From contig NW_001799144.1 of NCBI RefSeq assembly GCF_000165425.1, positions 252,386 to 316,385 of the forward strand: a stretch of DNA of 64,000 bases, in the 5' to 3' direction. The notes beneath the pieces were generated by a model, which had not been told where the DNA came from, did not search any database, and was given only the letters and a program-made list of their open reading frames with translations. Position 1 is the stretch's first letter. Every line of letters begins with the position of its first letter. Both the position numbers and the translations under genes were made by a program. This document shows, one piece after another, positions 1 to 64,000 of this stretch. The DNA comes from Paramecium tetraurelia. Lineage: Eukaryota; Ciliophora; Oligohymenophorea; Peniculida; Parameciidae.

Positions 1-241
1 AAGTTGGTCAGCCATTAAAATAAATTTTAATTGATATATATCACAAGTACTCTCTGAAAACTAAACGATTTAATAATTGGATTTTAAAATGGTTGAAATA
101 AATATAAATTTAGTTTGAAAAACCTTTTTGGTTAATAGAAAAATCTTATTCTAATGTAGCTAAAGTATTCGGTCTCGGTATTGGTATTTGTAAAGGGAAT
201 AAAGGTTCAACTTTGTTCTCAAAATTATTATTTATTTTAAT
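1..241. other. Upstream stretch without a supported gene
   Basis: AT-rich leader before the first gene. A minus-strand frame through about 50-230 is free of TGA and proline-containing, but it has no start codon and no recognisable domain, so I do not call it a gene. It could be the 3' part of a neighbour outside the window or simply the promoter region of the gene at 242. Confidence 0.4.
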
Positions 242-1723
242 ATGCATCAAAGACATTCTAAACTATTTGAATCTGGTGGTGAGGCTGTTAAGAGGAACTT
301 ACTCGAATCTTATTCAATGCAGAATCGTAAGCCAAATAGTAACGAGGATTAGTAGTTACGTGAGTAAGTAGAGAGATTAACAAATGAATTAACAAATTTG
401 AAGAATAAGGATAAAGACAAGGTTTATATTGATAAACAGATACAATGTGAAGACAAGAAATGGGAATTATTGAATGAGTTAATAAAGTAGAAAGACAAAT
501 CTATTGAATAATATGAGAAATAGATAATCAGCTTTAAGAATATGATCCTATAGAGTAATTAACAGAAAAAGGAATTGCTTGAAAAATTGGAGAAGCAAGA
601 TCCCATGAAAAAAAGTTAGGTGCTAAAAGTTTCTCAAAATACTCAAACAGATTTTAGTAAGGTTTCCTAAACTCAATAAACAGACCATGATTTTGGAATA
701 ACCCTTGGAGTCAAATAAACTGAGTCAACAAATAAGGTCAAATAACAAGAATCCAAGCTAGTTTAGACGGAAGCAAAATCCTATAATGAAATAGCCCTAC
801 TAAATCAAGATGAGATGTATAGGGAAATTGAATAATATAAATAAATTCTAAGGGAGTATGATTTGGAGAATAGGAGATTGAAGTCACTACTATAACCCAG
901 TAGGGAAAATATTAGCAAAGACACTCAAACTACAATGATGATGGAGGATAAGAGTATTCAGATGGAAGACGAAACTGTGAATGAGATGGGGAAGGTGGTT
1001 CAAGAGTATTAAAGATAGATTGAGGATTAAAAACAATTGCAAAAACGATGTAATCAACTTTAAATAGACATGAATACCTTGAAAAAACAGTATGACCAGT
1101 TGGTAAGTGATTACTACTTTGTTCAATCTGAGAGTAAAGTGAGTGATAAGAAAATAAAAGAGTTGAATGAGGAGGTAGAGTAATTGAAATTTGAGTTACA
1201 GTCGAAAGATCCAAGTGTGAGCAGTGCAGAGACTGTGACATCTCCAAAGGATTCTCAAAGGAGTTTCAAGAAAAAAGGGAATAATTATAAAGTGAAAAAT
1301 AATGCTTAACCAACTTATTTTAACCCTTAGAACGTCGATGAATTAATTCTTACACAAGAGGAGAATTAGAAATTGTTATTAAAGATATCTGAATTGAAGA
1401 AGGAATTAGTAGAGGCTTAAAAAGGCTTAAAAACAATGTAAGAGGAACTAGCAACTAAGGAATAGATGCTACTCAGTTAAGGCTAGGAATTGGTAGAGTG
1501 CTAAACAGAGTTAAGGGGAATCAAGGTTAGAATAGATTCAGTCAATCAATTGGAATAGAGAGTTTAAGAGTAAGAGTTCAAATATACGGATGAAATTCAC
1601 AAATTATCTTAGAAATTGGCAATCTTGAATTCGGATTATTTGGGGATGAAAGTGATTAACCAGACCTTACACTCTCAATTGGATAAATATTAGAACAGAT
1701 TAAAATAACAACAATCACCATGA
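242..1723 (+). CDS. Coiled-coil protein, 493 aa
   Basis: A single uninterrupted ciliate-code frame runs from ATG at 242 to TGA at 1721-1723, with no intron needed. The protein is rich in Glu, Lys, Gln and Leu with long heptad-like stretches (roughly residues 35-160 and 200-490) and a Ser/Thr-rich break near residues 320-340. Nothing in it resembles an enzyme, signal peptide or membrane segment. It is most likely a structural or scaffold protein of the cytoskeleton; ciliate genomes encode many such proteins, and I do not recognise the family. The neighbouring LITAF-like gene follows on the same strand after only 22 bp. Confidence 0.85.
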
Positions 1724-1745
1724 TTACTTATAAATTTAATTATTA

Positions 1746-2192
1746 ATGTAATTGACTATACCATTGAGATTGACAGATTCACCAGGTAGAGGTATGCCTA
1801 CAACATCAAGTCATTCATGCAAGGCTTAATCAATGAAGAGTCTAAATGCGAGTGCTGTTTCTGCCTATAACATGTCCCAACAGGCCAAATCGGACTCTAA
1901 ATCAAATCAGCACTTTTTTGAATCCTCAATTAGTTTTGCAATCGAATTTAATTCAACTTCTCCAATATAAATACAATGTGAAAATTGTCATACATATTGT
2001 AGTTCAGTAGTTATTGTGGAAAGCACCATTTACACTTATATATCTACGTTAATAATGACTTTGATTTGTCTTTGTTGGGTTCCTTTTGCTTTGAAGAACT
2101 ATTTTATGAAAATCACTCATTCTTGTCCTGGATGTGACAGAATTATAGGATAGTATGATTTTTTGAATTCTTAATTAAATACAATATAATGA
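1746..2192 (+). CDS. LITAF-domain membrane-associated protein, 148 aa
   Basis: The frame runs from ATG 1746 to TGA 2190-2192 without introns. The C-terminal half has the LITAF/SIMPLE layout: a Cys-x2-Cys pair in QCENCHTYC, a hydrophobic segment of about 22 residues (near residues 98-120), then HSCPGCDRIIG carrying the second Cys-x2-Cys pair. In known LITAF proteins the two Cys pairs bind one zinc and the hydrophobic stretch inserts as a hairpin into the cytosolic face of late endosomes or lysosomes. The first ~75 residues are Ser/Gln-rich and probably disordered. An internal Met about 17 residues downstream is an alternative start. Small LITAF proteins are common in ciliates; the specific cargo is unknown. 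Confidence 0.85.
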
Positions 2193-2375
2193 TTTTGCAC
2201 TTCATGTTTAAGTTTCATTAACAATATAAATTCATCTTAAATCAAACATCAAAATAACAACAACTCAAAAAATCTTATTAAAGATGGAATCAATGCCCCA
2301 TTTAAATAATAAAATAAATACACTCCAACATTATTATAATTGATAACCACCTGTTTATAGTATGTTAAAATCGAC

Positions 2376-4120
2376 TCAAACCCAAAGTATGAAAACAACT
2401 AAAAATATCCATATAAAAACAGTAAATTGATTAAGTATGTGAATATATCCCATAACTTGAAATTAGCTACATTAACAAATAAAAGTACGTTTAAATCTCA
2501 ATGGTTAAATGAAGAAAAACCAAGGTCCTAAGAAAATGGCAATAAATGTGGCTATTGGTATTTGAACTATTCCCGCATACATCATCACAAAACATACCTA
2601 AATCACTAATTCAACCCATAACCATTCTGCCACACTTTCTTTACGAGGCAATCTAAATTATCCAAAAATCCATTTCCTGGTAGAATAAATGATTATCTAG
2701 TATATCACTATGATGGCCAGCATAATGGCAAAGAATTAATTGAAATACTCGAACTCCTGTATATTTAAATAACTCATCATATTTGGAATGAAACATAAGG
2801 TGAAACCCATAAAGATTTCAATGATTGCTTTATGTGCAACCATTGAATTGCATCTACCCAATTCTTTTTTATCATCATTGTATAAATTGAAATGCCATCT
2901 ACTATAAACTGACTTTATGGCAAAGATGGCACAACTCAAAATCACAAACACATAAGGCAAACAATAATTCTGTATTGTCAATGTTGAATTTTTGTTTAAA
3001 GGAACATATAGAGTTGAACCAGAATGGATGAATTCATCGTTTGCCATTAATGCCTTAATACTGGCTTCTCCTACCAATAACAACTTATTAGTCAATTAAA
3101 CTGTATCATTTTTGTTTTGAGAATTGTACCCTCTTAATGTTAATGAATAAATTCCATATTTCATAATATAAGAATGAGCATCATGCAGATCTCCTTGAAA
3201 CATCTCAATTTGATTTGAAAAATAAGGATTCATATATAAGAATCTAGCTTAAGGTATCTAATACAGAGAATTTAATTCTAATAGCTACCAATATTTTCTT
3301 ATTTAATTTTCTAAGTAGGTTTCAAGTTTTTACATCCAAAAATAGTTAGTTTCTGTAAATTAATAATAAAAATTCTATTTTTCCATAATCTTGTTGATAC
3401 TATTGTAATAATCTCTGTCTGAGACTTTACCATTCAATCCAAATACCTTCAAGGCAACAGAATCAAATTTATCATCTAGATTGATGTTGATTGAAGATCT
3501 GATAGTCCCAGATCTGGGCATAAAGGACACTCCCTATGGGTTTACATACTCTTCCAAGAATGCTGTAATTCCTTGACCGTATCTTTTATGATTTGAATGA
3601 TAGCCTACAAATATTAAATCTCTTGATAAATAATTTATGTCTAAGAATATTATTTTTTATTCATACAATCTGATTAAAATAGTCTAATGAGTGCCAACAC
3701 ATATGCAATACTTCTGATCTTGATATTCGGAACCTCATCGTTATATTCAAACGATATCAAACTGCATTCATAATCAGGACTTCTTGGTGCTTTCAATTTT
3801 GCAATCACATTTTTGTGCTTCTCCTAATAAAATGTTTCCAAACCCATATTATTAAACGTTTTCATCATCAATTATCGGATATCGCCAGTCTTACCAAATT
3901 CTTTCATGTATTACTCAGAATACTAACTTAAGGTTTAAGCTAACTCATTATTGACCTCGACTTGAATTAATTGACTTCCATCAAAGGAATTTCGATCTGA
4001 TTTAGATGATATTACAAAGAGCAGGTATATTCCATATATAAATGTAAATGGAAATACTAGTATCAATACTTTCCAGAGTTTCCATTTAATAAGCAATTGA
4101 TATCCTAAGTCTTTGAACAT
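2376..4120 (-). CDS. GPAA1: GPI transamidase subunit GAA1-like, 572 aa
   Basis: GAA1 is the subunit of the ER GPI-transamidase complex that helps present the GPI lipid to the protein acceptor. ATG is at 4118-4120 and TGA at 2376-2378; one 26-nt intron (3641-3666) gives 573 codons. A short cytosolic N-terminus precedes one transmembrane segment (about residues 16-38), then a large luminal domain. That domain contains the GAA1-like stretch around DLIFVGYHSNHKRYGQG and ITAFLEEY, followed by SLTLRGYNS. Several hydrophobic helices fill the last ~200 residues. Order and length match the family (human about 620 aa). The dual-specificity phosphatase gene lies 45 bp upstream on the same strand. I am confident of the family, less so of the exact C-terminus. 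Confidence 0.8.
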
Positions 4121-4165
4121 ATTTATATTAATAATTGAGTTTATAATAGTTTATATTAAGTAAAG

Positions 4166-4867
4166 TCAATAAGCCTTTTGTTTCACTCTCAATAAATGTC
4201 TAAACTGATCTAATTTACTACTAAAATCATCCAATCTCGATGATGACTTAGTGCTTGGTATATTTATTTTATCGAAATTCGACTTAGCTGGAGTGCTTAT
4301 CTTATTGTAATTAGACAATGCTGAACTTGGCCTGTAATTTGATCTGTCCAACTTAAATGAGTTCAATGATAATTATTGATCCTGATTTGATAATTTCCTT
4401 TCAAAATCCTTTAGTTATTTCATGAATCCAGAATTTGGACTCACAATCCTTCTTTTACTTTGGATATGCAGCATTGTCTAATTGACACTCCAATTGTATT
4501 TCTGCATCATGTATGCTGCTACTATTGCAGCTGATCTAGATATCCCAGCATAACAATGTATCAGCACATTGGTCTTTTTGCTTTAATTCTCTATAAATCT
4601 TATGCTCTAATCAAAGTATTTATGTAGAGGAAAGTCTTCTGAATCCTCAGCCATAATCCACTAAATATATTGATAAGACATTACTAATTTTTGGGCTCCT
4701 TATACAGGAACAGATTAATCTAATATTTACAATACAGCTCCAATTTTATGTTAATTGAGCAATTGAGAATCTTAGGCTGCATCAACATTTCCTAAGTATA
4801 TTCCTCCACAACCGTTGAGTGGAGCAACAATACAATTCATTGGCAAGCAATAGTTATTAACGAACAT
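4166..4867 (-). CDS. Dual-specificity protein phosphatase, 233 aa
   Basis: Start ATG 4865-4867, stop 4166-4168, 234 codons with no intron. The catalytic loop [12 protein letters not shown] (near residue 115) is a perfect HCx5R signature followed by the Ser typical of dual-specificity (MKP-like) phosphatases, and an acidic stretch about 30 residues upstream can supply the general-acid Asp. The fold would cover roughly residues 10-155. The C-terminal ~70 residues are Ser/Lys-rich and look disordered. No docking domain, lipid signal or membrane segment is visible. The likely role is dephosphorylation of phospho-Tyr/Thr in a kinase; the substrate cannot be inferred. It is the middle gene of a minus-strand run (protease, phosphatase, GAA1) with spacers of 120 and 45 bp. 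Confidence 0.9.
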
Positions 4868-4987
4868 ATTTAATAAACAAAATTAATTACATAATTGGAT
4901 TTTCATTTATTAGTTAAAAATCAGTGTTATTGAGTTTCATTCAAAATAACAATAATATTTATAGAATTTTTAATTTTACTAATACTT

Positions 4988-6522
4988 TCATTAAACAACA
5001 ACAACATTTTTTTGTACTGCTTTCTAAGCTTCATCTTCTGCTTCTGGTAATTTTGATCCCTTTTTATTCTGTTTACTTAAATTTCTCTTTCTGATACAAA
5101 CTATAAAAATAATTATGATGATCGATGTAAGAACCACAATAACTATTTTGAGAGCTTCATATACTATAAAATATAATTATGTTATATACGAAATTCTTAG
5201 TCGACATTTTTAGGAGGATATCTAGTTTTGACTGTGATATTGGATTGATTTAATTCATTTTAAAACCAATCATCAGCAGTGAAATTATGTTTCAATTAGT
5301 CAGAGGAACAATTGCTTCTTACAAAGGTTAGAGTCAAGTTTTCCTTGTCAAAACCAATATCCCAATTTCGCATCCACACCTACCCCAATATCATTCTCAC
5401 ACTGCCAGAGTACCCTGCAACAGGTAAACAATAAGCATCATGTTATACCATGTCTTTGGTTAAGTAATCTCTCGGAGTCCAATCAAAGATAAAATTATTC
5501 TCCATGATAAATTGGTAAGTAGGGAAGAATGAAATAAATTACTCAAAGGATCCATGGAGTGTTTTATTATACACATAACATGCCAAGTCATCATTAAACT
5601 GCATTTGAGGACAATTAGCAGATTCACACACAAAAAAATTCACCAATGCTCTTGTGACATCAGGATGAGCATTCACAAGAGTAGATCCAGAATCTATGAA
5701 TGAACCTCCTCCTGATTATAGATCTGCTCCTGCCAAGATGGTTTTATTATGAACTTTAATTTGAGAGATCTTAACACCATAAACTGGCTTATTTTGAGTA
5801 TGCATGTACTAAATTGTATAATACGCACTGTTCTTCTGATGTCTGCTGTAATCATATTATCCTATTGTCATGTAACCATCAATTCTCCCTATGCAAATGG
5901 CAAAGAACAAGTTCATTCCATTATGTTGAGTATGAATATCATCCACAATGTTAGGAAATGCAAGACTAGTGTTAGTCTTTGGAGACAAGCCCATTATACC
6001 ATTTGCCTATTGAGTTTTGAATAAATTCGTTTCTCTGGTGGTGCATCCGAAAACACTAGTCACACTACTATCCTTCTTTGAGATTGATTCATTGGATGAT
6101 GACTTAGCCTCCATTAATAAATCCCCAAAAATCACTTGATCCTTCAAATAAAACCCTTCCAGATGTGATCCTTCAGAATAGGAAATAGAAAAAATGCATT
6201 ATTGATTCAAACATCTCAGACAAGTGCATTCTCCAAATTGACTTTTGCAATCCAATTCTTCTTAAGTTGATGAATTATTTCTAATGTAATATTAATCCAA
6301 ATGGATTCCGCATGATTTTGTTTAATCACAAGCATCGCAAGGGAAGGCTGTTATTGAGCTTCCAGTATCAATAATAACTGATTGTCTCTAGGGAGGATTG
6401 CCAACATAAATATTAACAAAATAGTATCCTAAATCTGAACTTCCATGAATGATAGAAGTGTGAATAGGATCATCATCTTATCCTAGTACTTAAAGTAATT
6501 AGATTATATAAATAAAAAACAT
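4988..6522 (-). CDS. Membrane-anchored pepsin-type aspartyl protease, 502 aa
   Basis: The N-terminal hydrophobic stretch MFFIYIIQLLQVL is a signal peptide. Both catalytic motifs of family A1 are intact: VIIDTGSS (near residue 52) and FIDSGST (near residue 265). Many Cys between them suggest a disulfide-rich lumenal or extracellular enzyme. A single transmembrane helix follows near residue 452 and a Lys/Glu-rich cytoplasmic tail ends the protein. ATG 6520-6522 to TGA 4988-4990 with one 26-nt intron (5164-5189) just before the transmembrane segment gives 503 codons. The layout resembles other membrane-bound ciliate aspartyl proteases and plant or apicomplexan tail-anchored forms. Substrate and compartment (surface or digestive vacuole) are not evident. 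Confidence 0.9.
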
Positions 6523-6725
6523 ATAAAAAATTAAATGAATTAATATTCTTATAATTTACACAAAATATCATTATTAACTCTTCACTATTATAGATTGAAA
6601 ATAATATTTCTTGATCTCTTTCGATTCGATATTCACTATAGGTTTTATCGATGGAATAAAATAATTCTCATATGATTAAATGAAGAAATTGATGATTTGA
6701 TAATATTGTACTAATAAAAAATGTA

Positions 6726-7116
6726 TCATTATTATGTTAAGATATCAGAATCTCCTGCATCGAATGATGGCCAAACTTGAGCATCTGTGTAATTTACCAC
6801 AGGCGGTACCTAAAATAAGATAAAATCACTCATGCCCATAAACTCAATTAGGAAGAGCTAAGCCTCCCAATTAAACCCCCGTACCTAAATCGACGTTGTT
6901 TCCTTGATATAAAACAATGGTGATCTAAGCCAACATGGCATAGTATTCAATTTGGGTCTTTCTGATTGTGGGACAATTGTTTGAAATGAATACAAGCTTG
7001 GCAGTTCCATTTCTGATGGCCTTCAAGGTTTACTTGTAACCCATGGTGATCTTTCCTGATCTAACAACCAATTAGAGTTTTTAGTTGACACTCTCTTAAG
7101 CAACATTCTTGACCAT
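6726..7116 (-). pseudogene. RPL30: Ribosomal protein L30e (eL30) gene, frame-disrupted
   Basis: The start at 7114-7116 gives an unmistakable eL30 N-terminus, with motifs GYKQTL, ISNNCP and IEYYAMLAQ. After NNVDLG the frame meets 75 extra nt (6810-6884) that begin GTAC and end TTTTAG. The L30e frame resumes as GTACGKLHRCSSLAII but then needs a one-base shift near 6755 to reach the conserved end DAGDSDI, stopping at 6726-6728. Without the shift, translation ends at 6745-6747. The 75-nt insert could be an unusually long intron (all others here are 21-41 nt). Intact eL30 is an essential 60S subunit protein of about 110 aa, so this copy may be a decaying duplicate, or the shift may be a sequence error. 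Confidence 0.6.
6810..6884 (-). other. 75-nt insert in the L30e frame, flanked by 8-bp direct repeats
   Basis: Read on the minus strand the insert begins GTACGG and ends TTTTAG. The octamer TTAGGTAC spans both junctions, and removal restores the L30e frame exactly (phase 1). It is either a long intron with canonical GTA/TAG ends, or an inserted or retained segment. Flanking TA dinucleotides also fit an internal eliminated sequence by position and length, but the ends do not match the TAYAG end consensus. Confidence 0.5.
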
Positions 7117-7143
7117 TTTAAAATTAATTTAAAAATTTTAATA

Positions 7144-10100
7144 TCATTTTTTTCCAATTATTGCCCTTATTCTCTCCAAATCCACATCTTCTATTTAATA
7201 ATGTTAAACTTCTTCCAATGTTTACAAAGTCTTCGAACCTGTTCCCACCTTCACCACTAAGTATGCCTAAGCCTTGCTTCCATGAATGTACATTTTAATC
7301 TCCTCACTTGATTGTTTCTCGTGTAATCTTATTAATTCACTACTATTCATAAAACATGAACCCAAGATCTCTCTCTCTGCTCCTGAATTCAGAACTCTGA
7401 ATTCCAAATTACAATTAGCTTCCAACCCTACACTAAAACAATAATTGTAAGTCGGATTGCTTTCTCTCACTTGCACTGGAGTTCTATATGATTAATCTCC
7501 CAACACCATTTAAATAACTGGATTGGGAGCCTTATTTTGATTCAATAAATGTAAGTTTTAAGCCCTTACTATTTGTATTACTATCTCATTTATTTATTGG
7601 ACCTCAATATTCAAATTAATTTTTGATAGGAATACTGAAAAGTCAAATTGATTTAAATATTTATAACCATTCTTGTCAAACACATTGGGTTTTGTGAATA
7701 GAGAATATGATTTCTCACTGAAATTTACTATGTAAAAGGAATCTAACAATTGCTTTGCCTTCTTCTCCTCCATAAACCCATTATTAGATAATTTATATAC
7801 TTCTTCAATCAAGTCCCATGTTAAATTTTACTCTGACAAGAAGAAATTCTATTTATTGAAGTGATATCCTATCTGATCACTCAGAAATGCATATTCGTTG
7901 TTATTAACTAATTTCGAAATGTATTCATATAGCTATCTGTCAATCTTATAATTCTATTGCAATTCATTCAATTTCTAGCAACCATATATTTGATTTTAGG
8001 AATAAAATTTCACAAAATTTGGAATCATTTCCTCATACTCATTAATTAACATCAGCTTAATGCCGACTCTGCTAATAAAACAGTCATAATTAATTGTGAA
8101 ATATTCATTCATGCATATAAATCTACTATCAATTTAACTTTGAGTCAAATGATTAAACTTTATATTTAAATCTCCTAACTTAACATCCTTCAATTGATTA
8201 GCAGCATTCTTCTTACTAAAATATACAGTTATTGTTAACTCCTAATAAGATTGCATTTCCACTGCTAAGAATGACTATGCCAATTAACAGGACAATTCTA
8301 GTATAAAAATTAATATTACTCTTTTTATCGATTTGTTCAGGGTTGGTTTAATGAGTTTTCCCATTGAGTTTCAAGACAAAGTACAGAAAACCAGTGTCAT
8401 TGCCTGCTGGTTTTAACAATTAAGAAATGTTAATAATGATCTCTCTAATTGAAATCATACAAGTAATCTATTTTAATCTTTCTTCCTACTCTTTCTCCTT
8501 TAATATTGCCTATTGTTGAACCAAAGGAATTTTGTATTTATTCAATTGGCATTTCAATTTAGCAATTCCAACAAATAAACCAAATGAGTTAGTTAACGCA
8601 AATTCACCTTCAATTTACCCTCTTAGCAATTAAGTTTACATCAATTCACATTTTCCAATAAGATTTTAAGTATTGCTCGACACTTGTATGATCATTTATT
8701 ATGCTGATAACGCTTAGATCAATTCATTATCAACTTACAATTGTTTTTCTTCATTTATTATAACAGTCTTTTAACCTTATTATTTAGATCTAAATTAAGT
8801 AAAATACTTACATCTATGCAGTAAAATTGACAGCTGAATAAATATCCACCTTGATTATTTTATCTTCAAATTTAAGTGCCTTATCATTTAGAGTTACTTC
8901 AGCATAGACATTTAATCCTACTCTTTTAGGCAAATGAATTTCTTGATGGGTTTGATTATGACTGGATAACAATTCTGGATTCGAGGAAAGTTATTATTAA
9001 GTTATCTTCTATCTAGAATAGTTGATATTAAAACTAAGCTTAGCATTTACAGGCATAAACACTAAGACTTTATCTTTAACCAAATCTGAATTCCTTTCCA
9101 TCCAACTGACTATCTCTTAACAAGAAAGGAAAGTTTAAGCCAAGCTTTGTTCATCAGTCTTTAGTCTAAAATATATACCTCCTTCTATTGAGTCAACAAC
9201 ATCAATAAATTTAGTATTTTGTTCAATTTATTAAATATATGTGTAAGTAGACTCTGAAGGACATTGATATTGAGTTTACTTTGAGTAAATTAAAGGGTAT
9301 GATTTGATTATTTATTCACATAGCGGATATTTATATTCAACACAAAGTTGAGTACCATAAGGAATCGATAATTTCAAATTTTAGATTTCTTTTAGAGTGA
9401 TACTAAATTTATGCACATAAAATTCAAGGTTCTTATTCTCTTGATTTTAATTTTCCTTATCCTCCAAATCAAATTACTTTGGTTTATTCTACACAACAGG
9501 AGGTTTAACTTCCTCTTATTTGATCGAAAACCAATCTTGCAATAGTGATTTCTATATCTCCCAATCCTGTAATACAAAATTATTGTTCTTGACTTTAATG
9601 AATCTGAATATACAATACACTTCCCAAAATGATACATTAATTAGGCATTGATTAAACATTTCTTGTACTTCTTCAATATTGAGAGTCAACTTTGTCACTT
9701 CATCTAGTTGTATAATTTATGCCTTCTATAATATTGAACTTTAGATTGCTAAACAATACCAAAATTCATTTATCTCTTCTAATTTTACATAATTGAATTA
9801 CACAAACTAACATGTTAATTCATATAATAATTTAATTGAAACCAATCTTCTATCCTGAGGTTGCCCCAAGAAATATCCAAAGAACTCAAAATCAAAGTCA
9901 GGAATGTATTACTCTAATTTTGATCTTTCCATTATTCCATAATCACTCTTTTGTAGAATTTTACCTACATACTCAAGAGGATCCTATCGCTAATCAATTA
10001 GATATTAAATGAATTTCTTAATCTATTTGTTTACTTCTACGGATATTCTAGGCCTAAAAATGTTGAATGCAGTTAGACTATTAAGCATATGCTCTTTTTT

Positions 10101-12266
10101 TATTGAATGCTAATTCTTGAAATCAAAGATTCTTATGAATGCAAATAGAGCTTCCTCAGTTATGTTGATGAATTGTAATTATTCAACACTAAAAAATTGC
10201 CCCTTAGGAATGTTTTTTTAAAATTAATTATCATTCTTATTTAGATATTACAAAACCTCAATTATAGATTAGTGTATATTATCAACCAATTCAAAATTGA
10301 AATATTCATATCTCTCCTAAAAAGTTAGTTCTCTTGGAATTTCTTCCATTTAAATTTCTTGATCAACTTTTTTCTTTTCCTATTCTTATTATGGTTCCTC
10401 ATATTGATTTCCCACCTCTTGAATGCTTTTTGTATAGATGTTTTCTATTTTGATTTTGTTTATCTGTGCTGGAATACCAAATGCAATTAAAACATGAATT
10501 GAACCAACTTGTAAAGAATCTCTAATCTTTCTAATTGGATGTTGTTCATCGGATATTATCAATGGATAGATATTCTTAAAGATATTAGCATTAAATTCCT
10601 AAGCCTCATTAATCAGAATTTCATGAATTGATTTCAATGGTATTCTAATCATACCCAACAACTCCTTTTCTTTCCATACTTCAACGATGAAAGGAGAAAT
10701 TTCAATCTTTTAGAACGAATCAAAATTTAAAGGAGTAATAACCTAATAATTCAAATACACTGAATCATTTATTGATGATTAGAAGAAATCATTTGAACCA
10801 GGAATTTTGAATCTGCAATTAATTTTATCTACTCCCACTATTTTACCTAATCTAATCAATAGAGTTGGGTTAAATGAATGATAATGATAATAGATTGGTT
10901 GATCAATAAAATTTTATTACTCTTGATTTCTAATTAAAGATGCTTTTAATCTAATCTCTCCAAGTCTATTTTATTATTGAATTTAATATTCATTCAATAA
11001 ATCTTTGTTTACTACGCTGTATTATAAACCCGAATTTTGGGAAGTGTTGCTTCTATCGAAAGGTAAATTTGTGTTGATTATGATATAAAACTCCTCATTT
11101 GAAATTGCTTTAACTATTTGAAATTAACCTTCACCGAGTGTAATTTTAAAATACTTATGATCATCAGAATTTTCTGGTTTTCTATAGCATTGTATTAAAA
11201 ATTTTATTTAATCAACCTAAAAATCTTGAAAAGAAGATTCATTAATAAACACATCAAATTCTACAGCCTCATTTATTGAATATAAATCCTATCCTTAAGA
11301 TTTAAAAAATGTCCTTTTTTGTTAATTTTTGAATTAGCAATCAATAAAAATATTATTTAAATTTATTGCATTCAATTTCTATTACACTTATTAAGAATAA
11401 GCATGAAAATCAATTAGTTCTAGCTTTAGTTTTCGATAAGAATCAAAGAATTTATCATAATTAAAATTTTAAGTTGTATAGTTTTAAGGAGGAGTCTTGA
11501 CTTCCTCTTATATAGTTTGAACTCCTCTAGTTTCTATTTGATAGGTTGTTTTAACTTATAATGGTTTTTGGACTGGTTCTTATTAAGGGGGGATTTCAGA
11601 TTATTTATGTTGAGGTTTTTCTGCTTGTTCAATAGGTGATTAATTTCTGTTTGATTTAAATTTAGGTGGATTAGGTTTAGTATTTTCTGGTTTATTGGAA
11701 TATCTATATTAAGTTGGAGAATTATTGTAATGTCCACTATTAGGCTTAGAATTTCTAAATGGTTCTTATTATTTAGAAATAGAGTGGCTTTTTTTATTAC
11801 TACTATTTTCTTATTAATTCTATTGATTAGATACAGAGTCAGATCTTTTCTACTTTTAGGGACAACAATTAATACAATGAACTGAACTCAATATCTATTC
11901 TATTCTAGTTGAAACATCATCAACAAATTTAACATTTCCTTAAACTTTAGTTTTTTAACCACTCAAATTTTAATCCTACTTAGAAGGACTCATTTTTTAA
12001 ATTGAAACATCATTATTGACATTTTACTAGTTTTAATTTTAATTGGTTTATTCACTCTAATGTTAATTGATATTAGATTCCGGATCAATATAATTATTTC
12101 CTTAATAATAATTATTTGGATTGACTTCTGCATTTTTTTGGAATGGGTTATTAGCAAATAAAACATTAGCTAGTTTTTAATCTGGATTTTATTATAACCA
12201 AGCTTCTTTTTCAGTTGGAAAAATGACATTAATTTAAGGATATTAAGTCTATTTATTTTATTGTTA

Positions 12267-12323
<57 letters not shown>

Positions 12324-12932
12324 TTTTATCATGATATGTTATAATTATTAAATGTTATTGGATTGATTTAATTAAGCACATAATTCTATTTATTATTATA
12401 GTAGTATAAATTTTGAATTTACTTCGATATTCTGATATCCAATTTTATATTCCTTATTCTCAGGCATTTCTGGGAAGTATTTATAAATTGGATATTATCC
12501 TGAAATGTTATGAAATACCTAATTTTTAGATAAGTCTTTATTCAAATGTCTTGCAAAATTAATGATAATGTATCCAAAAATTTAAAACTTATCCTCTGAA
12601 TCCACAAGATAAATCATAACTTTTTCAGCCTCATTCAAATATTTATGAAATTAAATAATCGGAACTCGAATGTCATACTTCAATTCACTTGAGTATTGCA
12701 AATTTTAGTTTACTGCTTATACTAATAGTCCATCTCCTTCCTATCCCCAAAAAGAGATACGATAGACTAAATTGCCAGAATGAGGGTTTGAATCTTGAAT
12801 CCATTAGACCTTACTCATTTTAATACAAAATTCTCCAAATGATTTATCTGACCCTTTGTCAGTTCCTGGTGGCAGAATGGTTGTACTTTGAATCATTTAT
12901 CTGATTTGTTTTGGTTTAATCTTGGGTGGCAT
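7144..12932 (-). CDS. Large C2CD3-like protein, 1,914 aa (basal-body candidate)
   Basis: ATG 12930-12932 to TGA 7144-7146; introns at 8790-8811 and 8298-8319 (22 nt each) give exactly 1,915 codons. The first ~140 residues match the start of C2CD3, the centriolar distal-end protein: a beta-rich domain with YRISFWGQEGDG and LKYDIRVPII, followed by a GYIIINFARH strand. Several C2-like stretches follow, for example around FIVEVWKEKELLGM and VLIAFGIPAQI, and near the C-terminus VRESNPTYNY with EFRVLNSGAE. A Gln/Asn/Ser-rich linker (roughly residues 190-480) contains a polyglutamine tract encoded by TAA repeats. Overall length is comparable to metazoan C2CD3 (about 2,350 aa). In animals C2CD3 is needed for distal appendages and ciliogenesis; the ciliate role is inferred. 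An additional in-phase intron cannot be excluded. Confidence 0.6.
12257..12322 (-). repeat. TAA/CAA polyglutamine microsatellite inside the C2CD3-like gene
   Basis: On the plus strand this is an ATT-type repeat, pure from about 12268 to 12322. On the coding strand the frame is TAA (with two CAA), so it encodes about 20 consecutive glutamines in the ciliate code. In the standard code it would be a run of stops. Confidence 0.85.
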
Positions 12933-13029
12933 TTAATTCAAATTTTGTTGTTAATTTAATATTAAATTGCATAAAGCATAAACTTGCTACAATAGTTATA
13001 TATTATTTAATAATTAATAACTTCGAAAA
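12933..13029. promoter_or_regulatory. Divergent intergenic spacer of 97 bp
   Basis: This spacer separates the start codons of the C2CD3-like gene (minus) and the Sec7-PH-TBC gene (plus), so both promoters must lie within it or in flanking coding DNA. It is almost pure A/T with no recognisable element. Confidence 0.5.
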
Positions 13030-15482
13030 ATGCTAGATGATGATGAGGATTAAGTAATAATAGTTGAAGACGATTCTCCAAGGGAATAGAATAATAAGTA
13101 AAAATCTAAGAAACAATAAGAGAAATAATAAAGTAATATGGATAGGATTTTAAATGCGAATAATCCCTTAATACAACAAATTACAATATGTGAATAGGCA
13201 GTTTAATAGAGAGTTCATATTGATTAGTTTATAACTAGATTTTCTAAGGACCAGAATAGTGTATTCATAAATATAATGTATATTTTAGGCATTGTAATAT
13301 TTGATTGAAAATTAAGTTATTGAGAACACGAATGAAGACAAAGCCAAGGTGCTTATGAATACAAAGGGATTGAACAAGGATGCAATAAACAAATATTTTT
13401 GTAAGCCAGATCAAAAGAACTAAGAGATTTTTGAGGCTTATTGTCATCTTATGAATTTAAAAGGGAAAAGTTATTTAGATTCAATGAGATTATTATTGAG
13501 TAGATTTCGATTAGCAGGAGAAGCATAAATGGTGGATAGAGTTGTCAAAATATTTGCAAGAGTATATCATTAATAAAATCCCAACGAATTTAAGTCAGAT
13601 GAAACACCCTATGTATTGGCTTATTCATTCATAATGTTATCTACTGATGCTGCTTCTACTAAAATCTTAGAGAAGAATAAGATGACAAAGGAACAATTCT
13701 TAAAAAACAATATTCCAGTATTTCCAGATATACCACCTAAATACTTTGAGGAGGTTTATGACTCAATAACGAGAGAACCCTTTCAAACTACGCTGGATTA
13801 TTTAGAATAGATGTACAATCGTATGATTCTCTGTAACGAGAAACTACAAGGAGAGCAAATAACGAAATGGCTGTAAGTAGCCTTTGATCTAATGAAAGGA
13901 TGTAATTTGGTCAAATATGGCAGATACAATGGGGGATAGCCAAGGAAATTCTTCTTAAGCAGCGATGAAAAGTAATTCAATAAATGATTAATTAAGACGT
14001 ATATGTTGGAGATCGATAGATAATGATAATGAACCAGCAAGATACATTAATATGTGTGATGTACATGACATAGCTTTGGGACACAATACAACTGAAATCA
14101 TGATTAAGAATAAAATTCCCCCAGAATTTGACATGTTTTGTTTTTCAATAATTACAATTCGTAGATCAGTGGATATCAAAGTGAATGATTTGGAAATTAA
14201 ATCAAAATGGATCAATTACTTAAGAGCAGTCATTATAAATCGTAGAGAGGTGGAAGCCAAGAGAGCAGAAGAGAAATAAAGAAGATAGGAGAATGAGGAG
14301 AAGAGATCAGAAATATGGAGAAATGACATCTTACCATTCTGGCGTTCGCATTGGGATTATGAACCCAATAAACCTTTGAGTTATAAGTAGTACATTAGTG
14401 TCAAAAAAGAAGAAGCTGTTTAGAAAGCTTAGAATCAGGCTAATTCTTCCAGTGTATTAGAAAGCTTATGTCGTTGTCTGAAGAAGACTATCTCATTAAA
14501 TCCTATATAGAATAGACAACAAATACAAAACTAACATTACAGCAATCAATCTGAAGTCAATAATGGAAGCAATATCTAATAGGAGATGATTGTGCAAGGA
14601 AAGAAAAATAAGTCAATGTTACTCATGATCTTATGGAAACTTGGATTACCTGATTTTACAAGGAGAACTCTATGGCCCATCATTATAGGTAATAACCTTA
14701 AAATCAGAGAAGAACTCTATGCTTACTATGTTAAAGACTCTAAAATCATTTAAGAATGTATAGTTATAATCAATATGTAGCCATTAGAGGGGATATCGAA
14801 AGGGCAAAGCAACAATATCCTTTCATTACTGATGTCAAAGCCAAGGAGTTGTCAAATATCTTGCATGCCTTCAGTAATTATAGACCAGATTTCGGATACA
14901 TACCAGATTTAATAGATATTGCAGTAGTTCTTATCAAGCATTTGCAAGAATATGATTGTTTCTAGGCCTTGGTCAATCTACTCCATTAATATCATTTCCT
15001 GAGTGTTTTTTAAAATGATATAAGATAAATCGAATGGAGACTGCGATTCTTTGAGGAGAACCTATAAAGAATTCTACCTTTTGTACATAACCATCTCAAG
15101 GCCATTAAATTAGAAACAAAGCTCTATTTAATGAAATGGTTTTTGAAAATATTCTTACATCAATTCAAATTTCCCATGCTTTCAAGATTATGGGATAATT
15201 TTCTGTTGGAAGGAGAGATCTACTTATTCAAAGTTGGAATTTGTTATTTGAAATATTTCTAGATAGAGTTGAAAGTAAGAATGAATGAATATCATTTAGA
15301 TGAGTAATTTGGATGAAGTTGTGCGAATTCTGACAAATTGGTAGCCAGAAGTGAACGAGGATTACTTTTTCATATAAATTGATGAAATTCCGATTAAGGA
15401 TGATGATTATACTAAGTTTTTGGAATAATAAAATGCAGCAGTACTAAATACATAAATTCATTAAACTTTAATTGATTCTTGA
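13030..15482 (+). CDS. Sec7-PH-TBC fusion protein (ArfGEF plus RabGAP-like), 783 aa
   Basis: Four introns (13261-13288, 13972-13996, 14758-14780, 15275-15299) give exactly 784 codons. Domain order: a Sec7 Arf exchange domain (about residues 50-240) with FRLAGEAQMVDR carrying the catalytic-finger Glu and SFIMLSTDAAS; a PH domain (about 280-390) with KFFLSSDEKRICWRS and an SKWINYLRAV end helix; then a TBC Rab-GAP-like domain (about 510-730) containing SIRGDIERA (IxxDxxR arginine-finger motif) and RLWDNFLLEGE. The glutamine-finger YxQ motif is replaced by FGYIPDL, so GAP chemistry may be altered. Sec7 and TBC modules on one chain are known from ciliates. It should couple Arf activation to Rab regulation on Golgi or endosomal membranes. 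Intron 2 ends in AAG. Confidence 0.85.
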
Positions 15483-15509
15483 TATTAATTTTACACGTTT
15501 AATTAATTA

Positions 15510-16324
15510 ATGTTAATTCCAATTATTTTCCTCTTAGCTCTGGCAAAATGTCAAGATGATACTATTCATCAAGATGGTATCGAAACAATTCAGGAGATCT
15601 CTCCTGAAGAACAACTCAGATTGTTGTAGGAATAGAAATTAAAGAAGGAAAGAGATACAATTTATTATACGTGTATCATTTTAGCCAGAATGCACTTGGG
15701 AAATTATGGAAGTGAACTTGTTGAAATTGTAGATAAGTGAATATTTATTATTAATAATAGTTAAGCTTCTAAGGTGGAACAATAAAATGTTTGGATCAAA
15801 TTATATACCACTCATGCAATTTCATGTTCCAAGTAGCTCACTTATGATGAAAGTGTTTAAGTGTTATTATAAGTGAGAGCGGAGGAGTTTGATCATTCAA
15901 GATTGCCTGCTTTGTTTTAGGAGATTGATTTCAATCAATTCAGAAACGGTTCTTGGGAAAGAGAAATCAGTGATTAGGAGAATGCAGTGTGGAAATACAT
16001 TGAAGTATATTGAATTGTTGAAAATGATAGGACTTTGAATCTGCATTGGCTGAAGATTCGAATAAGAAAAAACAATTGGAGAGAGAGAGAGACGACGATT
16101 ATGATGACTTGGATCTAGAGTACTTGAAGATTGCTGCTCAGTAGACAAAAGGAAAACATAGAATATTACAAGATTATCAACCAAAATTACAAAAAGCCAA
16201 CTTCTCAGATATTCTATTCTTAATACTTGTTTTTCTTTGCATAGGAGCAGGTATAATGTGGATCATAAGGAAATTAAGTTCAGCAGATGAGTAATCGAAA
16301 AAGAAGAAAACTAAACAGAATTGA
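15510..16324 (+). CDS. Type I membrane protein with signal peptide, 254 aa
   Basis: The protein starts MLIPIIFLLALAKC, a cleavable signal peptide. The ectodomain of ~190 residues contains few Cys and an acidic, Lys-rich part (around RERDDDYDDLDLE). One transmembrane helix (about residues 212-232) is followed by a short basic tail rich in Lys. Introns at 15737-15760 (starting GTG, unusual here) and 16005-16030 give 255 codons from ATG 15510 to TGA 16322-16324. The topology suits a secretory-pathway or ER resident membrane protein; the tail is Lys-rich but lacks an exact KKxx end. I do not recognise the family. It follows the Sec7-PH-TBC gene by 27 bp on the same strand. Confidence 0.8.
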
Positions 16325-16416
16325 TTTGTTTTTGTATAATCTTTTAAAGTATTATATTTAAATGTGATTTAACTTAACTCATTCATTTTTGCACGTTGTA
16401 AATATTTATTTATTTA

Positions 16417-18026
16417 ATGAGCAAAATATCGAAAGAAGCATTCGAATATCTTAATAAACTCAGACAAAATCCTTAAATTGCCATCCAAAAGTTGTAGGAA
16501 CATCTTAAATTGTTCAAAGGAAATGTTGTATATAAGCCAGGAGAGATCCCTTTATAAACCAATGAAGGGCCAAAAGTTGTCAATGGTTAATAATTTATGC
16601 TATATATTTTCAGAATGCATCTCCTTCTTACAGAATCAAAAGCCTGTTGGTCCATTGACTTGGAGTAAGGGTTTGGAATGCGCAGCTAGAGATCATGTCA
16701 AAGATACAGGACCAAGAGGTGTTACAGGCCATACCGGTACAGATGGATCATCAATGAGTGATAGAATTGAAAGATATGGTGAGTGGGATGTGACAATAGG
16801 TGAAAATATCAGTTATGGTCAAACAACTGGAGAAGATGGTATTTCTATCCAATATATGAACATAGTCATAATCTAATTGATTATTGATGATGGTGTATCG
16901 TCAAGAGGACATAGAAAAAATTGTTTCAAAGCAGAATTCGGAGCAGTCGGCATTTTCGATGGTGATCATAAATAATTCAAAACTCAATGTGTTTTTGATT
17001 TTGCAGGCTCTTTCTAAGATTAAGCTGGCTCAGATTCTAATGGAAATTCATAATAAGGTGGAGCTTCATAAAATGAGGGAGGTTAAAGTGCCCCAATGCA
17101 ATCCAGAGAATAAGCACCTCCTGCTAAAGCATAATCCAAAGATCCTGATGATAAGATTGCCAAAGACGCTTTTGGTTATTTGAATCAAGTTAGGTAAAAT
17201 CCAACTCTCCCCATACCTAAGTTATAGGAACTGATGAAGTTATTCAAGGGTAGCGTACTTTACAAACCTGGGGAGATTCCATTATAAACTAATGAGGGCA
17301 CTAAGGTTATCCAAGGTATAAATAACGAATTATTATTAGAATTAATTGCATTTTTATAAAAACAATAACCTCTTCAACCTTTGACATATGACTAGGGATT
17401 GGAGTAAGCTTGTATTGATCATGTTAACGATACAGGTCCAAAAGGTGTATGTGGTCACACTGGTACTGATGGTTCATCTCTATCTGACAGAATTGAAAGG
17501 TATGGAGAATGGAACGGTAAAATCGGAGAAAATATCAGTTATGGCCAAAAGAGTGGGGAGGATGTGATCATCTAATTATTAATTGATGATGGAGTAGGCA
17601 CAAGAGGACATAGAAAAAACTGTTTGAGTCCTGACTTCTTGTTAGTTGGAATAGCAGCAGGAGACCATAAATAATATTAGACTTAATGTGTCTTTGATTT
17701 TGCAGGTGAATTTACTCCAAAGGGAGCACAAGGTTAAAAGCCCAAAGCACAATAATCGCAACCCTAAAATATGAAAGATTAAATGAAAAACATGATGTTA
17801 GGAGGCAAAGGTGGTAACGTAGGTCCTCTACTTCCACAAGATGAAGAAGAAGGTATTCAAGTTTATTAGATTCTTTTTAGAAAAGTTGCCCCCAGGATGC
17901 GTTTCAGTTAGTACTTCAACTGCTATCTCTATTAAGAATGGACAAAAAATAACAAAAATAACTAAGACCTATAAATTTAAGGATGGATCAAGCAAAACTT
18001 CAGTTTAAACTCTAACCGAAGGTTGA
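16417..18026 (+). CDS. Tandem CAP/SCP-domain protein, 500 aa
   Basis: Two CAP (cysteine-rich secretory/antigen 5/PR-1) domains lie head to tail at about residues 8-165 and 235-400. Each contains LTW/LTY, the GHTGTDGSS loop, SDRIERYGEW, IGENISYGQ and GHRKNC, so the cavity His and Glu residues are present in both copies. The linker is Gln/Ser/Pro-rich and the C-terminus adds ~95 residues with a Met/Gly-rich patch. Introns at 16586-16613, 16839-16865, 17316-17339 and 17853-17880 give exactly 501 codons; introns 1 and 3 sit at the same position in the two copies, pointing to internal duplication. No signal peptide is visible (MSKISKEAFEYL), so it may act in the cytosol like GAPR-1, or the true start may be upstream. 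Confidence 0.88.
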
Positions 18027-18344
18027 TAGCAATGTATATCAATAAATAGATATAAAAAAAATATTATAAAATGTATAAAAACTCACCAAAATTGGCTACA
18101 AACCTGCTTAATTCAAGCCATCCTTATGCTAATCTTAACTCTTACGTTCCCATTTGAAGGATGACCCAAAGGGTTCCAATTCCATTATATGTTCATTATT
18201 TTAAGTAGTAGAAGCACACATTTACATTACTTTATGGGTTTATCAAAATAACACCAAATGAAGATTGCTATTAAATATCTATGGATTTCTTTTGTTTATT
18301 TTTAATTCTCTTTATATTTGATAATTAACAAAATAAAATTTCAA
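18027..18344. other. Intergenic, no gene seen
   Basis: 318 bp between the CAP-domain gene and the IQ-motif gene (same strand). Short open stretches only, very A/T-rich, with no recognisable RNA gene or domain. It presumably holds the 3' UTR of one gene and the promoter of the next. Confidence 0.6.
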
Positions 18345-21300
18345 ATGAGAAGTTAAGACAATTCAAAATTAAATATAAGTGTTCAAATCAAAGAGAACAG
18401 TTTTATTAAGGGACGTAAATTAGACTCCTTCACTAATACTCCTTTAGTAGTAAACTCTCGAGAACATCCTTAATATGGGAATATAATCAAAGAAGAAGAA
18501 AATGATATAATGTTGGGTAATTTGATCAATAGACCAACAAAAATTAAAACCAAAAAGAAAAAAAAGAAGAAGGCTTTAAATACTAAGCTTAGCGCGCCTG
18601 TGACTAAAGCATCATAAGAAAAGCTTGAAAAAAGTAGTAAACCTAAAAAGTTTGTAAATACTAGTATGAACAAGCTTTAAAAATAAAAAAAAGTTAATAC
18701 TGCCCCTCTCTTCAATTGGGGAGTCAATTAGGAACGATTAAAAAATTACTTTTTAAATGAATAACTCAAATAGAGAAATGTCCAAGACACCATGTTGAAA
18801 AGAGTGAATAAAACTGATGTGGACATTAAATAGAGGAGAGATCAATTAGGTGTTTCATTTTTAAATAATATATCCATCGATAAATTTATTAAAAAGAAAA
18901 GTAAGCACTCTTATTTTATATCATTTAGAAATAAATAAATCATTGACTCCAACTAAAAAAGATCCAAACAAACCTAAATTTTAAATCAACCAAGAAGAAA
19001 TCAGGAAATACAAAGAATTCAAATAGAAACTGATTATGATAGCAAAATAAGAATTAAGAAAGAAAGAATACGAAAGACAATTCAAAATCCATCAAAATTT
19101 ATAAAATTCTCAATGACTATATAAGATCAAGAAATAGAAGGTTCTTTCAGTTGGAGATACAAAATAAAGAAGAAAAAATAGAACTGCATCAACCTATGGA
19201 ATTATTTATGAAGATTAAAAAGAAAATATCATATCAGATAGATATGATTAAAAGAAAAAGAGAAAAGTGTTATGTCAATTCAAAAACCAATCTGATAAAT
19301 CTAAATTAGTGTAATTGTCTAATCATGAATCCATGAGGCAACCGTGCTCATCAATATATCAATATATGAGCAATTCAAGTAGCGCAAACATACCTAATGA
19401 AAGCGATCCTGAATAGGACTTTGCTAATTTTGATAATAGTTTTTATAGTTAGAAACTCATTACTTTAGGAGAAGATAAAGATGAAATGCTGAGTTCATAA
19501 AGAGATTGGGATGAACAGGATATTAAAGAAATTGAGGAAATTAGATCAATAGAGTAGGCCGCAAGTAAATATAGTGAAAAAAGATAAATATCTTAAACAG
19601 ATGAACAAGCAGCTATTAAAATATAAAAAGTGTGGAGAAGATATAAAACAAGATAAATTTTAAGCTATTATTAAGATTATTTTAAAAAAGAGGAAGAATA
19701 AGCAGAATTTAATTTAAATGATTTACATTAAAGTCAAATTCAAGAATTAATAAAGATGGGTTACATAAAAGTTGATTCAAAAGGATAAATTTAATTAATA
19801 GATAAGGACCAAAGTGAAAAATCTTCAGACTCTTCAATATAAAATAAGAATAAAAAAGCAAAATTAATTAAAGAAGAAGTACCAGAAGCGCAAAAATAAA
19901 TATTTGCTGCACATTCCTATTAAGATTACATTGAAGGCTTTAGTGATTCAATAGATAGTGAAGAAAAGAAAACTACTGAAAAAAAGCAATTCCTATCAGC
20001 AATTTCAGAATAACAAGAAATGGAAAACTGCAGAGAAAGTACTGAAAAGAATTCATTGATTATGAATCAATAAATAACCTTCAAAAAAAAAAAGAGATTG
20101 TCAATTGATGTTGATGAAATTGAAAAGGAATATTAGAATTAATAATAAGTTGAAATTGGAGAAATCAGATGTGCAATTGGATCTGAATCTCTTATTAAAA
20201 GTTTATCTTAAGAAGATTAGACTTTCAATTAAGAGAAGAGCATCTTCGAATAAACTTCATTTTAAGATTTTGTTTCGGTTAAATTCAAAGAGTTCATGTC
20301 AAGAGATAAAATGGATGAACTAATAGTAATGAGAGAGAAAGTACTTGAAGAAAGACATAAATAATAAATTAAAACAATAAATGATGCCTATTAAAACTAA
20401 TAAATATCTCCTAAGACTTATGATTAATAGAATAGAAAACTTGAAAAATGGGTAACAAAACAAAGAAAAGATTTGGAAAAGAAAAAAAATGAGATTATCA
20501 AGGGTCAATAAAGCACTTATGAGACTGTAATGAAAACTCAAAGAGATCTTCTATTTATGAAATAGATATCTCAATCGAATTCACAATCTTACATAAAGAT
20601 TATAGATAGTTTTAGTTAAGAATCTGTTTTATATTCAGAATAATCATTAAGAAATAGTATTATAGACATTCAAAATTAAAACCTTCAATAATTTTAACAT
20701 TAATTACCATAAAAATCATCCTTACTTAGTGAAGAAGATTTAAGCAAATCATAAAATTTTGATGATGAAGTGATTTTTAAAAATAACTCAAGTCCTTCTA
20801 ATCACTAGTTTGCAGATTATGAACAAGAGCCATTCAATCTGCATTTGCTAGCCTAATCTCAAGTTTTAAGAGTCTCAGACATTGTAAGAGATTAATCTAA
20901 GATGTCTGAAAAGTAGGCAGAATCATACTCTATCCTCATTTCAAATATGTTGATAGTTTAGGAAATTTAATTGTTCTGCTAAGAACTTGGCAGACAGAAT
21001 ATTGATATTTTTGAATTAGTTACAAAAGCATTGATCAATAGGCCCCCATCTTAATTGCAAACATCTTATGGAACAAACTAAAACAAAGGCTTTAAAACTG
21101 GAATTCCATAAGTCAAGACTTATTTAAGTCATTTAACAGAGTTTATGCTTTGCAATTTTAAAGATGAAGTGTTAGCCAAAATAAATGTTCCTTTAGGACC
21201 TTCATCAAAAGATATGCTGAAATTCTTACATCCTATTTCTGATTCAACCATTTTATCCGATGAGGATTCTAATTAGAATGAGAATTACTTGTAAAATATC

Positions 21301-21848
21301 ATAATGACTGCAGAACTATTTGGTACTTTTGAGAGATTTTTAATAAATGAATAAATTCTGAAGAGCCAAACATCTTAATTACTTGAATTGGAGCATATTC
21401 ATAATAAAGCAATATTCGATGCTTTGAATGAAGCTTTAGATTATCATAGACCTTATGGGATGGCAGGATAACCTTATGCTTGGAAATCTGATGCTGGTAG
21501 ATTACAGTTTCGAAAAAAGATTATTAGTGATATGCCAAACATAATAAAATCTAGCTTAGATAAAGTTTTGGAATGGTGTCATTATTTAGTTGGATTTCTA
21601 ATTGATAAAGAGGATTGTCCATATCCTAAGATTCTGATGTTTGATCAAGAGTGTCTAGCTTAAATAAAAGAAGATAGGATGATTAGAATGCTATCTGCTG
21701 AGGTATTTTTTTGATGAAAAATCTTTAGATTATTGAAAATGAAGATAGATGGATAAGCTACGATGAAGAACAAACTGTAGTTGCAATCGACTTATCAGAT
21801 ATGATTTTTGATCATTTACTTGAAGAATTACTTTAAGAAATTCATTGA
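18345..21848 (+). CDS. IQ-motif protein with possible CEP350-type C-terminal domain; in-frame UGA
   Basis: From ATG 18345 one frame runs, with introns at 18901-18928 and 21703-21728, to TGA 21846-21848, but it is interrupted by TGA at 19114-19116. Lengths are 248 codons to the first TGA and 902 after it. The following bases are CTA, giving UGA CUA, a known leaky-stop context. Downstream lies an IQ calmodulin/centrin-binding motif AAIKIQKVWRRYKTRQ, long charged coil, and a conserved-looking C-terminal domain with IFDALNEALDYHRPYG and EDRWISYDEEQ, reminiscent of the DUF4378/CEP350 end. That suggests a centrosome or basal-body role (inference). No GT-AG intron can remove the TGA. It is either readthrough, two genes, a nonsense allele or an error. 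Confidence 0.7.
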
Positions 21849-21891
21849 TTTTTATTATTATTTTTAAATAATTAATTAGTAAAAAAAATAA

Positions 21892-24696
21892 TCAACTGTC
21901 TTATTTCAATATTTTTTTTATATTTCTCCAATTTATGCTTTGCTCAATAGATAATTTGGCTAATCTCTGTAGTTTTTAATTATATTTCATTAGGTTCAAA
22001 CTGAAAATTCCTTCCTAATTTATGAAATCTTGTAAAAAACTTGTATCGCCCTGTTCTAAATGATCTAAAATCCATTCTTCTTGTAAACTTGTAAATATTT
22101 CAACATCTTTTTGTAATGATTCTGAACATTCAATTTCAATATACTTTAGATCTAGACATTCTTCATCATTTTTTCCCAAACGCAATTGTTCAAAATATTG
22201 CTTGATCTGATTAAAATTTATTTCATTTGATTGCATTTACTTAATATTTTTGTAGATCTAATGCTTGCAAATGAATCTTTATAAATTACTTGTATTGTGC
22301 TATTCTAAAAATTATAAAATTAATTAACAATTTTCTTCATTTAATATAATTTGAGTTAAGGGAATATCCATTTATAAAAGGATTATTTTATCAAGTAGAT
22401 TTGTTATATAGGATAAATAAGATCTAAGACATATTTGAGCTAATTCCTATTAGAGATCATACCATTTATTACACACTTTTTTATTGCATTTAGATAGCTG
22501 ATAGAATAAAGCACTAAAATTGGTTTTTGTCAAGAACTATGAATATTAGGAAAAATAGATTGTTGAATTGTTATTGAATAATTATGATAAGGCAGATCTA
22601 AATTTGTCAAATTATTCAAAGAATATCCAAATCCATTGTAATTGACGAAGTTGTTATTCTTTGATGTCATAAAGTGACTCGCTCTTTATTTCTGAAATAA
22701 TTTTAATATTCTTTTAGATAAAATCCATTAGTTAAGATAAAACACTATTGTTATTAATTTTTGTTATATCTAAAAAGTCATCTAATATTAGATTAAAATT
22801 AATTGATAGAATAGATTTCATTGATGATTGCAGTTGAACAATATCAATTTCAAATTAAAGTATACCCTCAAATTATACTTTTATAGCATTAAAATTTCCA
22901 CTTATTGTTTTATTACTTAATTACCTAATTATAGGTTGAAAGATTTAAAGTGATTTTAATTATTAATGTTATTACTCGTTTGACTATTGATTAATTGAAT
23001 TTTCCAAGTATAAATTAAAATCAGATAATATGCTTAATTATTTTGGATTTATTTCATTATAGCTTTGTAAATATTGAGAATAAAAATTTTCAAAATCTTT
23101 TTATGCCTTAAAGTCCTTAATTTCTAAATATTTATGTAGTTAAGGATAAAAGGCTTGAATTTTTTCTAATTCTTTTTTTATTAGTTTTTCAAATAATTGA
23201 ATAAGTCTAGATAAATATTTATTCTCATATTTTAAGTTTGTTAAATATTAAAGAACATTTTTTAAATCTTATTTCCTCTAATTTTGTTCTTTATAAAGAT
23301 TGATTAAATATATCCAAGTTTCTTATTTCAAATCTTATTTTAATTTTGCTAAAACATCATTGAATAATTGAAAATAATTAGATGAAATGTAATTTTTATA
23401 TATTTTAACTTAGTTCAATAATATTGATTGTAAATTCTAGGCTATTTTTATATCAATTTATAATTAATCAAACTCACGTTGACATTTATTATAAATCTTA
23501 TATCTCATAATGTGTAAGTATTGATATGTATTGATATTAATCATCTTAAATTGTTTTTAGTAAGCTTTTACTAATTTTATATTGTTTTCTGATGTAATTA
23601 TAAGTTGCTTTCCAGTCAATTACTTTTCTATGTATTAATAAAATTCAGTTATGCAATCCAAACCCTTTGCTTATTCCAATAAATATTTCATCTTTTCAAT
23701 AATAGACAAAGACTATCGAATTTATTCAGTATTCTAAGCGTAATGTAAAATCTATTAATTCAACTCTTTTTAGAAATCGAGAAAATAGATTGAAGCAATT
23801 TTCTCTAACTTTAACATTTGTTATGATTTTTGTTGTTCAAATGAAGGATACTTTTAGATCAGTTAAATCAAGCCTTGGCATGCTTATTTATATTACAGAT
23901 AGTTTTCGCTTATATACATTAATCTCTTTTTCTCTGAAATAGTTTGCTCTAATTCTTTGGCATGCATTTCAATTGAGGAATATATTTATAAAGATAAAGA
24001 TGTGAACTCAGCTTCAGATGTTTCATTTGATGAATGTCCGATAGTTTGATCTAGTAAATTACTGCCTTGATTATATTAGAGAAAAGTTGATTATTATTAG
24101 GCAGAAACTGACATTACCTTTTCAAAAGTGGAGGCATCTTTTTAAATATCTTATAATTCTAATTAAATGGACTCAAGTTAATTGAAATTGTACTTTATTG
24201 ATCGATTGAGTTCTGAATATTTGGAAACATTATTAGATTATTTAATTTCATTTATTAGATGATTCATTTATTCAATACATCTTTATTTATTAGATCTCAT
24301 TTTTGTATGCTTTTCAATAATTGATTACACAATTCGAGCATCTGACTTTAACTTATATCTCAACTTCTCTCCTTCTGTTTCAAGTTGTTCATAAAATTAT
24401 TATGAACCAGATTAAGTATTAGACATACTATTTTCTAATTTCATGTTGATTTATTATGGCTATCTAAACAAAATCAGGAACTATTCTAAGTCATTAGGTG
24501 ATAAAATCTGAAGTTCATTTAGGACTTACTTTGATAAATCCAATTAATTTGAGTTTCTTAATCGACTGTTTTATTGCAGATTCTACTATATGATTGATTG
24601 CTCAAGAATTTTTGGAACTTATACATATTCAAGTGAATTTTAGAATGGATTTGAAGTAGTATTTTCAAATATTTTTTTCTTGTGGTTGATACTCAT
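21892..24696 (-). CDS. Large coiled-coil protein, 934 aa
   Basis: A single exon from ATG 24694-24696 to TGA 21892-21894, exactly 935 codons without an in-frame TGA, which in this AT-rich DNA is strong evidence for a real gene. The sequence is Gln, Lys, Asn, Leu and Ile-rich with near-continuous predicted heptads, few Pro and no transmembrane helix. The N-terminus contains SPNDLEQFLILF. The C-terminal ~110 residues are more acidic. I do not recognise the family; a microtubule- or kinetochore-associated scaffold would fit the composition but is speculation. Its 3' end faces the IQ-motif gene, only 43 bp away. Confidence 0.85.
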
Positions 24697-24945
24697 AAAA
24701 TTTATTTACTAAATAAATATAATTGCACAAAAATTAAAGAATAGTTAAATGGATAAAATGTAATTCACTTTTAATATCACATTTTTTTTTTGAGATATGT
24801 ATTCTGTGGGTTTATTCATTACACTGAATTTTGTAAAAGCATCCTTTCATTAATATTATGACGAATCATTAATTATAATAAAGCATTGCATCTATCCTAT
24901 TTCAAAGACAATATTGATTAATTAAAATGAAAAAGATAACATAAA

Positions 24946-25453
24946 ATGGAATAGCTCACAAAAGGTATTATCTTCTTATGATCTAAGCCACCGTACAATA
25001 ATTCATCAAATCCACAACCAATGGGGAAATGAAATGCTCCAATGAGTTTGTGACATAAGTCATGTCTTTGGCTAGGGAGTATATCTAATCGGTTTCCGAT
25101 TAAGCTAATACTATCTGTCTGGAAAATGGAAAAAAACAATATCTGGAGAGTTTTTCTATAAAGCTATTGTAAAATTGAGATTAGATGGATAAATTCCATT
25201 TCTTTCAGAAATGGAAGAAGAAATTAAAGAGGAAGTTAATTTAAAGTTTTCATGCGATTATAAGGTGAAAAATTAAAATAAAGCAAGGTTTCAAGACGAA
25301 GAACACTTGAAGTAGTTAGAGGAATAGCAAAAGGAGTTATATGAAAAAGCAAAATTAGTGAACAGTAAACTCATTTTTGAGGAAGAAGACAATAGTAAAC
25401 CCAAAAAAGCATTGAACTTACAATTCAATCAAGAATAAGAAGATCTTTAATGA
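24946..25453 (+). CDS. DR1: NC2-beta (Dr1) TBP-binding repressor subunit, frame broken at an A7 run
   Basis: Dr1/NC2-beta pairs with NC2-alpha through histone folds, binds TBP on promoter DNA and represses polymerase II initiation. The start MEQLTKATVQQFIKS parallels the family N-terminus (LPKATVNKMIKE in animals), with a 23-nt intron at 24965-24987 ending AAG. The histone fold continues as CSNEFVTQVMSLAREY and ANTICLENGKK. The expected next block, TISGEFFYKAIVKL, is present but one base out of phase at the adenine run 25130-25136; it then runs on to an acidic, Gln/Lys tail and TGA 25451-25453. The break is most simply a homopolymer length error, but a true frameshift is possible. The last 29 bp overlap the convergent gene. 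Confidence 0.8.
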
Positions 25454-26302
25454 AAATATATTATAAAAACAGCATAGCATAGTTTGTCTATCTTTCAATG
25501 CAACTAATGATGGTAGGTGCTTTGGGCTAAAGAGGAAAGACCATCTTCATTTATTTCCATTATTTCTATTATTTGAATTATATTATACCACTCATATTTA
25601 ATGGAGGAGAGTTATCATGCATGTATAATTGACGGGTTTCTTTAATCTCTTATTAATAGTTTTTTAATAATTTATGCAAATCATTTTTATGTGAGGTCAT
25701 AGAGAAATCCTAAGCACATTTTGGTAAATGATTTTTAAATTCTTACTTTTACTATTTATAATGTTATTCTCTGATATTATTTTTTTTCTACTTTTTAAAA
25801 TCTATTTCTTCAGTTGATTCAGAATTTACCCAATATTATTCGTAACCTTGATTTGGGCTTCCTGCTTTAAACGGTGAATTATTTCTTTCAACAGATGAAT
25901 TGATTTTCTTTGTAATTCTAAATTATTATTTTTCTGGTCTTTTGGTAATGACTAATATTTTTTTATCTGACTAAGTTTGAGGTTATTTTTATATCAATTT
26001 AGCAGGGCTAGCATTCTTCATCATAAAATATTGAATCATACATGATACTGAAACACTCTTTGTTGATTTGGCGTAATGCTTCTAATTTTAATTATTTTCA
26101 TGTCTTGAGGTAAGGGAAGTTCTTATTAATTTTTCCTTTGATTTTAATGTTAAGATAACATAGACTTTTTAAGGGGCAAAGGTGATTTAACAATGTGAGC
26201 TAATTTGCTTGAGTTTGGTCTGAGAGGAATTTCAATATTTGAACTTTTAACAATCGATTAATCAAATTCAATCTTTTGAGTTTACTTTCTTTTCATAATC
26301 AT
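25425..26302 (-). CDS. Basic Gln/Lys-rich protein of about 280 aa, unknown
   Basis: ATG 26300-26302 and TGA 25425-25427. Two frames must be joined in the middle; either a 41-nt intron (about 26003-26043, ending TAG) or a 38-nt intron further upstream ending AAG gives an intact product of 278 or 279 residues, so the structure is uncertain. The product is strongly basic, with Ser/Pro/Lys stretches (VKSSNIEIPLRPNSS, NSSVERNNSPFKAGSP) and no domain I recognise. Its 3' end overlaps the NC2-beta reading frame by 29 bp. An unknown nuclear or cytoskeletal protein is the best description. Confidence 0.5.
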
Positions 26303-26830
26303 ATTTGGATTAATTACAAAATGAATTTTATAAAAATGGTTGTGAATTTTTTTAGAAGAATTATCTTACTCTTTAAAATGGCTGTATTAATATTTGATAC
26401 TCGAAAGTAGATAAATTTTGTTATATTGAATATAATCTCAGTGTAATAATTCTAATGTATTGAATTTATTAAACTCACTTTATTTTGTAGATTGATAGAT
26501 TATCAAAAGATTTTGTTAATTTATTATAAAAATATCTTTAAAAAATTATTGCATTTATTCTTGCTAAAAATTTAATTGGTTTTATTCCTTCATTCTTTAA
26601 AATAATAGGAATAAGAACTTTATAATCAATGTAGAAAAATATAATCTACCTTTGAAGGACTATTAAATCAAAGTGTATGTGAGAAATATATGATGTATTT
26701 TTCATCTCAATTGATATTCCAATAAAGATCGATTTAAGCTTACCTCTATTTGCTTAATGCTGTTTTTTTAAAGGTTTATTTAATGAGTTTTGGATTGATA
26801 TTCATTATGGAAATATAAAATATTATTTAT
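26303..26830. promoter_or_regulatory. Divergent intergenic region, no gene seen
   Basis: 528 bp between the start codons of the basic unknown protein (minus) and the PKA-like kinase (plus). Extremely A/T-rich with poly-T and poly-A runs and only short frames. It probably contains both promoters. I saw no RNA gene or repeat here. Confidence 0.5.
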
Positions 26831-27941
<1,111 letters not shown>

Positions 27942-28090
27942 ATTAGCAAATTTTAAAGTATTATTAATTAATAACTTCTTTTCTCTCAAATTTATATCAC
28001 TCTTCTATCTATTGTAATAAATTAATAATAAATAAGAAGATTAATTTAAACCAAATGCTGTTTTTGTAATAACTTTATTAGTTATATTCA

Positions 28091-29176
28091 TCACCTTCCT
28101 GACCATGAGGCAACTTACTTCTTGAAAATGATGATAACCTAATCCAAGATTGCATTTTCTTCATCTCTCTTTGTTTTAGCATCAGCATAATCAGCTCTCT
28201 TGGTTTCTAAGTCTGCTTAGGCTTAATCAAGGGCATCTTGGGATTCTTGTAAAATGATCTTTGATTTCGCTTATTAAGCTAAGGCAGCTTGGATTTACTA
28301 ATAAATTATATGTATTTATTACAGTGGCTAATCTGTCAGCATAAACTTGCTTTCTTTCATATTCGACCTTCAAATTTGTAACTTCAGCTTCACTCAATGA
28401 AACCCATCCAGCCAATTCCCATGAGGCATTGATTTCATTAACTTCAAGAGCTTCAAGAGAAGCTTAGAGATTGGCTTCAAGTGATTCAAGAACTCCAAGG
28501 ACTCTTTCAGCCAATGTAGCTCCTCTGCTGACTCCTTCTTCTTACGAGGTTTAAGCCAAGTTCAAGAATGATTTAACTTCGTGTTCATTGAAGAGATTGC
28601 TGTAAGCCTTGAGTTTTTCAGCAACACTTGAGGCTTTCTCTTGAACTAATTCAAATGAATCACCATTTATGATGTAACCGGCAACATCTTGCTTAAGTAC
28701 TCTAACAACTTCAAGAGCTTCTCTGTTTTGCTTAATTGATCTCACAAACAATTAGTTACTAAGACATTATTCATCAAGAAGAACACCAATCTTTCTTGTG
28801 ATCTCATCTTATCTTTATTCATTCCAAGCAAGATAATTCTTAGTGTCTAATAATTCTTATTCAAATTGCACTCTATTTTCAATTGATTATTAGAATAGCT
28901 TTTAATTGAGTGATTTGATTTTTGTGAATTATTCAATTGTTCTATGTTTATATACTAAAATTACTGAGCTCCAATCCATTCATCTGTTTCATTCTTCTAA
29001 TCTGCTGCAAATTAAGCATCCTTATTTGATTGTATAAGATCGTTTAATAAACCAAACACTGTATCGATGGCATCCATTGCCTTTGTGCCTGTTTAAAGTA
29101 AGGCCATTATTTGATCATGTGTTGATGTTGCAGAAGCTATGCTCACTAACAACAAGATAGCAAGAATGACTTTCAT
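28091..29176 (-). CDS. Trichocyst matrix protein precursor, 345 aa
   Basis: The N-terminus MKVILAILLLVSIASA is a signal peptide. The mature part is an acidic, Ala/Glu/Asp-rich all-helical coil with few aromatic residues and the TMP hallmarks of evenly spaced Ala and Glu (LQESQDALDQAQADLETK). The C-terminal end VASWSGR is of the kind seen in this family. Introns at 28942-28964 and 28298-28322 give exactly 346 codons from ATG 29174-29176 to TGA 28091-28093. In Paramecium a large family of TMPs is proteolytically processed and crystallised inside trichocysts, then expands on Ca2+-triggered exocytosis. Codon use here is richer in C-ending codons than in neighbours, fitting high expression. Which TMP subgroup it belongs to needs alignment. 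Confidence 0.9.
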
Positions 29177-30248
29177 TATTAATATTAATTATCCAAACAC
29201 ATGACTCTCAATATAATAGAATCTCAAAAACGGGTAAACCATATGATCAATGTTTTTGAATTGACCTTTAATCATTACCATACAACCTATAACTCACAGA
29301 TATCTAACTATTTCTCCACAATTTCACTCCTACAAAACCTTTATTTCAATCAAATTAACCGTCTTCACATCATTTAAAGATATATTCAATTCTTAAAATT
29401 TATTTTATAATTAAAATAAATCCAAATTATAAAAAAAAACTACGTTTAGAAATTATGGACCATTTTCCATCCAGTTTTTATAATTAATGATATTATTATT
29501 TTAAATGTATAATCTTTAATTAAATTGTCGAAATAGGTAGATAATCTAATTTGTTCAATTTTCACAATAAGATGAAGATATCTCAGTAAACAAAATATTA
29601 AATTCATAAACTGTCAATGTTTATCTCAAAAATAACGATTTCTTTCTATGAATACTTTTATGAATAAAATCGAAATAAATTTTAGAACTACTTAAATACT
29701 AGCAATTATCTAATTATTACAAAGGATTTCAAGTATGAGAATCTATAAAAATAGATAAATACATAAAAATAAACCATTCAAATGTTCAACTTTTCCCATT
29801 GTAAGGTTAATTACCCACACAGCAGAATTATTTTTACATTAATAATGAAAAGCAAATTGAGGAAGCAAAATAAGACTCTAAAATCTATATGAAATTGATA
29901 AAGATGTAAAATGTAATTTTTATGTTTTGATGGTGAAAAATTTTGATAACAGTTCCTATTCAAAATATTGTTATATTCTTAGTTCTGAAAGAAGAAATGC
30001 TTTTAGGAAAGATGAGGACTAATAAACCTCTGTTGTGAATCTCGATTATAATTTTATCAGAAAAGAAAAATTTTTGTTATTTTCAAAATAGTCAATATTG
30101 AATTTCGTTTGCTGTCCCATTAATCTGAATCAGATATTATAATAAAGAATAAACTAAGAGAAGATCCAAATAAATATATAATTTTCTTTTCATTTATAAA
30201 CATAAAATTTTAATTTTTTGGACAATTAAATTAATAAATTTATAGAGA
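29177..30248. other. Intergenic 1.07 kb with a possible unresolved small gene
   Basis: The longest gap in the window, between two divergent starts (trichocyst protein minus, RING protein plus). Plus-strand frames around 29782-30258 contain stretches that look coding, for example INNEKQIEEAKQDSKIY near 29840 and VKNFDNSSYSKY near 29935. I could not join them with consensus introns into one protein, and the last frame overlaps the RING start. It may be a short gene with a missed splice, a decayed duplicate or chance. Nothing else was recognised. Confidence 0.35.
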
Positions 30249-31440
30249 ATGAATTATGAGAGTCACCTAAGCGATAGTTTGATAGAACAAAATGAATAAC
30301 ATGTGTAATTACCTAATTTTCTATTTGAATCAGGCAGAATTATGTTAATAAAAAAAAATCAGATCAAATTAATTCTTTCGGTCATCAAATATGTTTTTGG
30401 AATGTTATTAGTAAGAACATCTATATTCTCAGATCATTTTGAAATTTATACTTATTACAAATGAAAATATATTATCTCAACAAGAGTTTGTCTATAGTCT
30501 TTAGGATATAGAAATATGGCTTTATATAACAGGTATAGATTTCTTTTACATAAGTTATTCATAGCTTTATCGTCATGATTTAGTATAGAGTGATTTAAAA
30601 ATACTTAAATAAATACTCCATAATATTACAATTAGCTATAGAGATGGAACTAGTTAATAATATTAATATTGAATAAGGTTTGGATTAATAACAACGATAA
30701 TAATAAATTTAAGAATAAAATGATTACTAAAATCAACAATTAATTGGCAGGCTTTTACTTTTTGATTAAAGAAACATATTTGTCTAAAAATTGAGTTTCG
30801 AACTTTATGTACTTATAAAATTATATTATCAGGAAAAATTGTTAGACAAATTTAAGTGTTTAAAACTTTTAAATAAATTATTGGTCTTGGCTTTTTTTTT
30901 CATTGAATTATTTGCCTTGATAATGCTATTGTATAGCCATAGCATATTTATTGTAGATAGACTATTTTATTACTTATGCATTGTTTATATGATTATAGTA
31001 CTATATCTAATTGATTTAGGTGGTGATATTTGGATTAAATTAATACTTTTCAACTTTTACTAAGGTATTCCTATGGATAGTGTTTTTCCCTGTTTTTATT
31101 ACATATGAAACCTATATGTGGTTCAAAAGAAGGAAGGAGAAAAAGTTAGAAAAAATGAAAATTTTGGATAGTTTCAAGGAGTTATTAATAGATTAGAATA
31201 AATATCAATTAGAAAGTATTAACACAATAGATTCAATAAGATAATGATTGTGCTATATGTATGCAAAGTTTTTAAGCCATGGAATACGTGATCATACTGT
31301 CCTGTTCAGATAAGCATGTATTTCATACGGATTGCATAGTAGATTGGTTAAAACTAAATACTAATTGTCCTCTATGTAGAAAAATAAGTAATAGAAGGTA
31401 ATTGATATACATTTTATTATAATTTATTTATAATTTTCAA
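30249..31440 (+). CDS. Multi-pass membrane RING-H2 E3 ligase; 3' end unresolved
   Basis: Introns at 30411-30432, 30533-30554, 30998-31019 and 31216-31240 join a protein starting MNYESHLSD. It has several hydrophobic helices (around residues 45-65, 170-195, 205-230 and 240-265), a basic juxtamembrane stretch, and a C-terminal RING-H2 finger: [19 protein letters not shown] and TNCPLC supply the Cys3-His2-Cys3 ligands. This is the layout of ER, endosomal or plasma-membrane ubiquitin ligases. Two introns end in AAG and one in CAG. After the RING the frame meets no TGA until 31897-31899, deep in the antisense of the amylase gene, so the true stop is not identified; the end given is only the boundary with that gene. 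Confidence 0.75.
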
Positions 31441-32979
31441 TCATTTTGGAATGAAGATCTTAACTTCTCCATAATTTAAATATAAAGGAAATGCCCCACT
31501 GGCCACTTTCACACAGTCCGTAGTATAAAAGATGTTGCAAAGAGTTGTTCCTATAATGTCAATAAAATAGATACCTTCAGCATAAGGATGATATGTAATA
31601 GATTTGACAACTTACTTATCATATTTATTCGAAAAGGCAGCAAACAATGTTCCCCTTGTAAATGCGTATACATCAGCATCTGCATATCTTTAAATTTAAT
31701 CTTAAGAAGCAGCTTTTGTAGTTTTTCTAGCTTCATTAATTGTTTTGATAAACTTATACATCTCAGATGTTCTATTGAATATAAATATATATTTACTAAT
31801 CTAAATGATTCCATAAAACTTCTCTATTATTTGGATCATTGCCCCCTGCATAATATTATTCAGATCCATAGTATATCATTGGGATACCAACTGAAGTGAG
31901 AGTAAATGCAGTGATAGCTTTAAATTGAAGCTTCTTTAGTGCAGTCACGGTGAAATTTGAATTTTCTCCAAAGAATTCAAAGTCCTCAGGGATATAACCT
32001 GTAACTGCATCATTCAAGAACCTAGCATTATCATGATTATCATTAAAATTGCCCATATAAGGTAGATTAGCTTTACCAAATGAACTTGCAATATTGTTGA
32101 AGAAACTTTCAAGTGTATTCATTCCCTTATTGTGTAAGAATACATCTCTTAATGTGTAGAACAAAGGATAATTTAGTAGTCCATTTATGGGGCCTATAAA
32201 TTATTTTAAGAAACCCATGTCTCCATCAAATACTTCTCCTACAGAATAAACTCCTGCTGCATTAGTAAATTTGGTCCAAAAATCAGTCTTTACCATCATT
32301 ACAGTATCAATTCTAATTCCATCAAATTAATATTCATTTATTAGCCATTTTATCCAATTAATTAGTTCACTTGATACAAATGAATTGTCCTAATTCAAAT
32401 CAGCCAAACCTGCCAATCTGCATTTCTAAATATTTGCTAAATTGTGAGTGTTGAAATCATTATCACTTATTATACAATAGTCATGATAATGAGCTGATGA
32501 ATTGAATGGATAATTTTATTTATAGTCTTAATTAGTGTTGCCCATCTAAATTAATATTATTATTTACATGGTTAGCTACGACATCTACCATTACCCATAC
32601 TCCTTTGTTATGACAAGCAGTAACTAAATTTTTCAGATCCTATGCAGTTCCAAAGTTTTTATTGACGTCATACATATTTCTATACCAATATCCATGATAA
32701 CCGTTATCATAATTGTCATTTACAGGGGAAATCCAAATAGCATCAAATCCCATGTCTAATAGTATTAATAATAGCATTACTTGTTATGTAATCCAGATTA
32801 TTGATTATTCCTTTATAATCTCCTCCACAATATTTACTCAAATTACATGAACTTGATTTGCCAGTACTGGTTGCAAATCGATCAGTGAGCAATTGGTAAA
32901 CTGTTCTTGTTTTCCATTCATCCTTTGTTTTGCTTAGTACTTCTAAGAGAGAGAATGACAGAATAATAAATTTAATCAT
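31441..32979 (-). CDS. Secreted alpha-amylase (GH13), 488 aa
   Basis: [16 protein letters not shown] is a signal peptide. GH13 motifs follow in order: [37 protein letters not shown] (region I), FDGIRIDTV with the nucleophile Asp (region II), [10 protein letters not shown] with the acid/base Glu (region III), and [10 protein letters not shown] with the transition-state Asp (region IV). ATG 32977-32979, TGA 31441-31443, introns 32756-32780, 32546-32567 and 31772-31796 give exactly 489 codons. Length matches fungal Taka-amylase-like enzymes. It should hydrolyse alpha-1,4-glucan (starch, glycogen), probably in food vacuoles or after secretion. All catalytic residues are intact. Confidence 0.95.
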
Positions 32980-32999
32980 TAATAATTATAATTTCTTTT

Positions 33000-35408
33000 T
33001 CATTAATCTAATTGGTATTTCAGACAATTTAACAGTTATTCATTATAAAATGATAAGATTTTATTATTGATATCCATTATATCATTTGATTGCGTTTATT
33101 TATCTACTTTAAATCTTACAAAATGACTTGGCGGTTATATAAATATTTCTTGACATTTCTTGAGATATTCTTTATCTATATTATCAATTAAGTTTTTTAA
33201 CTCATAAAATTACTTAAATTATTATTCTCTATTCCTCTAAATCTCTATTATAACATCTTTTTTCAACTCTTCAATTGATTAATAGTTTTTCGGATTGAGA
33301 GAGTGAAAATATTCTCTAATTTACTATTTTCTATTTTTAATAATGTTATCCTCAATATCTCCGTATGCTCTCAGTGCTTTAAGTTACTCTTCTTCATCTT
33401 CTCCCACTTCCAGAAAGAAAACATCTATTTTTTTCATTAAATCTTCTTCCTTAGATTCATCATAACTCTTAAGAAAAATGTTTTCTATCCATCCAAATGG
33501 AATAAAAAAATCCATCTCATATTACATTTTCAATTTTTTTTTTTACTCATTATATCTTTAGTTTTTTCTTTACTTTTACTATTCATCCAAAAATTTAACA
33601 CACTCTGAGATCAATAATTTATGATATTAATCCCATATTCTGTTTTCATATAATAGAGAAGGTAATTAATCGAAATCTTTATATTAAGATAGCACATTTT
33701 TAATATCAAGCTTTTCATAATTCAAATATTTTAAATCTAATTTCTCCTTATCTTATTACTTCCCAAGTTCTATTTAAATTTCTTATTTTGGTATTCTGAA
33801 TTAAATCTTTTATGAAAAAGCAAGAAATTATGTTGATTTTAAAATGCTTAGATCAGGGCAAAATGTATTTGTTTCCTAAAACAATTAAACTAAGTATTAT
33901 TCATCAGTATTCAGATATTCATAATTTGGAACAAACATACTTAAATAACTTTGTATAATTTTGAGTTGATCTGAATTAGTAAAATCTACTATTGCTTAAC
34001 TATTTTCGAGTGCAATCATTGTACTTATTTTATTGCAATAAGTAATTACAATATCAACTTATTAAAGATAAATTGGAGTATTTTTTAATATTATCAAATA
34101 TTTCTACTTTTTCTTTTAATACAATTACTCTAATTTTTTGTCAATTTCTGGAATGTTATACTTTGCTATGTGATCTAATACATATTTATTTATAGTTGAA
34201 ATTTTAAAATCCAAAATTCTTTCAACAATTCCTTCCATTTTATCATTTTCTATTATAATCTTAATCAATTCTTAAAATTGTTGTTTGAAAGGAAGTTTAA
34301 GACAAATAGATTTATAATATTGGTTAAATGTTTTTTTGATCTCATTATTTAGCTAATCATCTTTACAATATAAACAAAGTTCCTTTTCAAAAATCCAAAA
34401 TTTTTATTTTAATTAATTAATGAATTCCTATTTAAACATTATGAATTTCTAATCTTAATTGTTAATGTTATCACCAAATGAAATTTAATAACTTTCTAGA
34501 AACTTGAAAATCTCATTGTATTTGTTTTATATGTATTAATTTTTATCTTCCAAATTTAGAAACTATTCCACAACAGTTTTGTCTGATAATATTTACTCAC
34601 TAATCTATATGGAAGTCAAAAAATAATTATTTAATTCTTAATCACTAATCATCCTTTGTTCTTGGAATTAAAATTAAAATTGTAAAGCAGTTTAATTCTA
34701 TACATAATGATACACTTATTCCAATGTTTCAGCATCAGCTTCAACTAATAAATCTTAGATTTAAATTTATTAATAGAATTATAAACTTTTGAGTTTTTGA
34801 TTAATTTCTTTAAAATAGTTTATATATTTTCCTTCATTTTCCTTATTTTGTTTTAACTATTACTTTATAAAAAATCTCTTCTAAATAATATCAATTATCT
34901 CATTATCATTCAAGGTTGATATGTTTGCATTTATCTTTGAATAAATATCAAAAGCAGAATTTATAATAAAAGAAAAATCTTTACCTTTATCATGATCTAC
35001 AAACTTTGAAAGTTTAGCCAGCAATTCATCATATTGTTGCATTATAGTCTTGTAATTAATATTAAGAGTAAAATCAGATGATATATAAAATTTATTATCT
35101 CTCTTTTTAATCTAACAAAAATTCAAGATGGTTTATTTACTTTTTATATATCTCTGAAATTCTCTAAACATTTACCAAAATGAAAAATATCCTTACGTAT
35201 TTAATTTTTCCTTTAAATGGCCATATTCCCAAAGTAAAATCAAATCACTAATCATTAACTAATCCTTATATGAGATATTCAAATAAGTGTATTTTTTATC
35301 CTTTATTTTTGTAAAAAAGCAATTTTCTAAATTTTAAGACTGCTGGCTATTGAATAAAAACTTAAACCTTTACGCAGCCTGATACTTACATTATTGTTAT
35401 GATGACAT
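33000..35408 (-). CDS. Large coiled-coil protein, 791 aa
   Basis: ATG 35406-35408 to TGA 33000-33002 with one 33-nt intron (35164-35196) gives 792 codons. The protein is rich in Lys, Gln, Asn, Glu and Ile, mostly helical and without membrane segments or catalytic motifs. A more conserved-looking patch, FFIPFGWIENIFLK, lies near residue 600, followed by a strongly acidic stretch. In composition and layout it resembles the 934-residue protein at 21892-24696, but I saw no shared motif that proves homology. Role unknown; a cytoskeletal scaffold is plausible. The amylase start codon lies 20 bp downstream of its stop. Confidence 0.8.
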
Positions 35409-35480
35409 TCAAATTAATAGAATTAAGTATTAAATATTTATAAAAAAATAACATAAAACTTTTTATATATAATATTCTTT

Positions 35481-37269
35481 TCATTGACCCAAAGTCTTAA
35501 CTTTATCATGGCATAAGATAAAGAACTCTTTGAAAAAAGAATTGTATTCCATCTCCTCAATCATAGTTTTATGTAGTCCAGTCAAGTATATTTCATGTTA
35601 TGATTCTAAAGATTTAATTTAATTAACATACTCATGAGATTTTCAATCATAATTGCTAGTTTATCAATTGCCTATTCATCAAAGACACTAACATATCTAA
35701 AGCTAAATATGATGTAATCTGTAAAGGCTAGCTACTTAATTTGAATTATGTGATTCTTAAATTAAGGATAATTAATTGTACATTAATATTAATATAATTG
35801 ATTGAGCCACTAAATCGATATAGAGTATAGGATCCATCAACCTTTGGTAGATCATCATCGAAATGTTATTCTTTTTCATTATATGAAGATCTACGAGCAT
35901 CGTGATCCGTATTTACTATGATTTCAGATGCAGCTCCACTCATTTTCTATGCAAATAAAAATAAGGAGTGCAAACAACCTATAATTGTACTGTACATTGC
36001 TCCATAATTATAGCAAATCCAAGATATTAATATACATTTAAATAATGTTAATCTTCTCTTTGTTTGATACAATTTAATAAGATAATTCCAAGGAGGAAAT
36101 TGATATACAACTAATAAAATTTAACCAGCGATGACATATAATGGTATATTCATAAAAAATTGAGAAGCTATCCCATAAAATATGAAGATTGAACAAGCAT
36201 TTATTATTGATGACCATTTATTGATGTCTCTTAATTTGATATTAAGAGTGTACATTCTGCTGGATGCACAACAAGGGATACCACCAACTAAACCGCTAAT
36301 AACATTAGCAAATGATACACAAAATGTTTCTTAGTCATAATCACACTTGACCTCCGTCAAAGATTAAGCTCCTCTTGCACATAATAAATTTTGGATGGTT
36401 ACACAAATTGCTATGGGTATACATATTTGCATTATCTCAAAAATTTACTCAAATCCCAAGTCCAGTTCATTGATTTATATAAGATTAAACTATAGTCTAG
36501 TATTTCCATAAACGTATCTCAAACATTACTCAGTTGGATATAAATTCCCAATCAATAAACCAAATGAAGTAGTTAACAAAACCCAAGGAAAAGGTCGATG
36601 AAATTTATAACCGAATTGCAAGAACATAAATATTAAAACTGTGTAAAGCACATTCTAAAGATCACCTCTTTCATAATATGAAATGTACATCTCTATTAAA
36701 TTCGAATATATTTTCTAACCTACATTTGTGTGGTTATCTGTTATTCCAAAGATGTAATCACTATACAATATCAAAAAGAGGAATCCGCTTCCTAAGTAAA
36801 ATCCTTCTATAACGTATTAAGGAATGTAATCTGACAAATGATGCCACTTAAACAAACTAATTAAGTAGATCATCAATCCAGAAACTAAGGTAGCCAATGG
36901 CAATATCTAAATTCCATATTATTGAGTTAGAAAATAATTCCACCCTGTAATTGTCCAAGATGGCATATATATTGAGTGATTACTACCACTAAAAAACCCA
37001 TTCACAAATGCAGCTATAAAAGCAGTTGTAAGTCCCATCGCAGCTGAAACTCCTGAATTAGCTCCCAATGCTAATACAAATGGGATATTCAATGCTGCTT
37101 AAGACATACCACTTTTCCAAGTTTCTTATACATAAAACCAAGCACTTTGTAAATCTTGAACCGAGAGTCTACTTACAATAGAAAATTTTGATGGTCTTAT
37201 TCCACTTACTTTATGACTCTCTTCTTCTTTTATCTAATCCATTTCAATCAACAATGGTGCTTTATTCAT
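35481..37269 (-). CDS. SLC26/SulP-family anion transporter with STAS domain, 578 aa
   Basis: ATG 37267-37269 to TGA 35481-35483; introns 35756-35781 (ends AAG) and 35606-35631 give exactly 579 codons. After a charged N-terminus come 10-14 hydrophobic helices (residues ~45-450). The first includes GMSQAALNIPFVLALGANSG, the SulP substrate-site region, and a later one IPCCASSSRM-like with Cys/Ser before TLNIKL. A C-terminal STAS domain (about 470-578) carries FRYVSVFDEQAIDKL and ends near VKTLGQ. SulP proteins move sulfate, bicarbonate, chloride or other anions by an elevator mechanism. The substrate cannot be told from sequence; the N-terminal region is divergent from animal SLC26. Confidence 0.85.
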
Positions 37270-37546
37270 TATAAAATCAACTCAATTTGAATTAATTATT
37301 GTCTAAATATTATTTTAATAATGTGTCATTTTGAAAAAATAGAATATTAATCAATATCTGATATCACTAAATATATACAATAATTTTAGATCTTAATATT
37401 TATAATAATGCCAACTTAAATATTTAACTTTACTTATAATAATATTACTAATTTTTGTAAATCTTAATTCTATTTTTAGTACTGCAATTGATAATAATGT
37501 ATTTCAGTCTTTATTAAGATACAATAGTATATATTAAATATCATTA

Positions 37547-38430
37547 TCATGTATCCAATGTCAATGCTTAATTATTGAAACATATTTCATTTCGAGAACT
37601 CAGATTTGCTCTTAATTCAAGTAATCCAAGAGGATATGGGGAGATCATATAAGAGTTACTCTATTCGTCCATTTCGGATAGATATTAATTAGATTGTACT
37701 TCTTCAAAATTGAATTATTAAAATACAAGGTTTATAAGATGTTGAAAGTAGTGGTCTATTTTAAATTCAAATTTGATACATGCTGTCGGATTCAAGCCTT
37801 AGAAAATTGTTTGAATACCTTTTATAAATTAATCAAATTAATTTTCTTTCTCTAATCTAATGAAACGGATAGTCTATTCAATTATAAATGAAGTATTTAC
37901 TTCTAAGAACGTTTTGATACTGCATCTAATTTATAATTACTAATCAATTGAATTCAAAAGGCTTTATTTGATTCTATTTTATTCCAATTATAAGGTTAAT
38001 AATTAACTTTATAGTTCAGTTTATACAGATTAAAATATTCCCAAAGACTTTTGAATATCTTTTATCTGTAATTTTTTCTGAATACTATCTTTATCACATT
38101 TGTCTCTCGCAAAATTTTTATGATGATAATTTAAATAACCATTTTAATCTTTGCTGCTTGTAAATCCATATAGGTTTAACTATCTAAATGGTCATATAAT
38201 ATAAAACCTTAAAAAACTTGAATATTTGGCATGCTTAAAGTATTTGGGCAAAACAATTTATTCTAAGAAATATTTATCGATAATAATTATGTTATTTCCT
38301 TCATCATCCCAAGTAATAGCATCTTTATACTATTTTTCCTAATCCAAATGATATTAATTTTTACTTGTAATATTTTATGGGTTACTTCGATGAATTTGAT
38401 TCCATTAAATTTCTTTTTGTTTTTCATCAT
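37547..38430 (-). CDS. HSF-type DNA-binding protein 1, 277 aa
   Basis: Introns 38339-38364 and 38184-38207 give 278 codons from ATG 38428-38430 to TGA 37547-37549. Residues ~10-110 form a heat-shock-factor winged-helix domain: FIEVTHKIL (helix 1), DAITWDDEGNNIIID, VLPKYFKHAKYSSFLRQLN (recognition-helix block) and YGFTS. A Gln/Leu-rich helical segment follows (about 125-180), in the position of the HSF trimerisation coil, then ~100 residues ending in a Ser/Pro/Leu-rich tail containing EQSNSYMISPYPLG. It is much smaller than classical HSFs. It closely resembles the protein at 43619-44508. Targets are unknown; HSF-like factors bind inverted nGAAn units. Confidence 0.9.
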
Positions 38431-38668
38431 TTCTGAATAATTTTATCAAGATAATAATAAATATATTTTAATTAACATACAAATTACTTTGGAGAATATT
38501 GATGGATTGATAAATTAAATTAAAACGAGGAATTTTATACATAGGATTATTCTCATTAAAAAAGAATTTGTAGTTATAAAAGAATATATTGTTGAGAAGA
38601 TAAGGATTTATGAAATGTTATTCTCTTTTTTATATATATATATATAGATGCTGCTCATAATATTTCCT

Positions 38669-39492
38669 TCAAAGACACTGCTTTCCGAACTTGTCGTTGA
38701 ATGATTATTCAGAGCTATTTACAAGACTAAAATAATTAATAGATAATGATTACGAGTTGCCCAACTTGTTGTAAGCGCTGACACCATCATTCAATTTAAT
38801 CTTTTTGATAGTTTGTGGTTCCTATTATTAGGTAGTGTCACAATGTTCAGTGCTTTCATCTAAGATGGACTAGTAGTAACCACAACTATCAGAATTGGAA
38901 GGAAGAGTCAGTGTATTATGAGGTATACTTTGAGTCTTCTAAAACTCATCAACCATGGAGGAAATGAGGTTGATAACTTTGTTCTTCCTAAACTTCAATT
39001 TGTGGCTTCTTGATTCAGTATGCTAATTATTATAATTACTTACTTGAAGATAATCTTCAATGTAATCTTTGCAAACATTACAGAAGATCTTGGTTCCCTT
39101 TGGTTTGGGTACAAACTAAAAGTAAATTTAAATATTTACTAGATTTCTATTCTTCTCTTACACTTCTGCAAGTTTCTTTTCATATTAATTCCTATAATGA
39201 GTGCTATTTGACAAATGGATAGCCTAGAAAATATGAAATTTTAATACTTAATCTATTTGTAGTATGAACCCATGTTAAGTAGGTTCTCCGTCGTTGTTAA
39301 ATATCGGTACAATATTTTACATACATCCCAGAGTTCTGAAAATTTAATTTAAACTTACTCGTTATACTAAGGGTTATAATCAATTGCTATCTTCAGATCA
39401 ACACCATTTTTAGTCATAGGTTTTATCACGAATACATTCGTTAGATCCAACATCGTATTTATTTACGCTTGGTAAGTTGATTTTGCTTCCAT
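38669..39492 (-). CDS. DBF4-type zinc-finger protein, 251 aa
   Basis: Introns 39336-39358, 39116-39139 and 39023-39043 give exactly 252 codons (ATG 39490-39492, TGA 38669-38671). The finger IFCNVCKDYIEDYLQHTES followed by RSHK has the Cys-x2-Cys-x9-His-x5-His spacing of the DBF4 zinc finger (motif C), splitting over an intron. Upstream, AIHLSNSTHYRNQY resembles Dbf4 motif M. The C-terminal third is Ser/Asn/Gln-rich. Dbf4 activates Cdc7 kinase to fire replication origins. The finger spacing supports the call, but no N-terminal BRCT-like motif is evident in 251 residues, so it could be a different protein using this finger. The HSF-type gene 1 lies 238 bp downstream. Confidence 0.65.
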
Positions 39493-39599
39493 TTATATTC
39501 TTTATATTTTAATTAATGTTATTAAAAATTCAATTATAATATTTTGAAATAGATGAATAAGAATTCATGACACATATATATTAAGTCATAATTAATAAT

Positions 39600-40069
39600 A
39601 TGAGCAATTTTGAACTTCTTCAATCAATAATTCCTCTTAAAATCTACAAATAAAGATACAGTACTATAATACATATATATGGAGCCTCTTGTAAAGTATA
39701 TTTCCTTTAGTATTTTATTATCTTGTTTTGGATAATTCTATTATTAATAAATTTTGAAAGATAATGCTTAGTATAGAGTTAAAATTAAGCTAGTTTATTA
39801 AAAGAACAATATATAATATAAGTTAATGTCAATTCTGATTTATGTTAGTGAACAGCCATTAAAATTTACAATTTAGATTGATTAACAATGATATTTTAAA
39901 TAACCTAAATCCCTATATTAAAGGATTTAGTTATTCGAGGGATGAAATAGGAATACAAACAAAATCTTACAATAATCAAGTCTACCTTGCTAGTTAGAAA
40001 TAAGAATCGAATTTAGGTACATCATTATATAATCAATTGAGATTGATTAATTAGATATATTCATTATGA
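39600..40069 (+). CDS. Small single-pass membrane protein, 139 aa
   Basis: Introns 39771-39793 (23 nt) and 39822-39848 (27 nt) join three short exons into 140 codons from ATG 39600 to TGA 40067-40069. The second intron also removes an in-frame TGA, as does the frame change at the first. The product begins MSNFELLQSIIPLKIY and has one strong hydrophobic helix (about residues 34-53, VYFLQYFIILFWIILLLI). A Gln/Asn-rich C-terminal half follows. I recognise no family. It is flanked closely by the DBF4-like gene (divergent, 107 bp) and the 425-residue membrane protein (convergent, 93 bp). Confidence 0.6.
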
Positions 40070-40162
40070 TACTCAACTTTAACGATCCAAAAAATAGAAT
40101 CAAATAAAGAATAAAATTAAGCTAAATATGATGGTATGTAGTTAGATATATATTTGCATAAA

Positions 40163-41520
40163 TCATTTGAGAATTTAACTATCTGAATCCATAGGGTTAT
40201 TTAATTAAGATAAATTCTCTGGAATTTGAGATTCTTCCTATCTTATAAAACTCTCATCTACAGATTTACTCTCACGTTTTTGATTATTATTATTATCTTT
40301 GCTGTTTTATTAATTAAATGGATTTTAATGATAAACATTGGCCCAAGAATGTTCCATCCCTTAATTATATTAGGATGCACCAAATTGACTCGTGCCTAAT
40401 TTTTACAATTATTTATTCTCATCTCTAAGTAATAATATATCTTCAAATATACTTTCCAAAATTTGGTGCTTATGAGTTGCATTCACTATTATCCATAGGA
40501 TTGTTAATTACTGAACTCATACTTTTGAAAGATTGTCTATCCTTTTGAATTGCATTATTTTTCTAAAGTGAAGCAGCATCTTAAAAATATATGAATTATT
40601 GTTTTACAAGAACTCTAATTTTAACTATTTTTATCAATAGTTTCCTAATTTGTTAATGTGCCTTTAAACCACTAATATTCAAGTAATATCACGAATGAAA
40701 ATGCACCAAAGTTAATTGGAGCAAAACATTAATAAAATTGAATCGTAAAATATAAACATGGACAATCCTCTTCTTTTAATTGAATTGTCTTTATAATAGT
40801 AAAAATGAATAAAGTTATTTGAATCATGAAGAAAACAATTAGAAGTATACTAGAAACTTATAAATATACTAATTTACTTTGAAAATGTTCTCAGTTCTTT
40901 TTGTTATTTTTTTTGATTCAAAATTAGAAGACTGAATAAAGTATTAAGAATCAATTGAAAGGTGTGATTTATTAAATGAAAAAGTAGGAGAACTGCAAAT
41001 TGCTGTTTACATTAAATAGGATCTTCATCTAACAAAATCAAAAATACAAAAATGAACGATGTAAAACAATTCACTTATCTATTAGCTATGTCGTATGGAA
41101 ATATTTTTATTGTCAAAATTTCAATTTCCTAATCATGAATTCACAACTTAATACTTTTTGAAGCAAAATCAAAATGTAAGTTTTTACATATAAGGATAAC
41201 TGTTTATTCGTATCATTAAGCTCAATGAAGAATTTCATTGAATACACAAGCAATGTCAAAAATAAGAACAGATTCAATGTGTAAATGAGAAAATACTCTA
41301 ATCTAGGAAAATCTCTCCTAACACAAAGCAAAAATATGGCCGCAATAAAATTGAATGCTAGCATTATGATTGTTAAGTAAAGAGTAATTTATAAAAAGAA
41401 TAATTCTTCCTTTATTAAATTGTTCATAAGCAATATAATTAGTCCTTATTTCGCATGCTGGAAAAATATATTGATTAGTTTGCTTTATTGCTGTTTTTCC
41501 TCTTCATTTAAATTAATCAT
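40163..41520 (-). CDS. Multi-pass membrane protein (six or seven helices), 425 aa
   Basis: Introns 41129-41154, 40850-40877 and 40486-40511 give exactly 426 codons from ATG 41518-41520 to TGA 40163-40165. Hydrophobic helices lie near residues 42-70, 78-105, 140-160, 175-205, 220-240 and 262-280. A ~150-residue Gln/Asn/Ser-rich cytosolic tail follows. The pattern is receptor-like (7TM-type) but no family motif is visible. Its start codon is separated from the divergent LysM gene's start by only 14 bp. Function is unknown; a sensory or transport role would be a guess. Confidence 0.75.
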
Positions 41521-41534
41521 TTATTTAATATATA

Positions 41535-42305
41535 ATGAAAGTGGGTGATATTCCTAATGAAGTCTATAATAGAAGAAACCAAGTTCATCGTTTGGTGGAG
41601 ATGGAAGAAATGAATCTAAAGGACAATGAAAATATTAATTAATCATTGATAAATGAAGAGAGTTTAAAACAACCTCTAAAATAAACATAGTAAGAACCTG
41701 TTGGATGTTTGGCAAGGATATTCGGAATATCTAAATCAAAACCATAACAAAAAGAAGAAGAGTACAAACCAACTGAATTGAAGGATCATTATGATCTATA
41801 TGATGAAGATTGGTTTACTGACTAAAAGAACATTATCTTATAATCATAAGAAACAGCTACTCCTGACGGAAAAAAAGAAATTATTCATATCATTTGTCCA
41901 GATGACACAATAGAAGGGTTGGAATTATAATATGGAGTGCCTGCATGTAGAATACGGACTTATAATAACCTATAAACTAATGATATTTTTTATTTGAAGA
42001 AATTGATCATCCCTAATCCAACTAGTGACTATAAAAAATAAGATGTGTATATATTTAATATTGAAGTAGTGATATAGAAAAGTATATGCAAGAATTGAAA
42101 ATTGGACTGTTCTTAGATTAAGTGTGTTAACCAGAAGATAAGAGTCGTAAAGTTGCAATGTATTTAACAATATCACATTAGATTTTACTTGGATATGAAT
42201 AATTGGAATTACCAAAAGGCCGCTCTAGAGTATATAGAGGATTACAAATTCGAATTGCTATAAAAATAAGCCAAGAAAACATCTTTACCTAAAGGTTATT
42301 AGTGA
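41535..42305 (+). CDS. LysM-domain protein, 241 aa
   Basis: Introns 42047-42069 and 42160-42181 give exactly 242 codons (ATG 41535, TGA 42303-42305). A LysM module occupies about residues 118-160: HIICPDDTIEGLELQYGV followed by CRIRTYNNL and FYLKKLIIP. There is no signal peptide. Eukaryotic cytosolic LysM proteins of this type (LYSMD-like, membrane- or ER-linked) differ from secreted chitin binders. After the LysM a short acidic region and a C-terminal helical pair, FYLDMNNWNYQKAALEYIED, recall UBA/TAP-C-like three-helix ends. The N-terminal third contains a Pro/Lys/Gln-rich linker. The function, perhaps in oxidative-stress or vesicle biology, cannot be settled from sequence. Confidence 0.85.
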
Positions 42306-42428
42306 TTCTTTTTAAGTTCCAAAAATATAACGATTATGTAATTATATATCTATTCTAAAAATGGAATTCTTGTTTAAGAAATAATGTTTTTACAGATTAT
42401 AATATTATATTTAATTAATTATTAATTA

Positions 42429-43349
42429 ATGTAAGAAAAGAAAATTAAGAAAAACAGAATTATTCATTCATCATTTTTAAAATTACTTTATTAAATTCTG
42501 GAGGTTAAGTAAATTAATAATTTAGAATCAAGAGTATGATAATATTATACGATGGAATGATTTCGGAGACAAATTTATGATTTTAGATAAACCTACTTTT
42601 ATATAAAAAATACTACCAAAATACTTTAGACATTAAAAGTTTTCTAGTTTCTTAAGGTATTTTAATATATAATTTCAGACAATTAAATCTCTATGGATTT
42701 CTAAGAGTATGTACTGAAAGAAATAATTCTTGCTACTACAACTTATAATTTAATAAGTAAAGTCCAAACTTATAAATGAAAAAGAAACAAAGACCATCTA
42801 ATTCATATTGTGAGCTTGAGACTTCTGCGTTGAGGAACTAAATGAATTAAATAAAAATGACTTAACAAATATTAAAATAACAGATTGATGGATGTTTATA
42901 ATCTGTTGATAAAATGACAAGTCTAACTCAATATTTAATAAATGTAAAATTATCTAAATTTATATAGTTGCTCTTCGAAAGTAAAATTTAAACATCTAAT
43001 TAAGCAAAATCTATATTAAATACAACCGTTAAACTCTACTCTGGAATGTTGCCTCAATTTTGTAAATATTATAAAATACTTTTTAGTTTTCACATTTTAA
43101 GAACTGCTAGAAATTACATTTCCTTCTAGCGAAATCTTATAGCTTGAAAATGCAATCTCATACTTCAATAAAAGTCCTATTATGCCTTAGGTTCACATAT
43201 AATTACTCTAAATATTTAATTATTTATCATCCTATTATCCAGCTACTTAGTTTTCAAAATATAATGAAGCCTTTTCGAATATAGAGAAGTCATATCAAAA
43301 TTTGGAGGATTTTGCTTATCAGCGTCAATAATTAAGAATTTAAGATTGA
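42429..43349 (+). CDS. HSF-type DNA-binding protein 2, 275 aa
   Basis: Introns 42504-42525, 42657-42678 (ends CAG), 42944-42967 and 43062-43086 give exactly 276 codons. The winged-helix domain shows SSFLKLLYQIL (helix 1), NIIRWNDFGDKFMILD, ILPKYFRHQKFSSFLRQLN and LYGF. Introns 1 and 2 fall at the same two places in the domain as in the other HSF-type genes of the window. A helical segment with regularly spaced Gln/Leu follows (about 140-185), then an aromatic-rich C-terminal half that differs from the other two proteins. This is the most divergent of the three. The start MQEKKIKKNR is basic. Confidence 0.88.
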
Positions 43350-43618
43350 TTAAATTATAAGAACGACCTTTAATTTATTTTATATTCAATTAAAATCATA
43401 TAACTTTATATATATTATTTATTGAATTGAATTGAATTATATCAGTTAATGATAAGATAAACAAATTGTTAAGATTCTGTTACTTACGATACTTTTTTCT
43501 TATCATTTCTAAAGGTTGCCATTTGAATATATACCATAATTAAATTTATTTTGATATTAAATTTTTTTAGGTATTTAAGAATTCCAATTTCTCCTTAAAT
43601 TAATATCACTTGATAAAA

Positions 43619-44508
43619 ATGCATAGAAAAAATAAGTAACGTACAGTAATTAAGTTCATTGAGGTCACACATTAAATGTTAAATGTATTAAAGAGATAAA
43701 TACAATTAGCAAAATGAATTTCAAGACATTATCAGATGGGATGAGGATGGAGTAAAAATTCAAATTCTAGATAGGGAACTATTATAAGAATTAGTTCTAC
43801 CTAAATATTTTAAACATGCTAAATACTCAAGTTTCTTAAGGTTATAGTAAGAATTCACATTTTTAGATAACTCAACATGTATGGATTTACGAGTAGCAAA
43901 GATTAATATGGAGCCTTAACATATTATAATCCTTGTTTTGCTAAATAAAAAGTATTAATGAGGAACATTGTTAAAAAGAAACATCAAAAATAAATTATAA
44001 GAGATTCTAGTATTTTTGGCGCAGAATAGTCTGAATTAAATAATTAAATTAAAGCCCTATAATTTGAATAGGTAAAAATTTAATAGAACCTCCTGTCCTC
44101 AATTGAATATTAAATTAAAATTAAAAATAGTATTTAACTATTTCTAAAAGTAAAATATTACTTAATTATTATAAGAATAAACTTTCTTTAGCAAGAGAAG
44201 GTGAAAAGAACTGTAGATTATTCATTGATAGCGTTCGCATATTAGTGAAAGGTATGAAATTTGAGTCATGTATGAAAAATTTAATATTTTTAGAAAATGC
44301 ATTTCAAGTCTTATTCAAATAAGTGTTCCCATAATTCAAGTAAGAAGATCCATAATAGATTTAAATAATAAGTGAGATCGAAGAATAAAGTAACCAATAT
44401 TTATTTTCCCCTACCCCTTTTGGAAAATTTGATTATGATTAAGAAGAAATGTCTTTTCCTCAAATGCCATAAGAATTGGAATTTTCAGGTTTTGGATTTG
44501 AACTTTGA
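43619..44508 (+). CDS. HSF-type DNA-binding protein 3, 262 aa
   Basis: Introns 43685-43709, 43841-43866, 44150-44175 (ends AAG) and 44270-44293 give exactly 263 codons. The DNA-binding domain contains FIEVTHQML, DIIRWDEDGVKIQILD, VLPKYFKHAKYSSFLRQLN and MYGFTSSKDQ, nearly identical in its recognition block to protein 1 (VLPKYFKHAKYSSFLR in both). The C-terminus EEQSNQYLFSPTPFG also matches protein 1 (EQSNSYMISPYPLG), so the two are recent paralogues now lying in opposite orientation ~5 kb apart. The protein ends FSGFGFEL, an acidic-aromatic tail that could be an activation segment (inference). Confidence 0.9.
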
Positions 44509-44825
44509 TTAATATAGAATAATTCATTAATATTATAATTTTTTAATTATTGATAGAGAAATCAATAATTAGCAAATAAATGAAAATGGATACTGCTAAT
44601 AATTTTTGGAATGAAACATTAAAAACAAATAATCAGTTGAATTGCATAATGAATGAAATTCAGATTATAATAAAGTTATTTAATTTACTTTCTATTTGAT
44701 CCACCTCAGTACATTTAGAATTAGAAGATGAATTATATAATTAGATTCAATATAAAATTAATTCCAATATTTATAAATTCAGGTTTATAATTTCAACCAT
44801 CTATTAGCTAATCATAGATTATAAA
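44509..44825. other. Intergenic with a possible tiny gene on the plus strand
   Basis: 317 bp between two convergent genes. From ATG at 44580 a plus-strand frame of ~38 codons (MKMDTANNFWNETL...) reaches TGA near 44700, and the same frame stays open afterwards with HLELEDELYNQIQYKI. I found no intron that removes the TGA, so I do not call a gene. Confidence 0.3.
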
Positions 44826-46559
44826 TCATTTCTTGTTTTGTGGTCTTTAAATTAAATTTATGATTTAGTCAAGCTTTTATAGTAGAGTCAATTGATGCGT
44901 ATTTTATGATAAAAACATCATATCTAAACGTTATTGCAATTTTTGTAAAATATTTGTATCATAATACGAATATTACTAACAGTAGTTTTATTCCTAAGTT
45001 TAGGCAGGTATTTAATATAATGATTAATTATACCCAAATTAAATTGCATTATTAATTGCTGTTTTTGGGTGCTTTTATTAAGAAGGTTAATAGGCTTGAT
45101 TGATAACAGGCCCTTAAGCAAGATATGGGTTATCTTATTAAATACATTGTTATTATCCTAAGGGTCTTTAATCTTGATTTACATTTTATAATTATAAGTG
45201 TTAGTATTCAAAACAATTTTATTTATTGAATTATTGATTTTACTACCTTGATAAATTTGATGCCTAATGTTATTATTATTGTTACTATTATAGATTTTAT
45301 GTATTATCCAATTTATTATCCTAAGTAGGTAAAATTTAATATTTTAAAAAATTTTAAGGCTAATCTTACAATTATTATTAATATTATTATTAACTTCGAC
45401 TACTACTTATTGAGATCGGTTAAAGTTCTTATTCTTATTGATTATTTTGTAGCATTTAGATTTCAAGATTTTTCTTAGTATATTCAATTTATGTTGATCG
45501 ATGTTACTTTTAACCCTTTGAGTTTACATCGTTGTGTCTAACATTATATTAATCTCGAAGATAAGCTAACTTCTTTTCAAAATCTCGAGCAATATCAGTT
45601 TGATCTTCTGATTAATTTTGTGAAATCAGTTAATTTGGTTTCTATTCTTTTTATTTTATTTTCTGTTGAGTATATTTTTTATTTATATTATCGAATTTAT
45701 TCTATTCCATTTGTTTTTCATTTTATCCTTGATTTATATCAAGTGTAGGAACTTCAGACTATTACACTAATGGGACTTATGATGATAACTAATTTGTACT
45801 TTGATTATTTTCCTTAATATTTGAAATTAACAATTTAGGTGCAATCGATTTCTTATCTTAGAGTAATTAATGTTCATTTTTTTGATATACTTTTTTTTAT
45901 TCTTCGATTTATAATGTAATGCTAGTTTAATTTTTTTAGTGATTGATTTTATTTTAAGCATGCTTTTCTTAATTGATATCAGATTATAGAGGTTAATTTT
46001 CTATTAAGCTCTTAATCTGGTTTTGTTCTTGCCGAATAATTGGAGATGTTGTTTTTAGTTCAATGAAAGCTGGTTCCTAAATTTATTAGTTTAGTTTTTG
46101 CTTTTGAATAATTTATTGATTCTTTTATTTTATTTTTGCTTCCTTTTAAGTCTATTTATAGATATTATCTTTAAGTTACGATTCATTTATTTGTTTCTAC
46201 TCTTCTTGTTAATTTAGAGGTTAATCAAAAGTGTTATGGTGGGTTTCAATTTTAATCTTCACACTCTTTATTCCCTTTGGTTTTCTACTTCCAAGAAAAA
46301 GACATTCTTTGGAACCGATATCTATGCTTAGATCAGATTTTTAGGATTCTTCTAACCACTATTTAATTTATGGTGCTGGGATATTTGTGACATAGCTTAT
46401 GTACTTAATATCAATCTCGGTTGGATTTTCTCCTAAATCTTAAAGAATTTATTCTTTCATTGGATTATTTTGGAGTTTAACTTCCATTTATTTATAGAGT
46501 ATGTTCAATTATGGGGGCTCATATATCATTTTTGTGAAATCATTCTAATATTTTTCCAT
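44826..46559 (-). CDS. Glutamine-rich protein with possible N-terminal helical DNA-binding domain, 577 aa
   Basis: A single exon of exactly 578 codons from ATG 46557-46559 to TGA 44826-44828 with no in-frame TGA. The first ~65 residues are helical and end IDIKYISYVTNIPAP plus QIKQWLEES, a pattern recalling the third helix of homeodomain-like folds, though without the usual WFxNxR. The rest is extremely Gln/Asn-rich (several QQ runs, one of eight or so Gln), typical of prion-like or transcriptional coactivator regions. The C-terminal ~45 residues (MMFLSQNTHQLTLLQKLDQI) look like a short coil. A nuclear regulator or RNA-granule protein is plausible but not shown. Confidence 0.75.
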
Positions 46560-46745
46560 GAATTAATAATTGTCAGAAACTTATATTAAAATAGAATTAT
46601 GAATTTCTGTCTAATTTGAATTTAATGTGTTATTAATAAACTCTAAAATTAATATATATTAACAAATTTAAATCTCAAAAGAATTCATAAATTCCACTAT
46701 TTCTTAATGTTAATTCTGGATCTGTTTGCAAGAAATCTTAAAACT

Positions 46746-47774
46746 TCATGATATTTTATAGTTCTTATATTTCGGATTCAACCAATTCTTATCATTTCTG
46801 ATCTAAAATAGAGGGAGGAAAATACTTGAGTTAAGACTTTATACAATAAAGCTTAGGCCTACTAAGCAAAGCAAAAAATGGCTAATTTATTATAATTGGA
46901 TGCAAGATTTTCATGAATTAAGACAACTTCTTTCATTTTGGTTTAGAGATCAGGTTATATTTATTATTTATTTTTTTATTATTGTTAAATAGGTTAGACA
47001 GTTTATATTAATGGCATTTCTTCATCATGTTGTTACTCAGGTAAAAATGTTGCAACTTATCTTTATTGAGGTTATTGTAATAGTCTTTGAGTTTATAACT
47101 CCTAACAATAAATGAGGAGGTCTAAAGGTCTTACACTATGTAAGAATAAAGGAATGGTAATTTACCTATTATTAAGAATCTTGTCCTTTGATTTTTCATC
47201 TGCATCTTCCCAATTCTATTTCCAATTAAACTGATGGCAGTGTTATCCATCTATTTAGAAACAACAGAAACCCATTAATCTAAGAATAATTTGAGAATTT
47301 AGAGGTTTAACTTTTGTTTCTCTTTCATTAATAATGTTTGCATAAATATATTTTCTTAACTTAAGGTGAAATGAGAATAGATAAGATGTTGCTTTGACTA
47401 ATTCAGCTGGACTTAACATGATAGTAAAATAGCAGATTTCTTGATTTCCTTCAGTAACAGTTGAAATGAATTGACAAAAGAAGTCATAAACTTCGTAACA
47501 TTCTTTTGTTAGAATTCCTAAGATAATATTAATGTGATACTGCAAATTTAGATAGAGCAATAATAAGGCTATCTTCACTATATTAACTCTTTACTTATAA
47601 ACATATTCAATTAAAGGAAGTGCTATGAATTTGTATTTTTCTAATTGTGAATTAATTGAGGATCTTTACATCAAATGGCATCGATAGTTACAATGTTTCG
47701 ATAGTATGTTTCCAATAGTCAAGAGTTTTAGCCTTATAGTCGAAAATGTTTTGAGACTTGTCACCTCTACTCAT
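46746..47774 (-). CDS. Unknown protein with helical repeat-like N-terminus, 315 aa
   Basis: Introns 47664-47691 (ends AAG), 47136-47165 and 46803-46825 give exactly 316 codons from ATG 47772-47774 to TGA 46746-46748. The first ~150 residues are amphipathic helices with KYKFIALPLIEYVYKQR and FISTVTEGNQE; the hydrophobic stretch IALLLLYLNLQYHINIIL could be buried helix or a membrane segment. A Gln-rich linker follows (about 210-245), then a helical end NYNKLAIFCFAQQAQALLY. I do not recognise the family. Only 18 bp separate its start from the stop of the upstream B-box gene. The exact splice pattern of the 3' third is less certain than the rest. Confidence 0.6.
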
Positions 47775-47792
47775 ATTAACAAAAATAAATTT

Positions 47793-48566
47793 TCATTATT
47801 ATTCATTATTCTTCTAAGCATTTAATTCTTCCATCAAAGGTCCATTTTCATCAAAGAATTTAGCAAAGATCTCTACTTCAGCAATTAGTTTTTCATTGTC
47901 AAGCATCAATAGATCCTTAACTAGATCATTATAATTACTTTCTCTTTTTACAATTATTCTGAACAAGCTTTGAATATTTATACAACTTCATTCATTTTTA
48001 TAATTTGTTATTGTTCAATGTCTGTTGCCTTTTTAACTCTATTTAATAGGGCATCAACCTTTTGAGTTTTCTCATCCAACAATCTTTGTTCTTCTTCTAC
48101 CAATTTTATTTCACTTTTCAAATTCTTTTCTAAATTCTCCAATTCATTCTACAGATTATCAACATCAAGTTCGCCATTATCTTGGCTGACTCCATTCATT
48201 AACTTCTATGACTTTTGCACTATATATACTCTAATATTTTATACATCTGTTTTCTAATGCTGAAATTTGTAATTCATATTTATTCTTGGCTTATATCATT
48301 CTATCTTGATAATGCATAGTTAATTGAGATTCCTTCTCTTTCAATTCTTAAAACTCTTTTTTCTTCAGTTTTATCATCTCGATTATTTTTTCATCGTCAT
48401 TTTATAATGTTGATCGAGGTTGAAATGAAATAGTTGTTCTGTAGTGATTATCATTCTTTTCTTAATGAAGTTGTTCATCACATTTGAAACATAGCGAAAT
48501 TTTGCATTCTCTACAAGTTACAATTGCAATATATTAAATGCAGGATTGACATTAAGGATTATTCAT
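47793..48566 (-). CDS. B-box-like zinc-finger/coiled-coil protein (~240 aa) with one frame break
   Basis: ATG 48564-48566 starts MNNPQCQSCIQYIAIVTCRE, and with CKISLCFKCDEQLHQEKNDNH the Cys/His spacing matches a B-box zinc finger (residues ~5-45). A TRIM-like coiled coil follows (about 70-190). One 25-nt intron lies at 48220-48244. The coil continues ...EQLQKE and then SNYNDLVKDLLMLDNEK in a frame shifted by one base around 47935-47955; no consensus intron corrects it. The ending MEELNAQKNNEQQ leads to TGA 47793-47795. The shift sits in an A-rich run, so a base-count error is likely. There is no RING before the B-box, so ligase activity is not implied. Confidence 0.7.
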
Positions 48567-48976
48567 TTATTGTAATAATTAATATGTACTTAATTTACAA
48601 ATAAAATAATTACATCAATCAATAAGTAGGATTTATACTAAACAAAAGACAAAACAATTTTTATTATCAATTTCAATTTTCATGAATTGTAATGCTCTCC
48701 ATCACTAAGTAATGGTGCAAAAAGATGATTAAATAAAAATACATAATCATAATTACACTATATTATTATCACACTCAATAAGGATCCTAGAATAATGAAG
48801 ATAATTATAAAGTTGTATTAAATTCTTAGAAGAGATTAAACTCATAAATTCAGAAAGTTTCACTGTTGAACAATGAAATCATTTAGCATTCTTAGTTAGC
48901 TCTCAACAAATATTTCGCTCCATATAATTCATTAACTTGAATTCTTAAAATTAATTTGATTAACAAAAAAAAATAT
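48567..48976. promoter_or_regulatory. Divergent intergenic region, no gene seen
   Basis: 410 bp between the starts of the B-box gene (minus) and VPS8 (plus). Short frames only, A/T-rich, no RNA gene recognised. It should hold both promoters. Confidence 0.55.
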
Positions 48977-51900
48977 ATGAAAATAGATGAAATTATTGCT
49001 AATCCAAATTTATGCCCTCCTAAGGAAAGAAAATCAACAACTCCAAATAGCAAGGAATAGATAAATAAATTAGATTAACTACTCAAAGGGAATTTGATTG
49101 AGAACAAAGTAAATGCAATAGAATCAAAAAAAGAAATTTCATAATATAAATAAATCGATAAGAAAATGCCTTTTAAGGATAACTACTCATTATTGTATAA
49201 CTTATCAATTGGAAATAAAAAAATAGATTAATATACAAATCAAAAATAAGTTTAAGAAATAAAAGAAATTCCATATGTATTAGAGAATATTGGAAAACAA
49301 GAAAGGTAATAATTTTAGATACAATCATAATTCGATTAAACAGAGATGTTGAAGGCTTTTGAAAAAAAAATACACACTTTAGAGTTATTTAAAGAAGTAA
49401 AGGTTTCGAATAAATAAGAGGAATTTTATGAAAAAAATAAAGGATTGTTGATAACTAGTATAACTTGTTTTGAAAATATGGTAGCCTTTGGAACTAACAG
49501 AGCTGTAATCTATATCTAATTTAATAACCAAATAAATTAGTTGGAGCAAAACAAAAAAATTAATCATAGTCCAATTATTTGTCTAAGATTTTTAGATAAA
49601 GGCACTAAATTAATAGGTATTTCGGAGAAATAAGTGTTATTGTACGTTAAAAATGAATTTGTAAAGGCATTTTAATTGAAAATAGAAAGTATTCCTATTT
49701 CAATGACTGTTTGTTAAAAGTCGAAAAACTTTAAGATTTAGTTATTGATGGCTGATTCATTGGGTAATGTGTATGGAATTAGAATTAAATAAACCCTATT
49801 AAAATATGGAATGTAGATGAAATTAGAATTAAAAGAGAATATTTTATGTCATTAGATTGAATCTATAAATTTTTAAGATTAGGAATACATCCTATTAACA
49901 TTTAAAGACTAAATACAATTAGTCAATTTGAAACCAGAATATCAACTACTAATGAAATTAAATTATAAGGTTCAAGAGAATAGAATCATTTAAGTTAAAT
50001 GGTAAATTGAAAAGAAGACACTCTTAATAGCAGTTGGTAATGATAACACATTAGAAGTTCTATCAATTTAATTTGAGAAGTAAAATGATAGATTGAAATC
50101 TAATTTAAACTTGTTATGTCAATACAGTTTTAATAACTAATATATATAGTATTTTACTTGGCTGAGCAATGATATTATATTTGTTAAACATGAAAGAAAG
50201 TTGTATTCTTTAATAGGAATATCAGAGATTCTAAAATAAAAAGTAGATATAATTTAAAAATCTTTAAGTCAGGATATTATGAGTTAAAAAATTGGAGAAC
50301 TATTAGTTTTTGAGAATTCAATTTGTAATTTTTAAAATTAACTGTTCTTTATTTCCAATGAAGAAAAGATATATAAATCAAGAATAGTATAATATAAATT
50401 AAATACTTGGGAAGATTAGATGTAATAATTCCAATTAAATAATGAGTTGAAGGAATAATTTGGAATGGGATTGTATTTGTATTCAGGAAAACTCATAAAA
50501 TTAGGGAATCTTCCAAGAATTGGACGATAAGAGTATCTAAAACCTCATTTACACACCTTAGTATCAAGATTTGTTGAAAGTAGTGTAAAATCTTAATCAT
50601 TTAATTCAATTTACATAGCTATGGATTTCTTAATAATGATTGAATCATATGAGTTTCTATTTAACTAAATATATTTAATCTATAAAAGTAATAGATATGA
50701 AAGGTAATTTTATGAAAGTTTGGAATCTTTTATAAACAAAGGAGTTATTAAATAAATACCAATAGATACTTCATTGAAGGATATACTTGACTATTTTAGT
50801 AAAGGCGATAAGTTAAAATTATTGAAGTTTTTGATTTTTAATCTAGACAAAAGCTTTATTAATTATTCTCTTATCAAAGAATTCTGTATTCAATCCAACT
50901 TACAGAGTATATTGATATACATTCCACCAAAAGATATTGAAGATTATAAGACACCTATATTGACTATTTTTGAGATTTATCAATCCTGCTTAAATAACAA
51001 TTCTTAAGTTTTATAGCATTATTTTAAATCAACAAAGTTGGATATAACAAGTCTAAGCCAAAAATAAATTGATGAGTAGATATAATGTTTAGGTTATAAA
51101 TGTATTTGGTTTATGAGTTTAATATTTAAAGGAGAATCACTTTCTTAGGAGAAGATTCCTGAAAAATATTGGCCTCAGATAGTAATTGAGATATTATAAT
51201 GGCTTTTAGAAAGTGAAGTATTGGAGAGGTTCTTATAAATAGATGCTGGAATATTTTTGAATGAACTCTTGTTAATTTTAAAGGATAATAAGACTTATAA
51301 CAAATTATAAGGTTTTAAGGATGCATTAGATAAATAACAAGGTGAACTTTCTGAGATCATCATCAGAAATATATATACGAAAATTAAGAAATTAAATATA
51401 GTAAGCTAATTCAATTGTTTTATTTTGGAAATAATGAAGTTAGGTTATTAAATATCTTATGAGGATTTCTTGTAAGTTATGATTTACAATTTAAGATGCC
51501 CATATGAGAATTTAAAGGTGTTTGTAGACAAAAGTAACTTTAAGTTTTAAAAGATGGAATATAAATTATAAGAGGACATGACAGATTAGGATAAAATAAA
51601 AAGAGATAATTTACTGATTTAATATATAACATTTTTCACAACCCAGTTATTAGGAGATGATTAGTAATTGTAGAGCATTTTATCAGAAGCTTCTTGTTCA
51701 ATACTTTCATGTTCAAGAATTCAATCTGAAATATATTGTTTAAAAGGAGATTGGATAAAATGTATTGGTACTATGCTAGCATCGTCATCTCTAATTGATA
51801 AGGTATTTTAGTATAATATAATTTAGGAATACATATTCAATTATATTGATAGGATACTCAATTCAAATTAATTTTACAATTAGAAAGAGGAAATTATTAA

Positions 51901-53107
51901 ATTTTGTGTGACTATTGTTTAATAATTGGTAAAAATCAATTGTAATTGTAGGCTGATGTAAGTGTTGAGAAATTGAAGATACTTTTGCAATATTTTCCTA
52001 ACTATTTATATAAATAAGCAATAGTTAAGTTGGATAACCATCCCAATTTTAAACTATATTTGCTGAATCAAATAATATAAGATTCTAGGAATAAGAATGA
52101 AATAATTGATAAATAAATTATGATCTCCTATATAAGGTTATTGTGCAAGCATCACCCATAGGATGTATACGATGAATTGCAATTTGGAGATTTCCCATAA
52201 GAAGATTGTATGATTATCTGTAAAGAATATAAAATAATGAAAGGAGTTGCATTTCTAAAAGAAAGAAGTGGATGCTTATAAGAAGCTCTAGACATATATT
52301 TTGATGTATAACATTGAGTAATCTTAGGTTATCAGAACAGATTTTATTGCTCTAGAGAGTGGACACTCTCAACTCGAATTACAATAACAATTACTAATAT
52401 TAATATTACCTTGTTTAAAAATATGCAGAGAAAACTGTTCTAACGAAGATGATAATTTTCAATATTGGTTGACCTGTGTTAATAGAATGCTAATTTTACG
52501 TTTAGAATTCCGTTTATAGACGAATAAGTTTAATTCCATTAATAAATTATTCTAAGAGATCTTAATGGAAATGTTTGAGAGTGTCCATCCCAAGTTGATT
52601 ATTAGTAATTTAAGTTAACTATTAAAACCTTTTACCCATATTGAAGAACTGAGAAGAACAACTGTAACATTGCAGAAGTTATGCTTTTTTTAATTAATTA
52701 CACATGAACAATTTATAGGAAATCAAACTTATTAAAATTTTAAAAGATTAGAGATATTATATGGTTAAGAATAAAAAGGGACTCTTTTAATGGATAGATG
52801 TCTGGTATGCTCACAGGAAAATGAAAAGTATATGTATGCATTTATGTCATGTTGTCACATTTTTCATAAGTAATGTTTGAGACTAATTAAAAATGTAAAA
52901 GTGTGTAAGATTTGTTTAGATAAAGGGATTCATTCTGATTAATGTACTTTATTTATAGATTAATTTAATTAGTAAATGTATAATTAGAAATATTAGTAGA
53001 CAACGATTATGTATAACCTGGTGATTAATTAATAAAGTAACCTACAATAGAAGAGTAGCTACAATTATCAAAGTAGGAGTAGAGATAATTACGAATTAAT
53101 AAATTGA
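48977..53107 (+). CDS. VPS8: VPS8-like CORVET tethering subunit, 1,361 aa
   Basis: Two introns (51929-51951, 52306-52327) give exactly 1,362 codons. Vps8 is the Rab5-binding subunit of the CORVET complex, which tethers early endosomes. The N-terminal ~500 residues alternate short beta strands in a WD40-like propeller pattern; a long alpha-solenoid follows, including the region around LYLYSGKLIKLGNLPRI and the helical blocks beyond. The C-terminus holds a RING-type finger (about residues 1268-1315): CLVCSQ, SCCHIFHKQCL and CKICL, as in Vps8 and Vps41-type subunits. Length matches Vps8 (1,270-1,430 aa). The last ~45 residues are Gln/Asn/Tyr/Ser-rich. Ciliates carry several Vps8 paralogues with specialised roles, so the exact compartment is open. 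Confidence 0.75.
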
Positions 53108-53179
53108 AAATGCTGGATATGGAAAATGAGATTAAAGAAATTTTGTACTGAGTTGATATTTTTAATATTTTAAATTATA

Positions 53180-54591
53180 ATGCAAACATAACCAGATCAA
53201 GAACGACTCAATACACAGGCCAATTAGATATAAGAACCGATCTAAAATAAGGCTCCCTTTTTCGATTTAGAATCTTCAGGGGATGCATTGGAAGATGGAA
53301 GAGTGACTAATCTATATTATCAACGGTAATTGATTTAGTTAATAAAATGTAGATTTAGGATGATGGATTTAAGTTTTTTTGTATTCAATTTTATTGGGAC
53401 TGGTTTAACTGTTATTACATTGGAATTAATTCATTATGATGAATAACCAGAAGCACGCTTGGTGATTTTGTGGGTGATATTCATATCAAATATAATAATG
53501 ATGGGATTGGCTGTAATTAGGAATCAAGTAAAACTGAAATGGAGAGAGAGTAAAGGAGATGTGTATAGTGGATTTACAAAGGAGCACGTAGAGTTGTTGA
53601 TGGAAATTATAATTATTGCTGCATCTCCCCTACCTTTCTTAGATAGTATTAGTTTTTATTTTACAAATGATTTTGTTGATGGAGATGTAAACTATATATA
53701 ATAGACAGGTATATTATTATGCAAATGAATTGCTGTGTTTGACTCTGGCATTTCGAGTAATCTTCTTTATTCGTACAACCTTATTGAATTCGTATTGGCA
53801 TTCCAATAGAACAGATAGAGTCTGTAGTTTGTATGCTAGTTAAGCTGATTACATGTTTACCATAAAATCTCTAATGAGGTAAGAATAATTACATCATTAG
53901 AAATCAGCCATTCACAGTTAATTATAGCGCTATGATTCTTCTGATATTTGTATTTGGTTATTGTCTAAGAATATGCGAGAGTCCCTTAAATAGAATCGAT
54001 GTTAGCAGTAACGATTTTAGTAGTTATGCTAATTCCATGTGGTGTGTCATTGTTACAAGCACTACTGTATTTTCTATTTTAAATTGTAGTTGGGATATGG
54101 TGATTATTATACAAGAACATTATTAGGACGTATAGTAATGAGTGTGGTTTGTATATTGGGTAACTTTGTTGTGTCATCAATGATTGTGATCATCACAAAT
54201 GAGTCATATTTAACTACATTGGAAAACAAGGTTGTCATTCTCATTGATCGTTTGAGTTTAAAAAAACAAATGTAATAGGAGGCAGCAATGATTATTACCA
54301 TATTTGGTCGTATGCATTATGCCAAAAGGTATTATTGATCACTCATTTTCTAGACATCTTGATTTGACAGAAGATGAATTCATAAACATGAGCAAAAAGA
54401 TGAAAAAATACGCTATTCAGTTAAAGTTAACCACTCGTAAATATGTTGCAGCCAGAGCTTTGGGAAGCTAATTGGAAGAAATCAATAGTGGATTTAATTC
54501 ACTTAAGGAAAATCTTAAATAGACATCATAGTTGTAGGAGGAATTAATAAAGGCAAACGAAAATCTTATTTATAAGATAGACAACAAATGA
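53180..54591 (+). CDS. Potassium channel of SK/KCNN-like type, 439 aa
   Basis: Introns 53687-53708 (ends CAG), 53879-53900, 54067-54089 and 54329-54353 give exactly 440 codons. Helices S1-S4 lie in residues ~60-230, without a regular Arg/Lys ladder of the voltage-sensor type. The pore sequence SMWCVIVTSTTLGYGDYY has a potassium selectivity filter (GYGD), split by an intron just before LGYGD. S6 follows as GRIVMSVVCILGNFVVSSMI. A helical C-terminal region (MHYAKRHLDLTEDEFINMSK and the KKYAIQLKLTTRKY stretch) sits where SK channels bind calmodulin. Ca2+-activated K+ currents control swimming behaviour in Paramecium; this gene is a candidate for one, by inference only. Confidence 0.88.
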
Positions 54592-54659
54592 ATAAATATA
54601 CTTTTTATAATAAATGGTTATAATATTTAAGGATAAATATATATTAATATAAATTTATA

Positions 54660-57600
54660 TCATGGTTTTTTGAATGCTCCAGATAATTGCACTGATCCCA
54701 TTCTTTTAAATTAGGATGCAATTTTATTCTTTTATATTTGTGCCAATTGTTCTTATGACATTTGTTTTTAAATGGAAGCTTAAGATTAGTTTTAACTTAT
54801 GGTTGCCTAATTAATTAATTTATATAGATACATAAGATTAGGACAATGGAGTTTAACTATGTTTATTGCTCTAAGAATTTGATTTCTCTTGAGCTTCTTT
54901 AATTTTAGTAGTTTTCTTTTTACCATTAGTTCTTGGTTATTGCAATCCAAATGGAACTGAGATATTTTGAAGTGAACCACGTCTATTAAATATTGAATAA
55001 ATTATTACGCAAGTTAAGTAGTTGGTTTGAGACTTTAAGAACTTTGTAAAGTATTTGGTTTAATTACAGTTGAGGCTCTTCCTGAAGATCTCTAATACGG
55101 AGTCTAGACTTTCATTGTATTATGGGCTACACTCTTTCTTTAATAGGGTAATACACTATCATGTTGAGAAATACTGCCAACTATTTTAGTTTCTGGTTAG
55201 CCTTTAGGTTTGATTTTGAGAATCCTTTTTTTCTCAGGAGGTGTAACATTCAATTCAACTGGTTCTGCTGCTTAACCTTCATTGCCAGTTGGTTGTATTT
55301 CCATTGCAATTATTTTATTCTCATCTAGCATTTCATTATATTTGATAACATCATCCTCATCAAATTCAATAACATTTTTCTGCATGTGTTCAATCAAAGT
55401 GTCGAAAGATTGACGATAGAATAAATTGGCTAGAATGTTTGTTAAATTAGTGGAGTTTCTTTGATAAGTTTATCTCTTCTTTTGTCTGTAAGCCAAATAA
55501 ATTAATTAAAGCTCATTCATTGCTTGAGATAATGAGGTTTTAACGAATTTATTCAAGACTTTGGATAACACTTTGCCTCTATTAGGGGTAGAATATTCAC
55601 TAAAAGGCGAAGAAGGACTCTTATTATTCTTATCAGAGTTGATTCTTCCTCTCAATTATTCATCATTCAAGATATTCTAATAAATGTTCGATCTATCTTT
55701 CTTAGTTCCTCTTTCTAATTATTTGAGAAACATCTTATCAGTCTCTGAAATGTCTGAGTTGGTAGTTCTATTAACAATGGCAGGTTCATCCTATCCATTT
55801 TCAGTAATACCAATCTTAATGATGTTGTTGTTGTGTTATTCAATCTATTGAATTTAAGAGAGTCTTTGAGTAGGTCTCCTAACAAAATTTTATTCTTGAT
55901 ATTTGGGAATCTTCATAGTGATACCGCCTTTAATTTATTTAATATAGGTTCCATCTTTGTTCTTAATAAAGTCATTGTTCTTATAATATGCCAATGATCT
56001 ATTATTAACAATCGATCTTCTCAATAAATGTAATCCATTTTCTTACAATTCATCCAATTCACCAATTTACACCTGTTCATTCTTGTAAGGTTTTAGTATG
56101 AACACCTATACATGTTTTTCCCTATTACATAGTTCTTCTTCAATCATTTGCAAAGTCTCATTTTTAGCTATGACTCTTTACAATACTTAATTGCTAACTT
56201 CCATCCATCCTTACTTTGTTAATTCTAATTAGAATTGAACTTCTGCTCTAGCTAGATATTTAATATCTAATATTAGTTCATCCAAATCATCGCCAAATGT
56301 ATTTTCGTTTGTATATCTTCTTTACAGTCTTCTCTCGTATTTATTAGTGTGTTAGTTCTTAATCAAAATCTCTTCCTCTACATATTTTCCATTGACACTC
56401 AATTTTTAATCCAAAATTCTAATCTAATTCTGTTCATCAACAGATCTATATTAAGAATCTCTGTGTTCCTAACTGTCCTCATCAATCTAATACATGGATC
56501 TTTTATTTTAATTCCATTATCTTATTCCTGGAGGAATCTCGGACTCACTCAATTTTCTCCAGCCTTATTATTAAGTCTTTTGATATTCATTAATAACCAC
56601 TCTAGATCTGATGATGAATCCATTTGGTTATTTCTCATTCAAATTCTTGCTTATAATAACCTCGGTGATATTTACCAATTTCTAAAGTGCATAAAACTCA
56701 TTAACTTTTCCACTTCCAATGATCTCTGTGATTTCCTCTACATCTTAATAAGGATTATAATCAGGATCTATGTTAGTGACTATCTTTCTTGCAATTATTT
56801 GATTTCCTGAATCATCTCTTTCTCTTAATCCCTCTCCAATCTTTAAATGTTGATTGCCTTGATATGGGAATTTAAGTTCATGAATTTCTTATTCTTAATT
56901 ATTGGGATTCGTCAAAATATGATCTTCTTCAAGATAATACAATGATGTAGGATCATCTGGGATCAATTTATTTGATAATATTGGATTGATTACATTATGA
57001 ATCTTCTTCTCAAACTATCCATTTGTTTTACTCCAACCTTCATTAAATAGTTATCCTTATGATTGATTATTTTTAATGATTTTTCTTGATAATAGTAATC
57101 CATCATTTGGATTAACTGGTTCTTCACCTTCCACATATGGACGACGTCTTAATACTAATTCTTATTTGCCTGTCTCCGGATTTCTAATTAATACTTATTC
57201 TTCAATTAATTACAAAGATTCTTATGCATTCAACAACAACTCCAGATTTCCTTAATTTTATTTCCATCCATCTTTCTTTTGTTATTCTGATGATAACAAA
57301 TTTTCAACCACTCTTCTAGAAATAACAATATTTCCTTTTTCATCTGTTTCTTATAAGTTATTTCCTATTTATGCTGATGCTGAAAATACTCTTCTAATTA
57401 GTTTTCTTTCCATCAACCCTGTCTATTCATTATATTATAGAACCTCTTCTTCAATAAATTTGATAGGCTCCTATTAAGCAACAACAATTTCAAAATGACC
57501 ATCTTCATTTTATTTCCAATCATCACTTGAACAAAGATTTGAAATTATTCTTCTTGATATAACTTTTTATCCATTATTAATTTCATCAATTATTTGATCA

Positions 57601-60600
57601 CCAATGATTGCATTTCTATCATCTTCAGTAAATGGTCTTCTGATTAATTTTCTTTCCTGTTTACCTGTTTTTGGATTGACTGTTATGATTTCTTCCTCAA
57701 CATATTGTTCTGGTTCTTCAGAGTTAATTACCTTAACTAATTTACCATCTGATTCTCTTCTCCATTAAGCTAATGACTCATTATTTTCCACTAATTTTCT
57801 TGATAATACTATCGTACCATCCTCTTTACTTTCATTAATATTTTTTCCCAAATTTACCTTTTAATCATTATATGGCCTTCTAATTAATTTCCTTTCCATC
57901 ATTCCAGTCTCTGGATTCATTTACAATACTTCTTCCTCAATATATTTCAATGGTTCAGCTTCACTAATTTAATGAATCAGAATTCCTTAATCATTTTATT
58001 ACCAACTAGTCAATGCAAAATCACTATCAACTATCCTTCTAGCAACTACTTTAGTGCCATCATTCAATTATTCATTAATTTATTCACCCACCTTAAATTT
58101 ATCATCTTCCAACATCACAGGTCTTCTTGTTAATCTTCTTTCTTATTTACCTGTTTTTGGATTGTAAACTAGAATCTCTTCTTCAATGAATTTTTAAGCA
58201 ATATTTGCCAATACTTTTTCCAATGTTCCATCAGGTAGTTTAGACCATCCTTCCTTCTTCAATTAAGTCAAGGATTGCACATTCTCAATCAAACGCCTTG
58301 CCAAAATTCTATTTCCTTGAGCATCCTTCTCTTTTATGTCATCTCCTATTTTTAGATTCTAATCCTTAATAGTGAATTGTCTTCGAATCAATTTCCTTTG
58401 CATTTATTTGGTCGACTTATTCACAATTAAGATCTCCTCCTCAATATACTTAACTGGTTCAGCTGCACACAATTGCACTTCAAACATTCCAGCAGATATC
58501 TATTTCCACCCTTATTACAACTAAAACTCAGATGAACTATCATTCTCTACAATACGTCTTGACACTATCTTTCTTCCCCCTTATTAATCAAGAATATTAT
58601 CTCCCATTTCCATCTTCTCATCTCCAGGTTAATATGGTCTTCTTGTTAATCTTCTTTCCTATTTACCAGTCTTTGGATTTATTATCAATATTTCCTCCTC
58701 TATGAATTTATCTGGTTCTTGCACATTAATTGTTTTCTCTAATACTCCTTGATGATTAACCCATCCACTCTTCTGCAATTGTTAACTCGATTCAACATTC
58801 TCTACTATCTTCCTTGATAGAATCTTATTTCCATTTTGATCAAATTCCTTCAATTAACCCAATTACAAAGTAGAATCTCTTTTTGCATCATATTATCTTC
58901 TCACTAGTTTTCGTTCATATAATCCACTTTCTTCATTATACACTAGTATTTCTTCTTCAATCATTTAAGATGGCTCTGTCATTGTTATTTCCAGATTCCC
59001 ATCTTTCATTTTCCATCCTTCTTCGTTCAATTAATTTAGTGATTGTTCATTATCCACTATCCTTCTTGCTAACACTCTTTAGCCACCATTTAATTCATTT
59101 AATTAATCCCCAATGGCAACATCCTCATTATAATAAGGCTTTCTTATTATTTTTCTTTCTTATTTCCCAGTCTTTGGGTTTACAATAATTACTTCTTCTT
59201 CTATATATTACAAGGGTTCTTAAGATATCACTTTCTCCTGTTTTTGTACATTCCATCCATCAGCTTATAAGCTAGCCAATGATTAATTATTTTCAATTAC
59301 TGTCCTTGATAACACTCTATTACCCTCATTATCTGTTTCTTATAGATTGTTTCCTATTTTCAGTTTTGGATTAAATGGTTTTCTCACTAACTTTCTTACT
59401 AATTACCCATCTTCTGTTTATACTAGTATCTCCTCTTATATATATTTAACAGGCTCTTTGGAAACCAACTCCATTTAACCTGATTTATTATCAATTACCC
59501 ATCCTTCCTTTTACAATTAATCTTAAGATTACTCATTTTACACTACTCTTCTTGCAACAACCTTTTGATTGCCCCTAGATTCATTCAATGAATCACCTGT
59601 ATTTAATTCTGAATCTCCTGCTTACATCGGTCTACGAATAATCTTCCTTTCCATTTGATTTGTTTTAGGATTTAAAATCAATACTTCCTCTTCAATGAAT
59701 TGAATTGGTTCAGCCTTAGAAATTACTTATTCTAATTTCCCATCCTATTTTACTGTCCATCTTCGTTATGACTGTTTGTTCTCCACTATTTTTCTTGAAA
59801 CAATCACATTACCATCTTAATCAGTTTCCTTTACATTTCCTAATTTAGCATTAGGATTATAAGGTTTACGAATTAGTTTTCTTTCCATTTATTGAGTTTC
59901 AGGATTCAAAACTAAGATTTCTTCTTCAATATATTTGACAGGTTCATTCTAAGCCAGAATTTTAACCATTGAACCATCAGGTTGTTATTTCCACTCTTTT
60001 AATCCTTCAGTAGTCTCCTCGTTTTCAACTATTCTTCTTGAAATGATTCTCTCTCCTTTCTGTCCAGCTTCATCCATATCATCACCTAATTCAACTTCTT
60101 CTCCATAATAAGGTCTTCTGATGAGTTTTCTCTCCTATTTACCAGTCCTTGGATTTATTGTGATAATTTCCTCTTCAATATATTATTCAGGTTCTTCTGC
60201 AATCACTTATTCACCCAATTATTAACTCTTGAGATTATCAACAACCTTTCTCGATAATACTTTAACATTAGGATCTTCAATTTCTTTAGAATTTATCGGT
60301 CTAGTAATAAACTTTCTTTCCATAACACCTTTTTCTGAATTATAAATAAGTACTTCCTCAACTACAACTTAAGTTGGTTCTTCCTTCACCAAAACTAACT
60401 CCATTTAGTCTCCCTTTTTCTACCATTTTTATAATTCATCACTTGATTATTAATTATCAATTAATCTTCGAGCTACAATTTTAGTATTTCCTTTTCCTTC
60501 ATTCAATTCTTCTCCAATCTACAAATCTTACCCATTATATGGTTTTCTTATTAATTTTCTTTCTTATTTTCCATTTTTGTTCATCACTATAACCTCTTCT

Positions 60601-63600
60601 TCAATGTATTATAAAGGTTCTTGGGAGATAATTTTTTCCATCTTCCCATTTTTATCTATTACCCATTCCTATTTCTTTTCTTCAGTCAAAGCATTTTCAA
60701 CAATCTTTCTTGACACAACTCTATTTCCCTATGAATTAATTTCTGTTAGATTATTTCCTTATTTTAATTAAGAATCTTTTTAAGTGAAAGGTCTTCTTAT
60801 GATTTTTCTCTCCATCATACCAGTTTCCTCATTGCAAACCAAGATTTCTTCTTCAATGTATTTAATTGGTTCACTTTAAGATATAACCTTTTCTAAGCAT
60901 CCATTTTATTATTAATTCCACTCTTTTTTTTAACTAGTAGTCATTTCATTGTTTACTATCTTTCTAGATAGAACTTTCATTTATCCATCAGATTCATTTA
61001 ATTCATCTCCTAACTTCAATTATTATCCATTGCATGGTTTTCTAATCAATTTTCTTTCAGCCTTTCCATTTTTAAAAACAAGAACTTCTTCTTCATAATA
61101 TTATTCTGGTTCAGCAGATAATAATATTTCTTTTTATCCATTTTTACTAGAATTCCATTCTTACATAGAATTTGATGATTTATTGTTATCAATCACTTTT
61201 GATGATAATATCTTATTGCCATTTTCATCAAACTATCTTTGACCCTCTGTAAATGGTCTTCTTATTAACTTTCTATCCATCATTCCTGTTTCTTCATTAT
61301 ATACTAGGATCTCTTCTTCTATGAATTTGGTTGGTTCATTCTTTGAAATTTACTTCTCAAATACTCCATTTTTTAATTCAAACTCTTTTCCCTCCTCTCC
61401 TTTGACTATTTTTCTTGAAAGTACTCTTTATCCATTTCCAATATCTTAATTCAAATCATCAGATTCTTCTACCTATTATTCATATAATATTGGTTTTCTA
61501 ACAATTTTTCTTTCCTATTTGCCATTCTTAACTATTATAACTTCTTCTTCAATAAATTAATCAGGCTTCTTTGTTGAGATTATTTTCACCAAATTACCAT
61601 CCTAGCCCTTCTGCCATTCGTCTTATTTTTTTATTGATTCAAAATTATCAACTATCCTCCTAGATAAGACTACACCATCATTCGTCTCTTCATTTAATTC
61701 ACTTCCTAATTTTGCATTCTTTTAATATGGCTTTCTAATTATTTTTGTTTCAACCATTCCTGTTTTTGGATTAAAGAAGACCACTTCTTCTTCGATAAAT
61801 TTGGTTGGTTCTGCATTTCCAAGTTTCAACTCATATTAATTATTCTTCTTTTCCCAATTTACTTAAGCATCATTATCAACTATTCTCCTTGCAACTACTC
61901 TCTAACCTCCTCCTATTGATTCATTCAATTCATCACTAACTTCAATATCTTATCCATAGTAAGGTTTTCTGATTAACTTTCTCTCCTATTTACCAGTTTT
62001 AGGATTCACTTAGATGATTTCTTCTTCAATATATTATTCAGGTTCTTCTCCCAAAACTACTTCGATGGCTCCAGGATTACTTTACTTCCATCCTTATTTG
62101 CTAAGAACAATAGAGGATTTTCTATTATCAACAACCTTCCTTGAAATTACTTTATCATATTAAGGTTAAGAATTCTAATCTCTTCTAATAATCTTCCTTT
62201 CCATCATTCCTGTTTCTGGATTACGAACCAAGACTTCCTCTTCGATTTACTAAGCTGGTTCGTTAGAGTTGATAGTCATCACTAATTCATCTCCTTATTT
62301 TTTCCATTATTTTAATTAATCAAGTGATTAATCATTTTTTACAATTCTCCTTGCCACTACATGTTAATCCTTAGATACTTCTTCATCTAATTCATCCCCC
62401 AATTCTAAATCTTCTCCATAATATGGTTTCCTGACTATTTTTCTTTCTTGCTATCCAGTCTTAGGATTCAAAACTAAAATCTCTTCTTCAATATATTAAG
62501 CTGGCTCTTCTTGTATCAAGATTTCGGTTTGTCCTTATTTCCATTATGATTTAGTTGTCGATTAATTATTTTCAACAACTTTCCTTGAGAGTACTAGATT
62601 TCCTTAAGAATCTTAAATATTAAGATTATTTCCAACTTTAACTGAAGGATTATAGGGTTTTTTGATTATCTTTCTTTCCATCATACCAGTCTCCGGATTC
62701 AATACTAAAACTTCTTCTTCAATAAATTTAATTGGTTCAACTCCTATCTTTTTAACTTTGACACCATCAACTTCAACCCACCCCTACATAGCTTCTTAAG
62801 CTTAATTATTATCGACAATCTTTCTGGATACTATTTTATAACCTTCCTCAGAAGAAATATTCAAAGAATCTCCTAAATCACCTGGATCTTCTCCCTCCTT
62901 CAATGGTCTTCTAATTAGTTTTCTTTCTTGCTTTCCTGTCTTCTAATTTAAAATTAAGACTTCTTCTTCTACATATTTAACTGGTTCAACAGCAACTACT
63001 TTTTTCAACACCCCCTTAACCTTTGACCATCCATTTTATGAAGACTCCACATTATCAACAATCCTCCTTGAAACTATTTTGTTACCATCTTTATCAGTTT
63101 CACTAACTTATCCAACTTCACATGGCTGATATTACCTTCTTACAAGCACTCTCTCTAATTACTTAGTTTCTGGGTTAAGGACAAGTATTTCCTCTTCAAT
63201 GAATTTAGTAGGTTCATCAGATGCTAATTATTTTTCCATCACGTCTCCATTTTTCTGCCATAATTTAAGTTCTTCAGTAGTTTGGTTGTTTTAGATGATC
63301 CTTCTAGCTACAATCTTTTTTCCATTTCCTAATGATTCATTTAATGATTCTCCAATGTCTGGATCTTCGTCATTTCTCAAAGGTCGTCTTACTAATTTTC
63401 TTTCTTATTTTCCAGTTTTTTAATTTATAATTATTATTTCTTCTTCTACAAACTATTCAGGTTCATCATCGCACAAGATCTATTCGTATTGCCCATTCTT
63501 CAAAACCCATTATTACCCTTAATCTTAAGCTTCTAAATTATCAACAATTTTTCTTGATAATACAGTTCCATTCTGTATATCTTATTTCTTATTATTGGGA

Positions 63601-64000
63601 TCATATGGTCTCTTTACTAATTTCCTCTCCATTAATCCGGTTTCATCATTATATTGCAACAGTTCCTCTATAATCATTTTAGTTGGTTCATTCTTAGCAA
63701 TTACTCTTACAAGTTGACCATCCTATTTTACCCAACCTGCTTATTTTAGTTATTCATTGGTTTCTGTATTCTAAACTCTTTTGCTTGATATTATTATACC
63801 TTCCTTTAGAGGAGGATCATTTACATTTCTTCTAATTAATTTCCTCTCTTATTTCCCAGTTTTTTTATTTTAAATGATGACTTCTTCTTCAATGTACTCT
63901 TCAACCTCATTATCATTTAAGACTTTCTCAAGATTTTATCCTTTTTATTCCCACCCCTATTTTGACCTATTATCAACAACTTTTCTACTTAATACAGTCA
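54660..64000 (-). CDS. Giant tandem-repeat protein, C-terminal ~3,100 residues (5' end outside window)
   Basis: The frame enters at the window end and runs to TGA 54660-54662; the only introns seen are 54983-55008 and 54807-54831 near the 3' end, so ~9 kb is one exon. From about 57150 to 64000 the protein is built of ~29 modules averaging about 80 residues (190-270 bp). Each module reads roughly: acidic EEPxxYIEEE; hydrophobic ILVxNP; basic ERKLIRRP; a variable acidic loop with LGDxLNE; then SRRIVENxxS, and GW or a single W before a GxLExVI strand. Two kinds alternate without exception among clear copies: TGKQERK-type and ETGMMERK-type. The last ~800 residues diverge and end in a Lys/Gln-rich tail. 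No known family is recognised. A cortical or extracellular scaffold is speculation. Confidence 0.85.
57150..64000 (-). repeat. Tandem ~240-bp coding repeats arranged as ~480-bp A/B dimers
   Basis: Copies of the EEE-coding motif lie near 57190, 57450, 57690, 57930, 58170, 58440, 58700, 58950, 59195, 59435, 59690, 59925, 60170, 60360, 60600, 60850, 61095, 61315, 61550, 61790, 62025, 62240, 62490, 62715, 62970, 63200, 63440, 63670 and 63890. DNA identity between units is modest while the protein motif is kept, so the array is old and under selection rather than a recent satellite. Confidence 0.85.

Follow-up and report, generated by a model that had tools for sequence, protein, structure and literature searches.

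Giant modular proteins set lengths and spacings in cells, and knowledge of them comes mostly from animal muscle. Titin and nebulin, among them, carry super-repeats. The repeats of Sfi1 are helical, with a motif of the form LL...[FL]..W. Protists are reported to have giant scaffolds bearing many centrin or spasmin sites (PMC12661445). In ciliates, Jotin is reported as a giant titin-like protein, encoded in Oxytricha and Stylonychia on the longest chromosome, with a similar gene reported in Halteria. A further described class is that of the epiplastins (alveolins, articulins and epiplasmins) of the membrane skeleton, for which the published values are 35 ± 6% charged residues with a near-neutral or negative net charge, 33 ± 7% valine plus isoleucine, 0.4 ± 0.7% glycine and 2 ± 2% leucine (PMC6212826). 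Here we describe a gene of Paramecium tetraurelia whose product is a chain of alternating modules, and which we read, with a probability of roughly one half, as a large intracellular scaffold or filament whose two-module rhythm would set its register with a repeating partner.

The window analysed is a stretch of 64,000 nucleotides of contig NW_001799144.1. Under translation table 11 the sole open reading frame of at least 150 aa in the whole window has 153 aa, while table 6, the ciliate code, yields long frames. The giant gene occupies 54660..63998 on the minus strand, a stop-to-stop frame of 3112 codons in table 6 that has no start codon in the window and is open at the edge (63998), its 5’ end lying beyond. 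Antisense frames such as that at 61243-63129 on the plus strand we interpret as a side effect of a genetic code that has a single stop codon. GC skew is strongly negative (-0.37 to -0.49) at 56001-64000, across this minus-strand gene. Paramecium introns measure about 25-26 nt, and the reading frame suggests two putative introns of this kind in the 3’ part of the gene, both GTA...TAG on the minus strand, one of 26 nt (54983..55008) and one of 25 nt (54807..54831). With both removed, the visible protein comprises 3095 aa (358.6 kDa). A window-wide histogram of intron lengths lies weakly above the background of 22.8 at 25 nt (35) and 26 nt (30); since other lengths are equally high (for example 36 at 59 nt), it adds nothing firm.

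The sequence-only reading had reported about 30 alternating modules between 57690 and 63890. Its frame and its description of the module were right, and we count 29 clear modules of two types; the array is larger than had been noted and covers residues 30-2331 (57006..63911, minus strand). The modules are 61-87 residues long (mean 79.4), with boundaries placed by a regular expression on a predicted hairpin; one slot that it missed (slot 20) was added by hand, and a match at residue 2539 was omitted as degenerate. E9 is invariant (29/29), E10 is present in 28 modules, and E2, R23, R57, N62 and W74 in 27 each. All 29 modules entered the analyses of identity, tree, single-module Pfam matches, codons, held-out profiles, charge and distance matrices. 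A profile built from them matches 35 stretches in the giant frame, one of them at chance level (i-E 40), and the next best of the 1400 stop-to-stop frames of at least 25 aa in the window reaches E 0.14. At the window edge the profile finds the second half of a further module (residues 2-28, 63912..63998, minus strand, i-E 0.018), slightly nearer the M type described below (20.3 against 17.5 bits); the array therefore goes on beyond the window. On the other side follow four degenerate modules, numbered 30-33 (residues 2340-2695, 55914..56981, minus strand), with matches at 2355-2409, 2538-2611 and 2614-2690 (i-E 1.7e-8, 1.3e-8 and 1.7e-6) and, more weakly, at 2445-2482 (i-E 0.036). A C-terminal tail (54660..55913, minus strand) comes after them.

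Searches of family collections bear out the initial impression that the module belongs to no recognised family. Against Pfam-A (24736 models) the whole protein yields three families up to E 10, none above its curated cut-off. The best of them, DpaA_N, scores 23.5 bits where 29.2 would be required (E 6.5e-5); it has no stretch that passes alone, and was set aside as a sum of weak repeat scores. Comparing single modules with named domains, a check that the sequence-only reading had proposed, gave at best ENT (E 0.0097), in one of the 29. No family is accepted in NCBIfam either, and the matches to PDB sequences (three at E 0.13 or more, one at 0.12) were likewise not accepted. With one or six short peptide patterns, no relatives were confirmed in viral contigs, prokaryote genomes, phages or plasmids, collections not read with the ciliate code, so that a ciliate relative could be missed. 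Searches of an open-licence paper library brought up no description of such a protein, though it may well be listed, undescribed, in a Paramecium gene database. The module is most likely an apparently undescribed one in a known kind of protein, the long intracellular scaffold.

By description, the nearest published ciliate kind that we found is Jotin with its relatives. The Paramecium protein might belong with Jotin to a wider family of ciliate giants, in view of the reports of single giant proteins in three ciliates, Oxytricha, Stylonychia and Halteria; both are giant ciliate proteins. However, Pfam assigns the giant frame no match of the Ig or fibronectin type, and no Ig or FN3 module was detected by Pfam or, at significance, by Foldseek. 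The Jotin frame of Oxytricha measures 64.6 kb and so greatly exceeds the 9.3 kb visible in the window. We regard a relationship to Jotin as unlikely.

Odd and even modules represent two sequence types, which we call K and M. Mean identity is 0.448 within the same parity and 0.394 between parities, a difference reached by none of 10000 label permutations, and identity at every even lag (2-14) exceeds that at every odd lag (1-13), with no super-period longer than two modules seen over lags 1-14. Leave-one-out K and M profiles assign all 29 modules correctly. They still do so for 28 when ten turn columns are removed (module 1 fails) and for 25 when only post-hairpin columns are used (modules 1, 5, 13 and 29 fail); the types therefore differ along the module, beyond the turn motif. 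Slot 19 has an M-like turn (TNQMERK), yet outside the turn its sequence is of the K type. The alternation, which had been described as strict, holds over modules 1-29 and breaks past the array: module 30, at a position where M is expected, resembles K instead (38.5 bits for K, 31.0 for M), module 31 is undecided (15.6 against 16.6 bits for K and M), and modules 32 and 33 score as K and M. These degenerate modules, with their slipped order, are perhaps a relic of an older array end. The giant protein resembles titin, nebulin and similar giants in that like modules follow one another over a very great length and their types form a super-repeat, and differs from them in that this super-repeat consists of two modules.

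In a tree of all columns, K and M separate on one branch (support 91/92), a split recovered in 92% of 200 bootstrap trees from a bootstrap that was not quite settled, and 17 of the 26 inner branches are open. To this extent the modules form two separate clades. When the turn columns are removed, the types need four changes instead of one (shuffles average 10, and none of 500 is as low), a single clade per type appears in 0% of bootstrap trees, and p-AU is 0.475, so that without these columns one clade per type is neither shown nor rejected. If K-M pairs had been duplicated together and then diverged, the distances among K modules and among M modules should agree; the matrices disagree, whether each K is paired with the following M (r -0.18, p 0.88) or each M with the following K (r 0.16, p 0.16), and co-duplicated dimers find no support under either pairing. 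Growth by a two-module unit, as had been suggested, is therefore not established. Duplication of two modules is to our mind the simplest origin of the array, although not demonstrated, and the alternation may just as well be due to selection. Across all 406 pairs of modules, 42% of residues are identical, and the codons for identical residues differ at an average of 0.469, against 0.482 expected by random choice. Synonymous positions thus look saturated on average, which argues for an old array without recent homogenisation, maintained by selection at the protein level.

An AlphaFold2 model of two and a half modules (half M, K, M, half K; 14 alignment rows) has a mean pLDDT of 91.6, a pTM of 0.71 and no residue below 70. 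A single unit (26 rows) gave 78.3 and 0.59, but differed in alignment and boundaries, so that the drop in confidence is no clean test of cooperation between modules. Alignment A4 comprised 26 of the 29 modules, all but 1, 16 and 29, and alignment A5 26 of 28 units, all but 15 and 16; a tetrad alignment, A2, of 26 overlapping rows was discarded, as MAFFT had aligned shared stretches instead of slots. In the model, strands β1 (QYIEEEVIIV) and β2 (QERKIIRKP) are followed by a short linker strand and by β4 (QRVLARRIVD), which lies around ARRIVD or SRKIVE. After β4 come a six-residue helix, a turn with the conserved tryptophan, and β6. At two model boundaries out of the three, a tripeptide (EPS or PDK) links β6 to β1 of the next module; at the first, beside the cut end, no last strand is called. 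Because of this continuity, the boundary that had been placed at EEP cuts a likely hairpin. The modules are accordingly predicted to fold as a β-rich chain in which the linker too is ordered.

Structural comparison by Foldseek gave no match with an E of 0.001 or less in the PDB (both models) or in a viral library (first model). Up to E 10 it listed 580, 543 and 154 matches, with TM-scores of at most 0.39 among the best 50 of each. The highest probability (0.85) went to a fragment of bacterial RNA polymerase β, at E 0.58, which we take as chance. The model would thus have no known fold in the sense of the PDB and the viral library at the sensitivity of Foldseek.

Each module had been described as having an acidic and a basic half, which might zip together between neighbours. 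Both are present, but in the model they are the two strands of one β-hairpin and face each other inside the module. With the hairpin register taken from the strand ends of the model rather than from coordinates, nine pairs of positions face each other, one of which, E8-R27, would be a conserved salt bridge: its residues carry opposite charges in 26 of the 29 modules and like charges in none. E9 and E10 lie opposite I or L, and R23, K24 and R28 opposite L, V or I; the other charges of the hairpin could only pair diagonally. As the two halves would already face each other within one hairpin, zipping of the EEE and RKLIRR faces of neighbours would not be needed to satisfy these charges, though it may occur all the same.

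What does differ between neighbours is the net charge of several parts of the module, and above all of the hairpin tip and the linker. The tip (columns 14-21) is basic in K modules (+1.87) and slightly acidic and methionine-bearing in M modules (-0.79; p 1.7e-5, a value partly circular in that the tip motif first defined the types), and the linker (columns 30-53) stands at -3.60 in K and -0.64 in M (p 3.4e-5), these and the following p-values being uncorrected for seven regions tested. The β1 stem (-2.80 in K, -2.00 in M, p 0.0013), β4 (1.73 and 0.86, p 0.0012) and the helix-tryptophan region (-1.47 and 0.07, p 0.0022) differ as well, so that the charge rhythm is not confined to tip and linker; no significant difference was seen in the β2 stem or in the last strand. 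The surface pattern recurs with every second module.

High charge and a β-rich prediction are also what one would expect of a long-form, cortical epiplastin of the membrane skeleton, and epiplastins are found in ciliates. The array contains 33.5% charged residues with a net charge of -41 over 2302 residues, as in epiplastins, and the model consists mostly of strands. Its composition is nevertheless quite different, with 16.1% valine plus isoleucine, 6.0% glycine and 7.6% leucine. There is no VPV in the giant frame, acid-base dyads, which in epiplastins are abundant and usually flanked by V or I, are depleted (71, against 128.6 in shuffles), those flanked by V or I on both sides number 0 against 3.3, and the epiplasmin motif [ERK]xx[VILT]EY[VIY] does not occur in the array. 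IMCp is not among the three Pfam families listed up to E 10. Epiplastins have long strands and no helix, and the model has mostly strands and a six-residue helix in each module. Epiplastin domains are described, furthermore, as low-complexity, whereas the modules here are regular and confidently folded in the model. We consider an epiplastin improbable. Still harder to sustain is a scaffold for centrin or spasmin of the Sfi1 type, as in ciliate contractile fibres, even though giant repeat scaffolds are reported from protists (PMC12661445): the array has no match to the LL...[FL]..W motif and its modules are predicted to be β-rich, where Sfi1-type repeats are helical. We consider this very improbable.

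Tandem β modules are common in adhesins, and the protein could instead be secreted or displayed at the surface, as an adhesin or coat protein in which the alternation is a feature of packing. The N-terminus lies beyond the window, and a signal peptide, or a catalytic head, is possible there. In the visible part, by contrast, no transmembrane-like stretch was found (the highest 19-residue hydropathy is 0.85), and cysteine makes up 0.3% of array residues. In the spliced product the final 395 residues of the tail abound in Q, S, K and N and have an isoelectric point of 9.9, and such a basic tail would be more typical of intracellular proteins; the tail has no Pfam match at E 0.01. A secreted or surface role therefore seems to us unlikely.

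We thus return to the large intracellular scaffold or filament as our main reading. The body of such a protein would consist of over 30 β-rich modules, each about 79 residues long, strung together so that the last strand of each turns at an EP motif into the hairpin of the next. Neighbours joined by so tight a β-turn may form an elongated and fairly stiff chain instead of loose beads. K modules contribute a basic tip and an acidic linker, and M modules a slightly acidic methionine tip and a near-neutral linker. Along the chain, similar surface chemistry would therefore recur at intervals of two modules, or about 159 residues. This period may match that of a repeating partner, either another copy of the protein or a cytoskeletal lattice, in the manner of the super-repeats of titin and nebulin, and the protein would be a candidate component of the ciliate cortex or of ciliate fibre systems. 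With its unrelated and uncatalogued module and its two-step rhythm, such a ciliate protein would represent an independent solution to the setting of lengths and spacings. Rather more speculatively, the modules might be a new fold family, outside Pfam and, as far as Foldseek can tell, the PDB, that forms continuous β-chains in ciliates, whose basic-tipped and acidic-tipped hairpins stand out in a fixed rhythm and hold two chains, or one chain and a lattice, in register; the chain would perhaps exceed 100 nm, if each module is assumed to span 3-4 nm. We hold this further step to be doubtful, but if true it would amount to an electrostatic molecular ruler with an evolutionary origin separate from those of titin and nebulin. 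Since a module this small is predicted to fold well, its fold, stiffness and pairing are directly testable.

The rest of the window contains ordinary eukaryotic genes, among them those for VPS8, a C2CD3-type C2 domain, an aspartyl protease, a sulfate permease and CAP domains. In the long frame at 8754-13214 (minus strand) Pfam recognises the C2 domain found N-terminally in C2CD3, a centriole protein (E 5.6e-14), and a TTA repeat inside it (12253-12350) is a polyglutamine run in translation. At 16421-18154 (plus strand) two CAP (SCP) stretches lie in one frame, perhaps a tandem duplication. The frame at 48941-53104 (plus strand) matches the central TPR region of VPS8 (E 1.8e-14) and is followed by one with a weak RING finger, below cut-off; the two are perhaps one vacuolar-sorting gene split by tiny introns. 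A last frame, at 53601-54335 (plus strand), which has no Pfam match at E 0.01, ends near the 3’ end of the giant gene and shows by eye a potassium-channel-like pore sequence, LGYGD.
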